Assembly: GCA_902577425.1 (NCBI GenBank)
Contig: CACGZD010000003.1
Coordinates: 1 to 64,000, forward strand
Source: an uncultured Alphaproteobacteria bacterium
Lineage (GTDB): Bacteria > Pseudomonadota > Alphaproteobacteria > HIMB59 > GCA-002718135
DNA: 64,000 nt
Direction: 5' to 3'
The notes under the pieces were generated by a model that was not told the DNA's origin, ran no database searches, and saw only the letters and a program-made list of their open reading frames with translations. The position numbers and the translations under genes were made by a program. This document shows positions 1 to 64,000 of the stretch, one piece after another (position 1 is the stretch's first letter; each line of letters begins with the position of its first letter).

Positions 1-670
1 AAAGATCAATTATACCAGAGTCGTATAGTAAATCTCTAGATTGATTAAAGCATTTAGCAGGATGTTGATTATTTAGATTTTTAATTAATTCACTGGCATT
101 TTTAATTGAATTCTTATCTTGTTTGTATTCTAATAATCTAAATATTTTTTTTACTTCATTCAACGCATAGGATTGTTTGCTTCCATAAACCATCAAATGT
201 ATAACTCCATCGTCTTTAAGAATATTATGAAAATATTTTAAAGCAGATAGAGGCTCTAATAAATGATGAATTACTCCAGAAGCAATAATCAAATCAAATT
301 TATAATCAAATTTTAAATTTCTAAAATCATCACAAATTAATTTAAGATTATCTAATTTGTGTTTATCTTTTAATTTTTTTTCATGCTTTATGCTTAATTC
401 AGAAATATCAACTCCAACTATATTGCAATGTGGATTTAACATAGCTTGTATTGCTGCTTGATCAGTTCCACATCCAGCTATTAATATTTCTATTTTTTTT
501 CTTTGAAATTTTTTTTCTGGCCATAATAAATGCCAGCTAAAATCTGGATCTCCCATTGGCCTTTTACCTTTATCAATATAATCTATTTTTATATCCTCAA
601 TAGGAACAGGGGGGTATGGAAAGTAATTATATTGAGAAACTAAATTTTTTTTATCTATTTTATTATTCAT
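1..670 (-). CDS. class I SAM-dependent methyltransferase (3' end cut by window edge)
   Basis: The frame opens with ATG at 670 and is still open at base 1, so the C-terminus lies outside the window. About 223 residues are visible. A Rossmann glycine loop reads LIAGCGTDQAA near residue 50, followed by a motif II acidic strand (VGVDIS) and a motif near residue 110 (DLIIASGVIHHL) typical of small-molecule methyltransferases. The substrate cannot be told. It reads away from its upstream neighbour, the YbaK-family gene, with a 16-base gap, so the two may share a transcript. Family assignment is firm, specificity unknown. Confidence 0.8.
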   Translation of the reverse strand, partial: MNNKIDKKNLVSQYNYFPYPPVPIEDIKIDYIDKGKRPMGDPDFSWHLLWPEKKFQRKKIEILIAGCGTDQAAIQAMLNPHCNIVGVDISELSIKHEKKLKDKHKLDNLKLICDDFRNLKFDYKFDLIIASGVIHHLLEPLSALKYFHNILKDDGVIHLMVYGSKQSYALNEVKKIFRLLEYKQDKNSIKNASELIKNLNNQHPAKCFNQSRDLLYDSGIIDL

Positions 671-686
671 AATATTTAAATATTTT

Positions 687-1175
687 TTATTTTACTATAG
701 ATTGTTCTACAGCATTTGAGTACTTTATTAAATTTTTATAAGTTATTGAAAAAACAACGTGAGGATGACCACCAGCAGCATAAATTACATCATATTTTTT
801 TAAATTACTATCTATAAATATTTTTTCTGGAGAATTTGTATGTGCAAAAGGAGATACACCACCTATTGAAAAACCAGTTAATTCTTTACATTCTTTAGCT
901 GTTCCTTTTATAATTTTATATCCAATTATTTTATTTAGTTTATCAAAAGATACATATTGATCACCAGAAACTAAACATAAATAATATTTACTATCTTCAT
1001 GATTTCTAAAAATTAAACTTTTAACTATTGCACCAACCTCTGTTCCAAGAGAATTAGCTGCATCTATAGCTGTTTTAGCAGTTTCTTTTAAAACTATTAA
1101 TTTAATGTTTAGGTTGTTTTTATCTAAAAATTTTTTAACTCTTAAGACACTTTTTTTATCTAATAAATTAGTCAT
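687..1175 (-). CDS. YbaK/EbsC-family aminoacyl-tRNA deacylase
   Basis: A 162-residue stand-alone YbaK/ProX-like protein. Members hydrolyse mischarged aminoacyl-tRNAs in trans in the cytoplasm. The sequence shows the family's conserved lysine segment (VGAIVKSLIF, near residue 50), a central strand (YYLCLVSGDQYV), and the C-terminal glycine-rich region (SIGGVSPFAH, IYAAGGHPH). The length is normal for the free-standing family. It lies 16 bases upstream of the methyltransferase on the same strand. Which tRNA it edits (Cys-tRNAPro, Ala-tRNAPro or another) cannot be decided here. Confidence 0.85.
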   Translation of the reverse strand: MTNLLDKKSVLRVKKFLDKNNLNIKLIVLKETAKTAIDAANSLGTEVGAIVKSLIFRNHEDSKYYLCLVSGDQYVSFDKLNKIIGYKIIKGTAKECKELTGFSIGGVSPFAHTNSPEKIFIDSNLKKYDVIYAAGGHPHVVFSITYKNLIKYSNAVEQSIVK

Positions 1176-1311
1176 TTATTTAAAAATTTAATAAGTTTAT
1201 AATGATTCTAAATATTTTAAGATCATAAGAAATAAAAAAAACTATTAATTATTAATATTATTTTATAAATAAGTTAAAAAAAACTCTTAAAAAAACTATT
1301 TTTTTTAATTA

Positions 1312-1340
1312 TATATACCCTACAAATTACGAGGAGAGGA
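1312..1340 (+). promoter_or_regulatory. probable -10 and strong ribosome binding site of proteorhodopsin
   Basis: A TATATA block at 1312-1317 could serve as a -10 element. A purine-rich Shine-Dalgarno (CGAGGAGAGG, about 1330-1339) lies 5 bases before the ATG. This is one of the strongest ribosome binding sites in the window. No convincing -35 box is visible in the AT-rich upstream stretch. Confidence 0.35.
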
Positions 1341-1344
1341 TTTT

Positions 1345-2037
1345 ATGGATCATAGTTTTTTACAAGGTAATGACTTTGTAGGCATTACATTCTGGATAGT
1401 TTCTATTGGAATGTGGGCAGCAACTCTATTTTTCTTTTATGAAGGAATGAGAGTATCGGCAAAATGGAGAACTTCAATTGTTGTTGCAGCTTTGATAACT
1501 TTTATTGCAGCTGTTCATTATATGTACATGAGAGAATATTGGGTTACTTTTGGTGAATCACCTATTGTATACAGATATATAGATTGGGTATTAACAGTAC
1601 CTCTTCAAATGATTGAATTCTTTTTAATACTAGTAGCTGTCGGAGCTGCTGTTTCAGCTAATTCTTTTTGGAGATTGTTAGCTGGAACTTTAGTTATGAT
1701 TATTGGTGGTTATCTTGGAGAAGCAGGATATATAAACGCAACTCTTGGTTTCGTTATTGGAATGATTGGTTGGGCAATAATTATCTGGGAAATATTTGGA
1801 GGAGAAGCTAGTAAAGCTGCTGCTGCAAATGAATCAGTAAAATCCGCATTCAACGCAATGAGACTAATAGTTTTAATAGGATGGGCTATTTACCCTCTAG
1901 GTTATGTATTTGGTTACATGATGGATGGTGTAAATCCTGGAACGTTAAATGGTATTTATAACTTAGCTGATTTTGTAAATAAGATCCTTTTTGGACTTAT
2001 CATATGGAATGTAGCAGTTAAAGACTCATCATCTTAA
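1345..2037 (+). CDS. proteorhodopsin, blue-absorbing type
   Basis: A 230-residue seven-helix retinal protein, a light-driven proton pump of the inner membrane. The key helix C motif (RYIDW, LTVPLQMIEF) supplies the proton acceptor D80, T84 and the proton donor E91. H58 matches the conserved histidine that pairs with the acceptor. K213 in helix G (DFVNKILFG) is the retinal Schiff-base lysine. Residue 88, equivalent to the spectral-tuning position 105 of green proteorhodopsin, is Gln, which in this family gives blue absorption. The N-terminus is short, with no obvious cleavable signal. A terminator follows directly, so the gene is probably monocistronic. No retinal synthesis genes are in this window. 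Confidence 0.97.
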   Translation: MDHSFLQGNDFVGITFWIVSIGMWAATLFFFYEGMRVSAKWRTSIVVAALITFIAAVHYMYMREYWVTFGESPIVYRYIDWVLTVPLQMIEFFLILVAVGAAVSANSFWRLLAGTLVMIIGGYLGEAGYINATLGFVIGMIGWAIIIWEIFGGEASKAAAANESVKSAFNAMRLIVLIGWAIYPLGYVFGYMMDGVNPGTLNGIYNLADFVNKILFGLIIWNVAVKDSSS

Positions 2038-2060
2038 TTTCTTTTTACAAATTAATATTA

Positions 2061-2087
2061 AAAAACCCTCTTTAATGAGGGTTTTTT
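2061..2087 (+). terminator. intrinsic terminator of proteorhodopsin
   Basis: A 10-bp stem (AAAAACCCTC paired with GAGGGTTTTT, six-base loop) runs directly into a T tract, 24 bases after the proteorhodopsin stop codon. It ends a single-gene transcript. Confidence 0.9.
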
Positions 2088-2180
2088 ATTTTAAAGTTAA
2101 ATAGTAAGGTTTGATCTTTTAAAAAATTTTATTGAATATAATAGGTTACATTAATGCCCTTATGTATAAATCTTAATTTA

Positions 2181-2462
2181 CTATTTGTGATTTAAAATTA
2201 CTTCACCTGTTTTTCCTTCAACTGATTCAATAAGCTCTTTATTTAAATCCATTCTTTTTGTTCTTGCAGCTGAAGCTCTCTCCATTGCATCATTATCAAC
2301 ATATAATGAAACAAACATTAAAGTTGTATCATCTACACGAACTTCTAATAATTGTTCGGCTTCTGCAAATTCTTTAGGTGCATTTATTTTATAAGTTTCT
2401 TCAATTTGGTCTGCACCATCTTTTGATTTAAAGCTTAGTGTTGTTATTCTAGCTACTGACAT
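2181..2462 (-). CDS. small conserved-looking protein, possible dimeric alpha/beta-barrel fold
   Basis: A 93-residue soluble protein with no signal peptide or membrane segment. The pattern of alternating strands and helices (ARITTLSFKSKDGADQ near the start, LLEVRVDDTTLMFVSLYVD in the middle) resembles antibiotic-biosynthesis-monooxygenase-like ferredoxin-fold proteins, but no catalytic residue identifies it. Its start has an acceptable purine-rich leader. It sits alone between the proteorhodopsin terminator and a divergent NTF2-like gene. Function unknown. Confidence 0.7.
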   Translation of the reverse strand: MSVARITTLSFKSKDGADQIEETYKINAPKEFAEAEQLLEVRVDDTTLMFVSLYVDNDAMERASAARTKRMDLNKELIESVEGKTGEVILNHK

Positions 2463-2609
2463 ATTTTTGTCTCCTATATCTAATTATAATTCAATATTAT
2501 AATATTTTAGATTTAATAATAATTATTAAAAATAAGGAGTTTTTTTTGTTAAAATATATAATAACAATATATATTTATTAAAAATAAATAAAAATTAGGA
2601 GATTATTTT

Positions 2610-2930
2610 ATGTCATTAATACAAAAATTTTGGAATGCAGAAGAAAACAAAGATATTGATCAATGGAATGAAGTTCTAAGTGATGATTTTGTATGGGTTA
2701 AACATTCAACAGGTGAACACATAGGAAAAGAACAATTGGGTAAATGGTTCATGAGTGAAGATGCTCCTAAATCTGAAAATAGCAGGATTATATACGAAAA
2801 TGATGAAATTGGCGTAGGACATTCGTTTGTTACTTTTAAAGATGGTTCCAGGCAAGCAGTTTTAGTTGTTTATACAATTAAGGATGGAAAAATTACTAGA
2901 TCTGAAACTGGTGCTACAAATCTAGATTAA
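2610..2930 (+). CDS. SnoaL/NTF2-like fold protein
   Basis: A 106-residue protein with the cone-shaped NTF2/SnoaL layout: an N-terminal helix (IQKFWNAEENKDIDQW), then LSDDFVWVKHSTGEHIGKE, and a C-terminal run of strands (AVLVVYTIKDGKITRSE). Proteins of this fold are small enzymes, binding proteins or stress factors, and the sequence alone does not choose. It has a good Shine-Dalgarno (AGGAGA) and is followed 35 bases later by a small membrane protein gene that probably shares its transcript. Confidence 0.75.
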   Translation: MSLIQKFWNAEENKDIDQWNEVLSDDFVWVKHSTGEHIGKEQLGKWFMSEDAPKSENSRIIYENDEIGVGHSFVTFKDGSRQAVLVVYTIKDGKITRSETGATNLD

Positions 2931-2965
2931 AAACATATATAATTTATCAAAGGGGGAATAATTTT

Positions 2966-3376
2966 ATGGCAGATTTTGGAAATACTTTTTATTTAATTAT
3001 TTTTATAATTAATTTACTTGGCTTAATTTATTACACTTACTTGACTTATTTAAATCCAAAACAATTAATTAATGATTATGAAACAGGAGATGATTCTATT
3101 GTATTTATAAGAGTAATAGGGTCATTTGTTTTATCTTATGTTGTAATAGGAATCATTTTACTATTTACTTCAATCAACGGAGCTTGGATCTATTTTGTAT
3201 CTGGACTTATGATATCTGCTTTCCAATTATTATATGATCTTGGATCTAGAATGAAAATAATTGATAGTAAATATAAAGTTATTAATAAAAGTTCTGACAC
3301 TATTATAGCTATTGTATTTATTGTTATTAATGTAATTTTAATTTCTGGTCTTTCAGATAGAATTTATTATCATTAA
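2966..3376 (+). CDS. small integral membrane protein, four predicted helices
   Basis: A 136-residue protein, mostly hydrophobic, with four likely transmembrane segments (around residues 7-25, 47-66, 70-90 and 112-128). It is preceded by a strong GGGGGA ribosome binding site and followed by a hairpin terminator shared with the convergent recombinase gene. I recognise no family. The upstream NTF2-like gene is probably co-transcribed. Confidence 0.7.
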   Translation: MADFGNTFYLIIFIINLLGLIYYTYLTYLNPKQLINDYETGDDSIVFIRVIGSFVLSYVVIGIILLFTSINGAWIYFVSGLMISAFQLLYDLGSRMKIIDSKYKVINKSSDTIIAIVFIVINVILISGLSDRIYYH

Positions 3377-3403
3377 TTAAATAATACAAAATATAATTTT
3401 ATT

Positions 3404-3434
3404 AAAAAAGCTGAGTTTAACTCAGCTTTTTTTT
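3404..3434. terminator. bidirectional intrinsic terminator
   Basis: A 12-bp stem (AAAAAAGCTGAG paired with CTCAGCTTTTTT around a TTTAA loop) lies between the convergent membrane-protein and recombinase genes. It has a T run on both strands, so it can stop transcription from either side. Its right end overlaps the recombinase stop codon. Confidence 0.85.
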
Positions 3435-4491
3435 ATATTTTTCTAGCTGCTGAATTCTTTTTTATATCTGTAACCTTTGTATATCTATCTATCATCTGAG
3501 TTGTAGAATGGCCCGACTGTGCCATTATCTCATGAGTAGGTACATTATCCATTCTTGATTGTGTAATTGCCCCAATTCTAAGAGAATGAGCTCCTATATT
3601 AATTGAATCAATGCCAACATTTGTAGATCTTTGTTTTAATATTTTAACAAAACCAGCAGCAGTTAAACTTCTTTTAACAAAACCTTTATTTTCATTTAGT
3701 TTATGGCTTTCAATTACTTTAGATTTATTAATTTTATAAAATAGGGGACCTGATTTAACCTGAACTACATCTAACCATTCATTCAATGACTTAACAGGAC
3801 AATATTTATCTTTTTTCTTTGGCAAATCAATCACTCTACCAACTCCTGTTTGATCAGTTTTTGAAAAGTTTATACGTACTTGAATTGACCCATCATCAGA
3901 AAATATTAAATCTTCATACTGAATAGCTAAAATTTCAGATCTTCTACAAAAACTATAAAAACCTAACAATATCAGTGCCTTGTCTCTAATATCTGTTGCA
4001 TTATCAGAGTCAAACAAAGGGTCTACAATTTTAACTATATCTTCTTTTAATAATTCCTTTTTTTGACCAGGTTTTATTTCTTTATTTCTAGAAATAGCTG
4101 CCATAGTTTCTGCTATTTGCGGATTTTTTCTATCAAAATCAAAATTATTTACTCTATATTTATAAGTAATAGATGCCAAAATTCTTTTAATTGTTGATGA
4201 TTTATATGATTTATTATCAGAATTAGAGGAGGGTGCATTTGGATTATTCTTTTCACTTTTACCTTTTAATTTAATCGCATCATTATTTGTATGAAGCCAG
4301 TTTAAATAACCTTCAGTTAAGTTATAAGCATCTTGAATTGCATCTACATCTAAAGGATCAGCATTAAATCTATTTTTGGAATATTGTACGAATTTTAGCC
4401 AATCTCCATCATAACTTTGTTGTGTTTTAACTGCTTTAGACTTCAATTTAAGTTTTTCTACAGTTGGGTCTCTAGGTATCTTAATTCCCAT
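3433..4491 (-). CDS. tyrosine recombinase / site-specific integrase
   Basis: A complete 352-residue tyrosine recombinase that cuts and rejoins DNA through a 3'-phosphotyrosine. An N-terminal helical core-binding domain (about residues 10-125) precedes the catalytic domain. All expected catalytic residues are visible: R183 (CRRSE), K211 (SKTD), H302 and R305 (HSLR), H328 (SGHS) and the nucleophile Y337 (DRYTK). The length is close to single-subunit Xer proteins such as XerS and XerH, but also to phage or island integrases. No excisionase, phage or plasmid genes sit next to it. Twenty bases upstream of the ATG is a 28-bp dif-like palindrome. Confidence 0.93.
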   Translation of the reverse strand: MGIKIPRDPTVEKLKLKSKAVKTQQSYDGDWLKFVQYSKNRFNADPLDVDAIQDAYNLTEGYLNWLHTNNDAIKLKGKSEKNNPNAPSSNSDNKSYKSSTIKRILASITYKYRVNNFDFDRKNPQIAETMAAISRNKEIKPGQKKELLKEDIVKIVDPLFDSDNATDIRDKALILLGFYSFCRRSEILAIQYEDLIFSDDGSIQVRINFSKTDQTGVGRVIDLPKKKDKYCPVKSLNEWLDVVQVKSGPLFYKINKSKVIESHKLNENKGFVKRSLTAAGFVKILKQRSTNVGIDSINIGAHSLRIGAITQSRMDNVPTHEIMAQSGHSTTQMIDRYTKVTDIKKNSAARKI

Positions 4492-4510
4492 ATATTCTCA
4501 CATTATTATT

Positions 4511-4538
4511 TGTTACGATAATTACAGTTATCGTAACA
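4511..4538. repeat. 28-bp perfect palindrome with dif-like geometry, upstream of the recombinase
   Basis: Two 11-bp inverted arms (TGTTACGATAA and TTATCGTAACA) flank a 6-bp centre (TTACAG). Arm and spacer lengths equal those of bacterial dif sites, and the inner ATAA / TTAT edges are the same as in the Escherichia coli dif site. It could be the recombinase's own crossover site, the chromosomal dif, or an operator. It overlaps the probable -10 region of the recombinase promoter. Confidence 0.75.
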
Positions 4539-4547
4539 TATAGTCAA
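4518..4547 (-). promoter_or_regulatory. probable promoter of the tyrosine recombinase
   Basis: On the minus strand a good -35 box TTGACT (4542-4547) is followed after 18 bases by AATTAT (4518-4523), four of six matches to a -10 box. The palindrome at 4511-4538 covers the -10 and most of the spacer, so protein binding there should repress the gene. Confidence 0.5.
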
Positions 4548-4904
4548 GATAATAAATATAGAATTATTTATCAATAATTTATTAATACTATTTAATAATA
4601 TACATTAAATACTAAGGTAGGTATAGAATTTCACGTGTAACAAACGACTATATATAGTGAATTAATTGTGGGAAAACTGGTATAATATAGAGATCTTTAA
4701 ATAAAGAAGATTTGTAAAGCTTATTCAAAAAATTCAAAATAATAAATTATTTATTTTTTACCTAAATTCCGCCATTTATATTGATAATGAATATATATAT
4801 TTGAATTAAAGTATTAAAATATAAATGTAAATATATGATAAATAAACATTATTTTCAATTTAAATTATTTTAATATTAAAGATATTATTAACGCTATTCC
4901 ATTT
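4539..4904. other. intergenic stretch with no gene seen
   Basis: Very AT-rich sequence with stops in all frames. I see no credible small gene, tRNA or terminator. A TATAAT-like segment occurs near 4681-4686 (GGTATAATAT), which could be a stray -10 on the plus strand. Confidence 0.5.
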
Positions 4905-4909
4905 TTGTA

Positions 4910-5165
4910 GATGATTTAGTTGATTTTAGCCCTAAGAATCAGAAATTAATTTTTTATGTAGTAAGGTGTGATTAAAAGTTCAGAATCATTAAATTTAGCA
5001 CATACTGAATTCATAAATGTCTAAGAAGAAAAGGATACTATTGTCTTCCCTACTCTTAACCTTATTGTAAAAGAATTTAGTTTATCTTTATCTACTCTTA
5101 GTAAAAAAGAGGATATATGGTTATATTATTTATGTATTCAATTAAATTTACTAGTAACTATTAAA
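4910..5165 (+). pseudogene. possible decayed coding sequence upstream of the methyltransferase
   Basis: Two overlapping frames have protein-like composition. One (from 4910) is open to a stop at 4973. The other runs from about 4968 through one TAA at 5022-5024 and stays open into the ATG at 5166. A single frameshift plus one stop would make a continuous frame of roughly 85 codons ahead of the methyltransferase. I do not recognise the protein. The position beside a recombinase fits a degenerate gene, but chance cannot be excluded. Confidence 0.25.
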
Positions 5166-5999
5166 ATGGATATAACAAAAATTTTAATTTGCCCTAAATG
5201 TAAATCAAATCAGTTTTCTAAAAATAATCAAATAATTTGCAACAATTGTAATAGTAATTTTTCTTATAATGAAAAAAATAATCAGGTGGTTTTTGAAGAA
5301 GTTTATAAGCCTAATAAGGTAGATGAAGATATATTTACTTTAAAAAAAAATAATCATAAAAGATTATTATGGAGAGAACTTAATTATTTAAAAATTAAAA
5401 AATACACCAAAACAATTCCAAATAATAAATTATGCTTAGACATAGGTTGCGGACCTATGACAAATAAAAATTTACTTAATAAATTTGATACCACTCTGTA
5501 TATGGATGGAGCAAAATTTAATTCTGTAAACATAGTATGTGATTTTGAAAAATTAATTCCGATTAAAAATAATTCTGTTGATTTTATTTTATTATCAAAT
5601 GTTTTAGAACATATATTTAGTCCGCAGTTTTTTTTAAACGAAATTTATAGAATATTAAAAACAAATGGAAAATGCTTAATACTTGTACCTTATCAAATTA
5701 AACTTCATCAAGAGCCATTTGATTATTTTAGATACACAAGACATGCTTTAAAAAGGCTTTTAAATAATTCGAATTTTTCAGATTTTTTAATTGAAGAAAT
5801 TGGCAGCACTTCAAATATTATTGATAATTTTTTACTAATTGATATGAAAACAAAAAGAAATATTAATTTTTTTAGTAAAAAAATAATATTTTTTTTACAA
5901 TGGGTAATTTATAAATTATTCTCTATTCAAAGAAAGTTTGATAGCGCATCTATTAACACTTTGATCCCCCAAGGTTATTCTGTTGAAATTAAAAAATAG
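5166..5999 (+). CDS. class I methyltransferase with N-terminal zinc-ribbon (Trm112-like)
   Basis: A 277-residue protein. The first 40 residues form a zinc ribbon with C9-x2-C12 and C25-x2-C28. A Rossmann methyltransferase domain follows, with glycine loop LDIGCGPM (91-98), an acidic strand near YMDGA and the post-motif LSNVLEHIFSPQFFLNEIYRIL in two adjoining parts around residues 145-165. This layout is common in SAM-dependent methyltransferases next to surface-sugar genes, but no such genes are here. There is no clear Shine-Dalgarno, and the frame is open upstream to 5025, so an earlier start is possible. The N-terminal CPxC position supports the chosen ATG. Confidence 0.8.
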   Translation: MDITKILICPKCKSNQFSKNNQIICNNCNSNFSYNEKNNQVVFEEVYKPNKVDEDIFTLKKNNHKRLLWRELNYLKIKKYTKTIPNNKLCLDIGCGPMTNKNLLNKFDTTLYMDGAKFNSVNIVCDFEKLIPIKNNSVDFILLSNVLEHIFSPQFFLNEIYRILKTNGKCLILVPYQIKLHQEPFDYFRYTRHALKRLLNNSNFSDFLIEEIGSTSNIIDNFLLIDMKTKRNINFFSKKIIFFLQWVIYKLFSIQRKFDSASINTLIPQGYSVEIKK

Positions 6000-6030
6000 T
6001 ATTGCAAATTTTAAAATACCAATATTATCT

Positions 6031-7566
6031 TTATCTAATTTTTATATTAAGTACTTCAACTAGTAACGACGGATTATATGAGAGACTAAGTATATCATCA
6101 TAAGACAAAGAAGCTTTAGGCTGCATTTTAAATGATAAACTATTAGGATTTTCTAAAAAATTTTGTAATGAAATAATAAATTCATTAGTTAAAGGACTTT
6201 CTACATACACTGAATAGGCTTGCAATTGACTAGTTATAAAAGTCACTAATTGATCTGAGCTCATTCCCATTTCATATGCTCCATATTCTAGTATTCTAGG
6301 TGTTAAACCTTTATCTTTTAGTGTTAAGTCAATTGATGATATTTTAGGTGTAGTTTGAAGATAGTCTAAAATTATTGGAGTGGTACTATCATTGATCAAT
6401 TTATATAAATCAATGTCATCAAGTTTAGTATTAAATAATATTTCAGCTCCCTCTTGCATGCCTATATTAAAATTAAATGTAAAAATTTCTGAACTAGGGC
6501 TCCATTTAAAATTTGTACTATAATCAAACTTTAATTCATTATAGCCTAATCCATCAAAATAATTTTTAATGATTTGATCATTTGATGTAATAGCAATTCC
6601 AGAAGTAGTACTATCAAAAGAAACAGGAATACTTAATCCGTTTATTTTTTTTGTTTTAAAATTAGAAATTTCTGATGTGTCAACATTAATTATGTAACTT
6701 AAACCGTTTCTTTCATAAACTTCCTGATAAAAGTTTTTAAATTTAAAACTACCTAAAGAATCAAAAAATAAAAATAATTCTCTTGGATGTTCCATATAAT
6801 TAAATTCAGAAATATAAGTTGATGGTGAATTAAATTTTAAATTCCGTATTTCCATTGTCTCTAATTCAGCATACTCGTCATATCTTTGAATTTTAGCTCC
6901 TTTGTAAATTAATTCCGCCAATGATGAATTTTTTAAATTATTTACTGTAATTGAGTCATATGCATAAAAATCTGTTTCAAATTCAAAAGATACATCATTC
7001 ATTTTTAAAGTTTTTAATGAAATACTATCAATAATATTCGCTATTCCAAAAACATAATCAGTTGACTCCCCTATTACCATGTCTTTTAATAATTTAATTT
7101 CTTTGAGATCTAATTTTGTTAACTCAAAATGACCTATATAAAATTCTTCATTATTAGTTGGTGATAATTTTTTAATAATTAATTTATCAAAAAATTTTCC
7201 TTCATATTTATTAAAAGAATTAATATTAATATTATTAAAGTATTTTTCATTTGGTTTTTCTATAATTAATTCTTCAATATTAATATTTTCAATTGTAATA
7301 TTTTTTATAATTAAATTTGAATTATTTACATAATTAACTGTTTCATATTGTATTCCTAGTAGATTAAAAATATTTATAATTGAATCTTCAAAACTTGAAT
7401 TATTATTTGTATTTGTATCAGTATTAGACTCTGATAAAACAGTAAATGTTCCATCTTCATGAAGTTTGACTACACGTCCATCATCTAGTGTTACAATTTC
7501 TGCATGACTAAATTGATAAAAAAATAGGGTTACTAGAAAAATGAAGGAGATAATTTTTTTACTCAT
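6031..7566 (-). CDS. large secreted protein of unknown function
   Basis: A 511-residue protein with a signal peptide (residues 1-22, cleavage after SHA). The segment just after it (EIVTLDDGRVVKLHEDGTF) is a motif found at the start of several periplasmic proteins of unknown function, including DUF3157-like ones. The rest is rich in Asn, Ile, Leu and Ser, with many short amphipathic strand-like stretches, suggesting a beta-rich periplasmic or outer-membrane-associated protein. No catalytic motif and no membrane helix after the signal are seen. It stands alone. Confidence 0.7.
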   Translation of the reverse strand: MSKKIISFIFLVTLFFYQFSHAEIVTLDDGRVVKLHEDGTFTVLSESNTDTNTNNNSSFEDSIINIFNLLGIQYETVNYVNNSNLIIKNITIENINIEELIIEKPNEKYFNNININSFNKYEGKFFDKLIIKKLSPTNNEEFYIGHFELTKLDLKEIKLLKDMVIGESTDYVFGIANIIDSISLKTLKMNDVSFEFETDFYAYDSITVNNLKNSSLAELIYKGAKIQRYDEYAELETMEIRNLKFNSPSTYISEFNYMEHPRELFLFFDSLGSFKFKNFYQEVYERNGLSYIINVDTSEISNFKTKKINGLSIPVSFDSTTSGIAITSNDQIIKNYFDGLGYNELKFDYSTNFKWSPSSEIFTFNFNIGMQEGAEILFNTKLDDIDLYKLINDSTTPIILDYLQTTPKISSIDLTLKDKGLTPRILEYGAYEMGMSSDQLVTFITSQLQAYSVYVESPLTNEFIISLQNFLENPNSLSFKMQPKASLSYDDILSLSYNPSLLVEVLNIKIR

Positions 7567-7717
7567 AAAATAATGATACTAGTATATCTAATAAAATAAA
7601 TATTTTTTAAGTAATAAGATTTATAATAAAATTGTGTAAAAACTAATTATTTAAACTTAAAATTTTAAAAAAGAGAAAATATATAGAAATAATACATATA
7701 TAAGTTTAATATAATGT

Positions 7718-8083
7718 ATGGGCTTTATTGAAGCTACTGAAGTTTGTTTTTCTAAATATTTTAATTTTAGTGGTAGGGCTAGGCGTTCTGAATATTGGTT
7801 TTTTGCTCTCTTTACTTTATTGACTACTTCTTTTTTTGTTTATTTTGAAGGTTATATGGGAATTTTTCCAAATACTGACCAGGCTGTTTTAGCAAATATT
7901 TTTAGTTTATTAGTAATCATACCTTCGATTGCAGTTGGGGTTAGAAGATTACATGATACTAATCACTCTGGATGGTGGTATTTGTTAATAATTATTCCTA
8001 TTATTGGATGGATTTTTATACTTATTTGGTTTTGCAAAAATAGTGATGATGGAGATAATAGATTTGGCTCTAATCCAAAATAG
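7718..8083 (+). CDS. DUF805 inner-membrane protein
   Basis: A 121-residue YhaH-like DUF805 protein. The family signature is plain: FNFSGRARRSEYWFF near residues 16-30, the central VGVRRLHDTNHSGWWYLL (about 70-87) and a C-terminal DGDNRFGSNP tail. Three to four transmembrane segments are predicted. The function of the family is unknown. The gene is alone, and a TATAAT sequence lies right before the ATG, too close to act as a normal -10. Confidence 0.92.
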   Translation: MGFIEATEVCFSKYFNFSGRARRSEYWFFALFTLLTTSFFVYFEGYMGIFPNTDQAVLANIFSLLVIIPSIAVGVRRLHDTNHSGWWYLLIIIPIIGWIFILIWFCKNSDDGDNRFGSNPK

Positions 8084-8107
8084 ATTGCTGAGATAAGTCA
8101 AAAGTTT

Positions 8108-8173
8108 TTAATTATATGCATAAAGAGTCATTGCTAATCCAACTAAGCAAATCAGTGCTAAATCTATCATCAT
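8108..8173 (-). CDS. 21-residue single-helix membrane peptide coupled to bactofilin
   Basis: The peptide (MMIDLALICLVG at the start, then LAMTLYAYN) is one hydrophobic helix. Its ATG overlaps the bactofilin stop in an ATGA arrangement (8170-8173), the classic layout for translational coupling. The stop is TAA at 8108-8110. It is too short for gene finders. The exact overlap and the purely membrane-like composition argue for a real gene, but conservation cannot be tested here. Confidence 0.5.
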   Translation of the reverse strand: MMIDLALICLVGLAMTLYAYN

Positions 8174-8649
8174 AGAGCTTTCCAATCCTTGAACTCTTCT
8201 TGTTTATGCTCTTTATCACGGTAATTAATTTCACCAATTAATTTGCCTCCATCTTCTACTTGAATTTTGCCGTAAAAAATTTTTCCACTTACTGATCCAG
8301 TTGATTTAATTTGAAATAGATCATTAACAGTAATTTCACCATCAGATTTTCCTTCAATGGTCATCGTTTCAGTCTTTATTTTACCTTTAATGTTACCTGA
8401 TTTACTCACTATAAGGCAGTGGCAATCAACATCACCATCTAGAGTACCTTGTATAGTAACTTCATTATCTGCTTTAATACTTCCTGTAATAGTAACTCCA
8501 TTTCCAATTTGAAGAGAACTTTCAGAATTAATGGGTTTTCTTGCTTTATTATCTGTTGCTTTAGAAAAATGTTCTCTTTGTTTTGGTTCAATAGGTTTGG
8601 TAATATATTTAGGTTCAGTTTTAGATTTTAATTTAATTAATGACATCAT
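8170..8649 (-). CDS. bactofilin (polymer-forming cytoskeletal protein)
   Basis: A 159-residue bactofilin. A disordered basic N-terminus (residues 1-48) precedes the beta-helical core (about 49-145) with repeating turns such as NGVTITGSIKADNEVTIQG and GTLDGDVDCHC. Bactofilins form stable filaments at the inner membrane and position cell-wall or surface machinery. This is one of two bactofilin genes in the window; the other is near 53 kb. A coupled 21-residue membrane peptide follows and may help anchor it. Confidence 0.93.
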   Translation of the reverse strand: MMSLIKLKSKTEPKYITKPIEPKQREHFSKATDNKARKPINSESSLQIGNGVTITGSIKADNEVTIQGTLDGDVDCHCLIVSKSGNIKGKIKTETMTIEGKSDGEITVNDLFQIKSTGSVSGKIFYGKIQVEDGGKLIGEINYRDKEHKQEEFKDWKAL

Positions 8650-8785
8650 ATTCCTTTCTCTTATTTCTTATTAGAAAATAATGAAGGCAAAATAATGCTG
8701 AAAGTTTGGTGAAAAAAAGATTATTTAAAATAATAAAATCTTTTTTTTGACGAAATTTTTACACATTTAGATTTTAAAAGAGTTT

Positions 8786-8872
8786 GTGGGCAAGGCAATA
8801 TTCAAAAGAATAATTTTATTTATCTTTATCCTCTTGTTAATAATTCTTTTTTTTATGAATGCTTATGCATAA
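8786..8872 (+). CDS. possible 28-residue membrane peptide (GTG start)
   Basis: In the gap between two leftward genes, a GTG at 8786 with an AAAAGAG stretch six bases upstream opens a 28-residue frame. It has a basic start (GKAIFKR), a 16-residue hydrophobic run and a signal-peptidase-like end (FFMNAYA). It could be a small membrane protein or the leftover signal peptide of a lost gene. Weak evidence. Confidence 0.2.
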   Translation: MGKAIFKRIILFIFILLLIILFFMNAYA

Positions 8873-8930
8873 AAAAAGAAAGTTTTATAAAATCTATTTG
8901 ATGAGCAGACGTTTTGCTCACAACCAAAAT

Positions 8931-9329
8931 TTATTTATGTTTAAAATATCTTCTAATCTCTGGTCGAGAAGCAAAGTGAAGAATAATTGCTACTATAAAG
9001 AAAAAAAGTACAAAATAATATTCTCTTAACTCTACTTGAAAAGAATAAAAAACTAATAGTGAGCATACTGCTAAAGCTTTTAAATAAATATTTAAATATT
9101 GAATGGGATACATTTTAATTGATTTCCAAAATATATATCTAAGACCAAAATATATAAAAGTTACAATTGCAGATAATCGTACAGATTGCATCCTGTGATA
9201 TGGTATCTCATTATTTTCAGCTAAATTTAGTGGAAAGTAAATATGTAAGTTAAATAACTCACCTACAAGAATAACAATACCAATTATTGTTAATAAAGTA
9301 ATAATTATTTTTGATAATAAGTGACTCAT
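8931..9329 (-). CDS. small integral membrane protein of unknown function
   Basis: A 132-residue protein with four predicted transmembrane helices (about residues 7-27, 50-68, 84-100, 106-122). Charged residues cluster at the ends (RPEIRRYFKHK at the C-terminus), giving a cytoplasmic C-terminus by the positive-inside rule. No known family is recognised. It is monocistronic as far as can be seen. Confidence 0.65.
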   Translation of the reverse strand: MSHLLSKIIITLLTIIGIVILVGELFNLHIYFPLNLAENNEIPYHRMQSVRLSAIVTFIYFGLRYIFWKSIKMYPIQYLNIYLKALAVCSLLVFYSFQVELREYYFVLFFFIVAIILHFASRPEIRRYFKHK

Positions 9330-9484
9330 ATATATCTATGGCCTTTTTTTATTTATATTTAGGGCTAGTGACCGAACTAAATATTTTGGTATATAATTTT
9401 CCAAAACGATTTGATTTTATCATGATTTTTTCATCATTACAAATAAAGGACAGTTTCTATTGATTTTATGCAAAAAAATAAAAA

Positions 9485-9546
9485 GTGGCAAAGTATAAGA
9501 GGATTTAATTAATGAATATTATTTATGAAAATTAAGACTTTGCCAC
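9485..9546. repeat. 10-bp inverted repeat pair with 42-bp spacer
   Basis: GTGGCAAAGT at 9485-9494 is exactly inverted as ACTTTGCCAC at 9537-9546, just downstream of the mannonate dehydratase gene. There is no T run after it. It is GC-richer than its surroundings. It could be the ends of a very small relic element or part of an mRNA 3' structure. Confidence 0.4.
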
Positions 9547-9593
9547 ATAGTTTATATATTGATGAACTAAGACTATTTAATGATTTAAATATG

Positions 9594-10796
9594 TTAGTTT
9601 TGTGATTGTTCTTTATTTAGGGCTTTTATAATACCTCTAATTTCTGCCAAACCCTTCATTCTACCAATACAAGAATATCCTGGATTTAACTTCTTTTTTT
9701 TATCATCCAGTAAACTATGTCCATGATCAGGTCTCATAGGAATATTATAATCTTTATTTTTTTCTTTTCTCTTTTTTTCTTCAATTAAAATCATATTAAT
9801 AATTTTAACAAAATCTATGTCCCCTTCTAGATGATCTGATTCTATGAAACTAATATTATCTTTTTCAATTGTTACATTTCTTAAATGAATAAAATGTATT
9901 TTGTCTTTAAACTGATCAAACATTTTATAAATATCATTGTTGTAATTAGAGGCTAATGATCCAGTGCAAAAAGTAATTCCATTATTATGGCTTTTATATT
10001 GATCTAAAACAAATTGATAATCTTCCTGATTTGATACAATTCTAGGTAAACCGAAAAGTGAAATTGGTGGATCATCCGGATGTAATGCCATCTTGATATT
10101 ATTTTCTTCAGCAACAGGTATTATTTCTTTTAGAAATTCAGAAAAATTATTTTTTAGTTCATCATTATCTATGTCCTTATATGATAAGAGCATTTTTTTA
10201 AATTCTTCTAAAGTGTATTTCTTTTCTGCTGCTGGTAGCCCTCCCATTATAGAAAATTTTAGGTTTTCTAAATCACTATTTGACATTAATTTATATTGAT
10301 TTGAAGCTTCTGCTAATAACTCATCACTGTATCTACTTTCTAAATTATTTAATTTTAAAATATATTTTTCAAATATAATAATTTGAATATAAGAAAACCT
10401 TAACGCAAGTCCGTCAGTTGGCAATTGAAGATCAAGTTGAGTTCTTGTCCAATCTATTATTGGCATAAAGTTATAACAAATTATTGGGATTTTATTTTTA
10501 GCTATATTAACAATAGTATCTTTATAATTAGCAATATATTTTTTAAAATTGTTTTTTCTTAATTTAATATCATTATGAACAGGTATGCTTTCAACTACAT
10601 TCCACTTTAGTTGATTTGCATAATCATTATTTGATCTATTGATGAGATTTATTCTATCTTCGACATCTGTAAAATTCCATTTTTCCCCAGTAGGTATTTG
10701 ATGTAAGGATGTAACAATGTAATTAGCATTAGACTGTCTAATATCTGTGAGTTTTACTGGATCTTTAGGTCCATACCATCGAAAAGAATATTGCAT
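9594..10796 (-). CDS. uxuA: mannonate dehydratase
   Basis: A 400-residue UxuA, which dehydrates D-mannonate to 2-dehydro-3-deoxy-D-gluconate in hexuronate breakdown. Recognisable features are the start (FRWYGPKDPVKLTDIRQ), the NFMPIIDWTRTQLD segment, the metal and substrate region ALHPDDPP near residue 238, IHLRNV near 300 and the C-terminal RPDHGHSLLDD block. The length is normal for the family. It is divergent from dhaK across 80 bases, so both may share a control region. No other hexuronate genes (uxaC, uxuB, kdgK) are in the window. Confidence 0.95.
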   Translation of the reverse strand: MQYSFRWYGPKDPVKLTDIRQSNANYIVTSLHQIPTGEKWNFTDVEDRINLINRSNNDYANQLKWNVVESIPVHNDIKLRKNNFKKYIANYKDTIVNIAKNKIPIICYNFMPIIDWTRTQLDLQLPTDGLALRFSYIQIIIFEKYILKLNNLESRYSDELLAEASNQYKLMSNSDLENLKFSIMGGLPAAEKKYTLEEFKKMLLSYKDIDNDELKNNFSEFLKEIIPVAEENNIKMALHPDDPPISLFGLPRIVSNQEDYQFVLDQYKSHNNGITFCTGSLASNYNNDIYKMFDQFKDKIHFIHLRNVTIEKDNISFIESDHLEGDIDFVKIINMILIEEKKRKEKNKDYNIPMRPDHGHSLLDDKKKKLNPGYSCIGRMKGLAEIRGIIKALNKEQSQN

Positions 10797-10876
10797 TATT
10801 AATGCCCCTATTATCTATAAATTATACTTGAACCATATAATAAGATTGGTAAAATATAAACAATAGGAGAATATAA
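10797..10876. promoter_or_regulatory. shared divergent control region uxuA / dhaK
   Basis: Eighty bases separate the two divergent start codons. An AGGAGA Shine-Dalgarno for dhaK lies at about 10865-10870. AT-rich -10-like sequences are present on both strands, but no clear -35 box or operator palindrome is seen. Confidence 0.4.
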
Positions 10877-11869
10877 ATGAAAAAAATAATTAATAATGCA
10901 GATAATTTTGTTGAAGAAAGTATAAGTGGTTTAGTAAAATCATATCCTGAAATATATAAATATTCTTCTGAAACTAATAAAGTTTTAATGAGATCAGTTA
11001 AAGGTAATAACAAAGTTGGTTTGGTAAGTGGCGGAGGTTCTGGACATTTACCCTTATTTACAGGTTATATTGGCAAAGGACTCTTAGATAGTTGTGCAAT
11101 TGGTAATGTTTTTGCTTCACCTTCTGTAGATGAAATTTCTACTGCTATTAAGTCAGCTAATTCTGAAAAAGGTGTTCTTTGTATTTATGGGAATTACGGC
11201 GGTGATGTAATGAATTTTGACATGGCGAGTGAAATGCTTGAAATGGAAGATATTAAGGTTGAATCTGTAGTTGTTGCTGATGATGTAGCAAGTGCTTCAA
11301 AGGAAGAAAAAGAGAAAAGAAGAGGTGTGACAGGAATGTTATATGTTTTTAAAACTACTGGAGCCATTGCTGAATCAGGAGCTGATTTTAATGAAGTTAA
11401 AAGAGTGGCTGTAAAAACAAATGAAAATATTAGAACTATGGGTATTGCATTAACCCCCACTATACTTCCTCAAGCTGGCAAACCTACTTTTGAAATTGGT
11501 GATGATGAAATGGAAATTGGTATGGGTATTCACGGTGAACCAGGAATAAGAAGAGGGAAATTAAAAACAGCCAATGAAATTACTGAAGAGCTATCTGAAA
11601 AATTACTTAGTGATATAGATCTTAGTAAAGGTGATAAAGTCTCAATACTTATTAATAGCTTAGGTGCTACGCCTCATGAAGAATTATTTATTGTTGCTAA
11701 TAAATTTAATGATATTTTAAATGATAACGGTATTGCTAATTCAAAATCCTATGTTGGTAGATATGCAACATCAATGGAAATGGCCGGTATGTCAATTACA
11801 ATGTTAAAATTAGATGATGAATTAGAAAAATTACTTTTAGAAGAAGCTAATTGCCCTTTTTGGTATTAA
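10877..11869 (+). CDS. dhaK: dihydroxyacetone kinase, DhaK subunit
   Basis: A 330-residue DhaK domain protein that binds dihydroxyacetone through a hemiaminal link to a histidine. GGGSGH at residues 52-57 and GNYGGDVMNFD around 105-115 form the substrate pocket, and H219 (MGIHGEPG) matches the covalent histidine. The DhaL gene follows with a one-base stop/start overlap. There is no DhaM phosphotransfer gene, so this is probably the ATP-dependent two-subunit type. Related kinases act on erythrulose or other ketoses, so the physiological substrate is not certain. Confidence 0.93.
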   Translation: MKKIINNADNFVEESISGLVKSYPEIYKYSSETNKVLMRSVKGNNKVGLVSGGGSGHLPLFTGYIGKGLLDSCAIGNVFASPSVDEISTAIKSANSEKGVLCIYGNYGGDVMNFDMASEMLEMEDIKVESVVVADDVASASKEEKEKRRGVTGMLYVFKTTGAIAESGADFNEVKRVAVKTNENIRTMGIALTPTILPQAGKPTFEIGDDEMEIGMGIHGEPGIRRGKLKTANEITEELSEKLLSDIDLSKGDKVSILINSLGATPHEELFIVANKFNDILNDNGIANSKSYVGRYATSMEMAGMSITMLKLDDELEKLLLEEANCPFWY

Positions 11870-12468
11870 TGATTACAAAATCTTCGTTAGAATTATTTTT
11901 TAAGAAAATTGCAGATATTGCTTTAGAAAATTATGATGAATTTAATACTTTAGATGGTCAATTGGGAGATGGGGATTTAGGAATAACGATATCTAAGGGA
12001 TTATTATCAATTAAAGATAATTTATCTCAATTTGATGAAGATTTAGGTAAAACTTTCATGGTTTGCGCTCAATGTTTTACTAAAGCCTCAAGTTCAAGTT
12101 TTGGAACTCTTATGGCGATCTCATTTATGACTATTGCAAAAGAGACAAAAGGGAAAAAAGAACTAAATCCTAATGATTTACCAGATATTATTAATAAAGT
12201 TATAGAAGCAGTATGTGCAAGAGGAAAAAGTAAAATTGGAGATAAAACTTTTGTTGATACATTAGATGAAATATCAACTTCAATATCAAAAACTGAAGAT
12301 AATTTAGGTCAAAATGTATATAAAGCTACTATTGACGCTTTAAATAAATTTAAAGGTAAAGAATGTAAAATTGGTAGAGCAAGAATGTTTGCAGAAAAAT
12401 CTAAAGATTTAGATGATCCAGGGATGTATGCATTTCATAAATTATCATCAATATTTCAAAATAATTAA
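11869..12468 (+). CDS. dhaL: dihydroxyacetone kinase, DhaL subunit
   Basis: A 199-residue nucleotide-binding subunit that phosphorylates the ketose held by DhaK. The Mg-ATP site is LDGQLGDGDLG (residues 28-38), and SSSSFGTLMA near 85-95 covers the phosphates. I chose the ATG at 11869, which overlaps the dhaK TAA stop as TAATG. An upstream TTG at 11851 would extend it by six residues inside dhaK but has less support. The ATP-bound-loop form fits a kinase that uses ATP directly. Confidence 0.92.
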   Translation: MITKSSLELFFKKIADIALENYDEFNTLDGQLGDGDLGITISKGLLSIKDNLSQFDEDLGKTFMVCAQCFTKASSSSFGTLMAISFMTIAKETKGKKELNPNDLPDIINKVIEAVCARGKSKIGDKTFVDTLDEISTSISKTEDNLGQNVYKATIDALNKFKGKECKIGRARMFAEKSKDLDDPGMYAFHKLSSIFQNN

Positions 12469-12473
12469 TATTA

Positions 12474-12881
12474 TTATTTCAACTTAGCAAATTTAGGTAT
12501 TTTAGGATCTAGCTTATAGTAATCCATTTTGTTCTTTACATAGATATTTGCATAAGTTTTTAGTTTAGTTGGTGATTTAAGCATTCCAGCAGCTATACTT
12601 ATATTTTTTGATTTATATTTTTTATAAAAAAAACTAGCACCACATTTTACACAAAATCCTCTTTTGGCTATTTTTGATGATTTAAACCACCTAAGAGTTC
12701 TTTTGTTAATAAAGGACATATTTTGTTCTTCACAAGCTGTGTATGAAGCAAAATTACCATGAGTTTTCATACACTGTATACAATGACAGTTACTTACATG
12801 CCTGATTGTATCTTTAATTTTAACCTTAATACCTTTACATAAACATTCAGCATAATAGGTTAGTTTTTTTCGTTTCTTCAT
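12474..12881 (-). CDS. GFA-family zinc protein
   Basis: A 135-residue GFA/Mss4-like protein, the family named for glutathione-dependent formaldehyde activation. Zinc-ligand cysteines are in place: C13 and C15 (CLCKG), C32, C34 and C37 (NCHCIQC), C77 and C80 (FCVKCG). Most family members have no proven activity, so a role in formaldehyde metabolism is only one option. It converges on dhaL with five bases between stops and no terminator. Confidence 0.85.
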   Translation of the reverse strand: MKKRKKLTYYAECLCKGIKVKIKDTIRHVSNCHCIQCMKTHGNFASYTACEEQNMSFINKRTLRWFKSSKIAKRGFCVKCGASFFYKKYKSKNISIAAGMLKSPTKLKTYANIYVKNKMDYYKLDPKIPKFAKLK

Positions 12882-12949
12882 TTAAATTAAAAAAGCAAAT
12901 GATCTATAATTATACTAAATTCTATAAATTTTTAGTTCGATTCTTAATA

Positions 12950-13903
12950 TTATAAAATTTTAATTTGATTTAATATCTTCCTTAGATTTTTTTCTTTTTC
13001 AAATAATATATTTTCTGCTTCATCTAAATTAACTTTTTTAAATAAAAACTTAGTTCCTATTGGGTATTGAGCTATTTTATAAACATCAGCCAATATCACA
13101 TTAGCAATTTTTGGGTAACCGCCTATTGTAGGATGATCATTTAATAATATTATAGGATTTCCATTAGCTGGTATTTGAATCGCGCCTTTTGTAATACCTT
13201 CAGAAGCAATATTATGAGATTTAATTGATTTAATGATATTATCTTCTAATCTAACCCCTACTCTATTGGTAATTTTACTTACAATAAAATAATTGTTAAA
13301 AAACTTTTTAATTACTTTTAACATAAAAAAATTCATTTGAGGTCCTGGTACCACTCTAATAAATTTATCAATTTCTCTTTGATTTATATTAATATATGAA
13401 TTGTAATTAGATCCTGATTTAGTAAAATAAATTTTTTGATTTTCCTTTATGCAATTTCCATTATTTGAACCAATTTTTGAATTAGTTAATGTTGAACTAC
13501 TATTAAATTCTTTTTTAATCTTAAAACTTCCTTCAATTGCAAAATAACCGTAATTTGATTTAATTGTAGATAAAATGTCCAGTATTTCACCTTTTTCCAA
13601 CTTATATGTTTGATTGGTTTTACCAATAATAGTTTGATTATTTTTTATAATATTAAAATTGACATTTCCTGATATTGCAAAACGACAACTACCTTCAATT
13701 AATTTTAATTTAGGTCCCTGATATGCAAATTCTATTATTGGTGCATAAATATTATTATTTACTAAAGAATTAGCAATAAAAGCCAATTCATTATCAACAA
13801 CACCGCTAGTAGTTATGCCAAGATGTTGTAAATTAACAAATCCCTTATCTTGAAAGGTTGTATGAGTTCCTGAACGCAATACTTTAAAATATTTATTTAT
13901 CAT
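12950..13903 (-). CDS. pxpC: 5-oxoprolinase subunit PxpC
   Basis: A 317-residue biotin-dependent-carboxyltransferase-like (KipA / allophanate hydrolase subunit 2) protein. It begins with the family signature around TTFQDKGFVNLQHLGITTSG (residues 15-34) and carries SEGITKGAIQIPANGNPIILL in adjoining pieces near 232-252 plus TIGGYPKIA near 260. PxpA, PxpB and PxpC together hydrolyse 5-oxoproline to glutamate with ATP. The gene overlaps pxpB by 11 bases, so the two are translationally linked. Confidence 0.93.
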   Translation of the reverse strand: MINKYFKVLRSGTHTTFQDKGFVNLQHLGITTSGVVDNELAFIANSLVNNNIYAPIIEFAYQGPKLKLIEGSCRFAISGNVNFNIIKNNQTIIGKTNQTYKLEKGEILDILSTIKSNYGYFAIEGSFKIKKEFNSSSTLTNSKIGSNNGNCIKENQKIYFTKSGSNYNSYININQREIDKFIRVVPGPQMNFFMLKVIKKFFNNYFIVSKITNRVGVRLEDNIIKSIKSHNIASEGITKGAIQIPANGNPIILLNDHPTIGGYPKIANVILADVYKIAQYPIGTKFLFKKVNLDEAENILFEKEKNLRKILNQIKIL

Positions 13904-14579
13904 ACAAATGAAAATCTTTTTTATTCATTAAATGAAATTGAACTTTGTTACCTGGTTGAATTAAAAGTGGATTTTTTTTATTTTTATTAAAAAGATCTAA
14001 AGGTGTTTTGCCAATAATATTCCATCCTCCAGGAGAATTATTAGGATAAATAACACACATTTTGTTAGCTATAGCGACTGAACCTTTTTCTACATTTACT
14101 CTTGGAGATGATTTTCTAAGAACTGAAAGTTTTTTATCTAAGATCCCTAAAAAGGGTAAACCCGGCATAAATCCAATCATAAAAACATGAAAAATTGTAT
14201 TTAAATGAATATCTATTATTTGATTTTTAGATAATTTAGTTTTTTTTGATACATCATTAAGATCTATCGCATATTCTTCATCATAGCATATTGGTATTTT
14301 GATAATCTTATTATTTTTAATATTATTAATATCTTTAATCTTAATTGAATTTAGATATTTTAAAATTTTTGATTTATTTCTTAAAAAAGGATCAAATTGT
14401 ATTAAAATTTTATTATATGATGGGACGCAATTTTTAATTCCTAAACTTTTTATTTTATCAATATTAGATAAAATATAATTATGGTAATTTATTACAATAT
14501 CATTAATTTCAGTATTAATAATTGATCCAAAATCTATAATAAATGCTTGTTCGTTTATTTGATAAATATGTTTAAACAT
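13893..14579 (-). CDS. pxpB: 5-oxoprolinase subunit PxpB
   Basis: A 228-residue KipI / allophanate-hydrolase-subunit-1 protein, ATP-using partner of PxpC. The family block FMIGFMPGLPFLG lies near residues 135-147, followed by the arginine-rich RKSSPRVNVEKGSVAIA and the SPGGWNIIGKTPL segment. I chose the ATG at 14579 (MFKHIYQI). A TTG five codons earlier is possible but is only seven bases from the divergent pxpA start. The gap between the pxpB and pxpA starts is 22 bases. Confidence 0.92.
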   Translation of the reverse strand: MFKHIYQINEQAFIIDFGSIINTEINDIVINYHNYILSNIDKIKSLGIKNCVPSYNKILIQFDPFLRNKSKILKYLNSIKIKDINNIKNNKIIKIPICYDEEYAIDLNDVSKKTKLSKNQIIDIHLNTIFHVFMIGFMPGLPFLGILDKKLSVLRKSSPRVNVEKGSVAIANKMCVIYPNNSPGGWNIIGKTPLDLFNKNKKNPLLIQPGNKVQFHLMNKKDFHLYDK

Positions 14580-14601
14580 AATTTTATGATACAATATAGA
14601 A
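14580..14601. promoter_or_regulatory. very short divergent promoter between pxpB and pxpA
   Basis: Only 22 bases lie between the two start codons. On the plus strand TACAAT (14591-14596) sits five bases before the pxpA ATG. On the minus strand TATATT and TATCAT lie just before the pxpB ATG. Neither gene has a Shine-Dalgarno. Near-leaderless transcripts, or a start further inside one gene, would explain this. Confidence 0.35.
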
Positions 14602-15375
14602 ATGGAAATTAATTTAAACTGTGATCTTGGAGAGAAATCTATCCATTATGATGGCAAAAATGACAATTACTTATTAGAAATAATCAATAGTGCCAATATT
14701 GCATGTGGTTATCATGCAGGAAATATAGAAATAATTGACAGTACAATAAAGCAATCAAAAAAAAATCAAGTTAGTATAGGGGCTCATCCCGGTTTTAATG
14801 ATCCTAAAAATTTTGGTCGTAAAAGAATCAATCTTTCTGAAAATGAATTATACAATCTTATCATTAAGCAATTAGAAATAATTGATAAGATTGCAAATGA
14901 AAATAAATATCCAATAACACATGTTAAACCTCATGGTGCATTAAACAATATGGCTTGTGAGAATATAGATATTTCAATGATTATAGGAAATGCAATTAAG
15001 GATTTTAATAAAGATTTAATTTATGTAGTTTTGCCATTAAATGAAATGGAAAAAGCAGCTAAAAAATTAGATCTAAAATTTGCATGCGAAATATTTGCTG
15101 ACAGAAATTATGAAGATAATGGACAATTAGTTTCTCGAAATAAAAATTATGCATCTATTAATGATCCAATAGAAGCTTCAAATAATATTTTAGAAATGAT
15201 TAATACATCTACAATTAAAACTTATTCTGGTAAGAAAATAAATTGTAATATTGATACTGTGTGTATTCACGGAGATGGTGAAGAAGCTTTAACAATAGCT
15301 ATAGAATTAAAGAAAAAGTTAATAGAAAATAATATAAATATGGTCTGCTTAGATAAATTAAAGAAATTTAATTAA
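14602..15375 (+). CDS. pxpA: 5-oxoprolinase subunit PxpA (LamB/YcsF family)
   Basis: A 257-residue LamB/YcsF protein, the 5-oxoproline-binding subunit. Family markers are the start (EINLNCDLGE), the NIACGYHAGN block near residues 31-40, SIGAHPGFNDP near 58-68, THVKPHGALNN near 104-114 and the CIHGDGEEA motif near 222. It is divergent from pxpBC, and its stop is two bases before selO, so the two genes form an operon. No transporter for 5-oxoproline is adjacent. Confidence 0.94.
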   Translation: MEINLNCDLGEKSIHYDGKNDNYLLEIINSANIACGYHAGNIEIIDSTIKQSKKNQVSIGAHPGFNDPKNFGRKRINLSENELYNLIIKQLEIIDKIANENKYPITHVKPHGALNNMACENIDISMIIGNAIKDFNKDLIYVVLPLNEMEKAAKKLDLKFACEIFADRNYEDNGQLVSRNKNYASINDPIEASNNILEMINTSTIKTYSGKKINCNIDTVCIHGDGEEALTIAIELKKKLIENNINMVCLDKLKKFN

Positions 15376-15377
15376 AA

Positions 15378-16856
15378 ATGAATATATCTAATAATGAAAT
15401 AGGTTGGAATTTTGATAATACTTATTTAAATCTTCCTGAAATTTTCTTATCTAAAATCAATCCTGTTAAAGTTTCTTCTCCTGAACTTATTATTTTTAAT
15501 GAAAATCTTTCAAATGATTTAAATTTAGATTTTAAATCTAACAGCGATACTGAAATAGCAAAAATATTTGCTGGTAATGTACTTCCAAATGGTTCTGAAT
15601 GTATAGCACAAGCTTATGCAGGACATCAATTTGGTTATTTTACTGTATTAGGTGATGGAAGAGCTGTTTTATTAGGAGAGCATACAAATAAAGAAAATAA
15701 TAAATTTGATATTCAATTAAAGGGTTCTGGAAAGACTCCATATTCAAGAAATGGTGATGGTAGGGCAGCATTGGGACCTATGTTAAGAGAGTATTTAATT
15801 AGTGAAGCAATGCATGGACTAAATATTCCAACTACAAGAGCTTTAGCAGTGGTCAAAACTGGTGAAAAAGTTTTCAGAGAAAAAGAAATGGATGGGGCAA
15901 TACTCACTAGAATTGCATCAAGTCATATTAGAATAGGTACTTTTCAATATGCAGCAATGCAAGGAAAGAAAGATATATTAGAAAAATTGTTAAATTATAC
16001 AATGAAAAGACATCATCCAGAAATTTTAGAAAATAAAGGTCAAAATAAAGCAATTCAAATCATAGAAAAATTAATAGAAAAACAAATTTCTCTTGTTGTT
16101 AATTGGATGAGAGTTGGCTTTATACATGGCGTACTTAATACTGATAATGTATCACTAGCAGGAGAAACAATCGATTACGGACCATGTTCATATATGGATT
16201 ATTATGATCCTAAAACTGTATTTAGTTCAATTGATCATCAAGGTAGATATTCTTTTAATAATCAAGAAATTATTACACACTGGAATATATCTAGATTTGC
16301 TGAAACATTAATTCCATTAATAAATAATGATGAAGATAAGGCTATAAAAATTGGCTCAAAAATAATTGATAGTTTTGGAGATAAATTTAAATCTCAATGG
16401 TTAAAAATGATGAAAAATAAATTAGGATTAATTAATGATATACCTAACGATGAAAAATTAATTTTTAAATTTCTAAATTGGATGGAAAATAATAGAGTTG
16501 ATTATACAAATACATTTTTATATTTAATGAACTCACAAAATAATAATGATGCACATTATAAGTCAAAAACTTTTCAAAATATTTATGCTGAATGGAAAAA
16601 TAGAATTAGAAAAAATAAATGCTCTGAAAAAGAAGTTATAAAAATAATGGCTTCAAATAACCCTTATTATATTCCAAGAAATCATATTGTCGAAAAAAGT
16701 TTATATGAGGCAACAATTAATAATAATATGAAGGAGTTTAATTCTTTAATTCAATTATATAAAAATCCATATAAAAAACTAGAAAATAATGCAAACTATC
16801 AACAACCTTCGAGTTTTGAATTTACTAAAAAATACCAAACTTTTTGTGGCACATAA
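15378..16856 (+). CDS. selO: SelO-family protein adenylyltransferase (Cys form)
   Basis: A 492-residue SelO/YdiU pseudokinase that attaches AMP to protein hydroxyl groups. The pseudokinase glycine-rich region (QAYAGHQFG near residue 80, VLGDGRAVLLGE near 91-102), QLKGSGKTPYSRNGDGRAAL in pieces near 115-135, and the metal-binding stretch with NTDNVSLAG and IDYGPCSYMD near 256-275 are all present. The C-terminus ends FCGT, with C490 (codon TGT) at the place where enterobacterial SelO has selenocysteine. It is co-transcribed with pxpA. A link to redox control fits the family. Confidence 0.93.
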   Translation: MNISNNEIGWNFDNTYLNLPEIFLSKINPVKVSSPELIIFNENLSNDLNLDFKSNSDTEIAKIFAGNVLPNGSECIAQAYAGHQFGYFTVLGDGRAVLLGEHTNKENNKFDIQLKGSGKTPYSRNGDGRAALGPMLREYLISEAMHGLNIPTTRALAVVKTGEKVFREKEMDGAILTRIASSHIRIGTFQYAAMQGKKDILEKLLNYTMKRHHPEILENKGQNKAIQIIEKLIEKQISLVVNWMRVGFIHGVLNTDNVSLAGETIDYGPCSYMDYYDPKTVFSSIDHQGRYSFNNQEIITHWNISRFAETLIPLINNDEDKAIKIGSKIIDSFGDKFKSQWLKMMKNKLGLINDIPNDEKLIFKFLNWMENNRVDYTNTFLYLMNSQNNNDAHYKSKTFQNIYAEWKNRIRKNKCSEKEVIKIMASNNPYYIPRNHIVEKSLYEATINNNMKEFNSLIQLYKNPYKKLENNANYQQPSSFEFTKKYQTFCGT

Positions 16857-16873
16857 ATATATTTAATTATTAA

Positions 16874-17323
16874 TTAATGACAGCTAATATTAAATTTTTT
16901 TAAACGCCAATAATTGTAAGGCCAAGGTGTTAAAAAACCAGCTAAAAGCATAATAGGAAGGATCCACAAATTTATTTTTGCTTCACCCATTATTAACCAG
17001 TCAACTAAATTCATTGAAATTTCCATTGATATCATTGAAATAAAACTCATACCTAAAGCAGTTTTAATTGCATTAATAATTGGCATTTGTTTAAGAAGTA
17101 TAAAAGTTTCTAAAATAATACTTGTAATCAAACCATTAATAATAGCTAAAATCATAATGGAAATAGTTGACCATCCATAATCATTAATTTGAAAAAACAA
17201 TATAGTACCAAAATCACCAATACTACAACCAAGCAAACACCATAGAGTATTTTTTGCACTTTTCTTCCATGTCTTTTTACATGTCCAATTAAAAGATTCA
17301 TTTTTTAATGAAGAAGTTTCCAT
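16874..17323 (-). CDS. DUF4396 integral membrane protein
   Basis: A 149-residue membrane protein of the DUF4396 family. Conserved parts are LLGCSIGDFGTI near residues 31-42, the Met/Ser-rich helix MSFISMISMEISMNLVD around 92-108, and the C-terminal PWPYNYWRLKK followed by a final Cys-His. Four transmembrane helices are likely. The Met- and Cys/His-rich nature suggests metal handling, an inference only. It is downstream of a TupA-like gene on the same strand. Confidence 0.85.
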   Translation of the reverse strand: METSSLKNESFNWTCKKTWKKSAKNTLWCLLGCSIGDFGTILFFQINDYGWSTISIMILAIINGLITSIILETFILLKQMPIINAIKTALGMSFISMISMEISMNLVDWLIMGEAKINLWILPIMLLAGFLTPWPYNYWRLKKFNISCH

Positions 17324-17343
17324 AATAAAATTAAAAAAAATAT

Positions 17344-18144
17344 TTATTTATCATAATTAAAATAAAAAAGTTGTTGATCATTGATTTTATAGTTATTTAT
17401 TAAAAATTTTCCTTCTTCAGAGATAATCCAATTTAAATATATCTCAGCATCTTTAATATTCAAGTTTCTATTTAATTTAGGATTAACAAGTATAATGCCA
17501 TATTGATTAAATAAAGGCGGTTTATTCTCGCAGATTACCTTTAAATTATCTTTTCTATTAAATGCAATCCAAGTACTACGGTCAGAAATTGTATAAGCTT
17601 TCATTTCATTAGCCATAAGTAATGTATGACCCATACCCTGCCCTACTGATAAATAATTATCAGAAAATTTTTCAGGATCTAGATTAAATAATAACCACAA
17701 TTCTAATTCTTTTTTATGAGTACCACTATCATCGCCTCGTGAAATAAATTTTAAATTATTTTCTATAATATTTTTAAGTTTATTTTGAATATTTTGACAT
17801 TTATCTAAGTCTTCTTTTGGACCAATAATTACATAATCATTGTACATTAAATTGAATCTTGTTAGGCCATAATCATTTTTCATAAATTCAATTTCAGATT
17901 TCTTATGATGAACTAGGAGAAGTTCCACATTCCCATCTTTAGCAGTTCTCATTGCTTGACCTGTTCCTTGAACTATTGTTTGTACATTAATTTTATGTTT
18001 ATTCATAAAATGTTTATTCAAATATTTTAATAAACCACTATCATAAGTTGATGTTGTGCTAGCAATAATGATTTTTCTTTCAAGAGCATTAATATTAAAA
18101 GTAATTAAGAAAAAACAAAAAAAAACTAAACAGAAAATATTCAT
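17344..18144 (-). CDS. TupA-like tungstate/oxyanion-binding periplasmic protein
   Basis: A 266-residue solute-binding protein with a signal peptide (residues 1-21). The TupA hallmarks are ASTTSTYDSGLL near residues 28-39, the LLVHHKKSE block near 76-84 and SRGDDSGTHKKELELW near 133-148, which form the oxyanion pocket in tungstate transport. The usual permease (TupB) and ATPase (TupC) are not next to it. Upstream is a SIS-domain gene and downstream a DUF4396 membrane gene. Tungstate versus another oxyanion cannot be decided. Confidence 0.85.
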   Translation of the reverse strand: MNIFCLVFFCFFLITFNINALERKIIIASTTSTYDSGLLKYLNKHFMNKHKINVQTIVQGTGQAMRTAKDGNVELLLVHHKKSEIEFMKNDYGLTRFNLMYNDYVIIGPKEDLDKCQNIQNKLKNIIENNLKFISRGDDSGTHKKELELWLLFNLDPEKFSDNYLSVGQGMGHTLLMANEMKAYTISDRSTWIAFNRKDNLKVICENKPPLFNQYGIILVNPKLNRNLNIKDAEIYLNWIISEEGKFLINNYKINDQQLFYFNYDK

Positions 18145-18155
18145 TTTAAAAAATA

Positions 18156-18704
18156 TTAATTTTTCTTATTTGCAAAAATATCTACAATTGACAAAAGTAT
18201 TATATGATGAGACATTTCTATAAAATTATAATTTTTAGAATTAATATAAAAATTTACTAATCCTAATTTTGACAAAGGATTATTTTTATTAAATCCACTT
18301 AATGTGATTAAATTCATTTTCTTTTTTTGACAATATTTAGCAGCATTAACAATATTTTTTGATGTTCCACTGCTACTAATTAAAATTATTAAATCTTTGT
18401 TATCACAGTAAGCTCTAATAGCTTCTGTAATCCAATTTTCGTATTTATAATCATTTGCAAAGCAAGTTATTAGATTTGAATTATTAAATGTTGAAGATCT
18501 AACCCTTGCTACTTTAGCAAAATCAACACTGACATGACTAGCAATAGAAGCACTACCACCATTTCCAATTACAAATATTTTTTTATTTTGCTTTATATTT
18601 TTATTGATAATTTTAACTGATTTTTCAATTAAAGTAGAGTCAACATTCTCTAAAATATCATTGATTGATTTAGTATAATCTTTAAAATACTTACTGTAAT
18701 CCAT
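18156..18704 (-). CDS. SIS-domain isomerase, GmhA-like
   Basis: A 182-residue sugar-isomerase-domain protein resembling phosphoheptose isomerase (GmhA). Phosphate-binding loops are VIGNGGSASIASH near residues 45-57 and ISSSGTSKNIVNAA near 110-123. A family histidine pair is in EMSHHIILL near 163-171. GmhA makes the heptose precursor of lipopolysaccharide, but other heptose genes are absent here, so a different phosphosugar is possible. It is probably co-transcribed with the TupA-like gene, 11 bases downstream. Confidence 0.82.
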   Translation of the reverse strand: MDYSKYFKDYTKSINDILENVDSTLIEKSVKIINKNIKQNKKIFVIGNGGSASIASHVSVDFAKVARVRSSTFNNSNLITCFANDYKYENWITEAIRAYCDNKDLIILISSSGTSKNIVNAAKYCQKKKMNLITLSGFNKNNPLSKLGLVNFYINSKNYNFIEMSHHIILLSIVDIFANKKN

Positions 18705-18773
18705 TACTTGCGATAATTAATATATAATTTATATATTTCAAAGTTTATTATAACAATATAGTTGAATATTTTT

Positions 18774-19250
18774 ATGTTTTTAATTTATGGATTGATAGCA
18801 GGAATTATAGCAACATTAATATTTGATTTATTTCAGATATCATTAAGTTATGCTTATAATATAAATAAATCAAAGTGGCATTTAATAGGTAGATATTTTA
18901 TTGGTGTAATAAAGAATAATAAATTTTTTGTAGATAATATAGAGGAAGAAGAAATTATAGATAATGAATTATTAATTGGATATTTAGTTCATTATGCTAT
19001 TGGTTCGATCTTTGGATTATTTTATGTTTCAATAAATCTAATATTTTATAGTGAACCTTCATTAATTTTAGCATTAATCATTGGTATAATTACTGTTTTA
19101 GGAGGTTGGTGTATAATAATGCCCTATACATATAATATTGGATTTTTTGCCTCTAAAAAAGAAGAACAAATTCAAATCCTAGCACAAAATTTAATTGCTC
19201 ATTTTATTTTTGGTATTGGATTATATATTGGTTTATTAATTCAATATTAA
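18774..19250 (+). CDS. DUF2938 integral membrane protein
   Basis: A 158-residue membrane protein of the DUF2938 family: an N-terminal helix with GLIAGIIATLIFDLF, WHLIGRYFIG near residue 40, GYLVHYAIGSIFGLFYV near 73-89 and a C-terminal HFIFGIGLYIG. Four to five helices are predicted. The ATG at 18774 is preferred; a TTG four codons upstream is also open. The stop codon shares its bases (TTAA) with the convergent pterin dehydratase stop. Function unknown. Confidence 0.82.
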   Translation: MFLIYGLIAGIIATLIFDLFQISLSYAYNINKSKWHLIGRYFIGVIKNNKFFVDNIEEEEIIDNELLIGYLVHYAIGSIFGLFYVSINLIFYSEPSLILALIIGIITVLGGWCIIMPYTYNIGFFASKKEEQIQILAQNLIAHFIFGIGLYIGLLIQY

Positions 19251-19582
19251 GAATCTAAATTTATATTATCAATTTTCGCTGCAAGAATAAAATCATTTAT
19301 TGATAATGATGAAATGGCATGCGTATGTATCATTATAAGACAATATCCATAACCCAATGATATATCAGGATGATGCTTCTCATCTTCTGCAACTTTACCT
19401 ACTGCATTAACAAATAATAAGCTTTTAGAAAAATTTTTAAAAGTATATTTTTTAAAGATCATATTTTGATCCTCATTTAAAGACCATTTATTTAGTGATT
19501 TTAAATGAGTATCAATATCTTGTAAGGAAAGCTTAGGAGTATTAGAATTGCATGAATCACATTTTAAATTTTTTAAATTCAT
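19247..19582 (-). CDS. phhB: 4a-hydroxytetrahydrobiopterin dehydratase
   Basis: A 111-residue PCD/DCoH protein that dehydrates the carbinolamine form of the pterin cofactor. The active-site motif EDEKHHPD (residues 66-73) and the THAISSLSINDFILA tail (from 87) fit the family well. No phenylalanine hydroxylase is in the window. Bacteria without it also carry this gene, often linked to molybdopterin metabolism. The first 15 residues, with two cysteines in a CxxC, are an extension seen in many bacterial members. Confidence 0.92.
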   Translation of the reverse strand: MNLKNLKCDSCNSNTPKLSLQDIDTHLKSLNKWSLNEDQNMIFKKYTFKNFSKSLLFVNAVGKVAEDEKHHPDISLGYGYCLIMIHTHAISSLSINDFILAAKIDNINLDS

Positions 19583-19617
19583 TTTATTTTTATAAATTAT
19601 AAATCAACTTATTATTT

Positions 19618-20565
19618 TTAAAATTTAATTTCAACACCTTGTTTTTTTTCTTCATTATCAGTTAAAATTTTAGGAAAACTTTTAGCTCTTAGTTTTGTGT
19701 TACAAGAGTCTTCAATTAATCTTGTGATGCTTGTACTTTGTGCTTGGCCTCCATATTTTTTTTTACCTAACTTAAACTTTCTATTTAATAACTTGCTAAT
19801 ATCAGCTTTAATATTATATTTATTTGTAAGTTTATTAAATAAACCAACATCTTTACAAACAAGGTCCATAGAAAAACCAACATTATATGAACCACTTAAA
19901 ATTAATTGTGATTCAGTTTCATGCACAAAACTATTTCCTGAACTAATAGCAATACCATGATATGAAGTCTTCAAGTCTAATCCATATTTTTTACATACCA
20001 TTAGTGCTTCACCTAAAGATAAAAGGTTAATAGATGCCAGGTAATTAGTGACAACTTTTAAAGTTGAGGCATTGCCAATTTTACCACAATATAAGATATT
20101 ATGACCAATATTTGACAATAAATTAAAAGCTTTATTAAAAGTTTTTTTCTTTCCTGATACTAAAATAGAAATATTTCCAGACTCAGCTCTATGTTGACCT
20201 CCAGTAACTGGAGCTTCTAATGTTTCAATATTTTTTTTTTGACATAAATTAGATAATCTAATCATTTCTTCTTCATCTGTTGTACTCATTTCTATCCATA
20301 AATGTCTATGATTTAAAAATGTAATCAAATTAGACATAACGCTATTTACAGATTTGGGAGAAGGCAAGCAGGTGATAATTATATCTGATTTTTGAGATAG
20401 TTCCTCAAGATTATTTGACCATTCAGCTCCATCTTTGATCAATTTTAAACCTTTTTTTTTATCTAAGTCATGAATAAATAAATTGTTTTTATTTTTTAAA
20501 ATATTATTGGCTATTTTAGAACCAACATTTCCAAGACCAATAAAACCAACATTATATTTTTTCAT
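19618..20565 (-). CDS. 3-hydroxyisobutyrate-dehydrogenase-family oxidoreductase
   Basis: A 315-residue beta-hydroxyacid dehydrogenase. The NAD(P) loop GFIGLGNVGSKIA is at residues 8-20, the substrate signature EAPVTGGQHRAESG near 116-130, and the catalytic lysine sits in NASTLKVVTNYL near 165-176. Relatives oxidise 3-hydroxyisobutyrate, tartronate semialdehyde or similar acids, and the substrate here is open. The start overlaps the end of the MBL hydrolase gene by four bases (ATGA), so it is the tail of the long metG-tatD operon. Confidence 0.88.
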   Translation of the reverse strand: MKKYNVGFIGLGNVGSKIANNILKNKNNLFIHDLDKKKGLKLIKDGAEWSNNLEELSQKSDIIITCLPSPKSVNSVMSNLITFLNHRHLWIEMSTTDEEEMIRLSNLCQKKNIETLEAPVTGGQHRAESGNISILVSGKKKTFNKAFNLLSNIGHNILYCGKIGNASTLKVVTNYLASINLLSLGEALMVCKKYGLDLKTSYHGIAISSGNSFVHETESQLILSGSYNVGFSMDLVCKDVGLFNKLTNKYNIKADISKLLNRKFKLGKKKYGGQAQSTSITRLIEDSCNTKLRAKSFPKILTDNEEKKQGVEIKF

Positions 20566-21314
20566 AAATTAATTTCCATTCCATCATAAGCAGGAAATAC
20601 ATTTTTTGGACATTTTTTTAAAAGCTTATCATAATCTAATAATGCAGTCATATGAGTAAGAATAGTTTTCTTAGGTTTAATATAATCAATATATTCCATA
20701 ATTTGTTCAAAACCTGCATGAGATGGATGAGAGTCTTCTCTTAATAATCCTACAATCCATAAATCTAAATTTTTTAACTTATCTATATCGTTATTATAAA
20801 ATTTTTTTAAATCAGTAGAATATGCAAAATTATTTATTCTATAGGTTTGCACATCTATAGAACCATGATTGTGTTTAAATGTATTGATTTTTGTTCCGTT
20901 AACAATAAATTCATCCTCTATTGAATTAACTTTCATAAATGGACTGTAATCTTTTACTCCCTTAAAAATAAATTTATAATGAGTCAATATACTATCAATC
21001 ATTGAAGAAGGCATATAAGCAGGTATAATTTTGTCATTAATTAATGACATAGATCTCATATCTGGGAGACCAGCAGTATGATCTGAATGTAAATGAGTAA
21101 AAATTACAGAATCAATATTTGTACATTTAGCTTCATAAAGTTGATTTCGTAAATCTGGGCTAGTATCTATTAAAATATTATGATTATTCAGATTTAGTAA
21201 TAGTGAAGATCTAGTACGGATATTTTTTTTATTTTTGATGTCTATATTACCATTTCTATTCCATGCTAAAGGTGATCCAAAAGATCCTCCACATCCTAAT
21301 ATTCTAATCTTCAT
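20562..21314 (-). CDS. MBL-fold metallo-hydrolase (PhnP-like)
   Basis: A 250-residue metallo-beta-lactamase-fold hydrolase. It opens with ILGCGGSFG (residues 5-13), has IDTSPDLRNQL near 49-59 and the metal motif THLHSDHTAGL at 73-83, and ends with LTHMTALLDYD near the C-terminus. This type is placed with PhnP-like phosphodiesterases and commonly follows tatD in Alphaproteobacteria. Each junction is an ATGA overlap (with tatD upstream and the dehydrogenase downstream). Confidence 0.9.
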   Translation of the reverse strand: MKIRILGCGGSFGSPLAWNRNGNIDIKNKKNIRTRSSLLLNLNNHNILIDTSPDLRNQLYEAKCTNIDSVIFTHLHSDHTAGLPDMRSMSLINDKIIPAYMPSSMIDSILTHYKFIFKGVKDYSPFMKVNSIEDEFIVNGTKINTFKHNHGSIDVQTYRINNFAYSTDLKKFYNNDIDKLKNLDLWIVGLLREDSHPSHAGFEQIMEYIDYIKPKKTILTHMTALLDYDKLLKKCPKNVFPAYDGMEINL

Positions 21315-22099
21315 TGAAATTCATTATATCTTTTTGCTTTAGAAAACAATTTGTAAAAATTATTATCTGTAATTTCAACTAGTTTATCGAAAGAAATATT
21401 ATAAAAATTTGATAAAAATTCAGCTGTATATTTTACATAAGAAGGTTTATTGCTTTTTCCTCTCATAGGCATAGGAGCTAAAAAAGGACTATCAGTTTCT
21501 ATTAGTAAATAATCTTTGTCAGCAAATTTTATAATTTCTCTCAACTTATCAGCATTTTTAAAGGTAACAATTCCAGATAAAGAAATGTAATATAAATTAT
21601 CTAAACAAAAATTTAAAAGCTTTTTTGAGCCTGTAAAACAGTGAAAAACAACAGAAAGTTTATGGTTTTTTTGATAATTATTTAAAACATTAATAATTTC
21701 ATCTTCGGATGATCTTTGATGTATAATGAGAGGTAATTTAGATTCTATAGAAGCCTCTATATGATTTTCAAAAACTTTATATTGATTTGTTTTATAATCA
21801 GTTGAGTGATAAAAATCTAATCCAGTTTCTCCTATGCCAATAACTTTTGGAGATAATATATTATTTAATATTTCATCTTTTGTTATTGTTATTTTATTAT
21901 CAACATTTTGAGGATGTAAACCATATGAAATATATATTGATTTATAGTTTTTTATTAAATTTAAATGATCAGTAAATTCACTTGGAAGAGTATTAATAGT
22001 TAATAATGAAGTTAAATTAGTTTTTTTTATCTCTAATATTATATTTTCAAAATCATCTTTAATTGAATGAAAATTCAAATGACAATGTGAATCTATCAC
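21311..22099 (-). CDS. tatD: TatD-family metal-dependent DNase
   Basis: A 262-residue TIM-barrel hydrolase. Metal ligands are visible in DSHCHLN (H5, H7), IGETGLDFY near residues 91-99, IIHQRSS near 130, VFHCFTGS near 155 and ETDSPFLAP near 205. TatD proteins are 3'-5' exonucleases and tRNA/DNA repair nucleases. The start is GTG at 22099, overlapping the metG stop as TAGTG, so translation is coupled. The order metG-tatD-MBL hydrolase is conserved in the class. Confidence 0.94.
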   Translation of the reverse strand: MIDSHCHLNFHSIKDDFENIILEIKKTNLTSLLTINTLPSEFTDHLNLIKNYKSIYISYGLHPQNVDNKITITKDEILNNILSPKVIGIGETGLDFYHSTDYKTNQYKVFENHIEASIESKLPLIIHQRSSEDEIINVLNNYQKNHKLSVVFHCFTGSKKLLNFCLDNLYYISLSGIVTFKNADKLREIIKFADKDYLLIETDSPFLAPMPMRGKSNKPSYVKYTAEFLSNFYNISFDKLVEITDNNFYKLFSKAKRYNEFQ

Positions 22100-23613
22100 T
22101 AATCGATTCTAGGAAAAATAGGTTTTGGGTCGTTAATCTTATATTCATTTTTAGATATGGTAATATGATCAAAATTTCTTTCTATTTTGTTAACATTTAG
22201 TATATCTAATATTTTATTTGCACTTTCTGGCATTACTGGAATCAACATTATTGAGGAGTTTTTGATTATATTAAGAGTTAAAAATAATACATCATTCATT
22301 CTATCTTTATTTGTTTTTTTTAAATTCCATGGAGCCTCTGTATCAATATAAGCATTAGTTTGTGATAATAATTCAAAAACACATTTAATTGATTTGTCTA
22401 TTTTTTCTTCATTCATGAATTTTTTATATTCATCAAATTTTAAATTCATAAATTCTATTAAATCTTTATCTTGTTTAGTATAATTTGAATTATTTTTGAT
22501 TTTAGAATTGCAATTTTTAATACAAAAAGTAGTAATTCTCTGAACTAAATTTCCGTAATTGTTCGATAAGTCAGCATTTAATCTATTAGAAATAGCATCT
22601 TTTGAAAAATCTCCATCATTACCAAACGGAACTTCTCTAAATAAAAAAAACCTAATTTGATCTAATCCATATTTATTAATAATTTCATAGGGATCAATTA
22701 CATTTCCAACAGATTTTGAAATTTTCTTACCTTCATTTGTCCACCAACCATGAGCAAATATTCTTTTGGGAGGATCTATTTCTGCAGCCATCAAAAAAGC
22801 TGGCCAATAAACAGCATGAAAGCGTAGTATATCTTTACCTACCATATGAAAGCCAGGCCAAAAATTTTTAAATGTATTATTATCTAAATCAGGATAACCA
22901 ATAGAAGTAAGATAATTGCATAATGCATCAATCCAAACATACATGACATGATTTTCATTATTTGGAACTTTAACACCCCACTTGAAAGTAGTTCTTGAAA
23001 TTGATAGATCTTTTAAACCTCCTTTAATAAAACTTATTACTTCATTATATCTTGATTTAGGTGCAATAGAATTAGGATTGTTTTTATAATATTCTAAAAG
23101 TTTATTTTCCCAAGATGACAGTTTGAAAAAATAACTTTCTTCTTTAATCCATTCAACAGGATCTCCGGATTGAGTAAAAAAAGTATCTCCTTTTTTAATA
23201 AGTTCAGATTCTAAATAAAAAGCTTCATCTCTAATAGAATACCAACCTTCATAATTAGATAAATAAATTTGATTATTTTCTTCTAATTTATTCCACAAAG
23301 CTTGGGCAGCTTTTTTATGACGACTTTCTGTTGTGCGAATAAAATCATCAATTTCACAACCTAAAAAAGGGATTAATTCTCTAAAAGATACTGACATTTT
23401 ATCAACAAAATCTTGAGTATTCATCATTGATTCTGTAGATGCTTTTTCAACTTTTTGACCATGCTCATCTGTTCCTGATAAAAAATAAACATTAAAATTT
23501 TTTAATTTATAATATCTAGCTAATATATCACATGCAATACTAGTATAAGCATGGCCTATATGAGGGCGATCATTGACATAATAAATTGGAGTAGTGATAT
23601 AAAAATTATTCAT
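22099..23613 (-). CDS. metG: methionyl-tRNA synthetase
   Basis: A 504-residue class I synthetase that charges tRNA-Met. The HIGH motif is at residues 18-21 and the KMSKS loop reads KISKS at 297-301. SGTDEHGQKVEKAS (46-59) lines the active site. The protein lacks the C-terminal tRNA-binding (Trbp111) domain, as is usual for the shorter form. The start overlaps holB by eight bases. Confidence 0.97.
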   Translation of the reverse strand: MNNFYITTPIYYVNDRPHIGHAYTSIACDILARYYKLKNFNVYFLSGTDEHGQKVEKASTESMMNTQDFVDKMSVSFRELIPFLGCEIDDFIRTTESRHKKAAQALWNKLEENNQIYLSNYEGWYSIRDEAFYLESELIKKGDTFFTQSGDPVEWIKEESYFFKLSSWENKLLEYYKNNPNSIAPKSRYNEVISFIKGGLKDLSISRTTFKWGVKVPNNENHVMYVWIDALCNYLTSIGYPDLDNNTFKNFWPGFHMVGKDILRFHAVYWPAFLMAAEIDPPKRIFAHGWWTNEGKKISKSVGNVIDPYEIINKYGLDQIRFFLFREVPFGNDGDFSKDAISNRLNADLSNNYGNLVQRITTFCIKNCNSKIKNNSNYTKQDKDLIEFMNLKFDEYKKFMNEEKIDKSIKCVFELLSQTNAYIDTEAPWNLKKTNKDRMNDVLFLTLNIIKNSSIMLIPVMPESANKILDILNVNKIERNFDHITISKNEYKINDPKPIFPRID

Positions 23614-24595
23614 ATGATTTTTTTAATGGTATAAAAATATTTAAACAAAATATTTTTTTATCTAAATTATAAATAAAAAGATCTTTTTCATTATTATCAA
23701 TAAAATCTAATATTTCAAAAGAAATAAACTTTGTAATATAGCTTTCATTAACTATTGTTGAAAATTCAGATAATATACCTAAATTATCTTTGATTATATT
23801 AATGAGTATAAATCTTAGTAACATTAGAAATACTTTATATTCATCATTAGAAAAACTCGAAACATATTCTGATAAATCATATATTTTTTTAGAAAGATCA
23901 TTTTTATTATAATTAATTATTTCTATTATTGAATCGTATAACTCATTCATTTTATCAGAACTGATTTTAATAGCTGTTCCAGGAGATCCATTACTTAATA
24001 AATATAAAAAATCGATATCATTATTATTAATGTCTATATTTTCATTTTTAATAATTTCATGGAAAATTTCTTTAGAAGGATTATTGAGATAAAATTTTAT
24101 ACACCTTGATCTAATAGTAGGTAAAATATTTGATAATTGATGAGAAATTAAAATAAAATATGTATTATTACTTGGTTCTTCTAAAATCTTCAGTAATGAA
24201 TTTGAAGAATTTTTATTGAAATTATCAGCTGAATCAAAAATAATAAATTTAGGTATATTATTAAAAGAAGATTGATTGATAAAATTATTCAAACTCCTAA
24301 TTTGATCAATAGATATATATTCTGAGGTTTTATCTTTCGCTTCATCATAAGATCTAGTTATATATCTTAAATTAGGGTGAGAATTTTTATATAATAAACC
24401 TATATGGTTATTATAATTATTATAATCAACTTTTTTTAAAACCTGACTAATAAAATTAAAAGCTAAAGTAGTTTTACCTATGCCATTTTGACCAAAAAAA
24501 ATTAAAGAATTATGTAAAGTGTTATTTTCAAATTTATATAATAATTTATCTATTATATTTTGATGACCAAGAATATTTTTTGAAAAATTAATCAT
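23606..24595 (-). CDS. holB: DNA polymerase III delta-prime subunit
   Basis: A 329-residue clamp-loader subunit. An AAA+ domain carries a Walker A loop GQNGIGKTT (35-43) and the segment FIIFDSADNFNKNSSNSLLKILEEP in adjoining pieces near 117-141, where the sensor and SRC motif (IRSRCIKF, near 160) follow. It helps load the sliding clamp during replication. It overlaps tmk and metG by eight bases each, within a tight operon. Confidence 0.92.
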   Translation of the reverse strand: MINFSKNILGHQNIIDKLLYKFENNTLHNSLIFFGQNGIGKTTLAFNFISQVLKKVDYNNYNNHIGLLYKNSHPNLRYITRSYDEAKDKTSEYISIDQIRSLNNFINQSSFNNIPKFIIFDSADNFNKNSSNSLLKILEEPSNNTYFILISHQLSNILPTIRSRCIKFYLNNPSKEIFHEIIKNENIDINNNDIDFLYLLSNGSPGTAIKISSDKMNELYDSIIEIINYNKNDLSKKIYDLSEYVSSFSNDEYKVFLMLLRFILINIIKDNLGILSEFSTIVNESYITKFISFEILDFIDNNEKDLFIYNLDKKIFCLNIFIPLKKSYE

Positions 24596-25211
24596 TTAAT
24601 TTTATAATTTCTTTAATAATTCTTTCATTAATAGAATTTATAGATTGCGTGGCATCAATTGTATAAAATCTTTTATTGTTTTTAGAAATTTTTTTATAAC
24701 CTCTGATAACTTTATTATGAAAATCTTTATCAATTTTGTCATATTTATTTTTATTTTTTCTTAATTTCAATCTACGATTAATTTCATTCGAATTAAGTAT
24801 AAATAAAAAAGTTTTTGTAGGTAAGAAATTATTCAATAATTTTTTGTGCAGATCTAAAGTCTTACTTAGACCAAAATTATTTACATAACCTTGATAAACA
24901 AATGTTGAATCAGCAAACCTATCACAAATAACTATTTTCCCTTTTTTTAGTGCAGGTAAAATAATATTATTAATATGATTTAGTCTTGCTGACATTAATA
25001 ATAATATTTCTTCAGAAGGAGAAATATTTTCCTTTTTATCAAGAATAATTTTTCTTAATTTTTCTCCTATATTCGTACCACCGGGTTCTCTAGTTATAAT
25101 ATGAGGAATTTTATTTTTTTTTAAATATTTTGCTAATAATTTTATTTGAGAAGACTTACCACTTGCTTCTGGTCCTTCAAAAGATACAAATAAATTTTTA
25201 TTGTTTTTCAT
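24588..25211 (-). CDS. tmk: thymidylate kinase
   Basis: A 207-residue dTMP kinase. The P-loop reads FEGPEASGKSSQ (11-22), the DR(X) substrate motif is CDRFADSTFVYQG near residues 95-107, and REPGGT near 41-46 is typical. It makes dTDP for DNA synthesis. The gene overlaps dacC by 14 bases and holB by eight. Confidence 0.96.
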   Translation of the reverse strand: MKNNKNLFVSFEGPEASGKSSQIKLLAKYLKKNKIPHIITREPGGTNIGEKLRKIILDKKENISPSEEILLLMSARLNHINNIILPALKKGKIVICDRFADSTFVYQGYVNNFGLSKTLDLHKKLLNNFLPTKTFLFILNSNEINRRLKLRKNKNKYDKIDKDFHNKVIRGYKKISKNNKRFYTIDATQSINSINERIIKEIIKLND

Positions 25212-26331
25212 CTAAACTAGTTCCAAAAATTAAATATTTTATAGCTGCAAATGATTTCATAAGAGGATTAACTTCTTTAATATCATTTTGAGCAATTAAA
25301 GGAACATCGATTTTATCTTTACCGGGTATGCTTAGAATTATATTACCTAATTTATCTCCTTTTTTTATTGGCGCATCAATTGGTTTATTGTAGTTAATAG
25401 ATGATTCAATTAATTTGATTTGATCAAAAGATAATATTGAAATAACATCTTCTTTGATAACGAGATTAATTGTAGGCTTATTTCCTAACCAAACATCTAC
25501 ATTTTTTATTACTTCACCTTTTTTGAACAATGTAACTTCTGATGTTTGATTAAATGCCCAATCAATTAAGTAAGAAGATTCATTTAAACGGGATCTTGAA
25601 CTATTAGTTCCATTAATAACTACGGTAATTCTTCTTTTATCTCTTTTTGCAGATCCTGATATTCCCCAACCTGATTTTTTTGTATATCCAGTTTTTAAAC
25701 CATCTGAGCCAACAACATGTGTTAACAATCTATTTCTATTTGGCTGATTAATTTCATTATATAAAAATTCTTTCATAGCAAAGTATTCATACATTTCAGG
25801 AAAATCTCTTATTATAGTATTAGATAGAATTCCTAAATCTCTTACTGTAGAAAAATGATTTTCATCTGGCCATCCAGATGAATTAATAAAATTTGTATTA
25901 AACATACCCATATTTTGGGCATAGACATTCATTAATTGTGCAAAATCACTTTCAGTACCAGCTAGGCACTCAGCTAAAGCAACCGATGCATCATTACCTG
26001 ATTGAACAATTATACCTTTTAACAAAACATCAATAGAAACTCTTTCATCAATTTCAAGAAAGGTTCTTGACCCTCCCATTTTGTAAGCTCTTGGAGAAAT
26101 TGTACATTCATCATTAACAGATAAATTTGTTTGCTTTAATCTATCAAAAGCTACATAAACAGTCATAATTTTAGTCATTGAAGCTGGGGGCATCTTTTTA
26201 TCAGCATTTTTTTCAAATAATACTTCTCCAGTATTGTAATCAATAACAATAGCTTCGTCAGCTTTTGTATCAATTGCAAATACATTTAAAGAAAATAGTA
26301 AGTTAATTACAAGTAAAATAAATAATTTCAT
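25198..26331 (-). CDS. dacC: D-alanyl-D-alanine carboxypeptidase (PBP5/6 type)
   Basis: A 377-residue serine DD-carboxypeptidase with a signal peptide (about 1-19). The three active-site motifs are SMTK (51-54), SGN (111-113) and KTG (213-215). The C-terminal domain (about 270-377) is the PBP5-like stalk with an amphipathic end for membrane attachment. It trims pentapeptides in periplasmic murein. It follows rlpA and precedes tmk, an order typical of Alphaproteobacteria. dacA or dacF would be equally acceptable names. Confidence 0.94.
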   Translation of the reverse strand: MKLFILLVINLLFSLNVFAIDTKADEAIVIDYNTGEVLFEKNADKKMPPASMTKIMTVYVAFDRLKQTNLSVNDECTISPRAYKMGGSRTFLEIDERVSIDVLLKGIIVQSGNDASVALAECLAGTESDFAQLMNVYAQNMGMFNTNFINSSGWPDENHFSTVRDLGILSNTIIRDFPEMYEYFAMKEFLYNEINQPNRNRLLTHVVGSDGLKTGYTKKSGWGISGSAKRDKRRITVVINGTNSSRSRLNESSYLIDWAFNQTSEVTLFKKGEVIKNVDVWLGNKPTINLVIKEDVISILSFDQIKLIESSINYNKPIDAPIKKGDKLGNIILSIPGKDKIDVPLIAQNDIKEVNPLMKSFAAIKYLIFGTSLDEKQ

Positions 26332-26366
26332 AATTTCATTTACAATTTAAATATGACAAAAGTTCG

Positions 26367-27296
26367 TCACTCCAATATAAATTCAGTCTTCTTATAACCT
26401 TTAGAAATGAAAGATAAAACTAATTTGTTAGCTTCTTCATTATTTAATGGACCTACAATTAAACTATATAATTCTTCTTCTTTTTGAATAAGAAATTTAT
26501 AATTCAAATTAAATTCAGTGAAAATAGATTTTGCTTCATTATATGATTGAAATTCATATACTTTAAGTAAAAAATCATTATCAGATATTTCTTCAAATCC
26601 TATTTCTATTGGTTCATTAATAATTTCATTTTTGTTTGATTCTATTTTATTGCTGTCAATATCAGAAATTGATACAGATTCAGTTGGTGCTGAATCAATA
26701 GTATCGTTAAAATTAATCTCATTCATTGATTGAGTAACAATTTTCATTTGTTTACTAGGATCAGATAAAACCTCAATTCTAACTTTTGCTATTTTATCTT
26801 TATAAAATCTAAGTAATTGAGCAGTTTTTCTAGATACTTGAATTAAGCTTGAATTGTCATCATGTCTATCATTTATCTTTATTGTCAGAAATAGCCCATT
26901 ATCTAAATTAGTAATTTTAACTATACTAGGTATAGGAAGAGTCTTATGACGGCCTAATAACTCTGTGACATTATTAAAGTCATTATTTATTGTCTTTCTT
27001 TTATGTAGCTCTTTTCCATAAAAACTAGCTAGTCCAATCTCATTATAATTATAATTTTCTTCAGGAATGTATTCAACACCTTCAATAAAATATGGATCTC
27101 CAATATGATATTTAATTAAATTTGATTTTTTTTGATTTAATTTATCTGTTGATTTTTTTATAACTTTCTTTTCTGGAATTTTAACTATCTTTTTAATTGC
27201 TTCTTTATCAGGTATAATATCTAAAATTTGATCAGTTTGTTGCATTTTGCAAGAAACAAGAAAAATAATTAAAAAACTAGTTACTAATTTTATCAC
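26367..27296 (-). CDS. rlpA: RlpA-like lipoprotein with SPOR domain
   Basis: A 309-residue lipoprotein. The start is GTG, and a lipobox with the acylated cysteine is in FLIIFLVSCK (near residue 16). The double-psi barrel carries GLASFYGKELH near 83-93, the catalytic-type histidine in GRHKTLP near 114-120 and the aspartate in INDRHDD near 136-142. A SPOR domain (about 232-309) binds denuded septal glycan. The usual GPF after NDR is replaced by HDD, so the fold's lytic activity could differ. It overlaps mltB by 20 bases. Confidence 0.87.
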   Translation of the reverse strand: MIKLVTSFLIIFLVSCKMQQTDQILDIIPDKEAIKKIVKIPEKKVIKKSTDKLNQKKSNLIKYHIGDPYFIEGVEYIPEENYNYNEIGLASFYGKELHKRKTINNDFNNVTELLGRHKTLPIPSIVKITNLDNGLFLTIKINDRHDDNSSLIQVSRKTAQLLRFYKDKIAKVRIEVLSDPSKQMKIVTQSMNEINFNDTIDSAPTESVSISDIDSNKIESNKNEIINEPIEIGFEEISDNDFLLKVYEFQSYNEAKSIFTEFNLNYKFLIQKEEELYSLIVGPLNNEEANKLVLSFISKGYKKTEFILE

Positions 27297-28323
27297 TTAA
27301 TAATCCTACAGAAACAGCATAATAAGAACTACAATTATAATAAAGAAGATTTTTATAATTTGGATAAACTAAAAACATTCTTCCGTTAATTCCATCTGGT
27401 GCAATTAGCCTAGCTTCTAAATTATTTCTAGATGGTAAAGGTTTACCTTCTATAGTTAAAAAACCTAATTTAGACCATTCATTTAAAAATTTTGGGATAG
27501 ATCTAGATTTAACAGCGCCACATCCTTTTGCGTTAGTTTGTTGAATTTTTTCAAAAAATTCTTTTATATTCTTTGGAGGTAAAACTTCCCTACCCCATGT
27601 ACTGTCATTTAACCATGGATTTTTATTGATAGAAGTTAAATAATTAGCTGTACTCGCAAAAGCATCAAGGTAACTATTCCATATATCTATTCCTCCTCCA
27701 TCCCAATCATAAGCACTTTCTAAAAATGTTGTTGGAATCATTTGAGTCATTCCTACTGCACCTCCCCAACTACCTATTAAATTATTACTTGGTATCATTT
27801 CGTCGTCAATAATTTTTAGAGCAGCAAATAATTGTTTTCTATAAAAACTACTTCTTCTTCTATCAAATGCTAAAGTGGTTACAGCATTTATAGTACTAAT
27901 TTTTCCTTGATTTCTTCCGTAGTAACTTTCCATACCTAAAATTGATACTATAAAGCGTGGTTGTATTCCAAAGTATTCACCAATTTTTGACAGCTCAGAT
28001 TTATATTCTTTAAGCATGTTTCTTCCAATTACAATTCTAGCTTTGTCAACTCTATAATAAAGATATTCATCTAAAGTAATTGTAGATTCAGGTTGGCATC
28101 GATCTCTTAAAATAATTTTCTCTTGAGGTTTTACATTATTTAATTCATTCTCAATTGTTTCCTGAGAAATTCCTAGAGATAATGCTTCTTTTTTTACTTC
28201 TGATAGCCAAATATTCCATTCTTCTAATGAGGGCATCGTGGGTTTAGAGCAATCTTTTGCTAATATTTGAAAAGAAAAAATAATGGTAAATATATTTACT
28301 AGTAAAATGTAGATAAAATGCAT
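27277..28323 (-). CDS. mltB: MltB-type lytic murein transglycosylase
   Basis: A 348-residue lytic transglycosylase with a signal peptide (1-22). The catalytic glutamate is E132 in ILGMESYYGRNQG. The following blocks (FAALKIIDD near 165, GSWGGAVGMTQMIPTTFLES in pieces near 180-200) are standard for MltB/Slt35. A C-terminal peptidoglycan-binding region has the weak motif VYPNYKNLLYYNCSSYYAVSVG near 318-340. It cleaves glycan strands in the periplasm and heads the leftward wall/replication cluster. Confidence 0.94.
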   Translation of the reverse strand: MHFIYILLVNIFTIIFSFQILAKDCSKPTMPSLEEWNIWLSEVKKEALSLGISQETIENELNNVKPQEKIILRDRCQPESTITLDEYLYYRVDKARIVIGRNMLKEYKSELSKIGEYFGIQPRFIVSILGMESYYGRNQGKISTINAVTTLAFDRRRSSFYRKQLFAALKIIDDEMIPSNNLIGSWGGAVGMTQMIPTTFLESAYDWDGGGIDIWNSYLDAFASTANYLTSINKNPWLNDSTWGREVLPPKNIKEFFEKIQQTNAKGCGAVKSRSIPKFLNEWSKLGFLTIEGKPLPSRNNLEARLIAPDGINGRMFLVYPNYKNLLYYNCSSYYAVSVGLLSDKISN

Positions 28324-28424
28324 TATTTTTTATTGATACCAAAAGTATCTTAATTTGGATATATTAAATAAATATTTATATATTTTGACTTTTTTTTTGC
28401 ATGTATATAATAAACTCAAAAAAA

Positions 28425-28514
28425 GGAGAGATGGCTGAGCGGTTGAAAGCACCGGTCTTGAAAACCGGCAAGGTGGCAACACCTTCCAGAGTTCGAATCT
28501 CTGTCTCTCCGCCA
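28425..28514 (+). tRNA. tRNA-Ser (anticodon UGA)
   Basis: A complete class II tRNA of 90 bases with the CCA tail encoded. The acceptor stem pairs GGAGAGA with TCTCTCC. The anticodon stem CCGGT...ACCGG holds the loop CTTGAAA, giving UGA for UCA codons. A long variable arm follows, and GTTCGAATC is the T loop. The acceptor and anticodon arms fold without mismatch. Confidence 0.97.
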
Positions 28515-28530
28515 TTTATATACCTATTAT

Positions 28531-31500
28531 TTACTTTATTTGTTCAATAATTTTTTTAGAAAGATTAAATCGATTATCCTCTAAGCTACCTCTAAAATCA
28601 TAAAATATTTTTTGATCTGGTCTTAATATATATTGGCTATTCCTAATCATTGTTAAATCTAATAATTTTTGAGAATTAGTTGGTTTGTTATTATAAAAAC
28701 CTATCACAATACCCTTTCTAGTAAACTCGAATAAATCAATATTGTATTTTATACAAAGTATTTTGATGTCAATTAAACTAAATAAATTTAATAATGGTTT
28801 GGGAATATCTCCAAATCTATCTCGAAGTTCTATAATTAAACTAGATAAATCCTTATCATTATTAACACTAGAAATTCTTTTATAAATAGAAAGTCTTAGA
28901 TCAAGATCATCGATAAAATCTTCTGGGATAAATATTTCTTCAGGGATTTTAATAGTGGGTTGAAAAACACTTTTAATCTTTTTATTTTTTGATATTTTTT
29001 GTTTTTGGAAAATAATCTCTTCTTCCAACATTTGATGATATAATTCTGTTCCTATCTCTCTAATAAATCCGCTTTGTTCTTCACCAATTATTGAACCTCC
29101 TCCTCTCATGTCCAAATCTTGAGAAGCTATGTTAAAACCAGATCCCAAAGAATCTGTGGAGTTAATTATTGATAGTCTTTTTTTACCATTATCATTTAAT
29201 TCATTTTCTTTATATGTCATATATGCATATCCTCTTTTAGAAGATCGGCCGACTCTGCCTTTTAATTGATAAAGAGTGGCTAAAGAAAATAAATTTGATC
29301 TATAAACTATAATAGTGTTTACATGAGGAAGGTCGAGTCCATTTTCTACAATATTGGTACTAATCATAAGAGGAACTTCTTGATTATAAAATTTAGTAAT
29401 TCTAGTTTCTAGTACTGAAGGAGATAATTGACCATGTGTAACAACATATTTAATTTTAGGTAATCTTTCTTTTAAAAATTTTTCAATAAAAGGTATGTCT
29501 TTCATTCTAGGAGTTACAAAAAAAACTCCATTCTTTCTACCATAAACTTCTCTTTTAATTGACTCTGTAATAGTAATTTCATCAAAACTTGATACATAAC
29601 TTCTTACAGCCAATCTTTCAAAAGGAGCAGCTAATATTAAACTTAAATCTCGTATACCTGATAAAGACATAGATAAACTTCTAGGTATAGGTGTTGCTGA
29701 TAAGGCTATTACATGAGCATTAGGTGAAATTTCTTTAAATTTTTCTTTTTGTAAAGTGCCTAATTTTTGCTCTTCATCATAAATTATTAATCCTAGTTTT
29801 TTAAATGATAATTTATTATTTAAAAGTGCATGAGTACCAATTAAAACATCTATTTTTCCTTGCGCACAATCTTCAAAAATTTGTAATTTTTCTTTATTTG
29901 TAACTAAGCGTGAAATTTCAGCAATTTTAATATTGAAAATACTAAATCTGTTTTTAAAATTATTAAAATGTTGGCGTGAAAGTAAAGTAGTGGGAACAAA
30001 AACTATAGATTGTATTTTGGATTTTGCAGCAAGGAATAATGCTCTTATTATTACTTCAGTTTTACCAAAAGCTACATCACCTACTATGAGTCTATCTCCA
30101 GGTATATTCTTATCAAAGTCATTAATAACATCATTAATTGCATTTAATTGGTCATCAGTCTCAATATAGGGAAAAGTACTACAAAATTTATCATATTCCT
30201 GATGATTAATATTAATCGGAAAAGATTTTGTTTGAAGTCTTTTAGATGCAATTTTAATTAATTTTGTTGCCGCATCTTTAATTTTCTTTTTTGCTTCTGC
30301 TTTTCTTTTTTGCCAATGAGATGCTCCTAATTTATCTAAACTAATATTATTTTCATCTTCTTCTCCATATTTAGTAATATAATTAAGATTTTCTACAGGT
30401 AGTAAAAGTTTTTGATTATCAGCAAATTCAAGTTCTAAACAATCATGAACAAAATCATCTAGATTTATTTTTTTTATATTATTAAATCTACAAATACCAT
30501 AATCAGAATGCACAAGTAAGGATCCATGAGATAGTTTATTTAATTCTTCAAAAAGAAATTTTGTCTTTTGTTTTTTTTGAGAAGTCTTTACAGATAAAGA
30601 ATATCCAAAAATAGATTTTTCATTAATATATATAGTATTGTATAATTGAAATGACTCCTCAATTTCTAATACAGTAATAAATAATTTTTCATCAGATAAA
30701 TGATTATAATTTTCAATTTCAATTGGAGAAATAAATATATTTTCACTTAAAATCTTGAATACTTTTTCTAAAGAACCTTTGGAATTACAACAAATTACAA
30801 TTTTATCTGTTTTAGAATTAATTTCAAAAAATTTTTTGATAAAAGCAAAATCTATTTCCTTACGAATTGAAGATAAATTATTAACTCTTTTTAAATTAGT
30901 TTTAATAAAGCCATCATTATAGAATGGTGAAAGTTCTATTAATTCAAAATTTTCAATTGCTTTATCAAAAAATTTTTTATCGATAAATAAAAAACTTGGA
31001 TCTAGATAAAAACTATCATCTGAGTCTATTCTTGCATTATAATAATCATATAAATTTTCAATTCTTTCTTCAAATAATTCATTTATATCATTATTAACTA
31101 TTAAGATATTTTGTTTTAAATAATCAAATAAAGTATCAAGCTTATTATTAAATAAAGGTAAATATTGTTCTCCTCCAGATGGGATAATTCCTTCTGAAAA
31201 TAAATTATATACCTGGCTTTTTCTATAATCTTGAAATTTCTCTCTAAAATTTGATCTAAATATTTCTAAATGTTCAGTATCAATTATTAGTTCAGTACTT
31301 GCATTAATAGATAAATTATCTAAATTTGACTTAGATATTCTTGTTTGGGTAATTACATTAAATTCAAATATAGATTCAATATCATTATCAAACAAATCTA
31401 TTCTTATAGGATTTTTTAATTGAGGGAGAAAAATATCGATAATGGATCCTCTCAACGCAAACTCGGATTTATCTCTTACAATTGAAACTCTTTCATAACC

Positions 31501-31908
31501 TAGTTTGATAAGTAAAGATAACAATTTATCAATTTTTAATTTTGAACTTTTAGAAATTTTTATATAATTTTTTTTTAATTCATATTTTGGAATAACTTTT
31601 TGAATGATTGCATTAATAGTTGTTAGAATTATAATTTTTTCATCTGTGTGAGTAGTTAAATAATAAAGAGTTTCTAATCTTGAAGTTTGAACATCTTTAG
31701 AGGGAGAAATATTGTCATAAGGTATTTGATCCCAAGCTTTGAAAAGTAGTATCTTTTGTTTTGGCAATAACCATTTTAATTTTTTTTTAATATTTATAAT
31801 TTCTCTCTCATCCTTGCCTATATAAACAATTGAATTTTCTTTTTGATTAAATATTTCAGAAATAAGAAATGATTCAGTATATTCAATAATCGGACCTATT
31901 GATTTCAT
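28531..31908 (-). CDS. mfd: transcription-repair coupling factor
   Basis: A 1125-residue Mfd that removes RNA polymerase stalled at DNA damage and recruits UvrA. The N-terminal UvrB-like region is followed by the RNA-polymerase-interaction domain near residues 460-520. Then come helicase domains with Walker A GDVAFGKTE (610-618), a DEEQ box near 709, SATPIPRSL near 735 and motif VI QLKGRVGRS near 875. A TRCF C-terminal domain ends the protein. The DEEQ box is followed by KLGT instead of the usual RFGV. The sdhE gene lies one codon upstream, recG diverges: a class-typical arrangement. Confidence 0.96.
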   Translation of the reverse strand: MKSIGPIIEYTESFLISEIFNQKENSIVYIGKDEREIINIKKKLKWLLPKQKILLFKAWDQIPYDNISPSKDVQTSRLETLYYLTTHTDEKIIILTTINAIIQKVIPKYELKKNYIKISKSSKLKIDKLLSLLIKLGYERVSIVRDKSEFALRGSIIDIFLPQLKNPIRIDLFDNDIESIFEFNVITQTRISKSNLDNLSINASTELIIDTEHLEIFRSNFREKFQDYRKSQVYNLFSEGIIPSGGEQYLPLFNNKLDTLFDYLKQNILIVNNDINELFEERIENLYDYYNARIDSDDSFYLDPSFLFIDKKFFDKAIENFELIELSPFYNDGFIKTNLKRVNNLSSIRKEIDFAFIKKFFEINSKTDKIVICCNSKGSLEKVFKILSENIFISPIEIENYNHLSDEKLFITVLEIEESFQLYNTIYINEKSIFGYSLSVKTSQKKQKTKFLFEELNKLSHGSLLVHSDYGICRFNNIKKINLDDFVHDCLELEFADNQKLLLPVENLNYITKYGEEDENNISLDKLGASHWQKRKAEAKKKIKDAATKLIKIASKRLQTKSFPININHQEYDKFCSTFPYIETDDQLNAINDVINDFDKNIPGDRLIVGDVAFGKTEVIIRALFLAAKSKIQSIVFVPTTLLSRQHFNNFKNRFSIFNIKIAEISRLVTNKEKLQIFEDCAQGKIDVLIGTHALLNNKLSFKKLGLIIYDEEQKLGTLQKEKFKEISPNAHVIALSATPIPRSLSMSLSGIRDLSLILAAPFERLAVRSYVSSFDEITITESIKREVYGRKNGVFFVTPRMKDIPFIEKFLKERLPKIKYVVTHGQLSPSVLETRITKFYNQEVPLMISTNIVENGLDLPHVNTIIVYRSNLFSLATLYQLKGRVGRSSKRGYAYMTYKENELNDNGKKRLSIINSTDSLGSGFNIASQDLDMRGGGSIIGEEQSGFIREIGTELYHQMLEEEIIFQKQKISKNKKIKSVFQPTIKIPEEIFIPEDFIDDLDLRLSIYKRISSVNNDKDLSSLIIELRDRFGDIPKPLLNLFSLIDIKILCIKYNIDLFEFTRKGIVIGFYNNKPTNSQKLLDLTMIRNSQYILRPDQKIFYDFRGSLEDNRFNLSKKIIEQIK

Positions 31909-32154
31909 TTATATTTTATCTATTTTATCAAATAGACTTTTGAATTTATTATCAGGTTTTATTTTTTTAGTTAATATTTGAAAAATCAGATTATCTGAAT
32001 AATAATCAAAAACAGATACTAATAGATTTAACTCATTTTTATTAAATTTTTCTAAATTTCTTATAAAGTATCTTTCATACATGATGTCAGTTTCTTTTGT
32101 ACCAGAATAAGATGAGCGATATTTGATAATTTTTTTAAGTGAATTTAATTTCAT
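31909..32154 (-). CDS. sdhE: FAD assembly factor SdhE
   Basis: An 81-residue SdhE/Sdh5 protein that helps attach FAD to succinate dehydrogenase. The signature RG-type block is YRSSYSGTKETDIMYERYF (residues 12-30), with the usual RGxxE glycine replaced here by SGTKE. The helical layout and the size are normal. It sits between mfd and recG, its common place in Alphaproteobacteria. The altered motif at the FAD-attachment glycine is a point to note. Confidence 0.87.
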   Translation of the reverse strand: MKLNSLKKIIKYRSSYSGTKETDIMYERYFIRNLEKFNKNELNLLVSVFDYYSDNLIFQILTKKIKPDNKFKSLFDKIDKI

Positions 32155-32195
32155 ATGATTCTCAATATAATATAGTAAATAAATTATTATAATTT

Positions 32196-34274
32196 ATGAG
32201 ACCAGCACATTTAGACTTATTACTCTCTCCAATCAATAAATTAAAGGGTGTTGGACCAAAAATAGAAAATATAATTAATAAGTTGGGTATAAATTTAAAC
32301 ATACATTTTTTATGGCATTTTCCATATAAGATTATAGAAAAAAAATATTACGAAAATATTCACGATGCTCCCCTTAATCAATTTGTAACTCTAAAAATAG
32401 AGGTTATAAAACATTATCCTTCTAAATTCAGAAGACAACCATATCGTGTTAGCTGTTTAGCAAATGAAACTGCGATTGATATAGTTTATTTTAATGCAAG
32501 GCATCCTGTTATTAGATCAATTTTACCTCCTAAAAGTTTTAAAATGATATCTGGTAAATTAGAATTTTTTAAAAATAAATTTCAAATTACTCATCCATCA
32601 AATATAGAAAATGTTACAGATATACAGTTATTAAGAGAAAAAGAACCCGTTTATAGCTTAACTGCAGGCTTAAACATGAAAACTTTTATAAAATTATCAA
32701 ATCAAGTTTTGGATTCAATACCAAATTTAAAAGAATGGATTGAGGAAAGATTACTTTTAAAATATAATTTTATCTCTTGGAAAGAAGCTATAGAGAAATT
32801 ACACAATCCTGAAATTGAAGATACTTATAGTGAAAAAAATATATTTAGAAGAAGATTGGCTTTTGATGAGCTATTAGCTCACCAATTAGCTATTTGTATT
32901 ATAAGAACTATAGACAATAAAAAGGTATCTGTTGTTTTTAAAAACAATAATAAATTAAAAAATGATTTAATTGAAAATTTAGAATTCAAACTTACTAATT
33001 CACAAATAAACGTAGTTGATGAGATTCAAAAAGATCTTGTTTCAAATAAGCAAATGATTAGATTGCTTCAAGGAGATGTAGGTTCAGGAAAAACTATCGT
33101 AGCTTTAATTTCAATGCTCACTGTTATAGAATCAGGTTATCAAGTAACATTGATGGCACCTACAAGCATACTAGCTTATCAACATTATGAAAATATTTCA
33201 AAACTTATTTTAAATCTACCAATTGAGATAGATATTCTTACAGGAAAAGATAAAGGGAAAAAAAGAATAGAAAAATTAGACAAAATAAAAGATGGCACAA
33301 CACAAATAATAATCGGAACTCACGCCTTGATTCAAGAAGGAGTAAAATTTAATAAATTAGGCTTATCAGTAATAGATGAACAACATAGATTTGGCGTATA
33401 TCAAAGAATGGCTTTTAATTATAAAGGTTTTCGTCCATCTATATTAGTTATGAGTGCCACTCCGATACCAAGAACTTTAACTTTAGCAGCATATGGTGAT
33501 ATGGATGAAAGTAGATTAATTGAAAAGCCGATTGGTCGAAAACCTATAAAAACATCATCACTAACTTTAAAAAAAGAAAAGAATTTAATTGAGAGAATTA
33601 AAAAGAAAATTAATAATTCAAAAGATAAATTTTTTTGGATATGCCCACTTATAGAAGAATCACAAGAACTAGATCTTAAGGCAGCTACTGATCGTTATAT
33701 CGCACTTAACAAAATATTTAAAAATAAAGTAATGCTTATACATGGTCAGTTAAGTGAAAAGGATAAAGAATTAACAATGGAAAAATTTAAAGATGAAGAT
33801 TACCGAATTTTAGTTGCAACAACAGTTATAGAAGTGGGTATTGACATTAAATCTGCTACTACAATAATAATTGAACATGCTGAAAGATTTGGATTAGCTC
33901 AACTTCATCAATTAAGAGGTCGTGTTGGAAGAAATGATGAAGAATCATATTGCATACTTTTACATAAAGAAAATATTAATGATACGGCAAAGAAAAGATT
34001 AGATATTATGACAAATACTAATGATGGCTTTCTTATTGCTGAGGAAGATTTAAAAATTAGAGGACCAGGTGAAGTTTTGGGAAAAAGACAATCTGGTTTA
34101 CCATCTTTTAATATTGCAGATTTAAGCTATGATGGTGACTTACTAGAAGAGGCTAAGTTATATGCAGAAAATATTATAAGTTATGATCCACAGTTAGATC
34201 AAAATAAAAATCTAAAAGATTTATTATATATTCATGAAAGAGATACAGCAATTAAAACACTAAATGCAGGATAA
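32196..34274 (+). CDS. recG: ATP-dependent DNA helicase RecG
   Basis: A 692-residue branch-migration helicase for stalled replication forks and recombination. The N-terminal wedge and OB-fold are followed by Walker A GDVGSGKT (293-300), the DEQH box (IDEQHRFGV near 396-404), SATPIPRTL near 422 and motif VI QLRGRVGRN near 572. The C-terminus has the RecG-specific QSGLPSFNIADL. It is divergent from sdhE-mfd over 41 bases, and its stop overlaps the next ATG (TAATG). Confidence 0.97.
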   Translation: MRPAHLDLLLSPINKLKGVGPKIENIINKLGINLNIHFLWHFPYKIIEKKYYENIHDAPLNQFVTLKIEVIKHYPSKFRRQPYRVSCLANETAIDIVYFNARHPVIRSILPPKSFKMISGKLEFFKNKFQITHPSNIENVTDIQLLREKEPVYSLTAGLNMKTFIKLSNQVLDSIPNLKEWIEERLLLKYNFISWKEAIEKLHNPEIEDTYSEKNIFRRRLAFDELLAHQLAICIIRTIDNKKVSVVFKNNNKLKNDLIENLEFKLTNSQINVVDEIQKDLVSNKQMIRLLQGDVGSGKTIVALISMLTVIESGYQVTLMAPTSILAYQHYENISKLILNLPIEIDILTGKDKGKKRIEKLDKIKDGTTQIIIGTHALIQEGVKFNKLGLSVIDEQHRFGVYQRMAFNYKGFRPSILVMSATPIPRTLTLAAYGDMDESRLIEKPIGRKPIKTSSLTLKKEKNLIERIKKKINNSKDKFFWICPLIEESQELDLKAATDRYIALNKIFKNKVMLIHGQLSEKDKELTMEKFKDEDYRILVATTVIEVGIDIKSATTIIIEHAERFGLAQLHQLRGRVGRNDEESYCILLHKENINDTAKKRLDIMTNTNDGFLIAEEDLKIRGPGEVLGKRQSGLPSFNIADLSYDGDLLEEAKLYAENIISYDPQLDQNKNLKDLLYIHERDTAIKTLNAG

Positions 34275-34735
34275 TGACTAACATTGATTATAAAGATGGA
34301 ATAAGATTTGAATGTCAAGGTTCAGGAAACTGTTGTGTTTCAAGAGACTCTTATGGATTTGTTTATTTAAGTCCAGACGATCTAAAAAGATTTGCAAAAG
34401 ATTTTAATATATCAATAAAAATTTTTAAGGAAAAATATTGTCAAATAACTGATGGTTTGATTCATTTAATTGAAAAAAATAATCTGAATGGAAAATGTAT
34501 ATTTCTAAAAGATAATAAATGCTCAGTATATAAAAGCAGACCATCTCAATGTAGAACATGGCCATTTTGGAATGAGAATATGAATCCAAAGGTATGGAAT
34601 GAAGATATTTCTATTAATTGTCCAGGCATAGGGAAAGGTAATAAAATTAAATCTGATAGTATTAAAAAATTTTTGAAAGAAGATTCTAAAAACGAAAGAT
34701 TAATACTAGAAAATAGAATTATCCCTCAGAAATAA
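34274..34735 (+). CDS. YkgJ-type cysteine-cluster protein
   Basis: A 153-residue protein of the YkgJ/UPF0153 zinc- or iron-chelating family. Cysteines are arranged as CQGSGNCC near residues 13-20, GKCIFLKDNKCSVYKSRPSQC near 74-94 in contiguous parts, and a later C near 118. The role of the family is unproven; metal or cluster binding is expected from the pattern. The ATG overlaps the recG stop by one base, so it is coupled to recG. Its 3' end overlaps a convergent small gene by 17 bases. Confidence 0.85.
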   Translation: MTNIDYKDGIRFECQGSGNCCVSRDSYGFVYLSPDDLKRFAKDFNISIKIFKEKYCQITDGLIHLIEKNNLNGKCIFLKDNKCSVYKSRPSQCRTWPFWNENMNPKVWNEDISINCPGIGKGNKIKSDSIKKFLKEDSKNERLILENRIIPQK

Positions 34736-34901
34736 ATTCCATACCTTTATAAAAACCTATGTAAACATCTGATTTTCTTTTAAGAGTTAGTTTAATAGTA
34801 GTACCCTCTAAAACAACTTCTAAAAAATTATTATTTTTATTAAGGATATCGCATTTTTTAGTGATTCCAGTTGCGATATTTTTTATTATAGTTTGTTTCA
34901 T
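34719..34901 (-). CDS. 60-residue conserved-looking protein of unknown function
   Basis: A small soluble protein beginning MKQTIIKNIATGITKKC, with strand-like segments EVVLEGTTIKLTLKR. The frame is open further upstream, but that part lies in the tRNA-Lys gene, so the ATG at 34901, eight bases after the tRNA, is the natural start. There is no Shine-Dalgarno. It could be co-transcribed with the tRNA or start just inside it. Its end overlaps the YkgJ-type gene. Confidence 0.55.
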   Translation of the reverse strand: MKQTIIKNIATGITKKCDILNKNNNFLEVVLEGTTIKLTLKRKSDVYIGFYKGMEFISEG

Positions 34902-34908
34902 TGAAAAA

Positions 34909-34984
<76 letters not shown>

Positions 34985-35035
34985 ACAAAGATGTAATCTA
35001 TATAGTTCAAATATTGTGAAAGCAAGACTTTATCT

Positions 35036-35527
35036 TTACGTGTTTTTATTATCTAAAATTTTAATTGTATTTATTGAAACAAATTTGGAAACATCACCTC
35101 CTAATTTATGAACTTCTTTAACAAAGTTAGAAGAAATAAATGAATTTTTATCTGAAGACATTAAAAATATAGTTTCTAAATCTGGATTAAGTTGATAATT
35201 CATTCCAGTCATTTGAAATTCATAATCAAAATCTGACACAGCTCTTAATCCTCTTATAATACAAGTAACATTATTTAATTTTGCAAAATCAGTAAGTAAG
35301 CCATCGATACTTTTAATAATAATTTTATCATTTTGATTAAAGTAATCTTTTATATCACTATCAATAATTAATTTTCTTTCTTCAATTGATAATAAGGGGG
35401 TCTTATTATCGTTATCTGCTATTCCAATTATTAGTTTATCAACTATTTTCAATGAACGTTTTATTACATCAATATGTCCAAATGTTAATGGATCAAATGT
35501 TCCAGGATAAATTCCTATTTTGTCCAT
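35036..35527 (-). CDS. coaD: phosphopantetheine adenylyltransferase
   Basis: A 163-residue CoaD, the penultimate enzyme of coenzyme A synthesis. The nucleotidyl-transferase T/HxGH motif is YPGTFDPLTFGHID (residues 7-20), and the C-terminal ISSNFVKEV (about 129-137) matches the ISST-type loop with Asn in the last place. The ATG overlaps the gyrA stop as TAATG, a linkage seen widely in Alphaproteobacteria. Confidence 0.96.
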   Translation of the reverse strand: MDKIGIYPGTFDPLTFGHIDVIKRSLKIVDKLIIGIADNDNKTPLLSIEERKLIIDSDIKDYFNQNDKIIIKSIDGLLTDFAKLNNVTCIIRGLRAVSDFDYEFQMTGMNYQLNPDLETIFLMSSDKNSFISSNFVKEVHKLGGDVSKFVSINTIKILDNKNT

Positions 35528-38199
35528 TATGCCTCTTTTAATTCCTGAATTCTCGAAACATTGACAATTTTGTCACTTTCAGGAATTTTAAATATTGAAA
35601 CTCCTTGAGTAGATCTTCCAGCTATTCTTACTTGGTTTATATTTACTCTAATTATTTGACCTTTATCGCTTACTAAAATAATTTGATCTTTTTCGTTCAC
35701 TACAAAACAATCAACTACTTTTCCATTTTTGTTGGTAGATAATATACCAGTAATTCCCTTTCCTCCTCTATTAGATATTCTGTATTCATAAGCTGATGAT
35801 CTTTTTCCATATCCCTTTGAAGTAATTGATAATAAAAACTCTTCATTATTTAACAAATCATTATATTCAGGCTTTGATAAATTTTTTGATTTTCTATTTT
35901 CAGACGCAAATTTTAAATAATCACTTCGTATTTTCATATCTATTTCTGAATGTTTTAATATTGATTGAGAAATAACAAAATTATTATTATCCATTTTAAT
36001 TCCTCTTACTCCTGCAGAGTTTAAGCCACTAAATAATCTTAATTTTGATAAAGGAAATCTTAGACATTTGCCATTATTTGTAGATAAAAGAATATCGTCA
36101 TTATTAGATGCAATCTTTACATTTATTAATTCATCATTATCATTTAACTTAATACTTAGTTTTCCAGATTCTCGTAAATCTCTTTTTCCACTCTTTGCAA
36201 CATCTAATAAATTATTTTTTCTAATCATTCCTTTTTTTGTAGCAAAAACTACAAATAATTTTGACCATTCATTATCATTAATAGGCAAAGGTAAAAAAGT
36301 AGCTATTTTTTCATTATTAGCAAAAGGTAATAAATTAACAATTGGCTTACCACGTGCTTTCAAACTTGCTTCAGGAATATCATGGCATCTTAAGGAGTAA
36401 ACTTTACCTAAAGAAGAAAAAACTAATAGTTTATTATGAGTTGTAGCAAGATGAATTTCTTTTACAAAATCTTCTTCTCGAGTAGACATTCCAGTCTTTC
36501 CTTTGCCACCTCTTTTTTGAGCTCTATAGTTTTCTAACAATGATCTTTTAATATATCCATTATTTGAAATTGTTATGATGATATCTTCTTGTTGAATATA
36601 GTTAATATCGTCAATTTGTTCATATTCTTTATCAATAATTTCACTTCTTCTAGAAGTTGAAAATTCTTCTTTTATTTCTTTTAATTCTTTTTTTATAACT
36701 TCTAAAAGGGTTTTTCTTGAACTTAGAATATCTAAAAAACCTTTAATTTCTAAAATAATTTTTTCTAAGTCTTTTTTTATGTCTTCTCTTTCTAAACTTG
36801 TGAGACGATGTAAACGTAACTCAAGAATAGATTTTGCTTGATTTTCTGTTAATTGAAAACTGTTACCATTTATTTGACTTGTTTGATCGTCTATTAATTT
36901 AATAAAATCTATGTTCTCTTTTGACAATTTCCATTTAGTTTTAATTAACTTATTTTTTGCATCTTTTGAATCCTTAGATTTCTTAATAAGATCTATAATA
37001 TTATCTATATTATCATTAGCGACAACTAAACCAATTAAGATGTGAGCTTTATCTCTCGCTTTATTTAAATCATATACTGTTCTTTTGGTTACAATTTCCT
37101 CTCTAAAATCTATAAACGATAGCAATATATCTTTTAAATTCATTTGCTCAGGTTTGCCTTTATTAAGGGCTAGCATGTTAGAATTAAAAGTAGTTTGCAG
37201 TAATGTATGTTTATAAAGTTTATTTAATACTACATTAGTATCTACATCTTTTTTTAATTCTATCACTACTCTAACTCCATTACGATCAGACTCATCTCGA
37301 AGGTCAGATATTCCTTCAATAATATTATTTTTCACTGTTTCAGCTATTTTTTCAATTAATTTAGATTTATTAACTTGATAGGGAATTTCATTTATGATTA
37401 TTGCTTCTCTATCTTTTTTGAAATTTTCAACTGAAGTTTTTGCTCTTAATATACATGCTCCTTTTCCAGAATTAAAAGCATCTTTAATTCCTTTATTCCC
37501 AATTATTTGACACCCAGTAGGAAAATCTGGGCCAAGAATAAATTTATTCAAATCATCTATGGAAGAATCTGGATTATCAATACAAAATAAAGTAGCATCT
37601 ATTACTTCTCCTAGGTTGTGTGGAGCAATATTTGTAGCCATCCCTACAGCAATTCCAGAAGCCCCATTAACTAAAATATTAGGATATTGTGCAGGTAGAA
37701 CGCTCGGTTCTTTGGTTGTATCATCATAGTTAGGTTGAAAATTTACAGTATTTTTTTCTAAATCTGTAACAATTTTTTCAGATATCTTAGACAGTCTTGC
37801 TTCAGTATATCTCATTGCAGCAGGAGGATCTCCATCTAAAGATCCAAAATTTCCTTGCCCATCAATTAACTCTAATCTCATAGAAAAATTTTGTGCCATT
37901 CTTACCATTGAATCGTAAATTGCTGAATCTCCGTGGGGATGATATTTACCCATAACATCACCTACTATTCTTGCAGATTTTTTATAAGATTTATTATAAT
38001 TATAGCCTGATTCATTCATAGCATACAGAATGCGCCTATGAACTGGTTTTAAGCCATCTCTACAATCAGGTAAAGCCCTAGAAACAATAACGGACATCGC
38101 ATAATCTAAATACGATTTCTTCATTTCTTCCACTAATGAGATATTGGTAATTTTATCTTCTTCTAAAGAAGATTTAGACGTATCAATGTTATCAGACAA
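35527..38199 (-). CDS. gyrA: DNA gyrase subunit A
   Basis: An 890-residue type II topoisomerase subunit. The catalytic tyrosine is Y131 ([10 protein letters not shown]). The quinolone region reads [11 protein letters not shown], with the wild-type S92 and D96. The GyrA box is [10 protein letters not shown] in the C-terminal domain, which shows the six-blade beta-pinwheel repeats and separates it from ParC. It supercoils DNA with GyrB, not in this window. ssb lies upstream and coaD downstream. Confidence 0.97.
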
Positions 38200-38341
38200 T
38201 ATAAAAAATCCTTATTTTCTGGTAAAAACTTTAAAATTTTATATCAAAAAAAACTATTACTAACAATAGTAATAAATCTAATTATAATGATTAAAAAACT
38301 AACTATTTCAATATCTTATAATATATAATTAATAAAAATTA

Positions 38342-38791
38342 TTAAAAAGGAATGTCTTCATCAGTAGATGAAGAATCACTTATTTCACTTTCAAAGGATT
38401 CATTAGAAGAATTTTCTATAGATTGTGAAGGGGTAGCAGAATTACCACCCAACATTGTTAAATTGCTATTATATCCTTGTAGAACTACTTCAGTAGTATA
38501 TCTGTCATTTCCATCTTTATCTTGGTATTTTCTAGTGTTAAGCTCTCCTTCTACATAAATCTTAGAACCTTTTTTAACATATTTTTCTATTACATCTACA
38601 AGCCCTTCATTAAATACAACAATATTATGCCAAGAAGTATTTTCTTTTTGTTCTTGTGTGTTTTTGTCTTTCCATCTTTTGGATGTAGCAATGGAAAATG
38701 ATGCCATTTTCTTACCAGATTGCATGGATCTTATTTCAGGATCTCTCCCAAGATTTCCTAATAGAATTACTTTATTTACACTACCAACCAT
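38342..38791 (-). CDS. ssb: single-stranded DNA-binding protein
   Basis: A 149-residue SSB. The OB-fold (about 1-110) opens with NKVILLGNLGRDPEIR and includes SWHNIVVF and a KGSKIYVEGEL stretch. A Ser/Asn/Glu-rich linker leads to the acidic tip DEDIPF, which recruits repair proteins. It is divergent from uvrA across 63 bases, the usual arrangement. Confidence 0.97.
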   Translation of the reverse strand: MVGSVNKVILLGNLGRDPEIRSMQSGKKMASFSIATSKRWKDKNTQEQKENTSWHNIVVFNEGLVDVIEKYVKKGSKIYVEGELNTRKYQDKDGNDRYTTEVVLQGYNSNLTMLGGNSATPSQSIENSSNESFESEISDSSSTDEDIPF

Positions 38792-38854
38792 AAAAAAATT
38801 TAATATATATATCTATTTATAACAAAATAATTAAATTCACTAACTATATTTTCA

Positions 38855-41659
38855 ATGAATCTGGATAAAATAATAATAAAAGGTGCAAAAGAACACAACT
38901 TAAAAAATATAAGTTTAGAAATTCCAAAAAATAAATTAGTTGTAATAACTGGTGTTAGTGGATCAGGAAAATCAACATTAGCTTTTGACACAATCTACTC
39001 TGAAGGCCAGAGAAAATATGTAGAAAGTTTATCTGCTTATGCAAGACAATTTTTACAAATGATGGATAAACCCGATGTCGAAAGTATTGATGGTTTGTCA
39101 CCAGCGATTTCAATAGAACAAAAAACTACTCAAAAAAACCCAAGAAGTACAGTCGGTACAGTAACCGAAATCTACGACTATTTAAGAGTTTTATTTGCAA
39201 GAATAGGTATTCCTTATTCCCCAACTACTGGATTGCCTATAAAATCACAATCTGTAAGTGAAATTACCGACAATATATTAAATAAAAATTTAGGTAAAAA
39301 AATATATATTCTTTCACCTATAGTTCGAGATCGTAAAGGTGAATATAAAAAAGAAATAGAAGAAATTAAAAGAAAAGGGTATCAAAGATTAAGAATTGAT
39401 AAAACAATTTATGAGATAGATGAAGCTCCAAATTTAAAAAAAAATTATAAGCATAATATTGAAGTTTTAATAGATAGGTTAAATGTTAAAGAAAATATTA
39501 AGCAAAGACTATCAGAAAGCATAGAAACAGCTTTAACATTATCAGATGGACTTATATATGTTCAAAATCTAGAAAATGATAAAATAGAAATTTATTCATC
39601 AAAATTTGCTTGTCCTGTTTCTGGATTTACTATTGAAGAAATTGAACCAAGATTGTTTTCCTTTAATGCACCTCAGGGAGCCTGTGAAGAATGTGATGGT
39701 TTAGGTATAGAAAAATATTTTGATGAAAGAAAGATTATTCCTGATGAAACAAGATCAATAAATCAAGGAGCAATTAAACCTTGGGAGACAAAAGTTTTTG
39801 GTAGGCAAAGGAAATTTTTTATAGAAACTATAAATAAAATATTAAAAAATTATAAAATATCAATAAATACAACTTGGGAAAAAATTCCATTAAAAATCAA
39901 AGATATCATTCTTAATGGGAGCCAAAAAAATGAAATAAAAAATTTAGATAATTTTGAAGGTATTATAAATTATATTGATCGTAAATATAATGAAACTGAA
40001 AGATGGTGGGTTCAATATGAATTAGAGAAATATTTATCAGAAAGAAATTGTGAAATTTGTAAAGGATTTCGTTTAAATAAAAAACCATTATCAATAAAAA
40101 TAAATAATACACATATTGGAGAAGTAACAAAAAAATCAATAAAAGAATGTCTAGATTGGTTTGAAAATTTATCAAAAAAATTAAATAAAAATCAATTAAC
40201 TATAGCAAAAACAATAATTAAAGAAATCTATGAAAGGCTTAATTTTTTAAATAAAGTTGGTTTAGATTATATTTCTTTATCAAGGGCTAGTAAAACTTTG
40301 TCTGGAGGAGAAAGTCAAAGAATTAGACTTGCTAGTCAAATAGGATCAGGATTAACTGGGGTATTATATGTTCTTGATGAACCTTCTATTGGCTTACATC
40401 AAAAAGATAATCATCAATTAATAGAAACTTTATTCAGATTAAGAGACTTAGGTAATACAGTTATAGTTGTAGAACATGATGAAGAAGCGATTAAAAATGC
40501 AGATCATATTATAGATATTGGAGTTGGTGCAGGTATTCATGGAGGAGAAATTATAGCTGAAGGATCAATACAAAATATTATTAAAAATAAAAAAAGCTTA
40601 ACTGGACAATATTTAAATAAAGAAAAAAATATAATTTTACCTAAAATAAGAAGGAAGATAAATAAAAATAAAGTGCTTAAGGTACATAAAGCTAATTTAA
40701 ATAATCTTAAAAATTTATCAGTGAACTTTCCGCTAAGTAATTTTATTTGTGTAACAGGAGTATCTGGTAGTGGAAAATCTTCATTAGTTATAGATACATT
40801 ATATCAACGACTAGATGAATACTTTAATAAGTCTTTAAACAAAGAAGAAAAAAATTTTAATATTAGTGGAATTAAAAATATAGATAAAATAATCGATATA
40901 GATCAATCTCCAATTGGCAGAACTCCTAGATCAAATCCTGCAACTTATACTGGTTGTTTTACACCTATAAGAGAATGGTACACTAGTTTAAATGAATCTC
41001 AAATAAGAGGTTATAAACCTGGTAGATTCTCATTCAATGTTAAAGGAGGAAGATGTGAATCATGTGAGGGTGATGGAGTCAAAAAAATTGAAATGCATTT
41101 CTTAGCAGATGTTTATGTTGAATGTGATGTTTGCAAAGGCAGTAGATACAATAGAGAAACATTGGAGGTAAAATATAAGGAAAAATCAATATCAGACATT
41201 TTAAACATGACTGTTGAAGAAGGGTATAAATTTTTTGATAAAATACCGGCAATAAAACAAAAACTAGCAACATTAATGAATGTAGGTTTAGATTATATAA
41301 AGATTGGACAATCAGCTACTACTTTATCTGGCGGAGAAGCTCAAAGGATAAAATTATCTAAAGAATTATCTAAAAGATCAACAGGAAAAACATTATATAT
41401 TTTAGATGAACCAACTACAGGTTTGCATTTTGAAGATGTCAATAAACTATTAAAGATTCTTCATAAATTAGTTGATGATGGTAACACAGTAATAGTAATT
41501 GAGCATAATTTAGATGTAATCAAAACTGCAGATTATATTATAGATTTAGGACCTTTAGGAGGCATTAAAGGTGGGGAAATAGTCAGCATGGGAAAACCTG
41601 AAGAGGTTGCAAAAAATAAAAAAAGCTTTACAGGTAAGTACTTAAGAAAATATGTTTAA
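38855..41659 (+). CDS. uvrA: excinuclease ABC subunit A
   Basis: A 934-residue UvrA, the damage-scanning ATPase of nucleotide excision repair. Walker A loops are GVSGSGKS at 33-40 and a second near 638. Signature motifs LSGGESQRIRLASQ and LSGGEAQRIKLSKE both occur. A zinc finger is in GACEECDGLG near 274-283 and another in GRCESCEGDG near 730-740, each with its partner cysteines further on (ECDVCKG for the second). The protein is full length. Mfd, also in this window, delivers it to stalled polymerase. Confidence 0.97.
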   Translation: MNLDKIIIKGAKEHNLKNISLEIPKNKLVVITGVSGSGKSTLAFDTIYSEGQRKYVESLSAYARQFLQMMDKPDVESIDGLSPAISIEQKTTQKNPRSTVGTVTEIYDYLRVLFARIGIPYSPTTGLPIKSQSVSEITDNILNKNLGKKIYILSPIVRDRKGEYKKEIEEIKRKGYQRLRIDKTIYEIDEAPNLKKNYKHNIEVLIDRLNVKENIKQRLSESIETALTLSDGLIYVQNLENDKIEIYSSKFACPVSGFTIEEIEPRLFSFNAPQGACEECDGLGIEKYFDERKIIPDETRSINQGAIKPWETKVFGRQRKFFIETINKILKNYKISINTTWEKIPLKIKDIILNGSQKNEIKNLDNFEGIINYIDRKYNETERWWVQYELEKYLSERNCEICKGFRLNKKPLSIKINNTHIGEVTKKSIKECLDWFENLSKKLNKNQLTIAKTIIKEIYERLNFLNKVGLDYISLSRASKTLSGGESQRIRLASQIGSGLTGVLYVLDEPSIGLHQKDNHQLIETLFRLRDLGNTVIVVEHDEEAIKNADHIIDIGVGAGIHGGEIIAEGSIQNIIKNKKSLTGQYLNKEKNIILPKIRRKINKNKVLKVHKANLNNLKNLSVNFPLSNFICVTGVSGSGKSSLVIDTLYQRLDEYFNKSLNKEEKNFNISGIKNIDKIIDIDQSPIGRTPRSNPATYTGCFTPIREWYTSLNESQIRGYKPGRFSFNVKGGRCESCEGDGVKKIEMHFLADVYVECDVCKGSRYNRETLEVKYKEKSISDILNMTVEEGYKFFDKIPAIKQKLATLMNVGLDYIKIGQSATTLSGGEAQRIKLSKELSKRSTGKTLYILDEPTTGLHFEDVNKLLKILHKLVDDGNTVIVIEHNLDVIKTADYIIDLGPLGGIKGGEIVSMGKPEEVAKNKKSFTGKYLRKYV

Positions 41660-41674
41660 TTTTTGGAGGTAAAA

Positions 41675-42286
41675 ATGGCTAGTATTTTGCAATCTCTTAA
41701 CAGAACAGTAATGGCTGGTGTTTTTTTAGCAATTGTATTTTTTATAATACTGCTAACAATTTGGCCTGGAAGTGAAAGTTGGTTTACAGATAAATATTTT
41801 TGGAGTGCTATTTTTAGATATCTACATGTATTATCAGGAGTTATGTGGATAGGTCTATTATGGTATTTTAATTTTGTACAGATACCTAATATGCCCAATA
41901 TACCAGATGAACAAAAACCTGCTATTGGAAAAGTAATTGCTCCTGCTGCTTTATTTTGGTTTAGATGGGCGGCTTTATCTACAATTATTACAGGGTTAAT
42001 AGTAGCTTATTTAAATGAATATATTCATGAAGCATTAAGTATTGGTTTTATGGGAGGAGATCCTAAAAGCATAACTATAGGCATAGGTATGTGGCTAGGT
42101 ATTATTATGGCTTATAATGTTTGGATGATCATATGGCCAAATCAAAAAAAAGCATTAGGAATTATTGAAGTTGGCGCAGATGAAAAAGCTAAATCTGCTA
42201 GAACTGCAATGCTATTTTCAAGAACTAATACTTTATTATCAATACCAATGTTACTATCAATGGTATTGGCACAAAACTTAGTTTAA
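41675..42286 (+). CDS. PuuD-like urate hydroxylase membrane domain
   Basis: A 203-residue integral membrane protein like the N-terminal domain of urate hydroxylase PuuD. Landmarks are YLHVLSGVMWIGLLWYFN near residues 50-67, WFRWAALSTIITGL near 92-105, YNVWMIIWPNQKKA near 147-160 and the final RTNTLLSIPMLLSM. About five helices. The cytochrome c domain that completes PuuD is missing. I chose the ATG at 41675 because a GGAGGT Shine-Dalgarno ends five bases before it; an upstream TTG would bury that site. It may not act on urate. Confidence 0.83.
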   Translation: MASILQSLNRTVMAGVFLAIVFFIILLTIWPGSESWFTDKYFWSAIFRYLHVLSGVMWIGLLWYFNFVQIPNMPNIPDEQKPAIGKVIAPAALFWFRWAALSTIITGLIVAYLNEYIHEALSIGFMGGDPKSITIGIGMWLGIIMAYNVWMIIWPNQKKALGIIEVGADEKAKSARTAMLFSRTNTLLSIPMLLSMVLAQNLV

Positions 42287-42287
42287 T

Positions 42288-43184
42288 TTATTCATCATCT
42301 TGCGGTCTAAACTTAAATAATAAAAGGGTTGGGACCGCAATAAATATAGATGAATATGTTCCTACAATAACACCTATAACCATAGCAAAGGCAAATGGTC
42401 TAATAACTTCACCGCCTAGAAAATATAATGAGAATAATGCAATTAAAGTTGTTAAACTTGTCATTACAGTCCTAGATAAAGTATTATTGATAGAAATATT
42501 AAAAAGTTCTTTCATATCTAATTTTTTATATTTTCTTAAATTTTCTCTAATTCTATCATACACAACAACGGAGTCATTAATACTATAACCGCATATAGTT
42601 AATATTGCAGCAATACTAGCAAGGGAAAAATCAATTTTTAAAAGAGATAAAATACCTAAAGTAAATAATACATCATGTGTTAAAGCAACCACAGCACCAA
42701 AACCAAATTGCCATTCGAATCTTAACCAAATATAAAATAAAATTGCAATTAGCGCAAAAGAGATGGCTTGAAGGCCTTTCCAAAGTAATTCTGAACTAAT
42801 AGTCGGTCCAACAAATTCAGATCTTCTAAATTCTTCAACTTTATCATTTATTAAATCTTTAACTTTATTAATTGTTTCAATACTTTCTTCATTAGAATTA
42901 TTTTGTAATCTTATAATTATAGTTTCTGAATTACCAAATTCTTGTAAAGAAACATCATTAAAATGAGGTGATAAAATACTTCTTAATTCTCCAATATCGG
43001 ATCTTTTCGTAGTTACCTCAACTAATGTTCCCCCTTTAAAATCAATTCCTAAATTTAATCCTCTAAATGATAAAAGAAACACTGAAATAACAATTAAAAA
43101 AATTGATAAATAAATAAAATAATTTTTTAATTTCATAAAATCATAATTAGAATTAGTCGGAATTATTTTATTTAAACCAAACAT
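42288..43184 (-). CDS. secF: protein translocase subunit SecF
   Basis: A 298-residue SecF that uses the proton gradient to help pull exported proteins through SecYEG. Six transmembrane helices are present. The N-terminal LNLGIDFKGGTLVEV near residue 48 and the VVVYDRIREN loop near 205-214 are family motifs. The start overlaps the secD stop as TAATG. The 3' end is one base from that of the PuuD-like gene. Confidence 0.96.
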   Translation of the reverse strand: MFGLNKIIPTNSNYDFMKLKNYFIYLSIFLIVISVFLLSFRGLNLGIDFKGGTLVEVTTKRSDIGELRSILSPHFNDVSLQEFGNSETIIIRLQNNSNEESIETINKVKDLINDKVEEFRRSEFVGPTISSELLWKGLQAISFALIAILFYIWLRFEWQFGFGAVVALTHDVLFTLGILSLLKIDFSLASIAAILTICGYSINDSVVVYDRIRENLRKYKKLDMKELFNISINNTLSRTVMTSLTTLIALFSLYFLGGEVIRPFAFAMVIGVIVGTYSSIFIAVPTLLLFKFRPQDDE

Positions 43185-44734
43185 TATAAATTAATTTCCT
43201 TTTTTTTAGAGAAAGAATACCATAAATAGACTAAAAAATTTGTAAACATAATAGCACTAAACATTGATGCAAATATTCCTAAAGATAAAGTTATTGAAAA
43301 ACCCTTAATAGGACCCGAGCCAAAAACAAATAATAGCAATGAAGCAATTAATGTAGTTATATTAGCATCTAAAATTGTAGACATAGCCTTGTCAAACCCA
43401 TTTTTAATTGCAGATAAAGTTTTTGTTTTTTTTGAAAATTCTTCTTTAATTCTTTCAAAAATTAATACATTTGCATCTACTGCAATTCCTATGGTCAATA
43501 CTATCCCTGCTATACCTGGTAGAGTTAAAGTAGCGCCAATAATACCTAATAGAGCAATTATAATGAATAAATTTATTATAAGAGATATACTAGCTAATAA
43601 ACCAAAAATCCCATAAATTAAAATCATAAATATACAAACAAAAATCATACCAATAATAGATGCAATTTTTCCTGCATCAATAGAATCAGATCCCAAAGAT
43701 GCTCCAACAGATCTTTCTTCAATTATTTCTAAAGGTGCAGGCAAAGCACCAGCTCTTAAAAGAACTGCTAAATCAGCTGCTTCCTGACTTGTAAAATTAC
43801 CTGTAATTATTCCTGAACCTCCTGTTATTGCAGAGTTAATAACTGGAGCTGTAATAACAACTCCATCTAATATCACTGCAAATCTTTTACCAACATTTTC
43901 ACTAGTAGCTTTTCCAAATTTTTGTGCACCTGTTGTATCAAATCTAAATGAAACTGCATGACCTTGTTGAGGATCAAATGATCCTTTTGCATCAATTAAA
44001 TTTTCTCCTCCTACTCTAGATTTTTTTTCTACTAAATATTTTGTACTAGGGTCATAAAAATCAGAAACAATTAATTTTCCAAATGGAGCTTTATTTGATT
44101 GTAATGATGTTTGATCTTCATCATCAACCATATGAAATGTCAATTTAGCCGTTTTGCCTAATAATTCTTTTATTCTTTCTGGATCTTTTACGCCGGGTAA
44201 TTGCAAAAGAATTCTGCTTTTTCCAGATCTTTGGATCAGAGGTTCTTTAGTTCCTGATTCATCTATTCTTTTTCTTACAATTTCTAAAGATTGTTTTAAA
44301 GCAGCCTCTCTAATAGATTTTTTAAAATTATCATTAATAATAACTTTAAGTATATTATTGCTTATAACAACATTAACATTATTATAATTTTTTATAAATT
44401 CTTTTCGTATATCTTCAAGCTTTTGAGAATTTATAAATCTAAATGATATTTGATCATCTTGAAAATTTATATCTGTTATATTTATTTGAAAGTTTCTTGA
44501 TATAAATCTTATAGAATCACTAATATTCTCTAATTCTTCTTTAAAAAGAACATCTGATTGTACTTCTAACAATAAATATGATCCACCTTGCAAATCTAAA
44601 CCTAAATTAATCTTGTTTTCTAAAAACCAATTTTCTGAATCTTCTTGATATAAAATAGAAGGGATAGAAAAAATGATTCCAGAAAATATTACAAGAAATA
44701 TTATTAATGATTTCCACAAGGGATAATTTTTCAT
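43184..44734 (-). CDS. secD: protein translocase subunit SecD
   Basis: A 516-residue SecD with an N-terminal helix, the periplasmic P1 domain (KINLGLDLQGGSYLLLEV near residues 40-57) and five C-terminal helices with GIAVDANVLIFERIKEE near 420-436. It acts with SecF in protein export. Five bases separate it from yajC, and the yajC-secD-secF order is standard. Confidence 0.97.
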   Translation of the reverse strand: MKNYPLWKSLIIFLVIFSGIIFSIPSILYQEDSENWFLENKINLGLDLQGGSYLLLEVQSDVLFKEELENISDSIRFISRNFQINITDINFQDDQISFRFINSQKLEDIRKEFIKNYNNVNVVISNNILKVIINDNFKKSIREAALKQSLEIVRKRIDESGTKEPLIQRSGKSRILLQLPGVKDPERIKELLGKTAKLTFHMVDDEDQTSLQSNKAPFGKLIVSDFYDPSTKYLVEKKSRVGGENLIDAKGSFDPQQGHAVSFRFDTTGAQKFGKATSENVGKRFAVILDGVVITAPVINSAITGGSGIITGNFTSQEAADLAVLLRAGALPAPLEIIEERSVGASLGSDSIDAGKIASIIGMIFVCIFMILIYGIFGLLASISLIINLFIIIALLGIIGATLTLPGIAGIVLTIGIAVDANVLIFERIKEEFSKKTKTLSAIKNGFDKAMSTILDANITTLIASLLLFVFGSGPIKGFSITLSLGIFASMFSAIMFTNFLVYLWYSFSKKKEINL

Positions 44735-44739
44735 CTATA

Positions 44740-45084
44740 TTATTTTTTTGTACCAAATAACCCTGAAAAAATTCCACCTTTTTTTTCAGTAGAAGTATCT
44801 GTTTTTATTTTTGGTTTTTCTTGTGTAATATATAAATCAGCTACCATACCAGGTGCAATTTTGATTTCTACTTCGTTGGAAATTTCTACATTTAATTCCC
44901 TATTATCATTAACTTTACTTATTTTACCAATGATCCCACCAGAAGTGATTATTTTATCTCCTTTTTTTAAATTATTAAGCATTTCTTTGTGTTGCTTAAC
45001 TTTTTTTTGCTGAGGTCTTATTAATAAGATATAAAACACACCAAATATTAAAATTAGTGGTAAAAAAGCTCCTAATCCTTCCAT
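44740..45084 (-). CDS. yajC: preprotein translocase subunit YajC
   Basis: A 114-residue YajC: one transmembrane helix (PLILIFGVFYILLIRPQQKK, residues 9-28) followed by a small SH3-like domain (GDKIITSGGIIGKISKV near 42-58). It joins the SecDF holotranslocon. The C-terminal tail is longer than in Escherichia coli and rich in Lys and Thr. Confidence 0.94.
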   Translation of the reverse strand: MEGLGAFLPLILIFGVFYILLIRPQQKKVKQHKEMLNNLKKGDKIITSGGIIGKISKVNDNRELNVEISNEVEIKIAPGMVADLYITQEKPKIKTDTSTEKKGGIFSGLFGTKK

Positions 45085-45165
45085 AAAAATCCTATTTTAT
45101 TTAATTTGAGGATTTTCTTATACTGTGTAAAAGAAAAATGCAATTATAGTTAAATAAAGATTAAA

Positions 45166-45972
45166 ATGGGTTTTTTTGCTAATTTATTAATAAAAAGTCA
45201 AATAGACAAATTTAATGCATTTATTTGGAATACTAATAAAAACAGTTTTGATCCTATTATTAATATAAAAACAATTAATTTAAATTTGATTATTGGAATT
45301 GAAAGACAAAAAAAAATTCTTTTAGAAAATACTGAAAATTTTGCATTAGGTAATTTTACAAATAATGCTTTACTTTGGGGTTCTAGAGGTAATGGTAAAA
45401 GTACTCTAATTAAATCTATATTCACTAAACTATCAAAAAGTTATGAAAATTTAAAATTAATTCAACTAAATAAAAATGATATTTTTGATATTGAATCAAT
45501 TTATAAAAAAATTTCTAGATATTCAGATAAGAGATTTATTATTTTTATTGATGATTTGTCATTTGAAAAAATTGATCATGAATATAAGATTATTAAATCT
45601 ACTCTAGATGGAAGTATTCAAAATCAACCTACGAATATAATTCTTTATGTAACCTCAAATAGAAGACATTTAATGCCAAGAGATATGATTGATAATGAAA
45701 AATCATCAGCTATACATACAGATGAAAGTGTTGATGAAAAAATAAGTTTAAGTGATAGATTTGGATTATGGATAGGATTTCATAATCTAGATCAAAATAT
45801 TTATTTAGATATTATAAAAAATTACTGTAAGCATTATAAAATTTCTTTTGATCAAGATATTGAAAAAAGATCTATTCAATGGTCAGTTCAAAGAGGTAAT
45901 AGAACAGGAAGAACAGCGTGGCAATTTATAATTCAATTAGCTGCAGAAAAAAATTTAAGAATTGATTTTTAA
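45166..45972 (+). CDS. DUF815 AAA+ ATPase
   Basis: A 268-residue ATPase of the DUF815 family. Walker A is WGSRGNGKST (71-80) and Walker B IIFIDDLSFE near 125. The family's LYVTSNRRHLMPR segment is near residue 165 and SLSDRFGLWIGF near 196. The C-terminal helix TGRTAWQFI is also typical. The function is unknown, though these proteins look like stand-alone loader or remodelling ATPases. It is divergent from yajC, and its last 18 bases overlap the convergent ABC permease gene. Confidence 0.9.
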   Translation: MGFFANLLIKSQIDKFNAFIWNTNKNSFDPIINIKTINLNLIIGIERQKKILLENTENFALGNFTNNALLWGSRGNGKSTLIKSIFTKLSKSYENLKLIQLNKNDIFDIESIYKKISRYSDKRFIIFIDDLSFEKIDHEYKIIKSTLDGSIQNQPTNIILYVTSNRRHLMPRDMIDNEKSSAIHTDESVDEKISLSDRFGLWIGFHNLDQNIYLDIIKNYCKHYKISFDQDIEKRSIQWSVQRGNRTGRTAWQFIIQLAAEKNLRIDF

Positions 45973-46689
45973 TTTTTTTTCTAATTTTCTTATAAAATAA
46001 GAAATAATTAAAATTAAAACAAAGTATTCTAAGACTAAAAAGGTATAAATTTCCAAAGGTCTATAAACTGTAACTACTAATTCATTAGCTTTCCTTGTTA
46101 GATCAGCTAAACCAATAATAGACACTAAAGAAGACATTTTTAAAACATAAACAAATTGATTGCCTATGGCAGGAAGAATAATTCTTATAGCTTGAGGTAG
46201 AATGATCAATCTCATTTCTTGTGATTTACTTAGACCAAGAGATTTTGCTGCATCTTTTTGTCCTAAACCGATAGATTGCAATCCAGCTCTGAAGATTTCA
46301 GCTTCAAAAGCAGCATCACTTAATGAAAGTGAAATTATACCAGCAACAAAAGCACCTATGCTAATTCCAAAAATTACTGGCAGACCATAATATACCCAAA
46401 GCAAAAGAACTAATAAAGGAACAGCTCTAAAAAACTCTATATAAGACCTATTAACTACAATTAATAATTTATTGTTACTTAAACCAGGTAATGCAATAAA
46501 AAAACCTATGATAATAGAAATAATTATAGATATTAATGAAATACTTATTGTTATTCCTAATCCACCAATTAAAAACTCAAGGTTAGTTAATCCATTTTCA
46601 AGCCTAGGATCTAAAATATACCATCCCCAATTATAATTACTAGAACAAGAAGTTAATGAAAATAATAATAAAATATAAATAAATTTCAC
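45955..46689 (-). CDS. amino-acid ABC transporter permease with N-terminal lipobox-like segment
   Basis: A 244-residue HisM-type permease with five to six membrane helices and the EAA loop (EIFRAGLQSIGLGQKDAAKSL, in pieces near residues 132-152) that contacts the ATPase. The N-terminus is unusual: LLLFSLTSCSSN (8-19) looks like a lipoprotein signal with Cys at 15. The binding-protein gene lies 50 bases upstream. No ATPase gene is adjacent. One permease may form a homodimer. Substrate probably a polar amino acid. Confidence 0.88.
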   Translation of the reverse strand: MKFIYILLLFSLTSCSSNYNWGWYILDPRLENGLTNLEFLIGGLGITISISLISIIISIIIGFFIALPGLSNNKLLIVVNRSYIEFFRAVPLLVLLLWVYYGLPVIFGISIGAFVAGIISLSLSDAAFEAEIFRAGLQSIGLGQKDAAKSLGLSKSQEMRLIILPQAIRIILPAIGNQFVYVLKMSSLVSIIGLADLTRKANELVVTVYRPLEIYTFLVLEYFVLILIISYFIRKLEKKLKINS

Positions 46690-46738
46690 TAAGTAATTAT
46701 ATTATAGAAAAAAAAAATTAGTAAAGTAAAAACAGTTA

Positions 46739-47512
46739 CTACAAACTTTTAAGTTGATATTTTTCCATCATTTGTTGAAAAAAACCCTGTGATTTTTTAA
46801 TAGAAATCCAATGGTTTAAATAATTAATCCATACTTGATCATCTTGAGGTGTTAACCAAGCAAGGGGTGTTGGATATTTAGGCTCGCTAACTGGAATTAT
46901 AGCCATTTCGGGATATTGTTCAACTAAAGTAGCAGCTTCAATATTAGAAGTTATGTGAACTTCAGATCTTCCTGCTAAGACTTCTTGAAAATCTCTAGCT
47001 GGTGATTCAATTATATTCAATGTAGCATTGGGAAAAATTTCCTTAGCTTGAATTTCTTGAGTTGTTCCCAAGGTAACAGCAACTTTAACTCCTTGTTTAT
47101 TTATATCATTCCAATTTTGGAATTTATTTAAATTCTTTTTAAGTGTTAGAGGGACTGTTGCAAGTTTAAAATATGAGTCTGTATAACCTGTAGAAAGAGC
47201 CCTCTTTGCACTAAGAGATGCACTAGTTGAAATATCGTATTTATTAGAAACAATACCATTAACTAGAGTTTTCCACTCTGTTGGCACAATAACAAGTTTT
47301 ACATCCATATCTTTTGCTAATTGTTGAACTATTTCTATTTCAAATCCTACATATTCATTAGTAGCAGGATCTTTAACAGTCATGGGATTCCAATCTCCAG
47401 TTGTTCCGACTCTAATCTCTCCATTTTTAAGAATTGTTTGAAGTCTAGACTCAGCAAAAATAGGATTATTGAAGGTAATAATAGCAAAAAATACAAAAAG
47501 TAATCTAATCAT
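46739..47512 (-). CDS. periplasmic amino-acid-binding protein (SBP type 3)
   Basis: A 257-residue solute-binding protein with a signal peptide (about 1-20, cleaved after IFA). The family opening GEIRVGTTGDWNPM near residues 32-45 and the hinge YVGFEIEIVQQLAKDM near 54-69 are clear. The SARDFQEVLAGRSEVHI region near 160-185 forms the ligand-release face. It supplies ligand to the permease just downstream. Confidence 0.9.
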   Translation of the reverse strand: MIRLLFVFFAIITFNNPIFAESRLQTILKNGEIRVGTTGDWNPMTVKDPATNEYVGFEIEIVQQLAKDMDVKLVIVPTEWKTLVNGIVSNKYDISTSASLSAKRALSTGYTDSYFKLATVPLTLKKNLNKFQNWNDINKQGVKVAVTLGTTQEIQAKEIFPNATLNIIESPARDFQEVLAGRSEVHITSNIEAATLVEQYPEMAIIPVSEPKYPTPLAWLTPQDDQVWINYLNHWISIKKSQGFFQQMMEKYQLKSL

Positions 47513-47643
47513 TAAATAAAGCTCCTTATTTTATTTAATTATATAATTATTATAGTTTAAAGCAAAATCAATAGTATTTAAGTAAAAATTATTATTATCT
47601 AATTTATTGCATATATTAGTTATATGAAATAAATATATGCAAT

Positions 47644-47931
47644 ATGTCAGCATATATAATTGTACAGGCAAACATTACAAACACTGAAAAGTATAAAGAA
47701 TATCTTAATAAAGTAACTTCTATTGTAACAAAATATAGTGGAGAATATTTAGTAAGAGGTGGAAAATATGAAAAAATGCTTGGAAATTGGGATTATGAAA
47801 GAACGGTAGTAATTAAGTTTCCTTCTTTCAAGTTAGCGAAAGATTTTCATAATTCTGAAGAATATGAGCCAGTAAAAAAAATAAGAGAAGAAAATTCAAT
47901 AGGAAATTTGATTATTATTGAAGGAGTCTAA
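47644..47931 (+). CDS. DUF1330 protein
   Basis: A 95-residue dimeric ferredoxin-like protein of the DUF1330 family: YIIVQANITNTEKYKEYL at the start and the RGGKYEKMLGNWDYERTVVIKF block near residues 39-60, in adjoining pieces, are the signature. Function unknown. Its stop is one base from that of the convergent FKBP-type gene. Confidence 0.9.
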   Translation: MSAYIIVQANITNTEKYKEYLNKVTSIVTKYSGEYLVRGGKYEKMLGNWDYERTVVIKFPSFKLAKDFHNSEEYEPVKKIREENSIGNLIIIEGV

Positions 47932-47932
47932 A

Positions 47933-48658
47933 TTATTTTTTTAATTTCCTTCCTTCAAGAATCCACTTATCTATACCACCAACTAAAGTATAAATATTTT
48001 TTTTTCCTAATTGCTCCACAAAACCATTTGCCAAAATTGATGAAATATCTCCTTTTTTTGAAACAAAAATAACATGGTCTTTTGGTTTAATTTTTTTTTC
48101 AAAAAATTTTACAAACTCAGAATTAAAATTTCCTAAATTATCAAAAGCTGTCATTTCAAGTGAGCCTTTTATAACTCCAGTTTCTTCCCTTTCTTCTAAA
48201 GTTCTTATATCTATAATCTTAAATCCATCTTTTTTTTTACTTGATAATTGATAAGGAAAAACTTTTTTGTAGCCAGGAGTTTTAGCATCAATAATCTCTA
48301 TTTCAAAAATTAATGTAGAGTTTGGTGGGATTAATTCCCCTACCCCTTTTGTTCCATAAGCTAAGTTTGGTGGAATTTTTATTTTTCTTTTACCTCCAAC
48401 TCTAATATTTTTTAAACCTATTTCCCATCCAGGAATTACCTGTCTTAATCCTATTTGAAATACAAAAGGTTGATTTCTTTTAAAACTACTATCAAATTCA
48501 ATTCCATTTTCCAAAAAACCTCGGTAATTAACAGTGACTTTATAATGTTCTTCAATCTTTAAACCATTACCAGGAATGTCAGATAGAATTTCAACTTCAT
48601 TAGCAAAACTTAAATTAGAAATAAAAAGAAAAACAAATATATAAATGAGATTATTCAC
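47933..48658 (-). CDS. FKBP peptidyl-prolyl isomerase fused to a catalytically dead rhodanese domain
   Basis: A 241-residue periplasmic protein with a signal peptide (about 1-19). The FKBP domain (about 36-126) keeps the hydrophobic pocket (Y45, D56, W78, Y101 in VNYRGF, FDSS, GWEIGL, AYGTKG). A rhodanese-like domain follows (about 140-239), with IIDIRTLEERE and LVGGIDKW as expected. At the active-site loop the sequence is FVSKKGDIS: S200 replaces the catalytic Cys and I205 the Arg. So the second domain is a binding module, not a sulfurtransferase. The EamA gene upstream overlaps by eight bases. Confidence 0.87.
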   Translation of the reverse strand: MNNLIYIFVFLFISNLSFANEVEILSDIPGNGLKIEEHYKVTVNYRGFLENGIEFDSSFKRNQPFVFQIGLRQVIPGWEIGLKNIRVGGKRKIKIPPNLAYGTKGVGELIPPNSTLIFEIEIIDAKTPGYKKVFPYQLSSKKKDGFKIIDIRTLEEREETGVIKGSLEMTAFDNLGNFNSEFVKFFEKKIKPKDHVIFVSKKGDISSILANGFVEQLGKKNIYTLVGGIDKWILEGRKLKK

Positions 48659-49535
48659 TAGATTTATCTTTTAATTGATAAAATTGACCTGGTATAGAAA
48701 TTAAACCACTAATTATTATGAATAAAGCACCTAATAAAGCTAAAGTATTAAGATATTCATTAAAAATAAAATATCCAATTAATGATGACCATACAATTTG
48801 AAGATAGACTAAACAAAAAACGGAAGAATAATGTTTCTGTGCTTTTTTAAATGCAAAAGTTGCTAAAAATATTGCTATATTTATTAAAATTGAAGCAGTT
48901 GTAATTAAAATAAAAACATCTAGCTCTATTTTTATTGGATCATATAAAAATAAAAAAAATGATAAAATATGAATAATCAAACCACCATATATGAAAAAAC
49001 CTAAAGCTGTTGAAATATTATGAAATTTATTAACTATTGTTGTGGTTGAAGTGATTAATATGACACCAAATAAAACAACTAAAAAATAAATATTAAAATT
49101 TTCAAATCCTGGTTGGACTACAAAAATTACTCCTAAAAAGCCAATAAATAATGATAGATATAAATATTTATTAAATTTTTCATTCAAAAAAAAATAAGCA
49201 TAAATAGAGGCAAATAAAGGAGATGCCATATTAAGAGTAGTAAATTCTGGAAGGCTAATATTTTTTAAAGCTATAAAAGTTATAAATGGCATAGGAGCAA
49301 ATAATAAACTCCTAATTAAAAGGATGTAATAATTATTTGAAGATAAATGTTTTTTAAAATCTCCCTTAAAATAAAGAAATAACGGAACTATTAGATAAGC
49401 TGGGGCTCCATAAAAAACAAAATGATAAAATTGAATTTGATTTACTGATAGATAATTTATTATAGCATCATTAATAACAAAAAAAATACTTGAAATGATA
49501 ATTGAAAGAGAAGCGATTAATATACTTTTTTGCAT
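48651..49535 (-). CDS. EamA-family drug/metabolite transporter
   Basis: A 294-residue ten-helix DMT-superfamily transporter, with the two five-helix EamA repeats (about 8-140 and 150-285). Such transporters usually export amino acids or small metabolites. The substrate is unknown. Its start is divergent from acyP across 56 bases, and its end overlaps the FKBP-rhodanese gene, so these two are co-transcribed. Confidence 0.9.
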   Translation of the reverse strand: MQKSILIASLSIIISSIFFVINDAIINYLSVNQIQFYHFVFYGAPAYLIVPLFLYFKGDFKKHLSSNNYYILLIRSLLFAPMPFITFIALKNISLPEFTTLNMASPLFASIYAYFFLNEKFNKYLYLSLFIGFLGVIFVVQPGFENFNIYFLVVLFGVILITSTTTIVNKFHNISTALGFFIYGGLIIHILSFFLFLYDPIKIELDVFILITTASILINIAIFLATFAFKKAQKHYSSVFCLVYLQIVWSSLIGYFIFNEYLNTLALLGALFIIISGLISIPGQFYQLKDKSSE

Positions 49536-49591
49536 TATTTTTATCGTTTAGATTGTAACTAGAATTTTAATACTTATATTAAAATAAACTT

Positions 49592-49891
49592 ATGAATGAT
49601 ATAGAAATTAAAACTTATCGACTGATTATTAAAGGAAAAGTACAAAATGTTGGATTTAGACATTGGTTTAGCGATTTAGCTATCTCATTAGGCTTAAATG
49701 GCTACATTCAAAATTTAAATAATAAAGACGAAGTTGAGGCAATTGTCCAAGGAAAAATTAAAGATATATTAAACATTACTGAAAAATCAAAAAATGGACC
49801 TCAATTATCTTTAGTAGAAGGTGTTATTCCAAATCAAATTATCAGTAATGTAAAATATTCAGGTTTTATTGTAAAATACGATAGTAATTAA
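49592..49891 (+). CDS. acyP: acylphosphatase
   Basis: A 99-residue acylphosphatase that hydrolyses carboxyl-phosphate bonds. The signature KGKVQNVGFRHW (14-25) contains the phosphate-binding R23, and GYIQN (37-41) supplies the catalytic N41. Size and fold are normal. It converges on the aminotransferase gene with a one-base gap. Confidence 0.94.
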   Translation: MNDIEIKTYRLIIKGKVQNVGFRHWFSDLAISLGLNGYIQNLNNKDEVEAIVQGKIKDILNITEKSKNGPQLSLVEGVIPNQIISNVKYSGFIVKYDSN

Positions 49892-49892
49892 A

Positions 49893-51227
49893 TTATACAA
49901 AAGCTTGTTTTATAGTCTTGTGTAGACTATCAAACATTTCATCTATTTGATTTTTAGTTATAATAAATTGAGGACACAAAACAATAGCTGGACCTAAAGG
50001 TCTACATATAAGACCATTATCAATCGACATATTGGCTACTTTATCCCCCATATTCATATTTCCATCAAAAGGTTCTTTAGTTTTTTTATTCTTAACCATT
50101 TCTAAAGCAGCCATTAATCCTATACCTCTTGTTTCACCAATATGTTCATAATCATTAAATTCATTAAGTTTTTCATGGAAATAAGGAGATACATATTTAA
50201 CATTATCTAACAATCCTTCATTTATTATTATATCAATGGCTTTTAGTGCAATTGCACAACCAACTGGATGTCCACCAGCTGTAAATCCATGTGGAAATTC
50301 CTCTTCTTTTTCTGAAATGTCTTGAAATTCATCTGCTAATTCTTTTTTAACAATTACTGCACCCATTGGAAAAAAACCTGCCGTTAAACATTTAGACGCT
50401 ATTATTATATCTGGCTTTATATTGTAAGTTTCACAGCCCCATAAATTACCAGTTCTTCCAAAACCACAAATAACTTCATCAGCAATTAATGGTATTTTAT
50501 ATTTTTTTAAAATAGGCTGTATTAAATCAAAATAATTTTTTGAAGGAGGAATAACGCCACCAGCACCTTGAACAGGTTCGGCAATAAATCCTGCAATTGT
50601 ATTAGGGTCCTCTTTTAAAATTAAAGTTTCTAAATTATCAGCCATTCTTTTAGTAAAGTTTTCTTCAGTTTCGTTTTCTAAACCATATTTCCAAAAATGA
50701 GGACAATCAGTGTGAATAAAATCTTTAAGAGGAAATCCAAAAACTTCATTGTAGGGTTTAGCTGTTAGAGATGAAGCTCCTAAGGTAACACCATGATAAC
50801 CATTAATTCTTGATATAATTTTTCTTTTGTGAGGATTTCCTTTTCTTAAATTTAACATCCACAACATTTTAATCATAGTATCATTAGCTTCAGAACCTGA
50901 ATTACATAGAAACACTCTGCCATCATCAAATGGAGAAACTTCTATAATTTTATCAGAAAGAGTTAAAGTTTCTTCTGATAGTCGTCCAAAAAGAGAATGG
51001 TAACCTGCAAATTTTTCATATTGTTTTTTTGCTACTTCAACTAAACCTGGATGATCAAATCCCGCACAAGCATTCCATAATCCTGAATTAGCATCTAAGT
51101 ATTTTTTATTATGAATATCAAAAACATATATGCCTTTTCCTGAATTAATTATTAAGGGGCCTCTTTCATTTAATGACTTTAAATCAGTAAAACCATATAA
51201 ATGATGTGAAGAATTAGATTTTAACAT
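49893..51227 (-). CDS. class III (omega-amino acid) aminotransferase
   Basis: A 444-residue PLP-dependent class III transaminase. SGSEANDT near 110-117 binds the cofactor phosphate, D250 (ADEVICGFGR) pairs with the pyridine ring, and K279 (SKCLTAG) is the Schiff-base lysine. The subgroup includes taurine-, beta-alanine- and putrescine-pyruvate transaminases, and I cannot choose between them. EamA transporter genes lie on both sides, one divergent (24 bases away), which suggests an amino compound is moved and deaminated. Confidence 0.93.
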   Translation of the reverse strand: MLKSNSSHHLYGFTDLKSLNERGPLIINSGKGIYVFDIHNKKYLDANSGLWNACAGFDHPGLVEVAKKQYEKFAGYHSLFGRLSEETLTLSDKIIEVSPFDDGRVFLCNSGSEANDTMIKMLWMLNLRKGNPHKRKIISRINGYHGVTLGASSLTAKPYNEVFGFPLKDFIHTDCPHFWKYGLENETEENFTKRMADNLETLILKEDPNTIAGFIAEPVQGAGGVIPPSKNYFDLIQPILKKYKIPLIADEVICGFGRTGNLWGCETYNIKPDIIIASKCLTAGFFPMGAVIVKKELADEFQDISEKEEEFPHGFTAGGHPVGCAIALKAIDIIINEGLLDNVKYVSPYFHEKLNEFNDYEHIGETRGIGLMAALEMVKNKKTKEPFDGNMNMGDKVANMSIDNGLICRPLGPAIVLCPQFIITKNQIDEMFDSLHKTIKQAFV

Positions 51228-51251
51228 AATTATCTTATAAATATTTTTTAA

Positions 51252-52145
51252 ATGAAAGCTAATACATTATTTTCATATTCAATAATAGGAATAATATTAA
51301 TGATTGCTGGACAATTATGTTTTGCAATAAATGATACTATTGTTAAATTTGAAGTAAAAGATATAGAAAATAATTATTCAATATTTAATATAATTTTTAT
51401 AAGAGGTTTAATCACAACTTTTTTTATAATTTCATATTTAATATTATTTGAAAAAAAAAATGTTTTAGCAATTATAAAAAATAGAAAATATAATCTACGA
51501 GGAATTTATGAAGTAATTACAGCTTTATTTTTCTTTACAGGATTAATTTTAATGCCTGTTTCTCTAGTTTACACATTATTAATGACTAATCCATTGTTTG
51601 TGACAATTTTTGCCTATCTTTTTTTAAAAGAAAAAGTTGGCATTAAAAGATGGTCAGCTGTATTTATAGGGTTTATAGGGGTTTTAATAGTGATTAGACC
51701 TCAAGATATAAATTTTAATTATCTATTTGTTTTGCCAATATTAGCTGCAATATTCTTAACTATTAGAGATATTTTTACAAAAAATATTGTTACCAAAAAA
51801 AATAGCTTTGAAATAATATTAGTTACTTCAATTTTAATGACTTTATTTTCAGGAATATGCTCTATATATTTTGGTTTTAACATTCAATTAAATCAAATTT
51901 TAAATATATTTTTTTCTAGTATTTTTTTAACTTTTGGTTATCTTTTTTCAGTTATGACTATTTTTTATGCCCCGTTGTCATTAACTTCTACATCTAGATA
52001 TTCAGTAATAATATTTGGAATAATATTTGGATATATAATATTAAAAGAAATTCCAACTTTAAATATGATTATTGGAGCAGTAATAATAACCTTAAGTGGT
52101 ATTTTTGTAATTAAAAGACAAAAAGATTTAGGAAAAATAGAATAA
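51252..52145 (+). CDS. EamA-family drug/metabolite transporter
   Basis: A 297-residue ten-helix transporter with two EamA repeats (about 10-145 and 160-290). FAINDTIVKF near residues 24-33 and PLFVTIFAYLFLKEKVG near 113-129 are typical. It is divergent from the class III aminotransferase with only 24 bases between the starts, so co-regulation is likely. Substrate unknown. Confidence 0.9.
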   Translation: MKANTLFSYSIIGIILMIAGQLCFAINDTIVKFEVKDIENNYSIFNIIFIRGLITTFFIISYLILFEKKNVLAIIKNRKYNLRGIYEVITALFFFTGLILMPVSLVYTLLMTNPLFVTIFAYLFLKEKVGIKRWSAVFIGFIGVLIVIRPQDINFNYLFVLPILAAIFLTIRDIFTKNIVTKKNSFEIILVTSILMTLFSGICSIYFGFNIQLNQILNIFFSSIFLTFGYLFSVMTIFYAPLSLTSTSRYSVIIFGIIFGYIILKEIPTLNMIIGAVIITLSGIFVIKRQKDLGKIE

Positions 52146-52153
52146 ATATTTAG

Positions 52154-52597
52154 TTATAAACTTTTGGCAACTGATAATACTTCATCTACATGCCCCTTAA
52201 CTTTAACTTTATTCCAAGAAAATAAAATTTTACCATTAGTATCTATAATAAATGTTGATCTGTCTATTCCAAAATATTTTTTTCCATACATAGATTTTTC
52301 AATCCATATTCCTAATTTCTCACAAGCATCATTTAAATCAGAAGCTAATTGATATTTTAAATTAAATTTTTTAGCAAAATCTATATTTTTTTTTACAGGA
52401 TCTTTGGAACAACCAATAATTGTAAAACCTATCTTTTTAAATTGATTTAATTTTAATTGAAATTCATTGGCTTCAATAGTACAACCTGGGGTATCAGCTT
52501 TAGGATAAAAAAAAAGAATAGTTTTGTTTTCTATTTTTTTTGAATCAAATATTTCACCATTAATTAAGTCTAACTTAATATTAGGAATTATTTTCAC
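52154..52597 (-). CDS. bcp: thiol peroxidase of the Bcp/PrxQ family
   Basis: A 147-residue peroxiredoxin that reduces hydrogen and organic peroxides. The peroxidatic cysteine is C39 in YPKADTPGCT. The place five residues on, where Escherichia coli Bcp has its resolving Cys, holds N44, so the enzyme is a one-Cys form or uses another cysteine (for example near 63 or 91). A 14-base gap separates it from the second bactofilin, with which it is probably co-transcribed. Confidence 0.93.
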   Translation of the reverse strand: MKIIPNIKLDLINGEIFDSKKIENKTILFFYPKADTPGCTIEANEFQLKLNQFKKIGFTIIGCSKDPVKKNIDFAKKFNLKYQLASDLNDACEKLGIWIEKSMYGKKYFGIDRSTFIIDTNGKILFSWNKVKVKGHVDEVLSVAKSL

Positions 52598-52611
52598 AAA
52601 ATGGAAGTTAT

Positions 52612-53076
52612 TTAGTTAGATATACCGTCTTGAAGAGATTTGCTTGTAGATGTGTCTTCTTTTTTCGAACTATCTTTTATATTTTTAATTTTATCAGAAA
52701 CTTTAATATCACCATTAATTTTTCCACCTAATTTTATTTGCAAATTTTGATATTCAATAGTTCCAGAAACAGATCCAGCTTCTTGAATAGTAAGAGTTCC
52801 TGAAACTTTGATATCGCCATCCGCCTCTCCCCATATATCGGCATTATGAGCTTCAATAGTTCCTTTGGTTTTACCAGTTGCTCCAACAATTAGGTTATCA
52901 GTTTTCATAGTTACATCAGCATTGCCATCAATTTGTACTTCATCAGCTTGAGTAATATCACCCTTCAATGTTACTCCATTGCCAATAATAACTTTAGCAC
53001 TACCCTTTGCGGGTCTGAATACATCCATTGAACCATTATCTGAGTCTTGGTTTTTTTTATTTTTTTCAAACATCAT
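52612..53076 (-). CDS. bactofilin (second copy in window)
   Basis: A 154-residue bactofilin. A short basic N-terminus, then a beta-helix (about 25-135) with repeats such as NGVTLKGDITQADEVQIDGN and GSVSGTIEYQNLQIKLGG, and a Lys/Ser-rich tail. It is more regular than the first copy at 8.2-8.6 kb, with which it shares the same fold but clearly differs in the tails. A 54-residue membrane protein gene lies upstream. Confidence 0.94.
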   Translation of the reverse strand: MMFEKNKKNQDSDNGSMDVFRPAKGSAKVIIGNGVTLKGDITQADEVQIDGNADVTMKTDNLIVGATGKTKGTIEAHNADIWGEADGDIKVSGTLTIQEAGSVSGTIEYQNLQIKLGGKINGDIKVSDKIKNIKDSSKKEDTSTSKSLQDGISN

Positions 53077-53163
53077 TAAGCCTAATTAAATAAATCTACT
53101 ATAAAAAATATACTAAGTAAATAGTTATTATATATTAATGTTAAAAGAAAATAATTAAAATGC

Positions 53164-53328
53164 TTATTTCTTTAGAGTTGCAGCAAATAGTAAAGGTACT
53201 ATCATGACCAAAGTCATTGGTACAGATGGATTAAATAACCAATACAATAGACCTAAAGAAAACAACATCATCCAGGTTTCATTTTTTTCTAAAAATCTAA
53301 GTTGAATAAAATATTTAAGAGTTTGCAT
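53164..53328 (-). CDS. 54-residue small membrane protein
   Basis: The frame starts ATG at 53328 (MQTLKYFIQLRFLEKN) and stops TAA at 53164. A basic amphipathic start is followed by two hydrophobic segments (about 17-33 and 38-51) and an ending in LKK. It fills most of the gap before the second bactofilin, on the same strand and 87 bases upstream. The composition and topology look real. I recognise no family. Confidence 0.5.
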   Translation of the reverse strand: MQTLKYFIQLRFLEKNETWMMLFSLGLLYWLFNPSVPMTLVMIVPLLFAATLKK

Positions 53329-53357
53329 AGTTAATTAATGTAAAAATAAAATATATA

Positions 53358-54011
53358 TTAATTTAATGGTTTTATACAATCTATAGAATTATTTAAAGGA
53401 TTATTAACATATTTGCTAATAGGATAAAAATCAATATTCTCTTCAATTGATGAAGTAAAATCATTGTCTAAATAGGAAGAATTATAGTCATTGATATAAT
53501 TTTCTCCCTCATTTTGTGATAAAATAATTGGCATTCTATCATGGATTTTGTTAAGTTTATAATTTGATTTTTTAGTAATTATGGTAAAATTTTTATTTAT
53601 ATTCTCTTCAAAATTATTATATTTCCATATTCCAGCAAAATACATTGTCTCACAATTAGGTATGTTAATAAAATAAGGAATTTTTTCATTTTTATTTTTA
53701 AACCATTCATAATAACCATTAGAAGGTATTAAACACTTTCTCTTTAAATATGAATCTTTGAATAGATATTTTTCTTTTAAAGTTTCTATTCTACTATTTA
53801 TTACATTTTTTAAAATATTTGTTTTTTTATCATTAAAAGTAAATCCCCAATTTGCACTTTCTAAATCAATTTTTTCATTATTAATAATAATTAGAGAATT
53901 TTGAGAAGGAGCGATATTATATGACTGAAAATTTTCATTAAATAATGATTTTATATCAAACTTTTTTTTAATTTTATTAGAGTTAATTAACTGAATATAT
54001 CGTCCACACAT
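53358..54011 (-). CDS. SRAP (HMCES/YedK) abasic-site-binding protein
   Basis: A 217-residue SRAP protein that crosslinks to abasic sites in single-stranded DNA through its N-terminal cysteine. The frame is open further upstream, but the start must be the ATG at 54011 because Met is removed to expose C2 (MCGRYI). The other active parts are present: NSRIET near 75-80, CLIPSNGYYEW near 95-105 and the HDRMPI block near 163-168. It lies downstream of a DUF4864 gene. Confidence 0.93.
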   Translation of the reverse strand: MCGRYIQLINSNKIKKKFDIKSLFNENFQSYNIAPSQNSLIIINNEKIDLESANWGFTFNDKKTNILKNVINSRIETLKEKYLFKDSYLKRKCLIPSNGYYEWFKNKNEKIPYFINIPNCETMYFAGIWKYNNFEENINKNFTIITKKSNYKLNKIHDRMPIILSQNEGENYINDYNSSYLDNDFTSSIEENIDFYPISKYVNNPLNNSIDCIKPLN

Positions 54012-54040
54012 AATTTTAATTATATCCTTTAAAAAACAAA

Positions 54041-54499
54041 TTAAGAAGAACTTGATAAAAGCATTGGTTGAGATACCCCTATAGTCATCCAACAATTTTT
54101 ATATATACCATCTTCCAAAACTTTATTTAAAGTCCATTGAAATCCATACATTTTTCCTTCATTGGATGTAAGTTCTATAAAAAAATATGCTGTGTTTTCT
54201 TCAACTTTAACTTCAAGAATATTATGTTTTTCATGATTTATCATTACAGAGTAAAATGGAGCATAAATCATTTGAGTGAATTTCTCAATTGGTCCAGTAA
54301 ACGCCCTATTGGAAGGATGGGCAAACTCCCAAGTTTGTTCAATACCAGCATTTAAATAAGGTTCATTGTTTTTCATTAATGAATTTAACTGAATTTTTAC
54401 TACATCTTCAGGTTGAATGTTAGGATTAGGTTTTTTCATTTCAGCACTAAGAGATGTGGTGAAAAACATAATAAATGATATAGTTATGATTATTCGCAT
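54041..54499 (-). CDS. DUF4864 secreted protein
   Basis: A 152-residue protein with a signal peptide (about 1-19, cleaved after SAE or LSA). The family block IEQTWEFAHPSNRAFTGP near residues 58-75 is conserved, followed by the MIYAPFYSVMINH region. DUF4864 proteins are small alpha/beta periplasmic proteins of unknown function. The gene ends 29 bases before the SRAP start and is divergent from the LysE gene. Confidence 0.87.
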   Translation of the reverse strand: MRIIITISFIMFFTTSLSAEMKKPNPNIQPEDVVKIQLNSLMKNNEPYLNAGIEQTWEFAHPSNRAFTGPIEKFTQMIYAPFYSVMINHEKHNILEVKVEENTAYFFIELTSNEGKMYGFQWTLNKVLEDGIYKNCWMTIGVSQPMLLSSSS

Positions 54500-54534
54500 T
54501 TATATAAATTAGTTTAATTTATGATTTTTACAAT

Positions 54535-55134
54535 ATGAGTATATCAGATTTTATACAAGGGTTTATAATTGGGTCATCTCTAATTATTGCCATTGGACCA
54601 CAAAATTTATATGTAATTAACCAAGGATTAAAAAAAAATTACATTCTAACTGTAGTGTTATTATGTAGCTTATCAGATAGCTTACTTATTATTTGCGGAA
54701 TTTATCTATCAAATAGTTTACTTAATTTAAATGAGTCATTAATAATTACTATGAAGTTGATTGGTGGAATTTGGTTAATTTTATATGGGATCAATAAAAT
54801 CAAAAATTCAAATAATAATATTATTGAGAATCAAAAATTTAAAAAATTATCATTTAGTAAAGTAATATTTACAACACTTGCTATAACTTATGCTAATCCA
54901 CATGTATATTTAGATACAGTTGTATTACTAGGATCAATTTCAGTAAATTTTGATAACAAATTATCTTTTGGATTGGGTGCAATAATTTCAAGTTTTTTAT
55001 TTTTTTTTACCTTAGGTTATTTTTCAAAATTTTTATCAAAATACATTAATTCTAAAAAAGTTTGGTTTTATATTGATAATGTAATGGGAGTCTTAATGCT
55101 ATTATATGGTTTATTTTTTGTATTCATGAATTAA
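54535..55134 (+). CDS. LysE/ArgO-family amino acid exporter
   Basis: A 199-residue six-helix exporter. The LysE signature is at the start: GFIIGSSLIIAIGPQNLYVI, in adjoining halves (10-29), with the GPQN box. A TYANPHVYLDTVVLLGS region near 119-135 is also diagnostic, favouring the LysE/ArgO group over RhtB. It exports lysine, arginine or a related amino acid. The 3' end overlaps the convergent 1004-residue gene by 24 bases. Confidence 0.92.
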   Translation: MSISDFIQGFIIGSSLIIAIGPQNLYVINQGLKKNYILTVVLLCSLSDSLLIICGIYLSNSLLNLNESLIITMKLIGGIWLILYGINKIKNSNNNIIENQKFKKLSFSKVIFTTLAITYANPHVYLDTVVLLGSISVNFDNKLSFGLGAIISSFLFFFTLGYFSKFLSKYINSKKVWFYIDNVMGVLMLLYGLFFVFMN

Positions 55135-58125
55135 AAAATCTTTTATTTCTTTACAGACAAAATCAACATTGTCTTTATGAAAAATCATTGGTGGCTTAAT
55201 TTTAATAACATTATTATATGGACCATCAGTACTTAATAAAATTCCTCTATGTCTTAAATTATTAATTAAATTTTTAGCTAGTTTTGAATTAGGAGCCAAT
55301 GGATTTCCACTTGTAATTAAATCAATTCCAATAAATAATCCTGTTCCAGTGACACTACTAATTAAATTTGGAAATTTTGATTTTATTTTATTTAATTCCT
55401 TAATAAAATAATTTCCAACAACCTTTGCGTTATTTTGCAAATTTTCTTTCTTTATAAAATCTAATACAGCATTGGCTACTGCACAAGATACAGGATTTCC
55501 TCCAAAGGAATTGAAATACTCCATTCCATTATTAAAAGTATTAGCTATTTTTTCAGTAGTAATAACTGCTGCTATTGGATGTCCATTGCCCATAGGTTTT
55601 CCTAGTGTAACAATATCAGGAATTATATCATGATCTTCAAAGGCCCAAAAATTATTTCCCACTCTTCCAAAACCTGTTTGAACTTCATCAGCTATACAAA
55701 GTGCATTTTTTTTTCTTACAATTTTAAAAATATTTTTTAAGTAATTTTTAGGTAATACTACCTGACCACCACATCCCAAAATGCTTTCAAAGAAAAATGA
55801 AGATAATTTGTTTTTATTATTAAAACTATTATTAATTTTTTCACTAGCTTCACCAATATATTTATTAACCCAATTTTTATTTTTTTCAGTCCATTTACCT
55901 CTTATAGAGTCTGGCATTCTTAATACGTGAACATAATTTTTTTTACCCTCACCACCTTTACTTTTAAATTTATATGGACTTATATCTATTAATGAATTTG
56001 TATGGCCATGATATGCATTATCCATAACTAATATGTTTGTTCCTTTTGTATATGTTTTAGCAATTCTTAATGCTAAATCATTTGCTTCTGAGCCTGTACA
56101 AACAAAGAATATTTTATTTAGTTTTTTGGGAAAAGTTTTTAATAATTTATCACTATATTCATTAATAATTTTGTAAAGATATCTAGTATTAGTATTCATT
56201 TTTAGATTTTGAGCGACAAGGGCTTTGTGAACAAATTTATTTGAATGACCAACATGAGAAATATTGTTCACACAATCTAGATATTTTCTCCCATTTTCAT
56301 CATAAAAAAATTGATCTTTTGCTTCCAACATATGAAGAGGTTCTTGATATGAAATTGATAAGTTTAAACCAATATTCTTTTTTCTTTTGGATAAAACATT
56401 TTTTATTTTAGATTTGTTGGTAAAAAAAGTTTCAGGAATTTTTAAAATGATATTTGGATCAGGGGAAATTTGCTCCCAAATCTTGAGTAAATATTCTTCT
56501 CCAACTCCAGGAAAATTATTCACTTCATCTAAAAGTGTTGTCATAATTTGAAAATGTAAATGCGGCGTCCAATTACCATTAACTTTATAATCTCCAATTT
56601 CACCAATCCATTGACCTCTATTTATAGATTGTCCAACTTTTAATTTCCTCATACATTTATTCGATAAATGACCGTACAAAGTATAAAATTTATAATTATT
56701 AATTTTATGTTCTAAAATAACAGTTGGTCCATAGTCGTATTTAAAATCATTATTATGTAAAACGACGACCTTTCCATTTAAAGGAGATTTAATTGGAGTA
56801 TTTTCATCAACAAAAATATCAATACCTAAATGAACATTTCTTCTTTTACTTGAATTAAAGGATGAAATGTAATGATCACTTTTATAAACTTTTCTTTTCT
56901 CTTTATATAAACCAATACCAATACCTTTGTTTAAAAATTTTTTAACCAAGCTATTAAGTTTTTTATTTGAAGGGTTTGATTTTAACAAGATACTAGTTTT
57001 ATCAAAATGAATAATTTTTTTATTAACTTCATTAAGATCAAAATCAAAAATATTTGTAAATTTTTGTTTTTTTATAAATTTTAATCTTTGAGTAAAATTA
57101 CTAATAGGTTCTCGATTACAAATATTTCTAATTACAGCTATAAAAAAATAAGAATCAATTTTATGGAGTTTAAAGACTAAATTCCATGCATTCTTTTCGC
57201 TTATACTAAGATACTTATTTTCAGGATATTTTTTTCTTTGTTTAGCTGCCATTATGAGAGTAATTACTAAACGTGACTTAATCAAGCCTAATAAAGAATA
57301 AATCTCATTATCAGAAATAGGATAAATTTTATTATATGAGCCAACTATATTATTAAGAGTATCAAATAAATTTTTACTTTGCATTAAGGCATATGAAAGT
57401 GCAATTGCGAGATCATTTATTGAAGGAGCGTATATTGAGTCCCCAAAGTCAATTAATCCAACTATTTTTTCATTTTTAACAACTATATTATAATCATTAG
57501 GATCACCGTGAGTAACAGAGTGTTTTAAGTTTTTTTTATTTTTTTTAACAAATTTTTCATGATCATTAATTAAATCTAAAATCACAGTTTTTTTTAAATT
57601 ACTAAACAAATTTATAAATTTTTTAACCCAATCTATATTTGATGGATCCCATTCAAATTTTCTTATTGCTTGATTATGTATAAAACTATCTAGCTGTTTA
57701 GATTGTAATGCCAATAACTCTCCTAATGATCTTTCAATATGATTATTTATTTTTGATTTTGCATACATATTTCCATCTATGTAAGTTAAAATTCTAACTG
57801 CACACTCTCTATGTTTTTTATCTTGATAAAATAAAATATTTTTATGTAAAATTTCAGGATAAATTTGCTTTAATTGTTTATTAGATCTCAAATGTTTAAT
57901 TAACAAGTCTTGATATTCTAGTTGTTTTAAAGACTCTTTTGGATTTGAGATTTTAACAACATATTCTTTAGAACTATTAAATTTAATTAGAAAATTTATA
58001 TCTCTTTCACTATTTAATCTTGATAATTTGAAATTTTTTGATTTAAAAAAATTATAATTTTTTTTTAACCAAAGGGAAAATTTTGTTACATTAATTAAAG
58101 GTGGTTGTTCATCAAAAACTGACAT
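55111..58125 (-). CDS. three-domain fusion: APH-type kinase, M23 peptidase, class III aminotransferase/phospho-lyase
   Basis: A 1004-residue soluble protein with no signal peptide. Domain 1 (about 20-330) is an APH-like kinase: HGDPNDYN (206-213) and IDFGD (225-229) are its catalytic and metal motifs. Domain 2 (about 425-530) is an M23/LytM fold with its zinc ligands intact: H432 and D436 (HLGID), H486 (YGHLS), H522 and H524 (PHLHF). Domain 3 (about 590-1004) is a class III PLP enzyme, with D813 ([10 protein letters not shown]) and the Schiff-base K843 in [10 protein letters not shown], a motif typical of phospho-lyases like ethanolamine-phosphate phospho-lyase. Kinase plus lyase suggests ATP-dependent deamination of an amino alcohol or hydroxylysine. 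Similar fusions are known, mostly without assigned function. Confidence 0.93.
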
Positions 58126-58144
58126 ATTATTGATATATATTTAT

Positions 58145-59053
58145 ATGAAACAAATTAAAAATAATTTTATATTCTTTGGGGCAGTTCATCAAGATTTTGT
58201 TTTTGAATTAAAAAATGATTTGATTAAATATAGAACAAATCCTATTAAACATTATGAAAGTTATGGAGGAGTTGCTCATAATATTGCAAAAGCAGTGGCT
58301 GAAAAAGAAAAGGTGTCATTGGTTTCAATTAATTCAGATAATGAAACTATCAATTATTTAAGAAAAAATAAAATTGAATTTATTAATCTAAATAAAGAAA
58401 TTCAAAAAAGATATTATGCTATTTTGTTAGATAAATTTAAAAAGTTACAACTAGGTATAGCAAATACAGACGCATATGAGCAATTTGAAGGAAAATTAAT
58501 TAATTTTAAATTAAATAAAAAACTAATAATAATAGATTTAAATTTTTCAGAAAAATTAATAAAAAAAATAATAAATAAATATTCAAATGATAACAAAATT
58601 ATAATCTGTGGGACATCACCATTTAAAATTTATAAAATAAAAAGTCTTTTGAAAAAAATAGATTGTTTAATATTAAATAAAGAGGAATTATTTAAATTAA
58701 CAAATATACGTAATATTTTTAAATCTATAAAATATATTGTTAAAAAAAACTCAAATATCAATTTAGTTATTTCGAATGGTGCTAATAAAGCATATGGATA
58801 TGAATTATCAAAATTTGTTTCTGTGAAACCGCCTAATATCAAAGTTTTAAATGAAAATGGTGCAGGAGATACTATGGCAGGAAATTATATTTATTATCGA
58901 TATATGAATTTTACATTAGAAAAATCTTTATTATTAGGTGTAGCAACTGGAAGTATACATGCTAAAAACAAGAAAAATATTAAATTTAAATCAGATGACT
59001 TAAAAAAAATAAGTAACAAAATTAAGATTCAAAAAGAAAATTTAAATGTTTAA
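58145..59053 (+). CDS. psuK: PfkB-family kinase, probable pseudouridine kinase
   Basis: A 302-residue ribokinase-fold enzyme. The N-terminal Gly-Gly motif (SYGGVAHNIAKAVA, near 39-52) and the catalytic GAGDT (239-243) are clear. The assignment to pseudouridine is from context: it overlaps psuG by eight bases. It would phosphorylate pseudouridine to the 5'-phosphate. I chose the ATG at 58145; a TTG five codons earlier is open but less likely. The first 15 bases before the start hold no Shine-Dalgarno. Confidence 0.85.
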   Translation: MKQIKNNFIFFGAVHQDFVFELKNDLIKYRTNPIKHYESYGGVAHNIAKAVAEKEKVSLVSINSDNETINYLRKNKIEFINLNKEIQKRYYAILLDKFKKLQLGIANTDAYEQFEGKLINFKLNKKLIIIDLNFSEKLIKKIINKYSNDNKIIICGTSPFKIYKIKSLLKKIDCLILNKEELFKLTNIRNIFKSIKYIVKKNSNINLVISNGANKAYGYELSKFVSVKPPNIKVLNENGAGDTMAGNYIYYRYMNFTLEKSLLLGVATGSIHAKNKKNIKFKSDDLKKISNKIKIQKENLNV

Positions 59054-59957
59054 TAAGTTTAAAATAAATCCAAAAATAAGCAAAGCCATAAATGAAGATA
59101 ATTCAGTAGTAGCGTTGGAGAGCACTTTAATTAGTCATGGTCTTCCCTATCCTGAGAATATTAAAGTTGCTAATGAGTCAATAAAAGCTGTTGAAGAAAG
59201 TGGATCAGTAGCTGCTACAATTGGTATTATCAAAGGAGAAATAAAAGTAGGTTTAGAGAATGAGGATATTGAAATTTTAGCTACTAGTAAAAATGTAGAA
59301 AAAGTTTCTTTGCATAATATTGCTTTATCAATTTATGAAAAAAAAAATGCCGCAACAACGGTAGCCACAACCATAAATATTGCTTCAAAAATTGGAATTA
59401 ATTTTTTTGCTACTGGTGGTATTGGTGGTGTACATTTAGGTGTAGAAAAAAACAAAGATGTTTCTGCAGATTTGACAGAACTAAGCAGAAATAGAATATT
59501 TGTTATATCTAGTGGTGCAAAATCAATTTTAGATTTAGAAAAAACATTTGAAACATTAGAGACTTTCGGGATACCTAGAATTGCATACAATTCAAATTTT
59601 ATGCCTGGGTTTTGGTATGAAGAGACTAATTATAAAGTAGATAAAAATTTTAATAACATTGATGATATTGCAAATTATTTAAGAATTATTAATAATTTAA
59701 AACATAAATCTTCTGTTTTAATTTTTAACAAAGTACCAAAAGAAAAAGCAATTGATAAAAATTTAATTGAGAGTTGGATAGATCTATCAATCAATAAAGC
59801 TAAAACTAAAAACATTATAGGTAAAGATTTAACACCTTATTTAATCTCAGAAATAAATTCTCTTTCACAAAACAAGTCTTTAGAAGCTAATACAGCTTTA
59901 ATTATTAATAACGCTTTATTAGCAGGAAAAATTGCTAAAAAATTTAGTTTAATTTAG
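59046..59957 (+). CDS. psuG: pseudouridine-5'-phosphate glycosidase
   Basis: A 303-residue PsuG that splits pseudouridine 5'-phosphate into uracil and ribose 5-phosphate. The family start ALESTLISHGLPYPEN near residues 23-38, the catalytic lysine-bearing ATIGIIKGEIKVGL near 58-71 and the glycine block FATGGIGGVHLG near 120-131 are all present. Its last 14 bases overlap the convergent nucleoside hydrolase. With psuK it forms a complete two-step pathway. Confidence 0.95.
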   Translation: MFNKFKINPKISKAINEDNSVVALESTLISHGLPYPENIKVANESIKAVEESGSVAATIGIIKGEIKVGLENEDIEILATSKNVEKVSLHNIALSIYEKKNAATTVATTINIASKIGINFFATGGIGGVHLGVEKNKDVSADLTELSRNRIFVISSGAKSILDLEKTFETLETFGIPRIAYNSNFMPGFWYEETNYKVDKNFNNIDDIANYLRIINNLKHKSSVLIFNKVPKEKAIDKNLIESWIDLSINKAKTKNIIGKDLTPYLISEINSLSQNKSLEANTALIINNALLAGKIAKKFSLI

Positions 59958-60891
59958 CAAGTTCTTTTTTTAACATTTTAAAAAAAGCTTCTGAATCTGC
60001 TTCAGTTATAACATTGCAGTTAGATTTAAGTTTTTTCACTCCTAACCAATCAACTACTGTTTCACCTCTTGTTAAATTGGAATCTTCTTCAACTTGAACA
60101 TGAACTTTTTTACCTTTAAAAATTTTATTATTGATTAAATAAGCAATGACACATGGATCATGGAGTGGAGACTCATTTGACTTATATAGATCTCTATGAA
60201 ATCTAGAGTAAAATTTCATCAAATCAGCAAAGAAAATAGATGCTTTATTATTATTTGATTTAATAGAGTTTATAATTTCATCATTAACATTTACTTTATG
60301 TGTGACATCTAAGCCCATCATAGTTATTTCAATGCCAGAATTAAAAACAACATTTGCTGCATGTGGATCAACATAGATATTAAATTCTGCAGCTGGAGTA
60401 ATATTACCTAAACACATTGCGGCACCACCCATTAGAACTATTTCTTTGATATTATCTTTTATTGATGGATCTTTTTGAAGACTTAAAGCGATATTTGTTA
60501 AAGGACCTGTAGGACATAAATAAATTGGTTCATCTGATCCATTACATTCTTTAATAATAAAATCTATGGCGCTCATTTCTTCAATCTGATGATTTGGCTC
60601 TAAATGTATTGGGTCACCATCGGTATCCAAACCACTTTTTCCATGAACATGCTCAGCTGTAACCAAATCATAAATTAATGGCTTATCAGAACCTGCATAA
60701 ATTGGTATATCTTGTCTTTTTAGTAATGAACAAATTTTAAGAGCGTTTAGTTTTGTATTTTCTAATGTTGCATTACCTCCAACACAGGTAATACCTAATA
60801 AATCAATTTCATTACTTGCAACAGCAAGCATTATAGCTACAGCATCATCATGACCAGGATCACAATCTAAAATAATTTTTTTCTTTATCAA
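59944..60891 (-). CDS. inosine-uridine-type nucleoside hydrolase
   Basis: A 315-residue nucleoside N-ribohydrolase. The calcium-binding DCDPGHDD is at 9-16, and a second ligand block PTGPLTNIALSLQ is near 125-137. It breaks ribonucleosides to ribose and base. The start is TTG at 60891, overlapping the PhyH stop (TTGA), and no ATG in frame precedes the metal motif. Together with psuKG it points to nucleoside salvage. Confidence 0.93.
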   Translation of the reverse strand: MIKKKIILDCDPGHDDAVAIMLAVASNEIDLLGITCVGGNATLENTKLNALKICSLLKRQDIPIYAGSDKPLIYDLVTAEHVHGKSGLDTDGDPIHLEPNHQIEEMSAIDFIIKECNGSDEPIYLCPTGPLTNIALSLQKDPSIKDNIKEIVLMGGAAMCLGNITPAAEFNIYVDPHAANVVFNSGIEITMMGLDVTHKVNVNDEIINSIKSNNNKASIFFADLMKFYSRFHRDLYKSNESPLHDPCVIAYLINNKIFKGKKVHVQVEEDSNLTRGETVVDWLGVKKLKSNCNVITEADSEAFFKMLKKELAKLN

Positions 60892-61745
60892 ATAAATCCT
60901 TTTAATGGCATACTAGATCTTTGTAACCAATTATTAGATGAATATTTACAATTTCCATCAATAACATGTAGAGTGTACGCATGACGTGATTTATTAGAGG
61001 TATTTTCACAAGAATAATGAGGCAATCTTCCATGTAACATTACTAAAGATCCTTTTTTAACTTCTAATGGAGTTGTTGTTTTTTCAAAAGGAGTATTATC
61101 TAGTGTCTTAAGGGTCATTACATTATCAATTTTAGTAAATAATTTTCTAAGTGGACCTTTATGCCCACCTGGTGCTACCCATAAACAACCATTATCAATA
61201 TTAGCATCTTCTAGAGCTACCCAAAAACCTACAGCACTTTCTGGTTCAGTATACAAAAAAGTAGAGTCTTGATGACACACTACTTCGCCTCCAATATTTG
61301 GTTGTTTAAAAATATACATAGATTGTAACAATAAAGGTTTAGAAATATTAATATTTTTAGCAATTTGATCCAAATCTGATCTATGTGAAAAATGATAAAA
61401 ATCTTCATCTAAGTCATGTAGAGCATGACCAATTTTATTAATTACAAATTTTTTATCATTAACTAGATTTCCTTCATTATCAAAAGCTTTATCTTCAAAA
61501 AAAAATCTGATTTTATCTCCTGATTCTAAAAAATATTTATCATCTACATGATTTTGATTTTTTGTATCAAAAATAGATTTTACTGATTCAGCATCAAAAT
61601 TTTCTATTAGTTTTTCTGATTTATTAATTAACTTGTCACATTCTTCATGTGTATAAAAATCTTCTATAACCAAAAAACCATTATTATCCCAAAAATCTTG
61701 CATTTTTTTATCTAAAGGGAGATTGCCTCTGTTGAATCTAAGCAT
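60888..61745 (-). CDS. PhyH-type Fe(II)/2-oxoglutarate dioxygenase
   Basis: A 285-residue phytanoyl-CoA-dioxygenase-family protein. Iron ligands H158 and D160 (CHQDST) and a distal H243 (LPHYS) are visible, with the 2-oxoglutarate-binding Arg in NKSRHAYTLHV near 255. The ATG at 61745 (MLRFNRGN) is preferred over a TTG that would lie inside the upstream gene's stop. Substrate unknown. It is translationally coupled to the nucleoside hydrolase, so a nucleoside-related substrate is an option. Confidence 0.85.
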   Translation of the reverse strand: MLRFNRGNLPLDKKMQDFWDNNGFLVIEDFYTHEECDKLINKSEKLIENFDAESVKSIFDTKNQNHVDDKYFLESGDKIRFFFEDKAFDNEGNLVNDKKFVINKIGHALHDLDEDFYHFSHRSDLDQIAKNINISKPLLLQSMYIFKQPNIGGEVVCHQDSTFLYTEPESAVGFWVALEDANIDNGCLWVAPGGHKGPLRKLFTKIDNVMTLKTLDNTPFEKTTTPLEVKKGSLVMLHGRLPHYSCENTSNKSRHAYTLHVIDGNCKYSSNNWLQRSSMPLKGFI

Positions 61746-61749
61746 TAAA

Positions 61750-61980
61750 TTAAAGGCCAATAAATTTTGTTAAAAAAGGTGCGCCAATTTTTAATATTTG
61801 TAAAATTTGAGGTAAAATAAATCTACCTGATGTTGCAAGTAAAAAAATAACAGCAAATATGATTAAAGCTATGATTAATTTTTTATATATACCTGAGTTT
61901 TTATTTCTTTTTTTGGCATTATAATTAAAAATTAATAAAATAAAAAAAATTAATAAAAATAAAAAAAGTAATCTAATCAT
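61750..61980 (-). CDS. small two-helix membrane protein
   Basis: A 76-residue protein with two hydrophobic helices (about 2-20 and 34-56) split by a basic loop (NAKKRNKNSGIYKK), and an end of LKIGAPFLTKFIGL. Short membrane proteins of similar layout precede dnaJ-like genes in other Alphaproteobacteria, but the partner here is PhyH. Its stop is four bases from the PhyH start. Confidence 0.65.
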   Translation of the reverse strand: MIRLLFLFLLIFFILLIFNYNAKKRNKNSGIYKKLIIALIIFAVIFLLATSGRFILPQILQILKIGAPFLTKFIGL

Positions 61981-62311
61981 AAATATACAGAATTAATAAT
62001 ATATTCCTTTAAACGAAATTATCTAAAAAAAGAAAAAATATCCTAGGTATTTCAGGTAAAATTAAGCATGTAAGAAAACAAGGTATAAAAAAGGCTAAAA
62101 CAAGCCAATTTTATCAAACAATAAAAAATCAATTAAAAACACAGAAAATAAAGAATTTTTATAAATAAATTATATATTTCAATAATTTAAACAGTTAGCT
62201 AGAAATATTTGCGATTCCAATGAAAAAATAAAAAAAATATTTAAAATAATTATTATATTTCAATAATTTATAATATTTTAGTTTTTTTAATTAGAAACAT
62301 TAAACAAAAAA
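61981..62311. other. intergenic region upstream of the tandem small membrane proteins
   Basis: About 330 AT-rich bases without a convincing gene. One plus-strand frame, open from about 62021 to a TAA near 62168, has a lysine-rich protein-like reading but no ATG, GTG or TTG start, and I do not call it. The right part contains the promoter for the next genes. Confidence 0.45.
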
Positions 62312-62376
62312 TATAATGAGATGCTCACTTAAGAAAAGCTTAAGTAACGTGATAAACTAATTCGAGGAGAATAGGT
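62312..62376 (+). promoter_or_regulatory. promoter, 5' hairpin and strong RBS of the tandem small membrane protein operon
   Basis: A perfect -10 TATAAT is at 62312-62317; the -35 is unclear. Ten bases on, a 7-bp stem (ACTTAAG / CTTAAGT, five-base loop, 62327-62345) would sit at the very 5' end of the transcript, where such hairpins protect mRNA. A CGAGGAGA Shine-Dalgarno (62362-62369) precedes the ATG by seven bases. Confidence 0.5.
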
Positions 62377-62598
62377 ATGTTAGATACTGTTAAGAGTTGG
62401 TTAAGGCAAATAACTGAAGTAGGCCTTCTATTAATTGCTGCGGCCGTAGTACTCGAAATTATTTTTGGATCTGCAGTTCCATATATTGGAGTTGGGATTC
62501 TAGACAATATTATCGCGCTAACTGCAAAATTAGGTCAAGATGGTCTTGTTGGTATTATTGCCATTGGTATCATTGTTTGGCTATATTTGCGTAGATAA
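62377..62598 (+). CDS. small membrane protein, tandem paralogue 1
   Basis: A 73-residue protein: an amphipathic start (MLDTVKSWLRQ), a hydrophobic helix (about 16-32), the loop FGSAVPYIG (30-38), DNIIAL and a second glycine-rich hydrophobic helix (GLVGIIAIGIIVWLYL) ending in RR. It is about half identical to its downstream neighbour. I do not recognise a family. Strong promoter and ribosome binding site signals suggest high expression. Roles as a pore, coat or pilin-like subunit or membrane scaffold are only guesses. Confidence 0.8.
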   Translation: MLDTVKSWLRQITEVGLLLIAAAVVLEIIFGSAVPYIGVGILDNIIALTAKLGQDGLVGIIAIGIIVWLYLRR

Positions 62599-62625
62599 TC
62601 TTCTTAAAAACGAAGGAGTTTAACC

Positions 62626-62844
62626 ATGATGGATAATGTTAAAAGTTTTCTTAGAGGTGTAATGGATGTAGCTATGACGGTTATTCCACTTAGTGTAGTA
62701 TTGGGTGTAATTTTTGGCCCTGCAGTTCCTTTTATTGGAGCTGATACTATAGATAATATTTCTGCACTTGTTGCTGATTTAGGTGGAAGTGGCTTAATTG
62801 GAATAATTACTCTAGGTATTCTTTACGCTTTATTTAGAAGATAG
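62626..62844 (+). CDS. small membrane protein, tandem paralogue 2
   Basis: A 72-residue protein with the same plan as paralogue 1: MMDNVKSFLRG, a helix (about 14-29), FGPAVPFIG (30-38), DNISAL and a final helix (GLIGIITLGILYALF) ending in RR. It lies 27 bases downstream of paralogue 1 and has its own strong AAGGAG ribosome binding site. About 37 of 72 positions are identical by hand alignment. A hairpin terminator follows. The helix 1 segment has Pro and Thr where paralogue 1 has Ala and Leu, so the two copies have diverged, possibly to form a heteromer. Confidence 0.8.
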   Translation: MMDNVKSFLRGVMDVAMTVIPLSVVLGVIFGPAVPFIGADTIDNISALVADLGGSGLIGIITLGILYALFRR

Positions 62845-62862
62845 AAAATAATATATATTATT

Positions 62863-62896
62863 AAAAGACCCTCTTCACTTAGAGGGTCTTTTTTTT
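62863..62896. terminator. bidirectional terminator after the small membrane protein pair
   Basis: A 12-bp stem (AAAAGACCCTCT / AGAGGGTCTTTT) with loop TCACTT runs into T tracts on both strands. On the minus strand it encodes the last residues of the VTT gene (KKRPSK), whose stop codon is in the loop. It is the strongest terminator in the window. Confidence 0.92.
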
Positions 62897-63477
62897 ACAT
62901 AGATAATTCTCATATAAATTAACAAAATTAATAAAAAAATTAAAATTAAAATTTCTAGAGAAAATATATCTGAAAAAGTAAATGATTTTAATTTGCTTAT
63001 ATTATTTAATTGTTTACCAAAATAAACAAAAGCAAAAACAAGTGGTGAAAAACCTATAAATGATGAAATAAGAAATTTTAGTTTATCTATTTTCAAAATA
63101 GTTAACACTAAGTTCTGAACAATTAATGGAAAACCAGGGATCATTCTAAAAATAATTAAATATTCAAATGTAGAATCAGATAAATATGAATGAGCTTTGG
63201 ATGAATATTTATTATAAAAAGATGGAAATATTTTTTTAAATAAAAAAGATACAAATAAATAAAATATTAAACTTCCCAAAACTATTCCAATAATTGATAC
63301 TGAAAATCCGATTCCAATTCCATATAGAAAACCTGCTGAAGTCATAAAAATTGGATTACCTGGAAGAGAAAAAGAATTGCATAATATCATTAAAGAAAGA
63401 AATATTATTAAGCTAAAATAATAATTATGTTCTATTTTAAGTTGAATATAATCTAAAAAATATAAAATAAAATCCAT
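62875..63477 (-). CDS. TVP38/TMEM64-family (VTT domain) membrane protein
   Basis: A 200-residue membrane protein with the VTT/DedA-like core. Family motifs are SLPGNPIFMTSAGFLYG near residues 37-53, a helix with IGIVLGSLIFYL, and FRMIPGFPLIVQNLVL near 111-126. About five to six helices. Relatives act as lipid scramblases or proton-linked transporters in the inner membrane. The C-terminus lies inside a terminator hairpin. One base separates it from the ABC-2 permease upstream, so they share a transcript. Confidence 0.88.
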   Translation of the reverse strand: MDFILYFLDYIQLKIEHNYYFSLIIFLSLMILCNSFSLPGNPIFMTSAGFLYGIGIGFSVSIIGIVLGSLIFYLFVSFLFKKIFPSFYNKYSSKAHSYLSDSTFEYLIIFRMIPGFPLIVQNLVLTILKIDKLKFLISSFIGFSPLVFAFVYFGKQLNNISKLKSFTFSDIFSLEILILIFLLILLIYMRIIYVKKRPSK

Positions 63478-63478
63478 A

Positions 63479-64000
63479 TTACTTAATAACTCTAAAACCT
63501 TTATTAAATATATATAGGCTAGAAGATATAATTAAAAATATAATTATTAAAATATAGATATTGCTGTATAAATTTATTTGTTTATCAAAATAAAATGATG
63601 ATCTAAAACCATCTACTAAATAATAAATAGGGTTATATTTAAGTATAAATAAATAATTACTATCAATATTATTTATATTAAAAAAAGAACCAGAAAGAAA
63701 ACTTATAGGGACTATAAAAAAATTTGATACAGTACTTTGTGAATCCCAACTATATGATAAAAAACCTGTTAACGCGCCTAATGATGAAAAAATTAAAATA
63801 CAAAGTAGTAAATAATAATTTAATGAAAAATAATTAATAGTTTCAAATTCAGAAAAAAAACAAAGAACTAATAAGTTAATATAGCCTACACACAAACCTA
63901 TAAATATTGATGAAATCATAAAGGAAAAAAACAGTTCAATTCTAGATATTGGAGACATTAAAAAATCTTCAAAAGAACCAATTTGTTTCATATTGATTAT
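63479..64000 (-). CDS. ABC-2 type transporter permease (5' end cut by window edge)
   Basis: The frame is open to the right edge. The 170 residues after the first internal Met include EDFLMSPISRIEL, a typical segment of the central ABC-2 domain, so the true start is outside the window. Four to five membrane helices follow, with FNINNIDSNYLFILKYNPIYYLVDGFR, in pieces near the end, as in drug or polysaccharide/lipid exporters of the YadH type. The ATPase partner is probably just beyond the edge. Confidence 0.83.
   Translation of the reverse strand: MINMKQIGSFEDFLMSPISRIELFFSFMISSIFIGLCVGYINLLVLCFFSEFETINYFSLNYYLLLCILIFSSLGALTGFLSYSWDSQSTVSNFFIVPISFLSGSFFNINNIDSNYLFILKYNPIYYLVDGFRSSFYFDKQINLYSNIYILIIIFLIISSSLYIFNKGFRVIK

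Follow-up and report, generated by a model that had tools for sequence, protein, structure and literature searches.

What two small, adjacent genes near the end of a stretch of alphaproteobacterial DNA encode, and whether their products work together, is the question raised by this locus. The stretch (64,000 nucleotides from an uncultured member of the Alphaproteobacteria, analysed as a whole and called the window here) had been described in an earlier note, in which the two genes were taken for strongly expressed paralogues and a hetero-oligomer was suggested: a pore, a scaffold, or a filament or coat-like subunit. The parts of the locus are as follows, f1 being the window's own family.

62312-62317, plus strand: TATAAT, a -10-like hexamer without a good -35 box (seen in the sequence; TATAxT at the same distance in many f1 relatives).
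62327-62345, plus strand: 5' leader hairpin ACTTAAG-AAAAG-CTTAAGT, then the conserved RACGTGATRAAC (seen in the sequence; pairing in relatives).
62364-62369, plus strand: GAGGAG, ribosome binding site of gene 1 (seen in the sequence; CGAGGAG conserved in f1).
62377-62598, plus strand: gene 1, encoding a two-helix membrane protein of 73 amino acids (open reading frame; family of relatives; helices predicted by AF2).
62613-62618, plus strand: AAGGAG, ribosome binding site of gene 2 (seen in the sequence; conserved in f1).
62626-62844, plus strand: gene 2, encoding a paralogue of 72 amino acids (open reading frame; 51 % identity to the gene 1 product; a clade of its own in f1).
62863-62892, plus strand: intrinsic terminator, a 12-bp stem and U tail (seen in the sequence; shuffles; relatives).

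Both open reading frames are present where, and on the strand on which, they had been reported. BLASTP aligned the two products without gaps, with 37 of 72 residues identical and 51 of 72 similar (E 2e-24), in agreement with the description "about half identical", and the FGxAVP(Y/F)IG loop, the DNIxAL segment and the terminal RR were all found in the pair. The leader hairpin has a perfect stem of 7 bp, as described; in 20 relatives 98.6 % of cells are paired, and one pair shows a compensatory C-G to U-A change in two sequences. A core Shine-Dalgarno sequence precedes 125 of 183 family genes and 4.6 % of control ORFs, the start codons of the latter being approximate. The terminator has its 12 pairs and U tail; a search found 1 such element where 0.3 were expected in shuffles, and where the 3' sequence of a relative is long enough, the pair is again followed by a hairpin with a T run. 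Across the family, a terminator-like element lies 3' of 64 of 182 genes, against 4.1 % of the controls. The promoter fared less well. The perfect TATAAT is there, but a good -35 box is not, and promoter-like sites are abundant by chance in this AT-rich stretch (20 found versus 11 expected), which makes the promoter claim weaker than the other signals. Since the pair forms its own strongly translated and terminated unit, its product is probably abundant. Further 5', TATATTTCAATAATTTA occurs twice (window 62173-62189 and 62254-62270), and a similar block is seen there in many f1 relatives.

The leader of f1 was also considered as the mark of a shared regulon. This was ruled out, as the f1 leader pattern has one perfect copy in its own genome; viral contigs hold no copy of the pattern. 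A universal leader hairpin across the family was likewise rejected: upstream regions show a weak excess of stability over controls (mean z -0.56 versus -0.23, p = 0.02), and hairpins are convincing only in f1 and in phages.

No match above a curated cut-off, or otherwise convincing, was found for the pair in Pfam, NCBIfam, PHROG, PDB or BFVD, membership being taken to require either a score for the whole protein that exceeds the curated cut-off, or E < 1e-3 together with a family that is consistent. The best library matches are scattered and weak: TrbL with 17.5 bits (cut-off 25.9), TIGR03745, a T4SS pilin family, with 11.8 bits (cut-off 52.5), and DUF5708 with E 0.00097 for one family member only. 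Sequence searches of the PDB (phmmer, hmmsearch) gave nothing of note, and fold searches found no match in the PDB (Foldseek, for which short helical hairpins are hard) or in BFVD. The pair thus belongs to an undescribed family, unnamed by any curated library, and the earlier remark that no family comes to mind holds. The matches to TrbL, TIGR03745 and T4SS pilin are what speaks for a filament, pilin or coat-like subunit, but none of them reaches its curated cut-off, nothing resembling a signal peptide is apparent, cellular copies have no conserved secretion or virion genes beside them and viral copies mostly lie in nucleotide-metabolism regions. This part of the earlier proposal is not upheld, and such a subunit appears very improbable.

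Profile searches, akin to a check proposed in the earlier note, yielded relatives in bacterial genomes. Family members occur in 31 of 289 sampled Alphaproteobacteria genomes, in 14 of 198 Phycisphaerae and in 3 of 398 genomes of a phylum-wide sample, the window's own included. Named assemblies with members are from Reyranella, Rhodospirillales, OCS116, PS1, a few Gammaproteobacteria and Planctomycetota; G326, of the same class as the window, has a family protein identical to that of the named OCS116 assemblies, which is why the sampled class is taken as Alphaproteobacteria; the window itself would belong to AEGEAN-169/HIMB59. The family is thus patchily scattered over many bacteria and rare outside Alphaproteobacteria and Phycisphaerae. 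It is under purifying selection, with dN/dS values of about 0.11-0.16 (medians in relatives of 0.157 for gene 1 and 0.121 for gene 2; 0.111 for viral copies). No neighbouring gene is conserved across the cellular lineages, the MazG, VTT and PhyH genes being local to f1, which suggests that the protein works without a fixed operon partner.

In Planctomycetota a promoter-like motif, TAAAG-N16/17-(G/A)CCGA, lies 70-91 bases 5' of the family gene in 15 of 16 loci (L087, L109, L114, L115, L120, L126, L127, L129, L131, L133, L136, L137, L138, L140 and L142), with only 10 other matches in 345 kb on both strands. Control by flagellar sigma-28 was considered for Phycisphaerae and rejected: flagellin promoters of this group are spaced differently, and in 7 of 12 genomes no flagellin match was obtained, so the motif is not simply flagellar.

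Whether the two genes always occur as a pair, another check proposed earlier, can be answered for f1: the genes were found in 22 of 110 genomes, in every case both of them. The f1 pair occupies one syntenic site, between a PhyH dioxygenase gene and a VTT or MazG gene. In the pair-less f1 relatives examined the neighbourhood at this site is intact and neither gene is there, a clean joint loss. At least one apparent absence, that in G002, is due to a contig that ends at the site of the pair. In several relatives the assembly is broken no more than a few hundred bases from the pair (G002:C16, G005:C33, G014:C36, G018:C20, G713:C124), and some apparent absences are therefore unsafe. G007 has a second, divergent pair elsewhere in its genome, a very divergent tandem (L031:3461-4114, on G007:C45) beside a gene named by eye as a TypA-like GTPase. 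In six f1 loci the pair has a MazG pyrophosphohydrolase gene on its 3' side (L026:8589-9353, 125.8 bits), a gene missing from the site in relatives without the pair. Elsewhere in the window, positions 55111-58125 on the minus strand encode a fusion of 1004 amino acids, conserved in f1, of an APH-type kinase, an M23 peptidase and a class-III aminotransferase.

Outside f1 the picture is mixed. Among loci L033-L142, nearly all from outside f1, 26 of 110 have two adjacent members; members in Phycisphaerae are single-copy, and none of 73 phage loci has an adjacent pair. As most lineages, Phycisphaerae and all phages are single-copy, pairing is not needed for the basic function. In the tree, f1 gene 1 and gene 2 form separate clades (SH-aLRT 93 and 100). 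Several independent duplications were the first tree's suggestion; this was dropped, as a tree constrained to hold all second genes in one clade had a higher likelihood (p-AU 0.82). The one-clade tree being no less likely, a single old duplication is not rejected, and with loss of the second copy in many lineages it appears a fair reading of the trees. For the proposed hetero-oligomer, the strict co-presence in f1 and the recurring pairs elsewhere lend support without proof, whereas the single-copy state in most lineages and in phages pulls the other way. An AF2 model of the in-frame read-through of both genes (TAA as Q) reached a pLDDT of 50, with no usable interface.

The two helices per protein that had been noted agree with the two-helix hairpin predicted by AF2. 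For gene 1, a model based on 59 family sequences (mean pLDDT 86.8) has helices at residues 2-33, 41-54 and 57-72. Amphipathicity is significant for residues 2-14 and for residues 41-54 (p = 0.001 each), and residues 15-33 and 57-72 are uniformly hydrophobic. Where the N-terminal amphipathic helix meets the hydrophobic segment, an acidic residue (E/D14) is conserved. TM1 is short (about 15-31) and leads to a Gly-rich loop (F-G...V-P-F.G-G-D), the second amphipathic helix and a Gly hinge (L52-G53..G56); TM2 (57-71), likewise short, has K/R at its end. The most conserved positions, from 191 distinct family sequences (effective number 58), are E/D14, G31, F36, N44, L52, G53, G56 and G59. By inspection, the protein start is an amphipathic basic helix and no signal peptide-like region is apparent. 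Both ends bear basic residues, so that by the positive-inside rule both termini would be cytoplasmic. No polar pore-lining face is evident in TM1 or TM2, where conservation and hydrophobic moments are not significant.

The two amphipathic segments, the short TMs, the strong expression signals and the lack of a pore-like polar face would suit a membrane organiser that is not a channel: an abundant scaffold, or an annular or chaperone-like hairpin that gives shape or stability to the bilayer or to a respiratory complex. The PspA system and TatA-like membrane-thinning proteins are models for such a role. On the other side are the patchy distribution and the lack of a partner gene conserved beside it, and an organiser of this kind is considered rather unlikely.

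A second source of evidence is formed by phages. On viral contig L144 the family gene has nrdA on one side and, on the other, an IscA-like gene together with nrdB, and PHROG matches beside it include nrdA, nrdB, a thioredoxin-domain protein and an exonuclease. A search with the L144 copy gave 74 viral contigs and a broader search 530 viral contig stretches with relatives, among which near-duplicates may be included; the viral contigs read have one family copy each. Most of the first set have the order nrdA-gene-iscA-nrdB or a close variant of it, and the commonest arrangement in phages is nrdA-gene-tmRNA-iscA-nrdB. One contig of 140 kb (L256) encodes a T4-type gp23 (PF07068, 424.8 bits); gp23 was not found on nine other viral records, which may be incomplete or stem from phages of another type. 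None of the isolate phages in INPHARED encodes the family protein at the sensitivity used. In other contigs the gene lies beside PhoH (L281), beside a terminase gene (L359) or beside csgF/csgG (L219). The latter contig has a phage curli operon (L219:8340-12746), csgF-csgG and then two repeat proteins that bear curlin-like QxGxxN motifs; a study of pelagimyophages states that such phages lack CsgA and CsgB (PMC7029224).

The tmRNA between the family gene and iscA is permuted (Rfam RF04321, 69 bits versus a cut-off of 47). Permuted two-piece tmRNAs were seen in L213:8253-8466, L215, L226, L229, L255, L256 and L219, mostly beside nrdA/nrdB and directly after the family gene, and ARAGORN gave the phage tags GNQNDYLLAA, GNQSDYLLAA, GKNDYLLAA and ANSNQYALAA. 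Assignment of phage hosts by tag was abandoned, there being no match among ten host tmRNAs. Two-piece tmRNAs were already known in SAR11 and OM43 myophages (PMC9004378), and no mention of the family protein was seen there.

The viral copies form one clade (SH-aLRT 99) nested in the cellular tree, although with 78 columns the placement is coarse, and the best explanation would be that phages took the gene from cells. Their leader has its own hairpin, of 4 bp with a six-base loop and unlike the f1 leader in sequence, and both bases have changed in 2 of its 4 pairs (6 cells, a value that no shuffle reached). In L144:1601-1652 and 27 other viral leaders this highly conserved hairpin, with a CGAAAY-type loop, is followed by TAAACTATTTTT just 5' of the ribosome binding site. 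The T4 late-promoter core TATAAAT was found within 80 nt 5' of none of 60 dereplicated viral copies and further away in 8, whereas in the L256 phage TATAAATA stands 27-69 bases 5' of genes in the structural region.

Carriage by many phages, together with patchiness in related species and clean joint loss at a fixed site, would be expected of a gene for host-virus conflict, acting in phage exclusion: defence in cells and superinfection exclusion in phages. The fixed chromosomal site of the pair in f1 and its slow evolution there (dN/dS 0.12-0.16), however, do not resemble a defence island, and no defence neighbours were seen with a set of libraries that left out PADLOC. A conflict gene is judged improbable.

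Phage carriage also raises the possibility of a lysis trigger, a holin- or pinholin-like hairpin with both ends inside that builds up and then opens or depolarises the inner membrane, the cellular pair then being a holin/antiholin-like couple. Class II holins are small, with two short TMs and a first helix rich in small residues. The family proteins, with 73-75 amino acids, resemble them in all of this, and the AF2 hairpin and the hydrophobicity profile agree with two TMs in 65-95 amino acids. In L276 and L312 the gene lies just 5' of one for a cell wall hydrolase of the SleB type (Hydrolase_2) whose N terminus is hydrophobic, in L279 it is near a glucosaminidase endolysin, and PHROG holin matches exist, weak and non-significant. 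Class II holins are expressed late, with or beside an endolysin, but promoter cores and neighbours of the family gene point elsewhere: the commonest phage site lies among nucleotide-metabolism genes, the nearby late-promoter core of the structural genes is missing and a hydrolase adjoins in a subgroup only. Furthermore, there is no Pfam holin match, and a lethal protein does not fit with expression signals this strong or with conservation in the chromosomes of cells. A holin therefore seems unlikely.

The explanation that is tentatively preferred, as one that could well prove wrong, is an abundant, oligomer-forming hairpin protein of the inner membrane, hetero-oligomeric where paired and host-derived in phages, that acts on membrane permeability or integrity. 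The two gene products would be subunits of a small inner-membrane assembly, their hairpins packing via small residues (G16, A21, A/G23, G59, A62). Single-copy lineages and phages would form a homo-oligomer, and a hetero-oligomer would arise where the gene is tandemly duplicated. The assembly, either a small ring resembling a channel or an array that stabilises the membrane, would most likely adjust the permeability or the mechanical integrity of the inner membrane under stress. In marine T4-like phages the gene would be of cellular origin and its expression no part of the late programme, and the phage copy presumably keeps the host membrane working during infection. Its support comes from the hairpin anatomy, the strict co-presence and joint loss in f1, the pairs in other lineages, with second genes that fit one ancient clade, purifying selection, the strong ribosome binding sites and terminator, and the structured leaders of f1 and phages. 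The lack of conserved neighbours in cells, the nesting of the viral clade, the phage site between nrdA and nrdB and the missing late promoter there count in its favour as well. Its scatter over many bacteria and presence in hundreds of ocean virus contigs suggest that the protein is probably useful in the cell membrane and was borrowed by viruses. Against this assembly count the accessory, patchy distribution, odd for a core membrane function, the single gene in most carriers, the poor read-through fold, the lack of a polar pore face and the hydrolase adjoining in a few phages. The facts on the family, the pair and the phages are held with high confidence.

A wider proposal, possible and somewhat doubtful, is that a large class of membrane genes of host origin has been overlooked: phages of ocean bacteria would keep a host hairpin protein and a conserved structured leader between their ribonucleotide reductase (nrd) genes, holding the membrane in working order, and cells would have a new kind of one- or two-subunit assembly. 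A family that is present in 530 viral stretches and in many bacterial genomes, yet missed by the libraries because its protein is small, would be a common ingredient of marine virus-host interaction. The fold that cells and phages have in common may offer a direct route to the demands that phages make on the host membrane, and the f1 pair, being obligate, a simple two-gene system for the formation of hetero-oligomers.

Several known systems share features with the family. Class II holins and P21-type pinholins are alike in size, in the two short TMs with both ends inside (a topology deduced here), in the small-residue-rich first helix and in phage carriage; the pair's family differs from them in being mainly cellular, without library match or nearby late promoter, and mostly at nrdA/nrdB rather than in a lysis cassette. 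The T4SS pilins (TIGR03745, TrbL/VirB6 PF04610, T4SS_pilin PF18895) share short hydrophobic two-helix segments and weak profile scores, while the family scores well under the cut-offs and has neither an apparent signal peptide nor conjugation genes beside it. Mechanosensitive channels of the MscL type have the same succession of N-terminal amphipathic helix, TM1, loop and TM2, with both ends inside; the family protein is half the size, has its second amphipathic helix on the other side and gives no sequence match. Cyanophage high-light-inducible proteins are host-derived small membrane proteins of marine T4-like phages, with one helix and a link to photosynthesis. The family resembles them as a small membrane protein of cellular origin in marine myoviruses, and differs in its unrelated sequence, in its hairpin instead of one helix, in not being linked to photosynthesis and in its phages, which have a permuted tmRNA of the alphaproteobacterial type.
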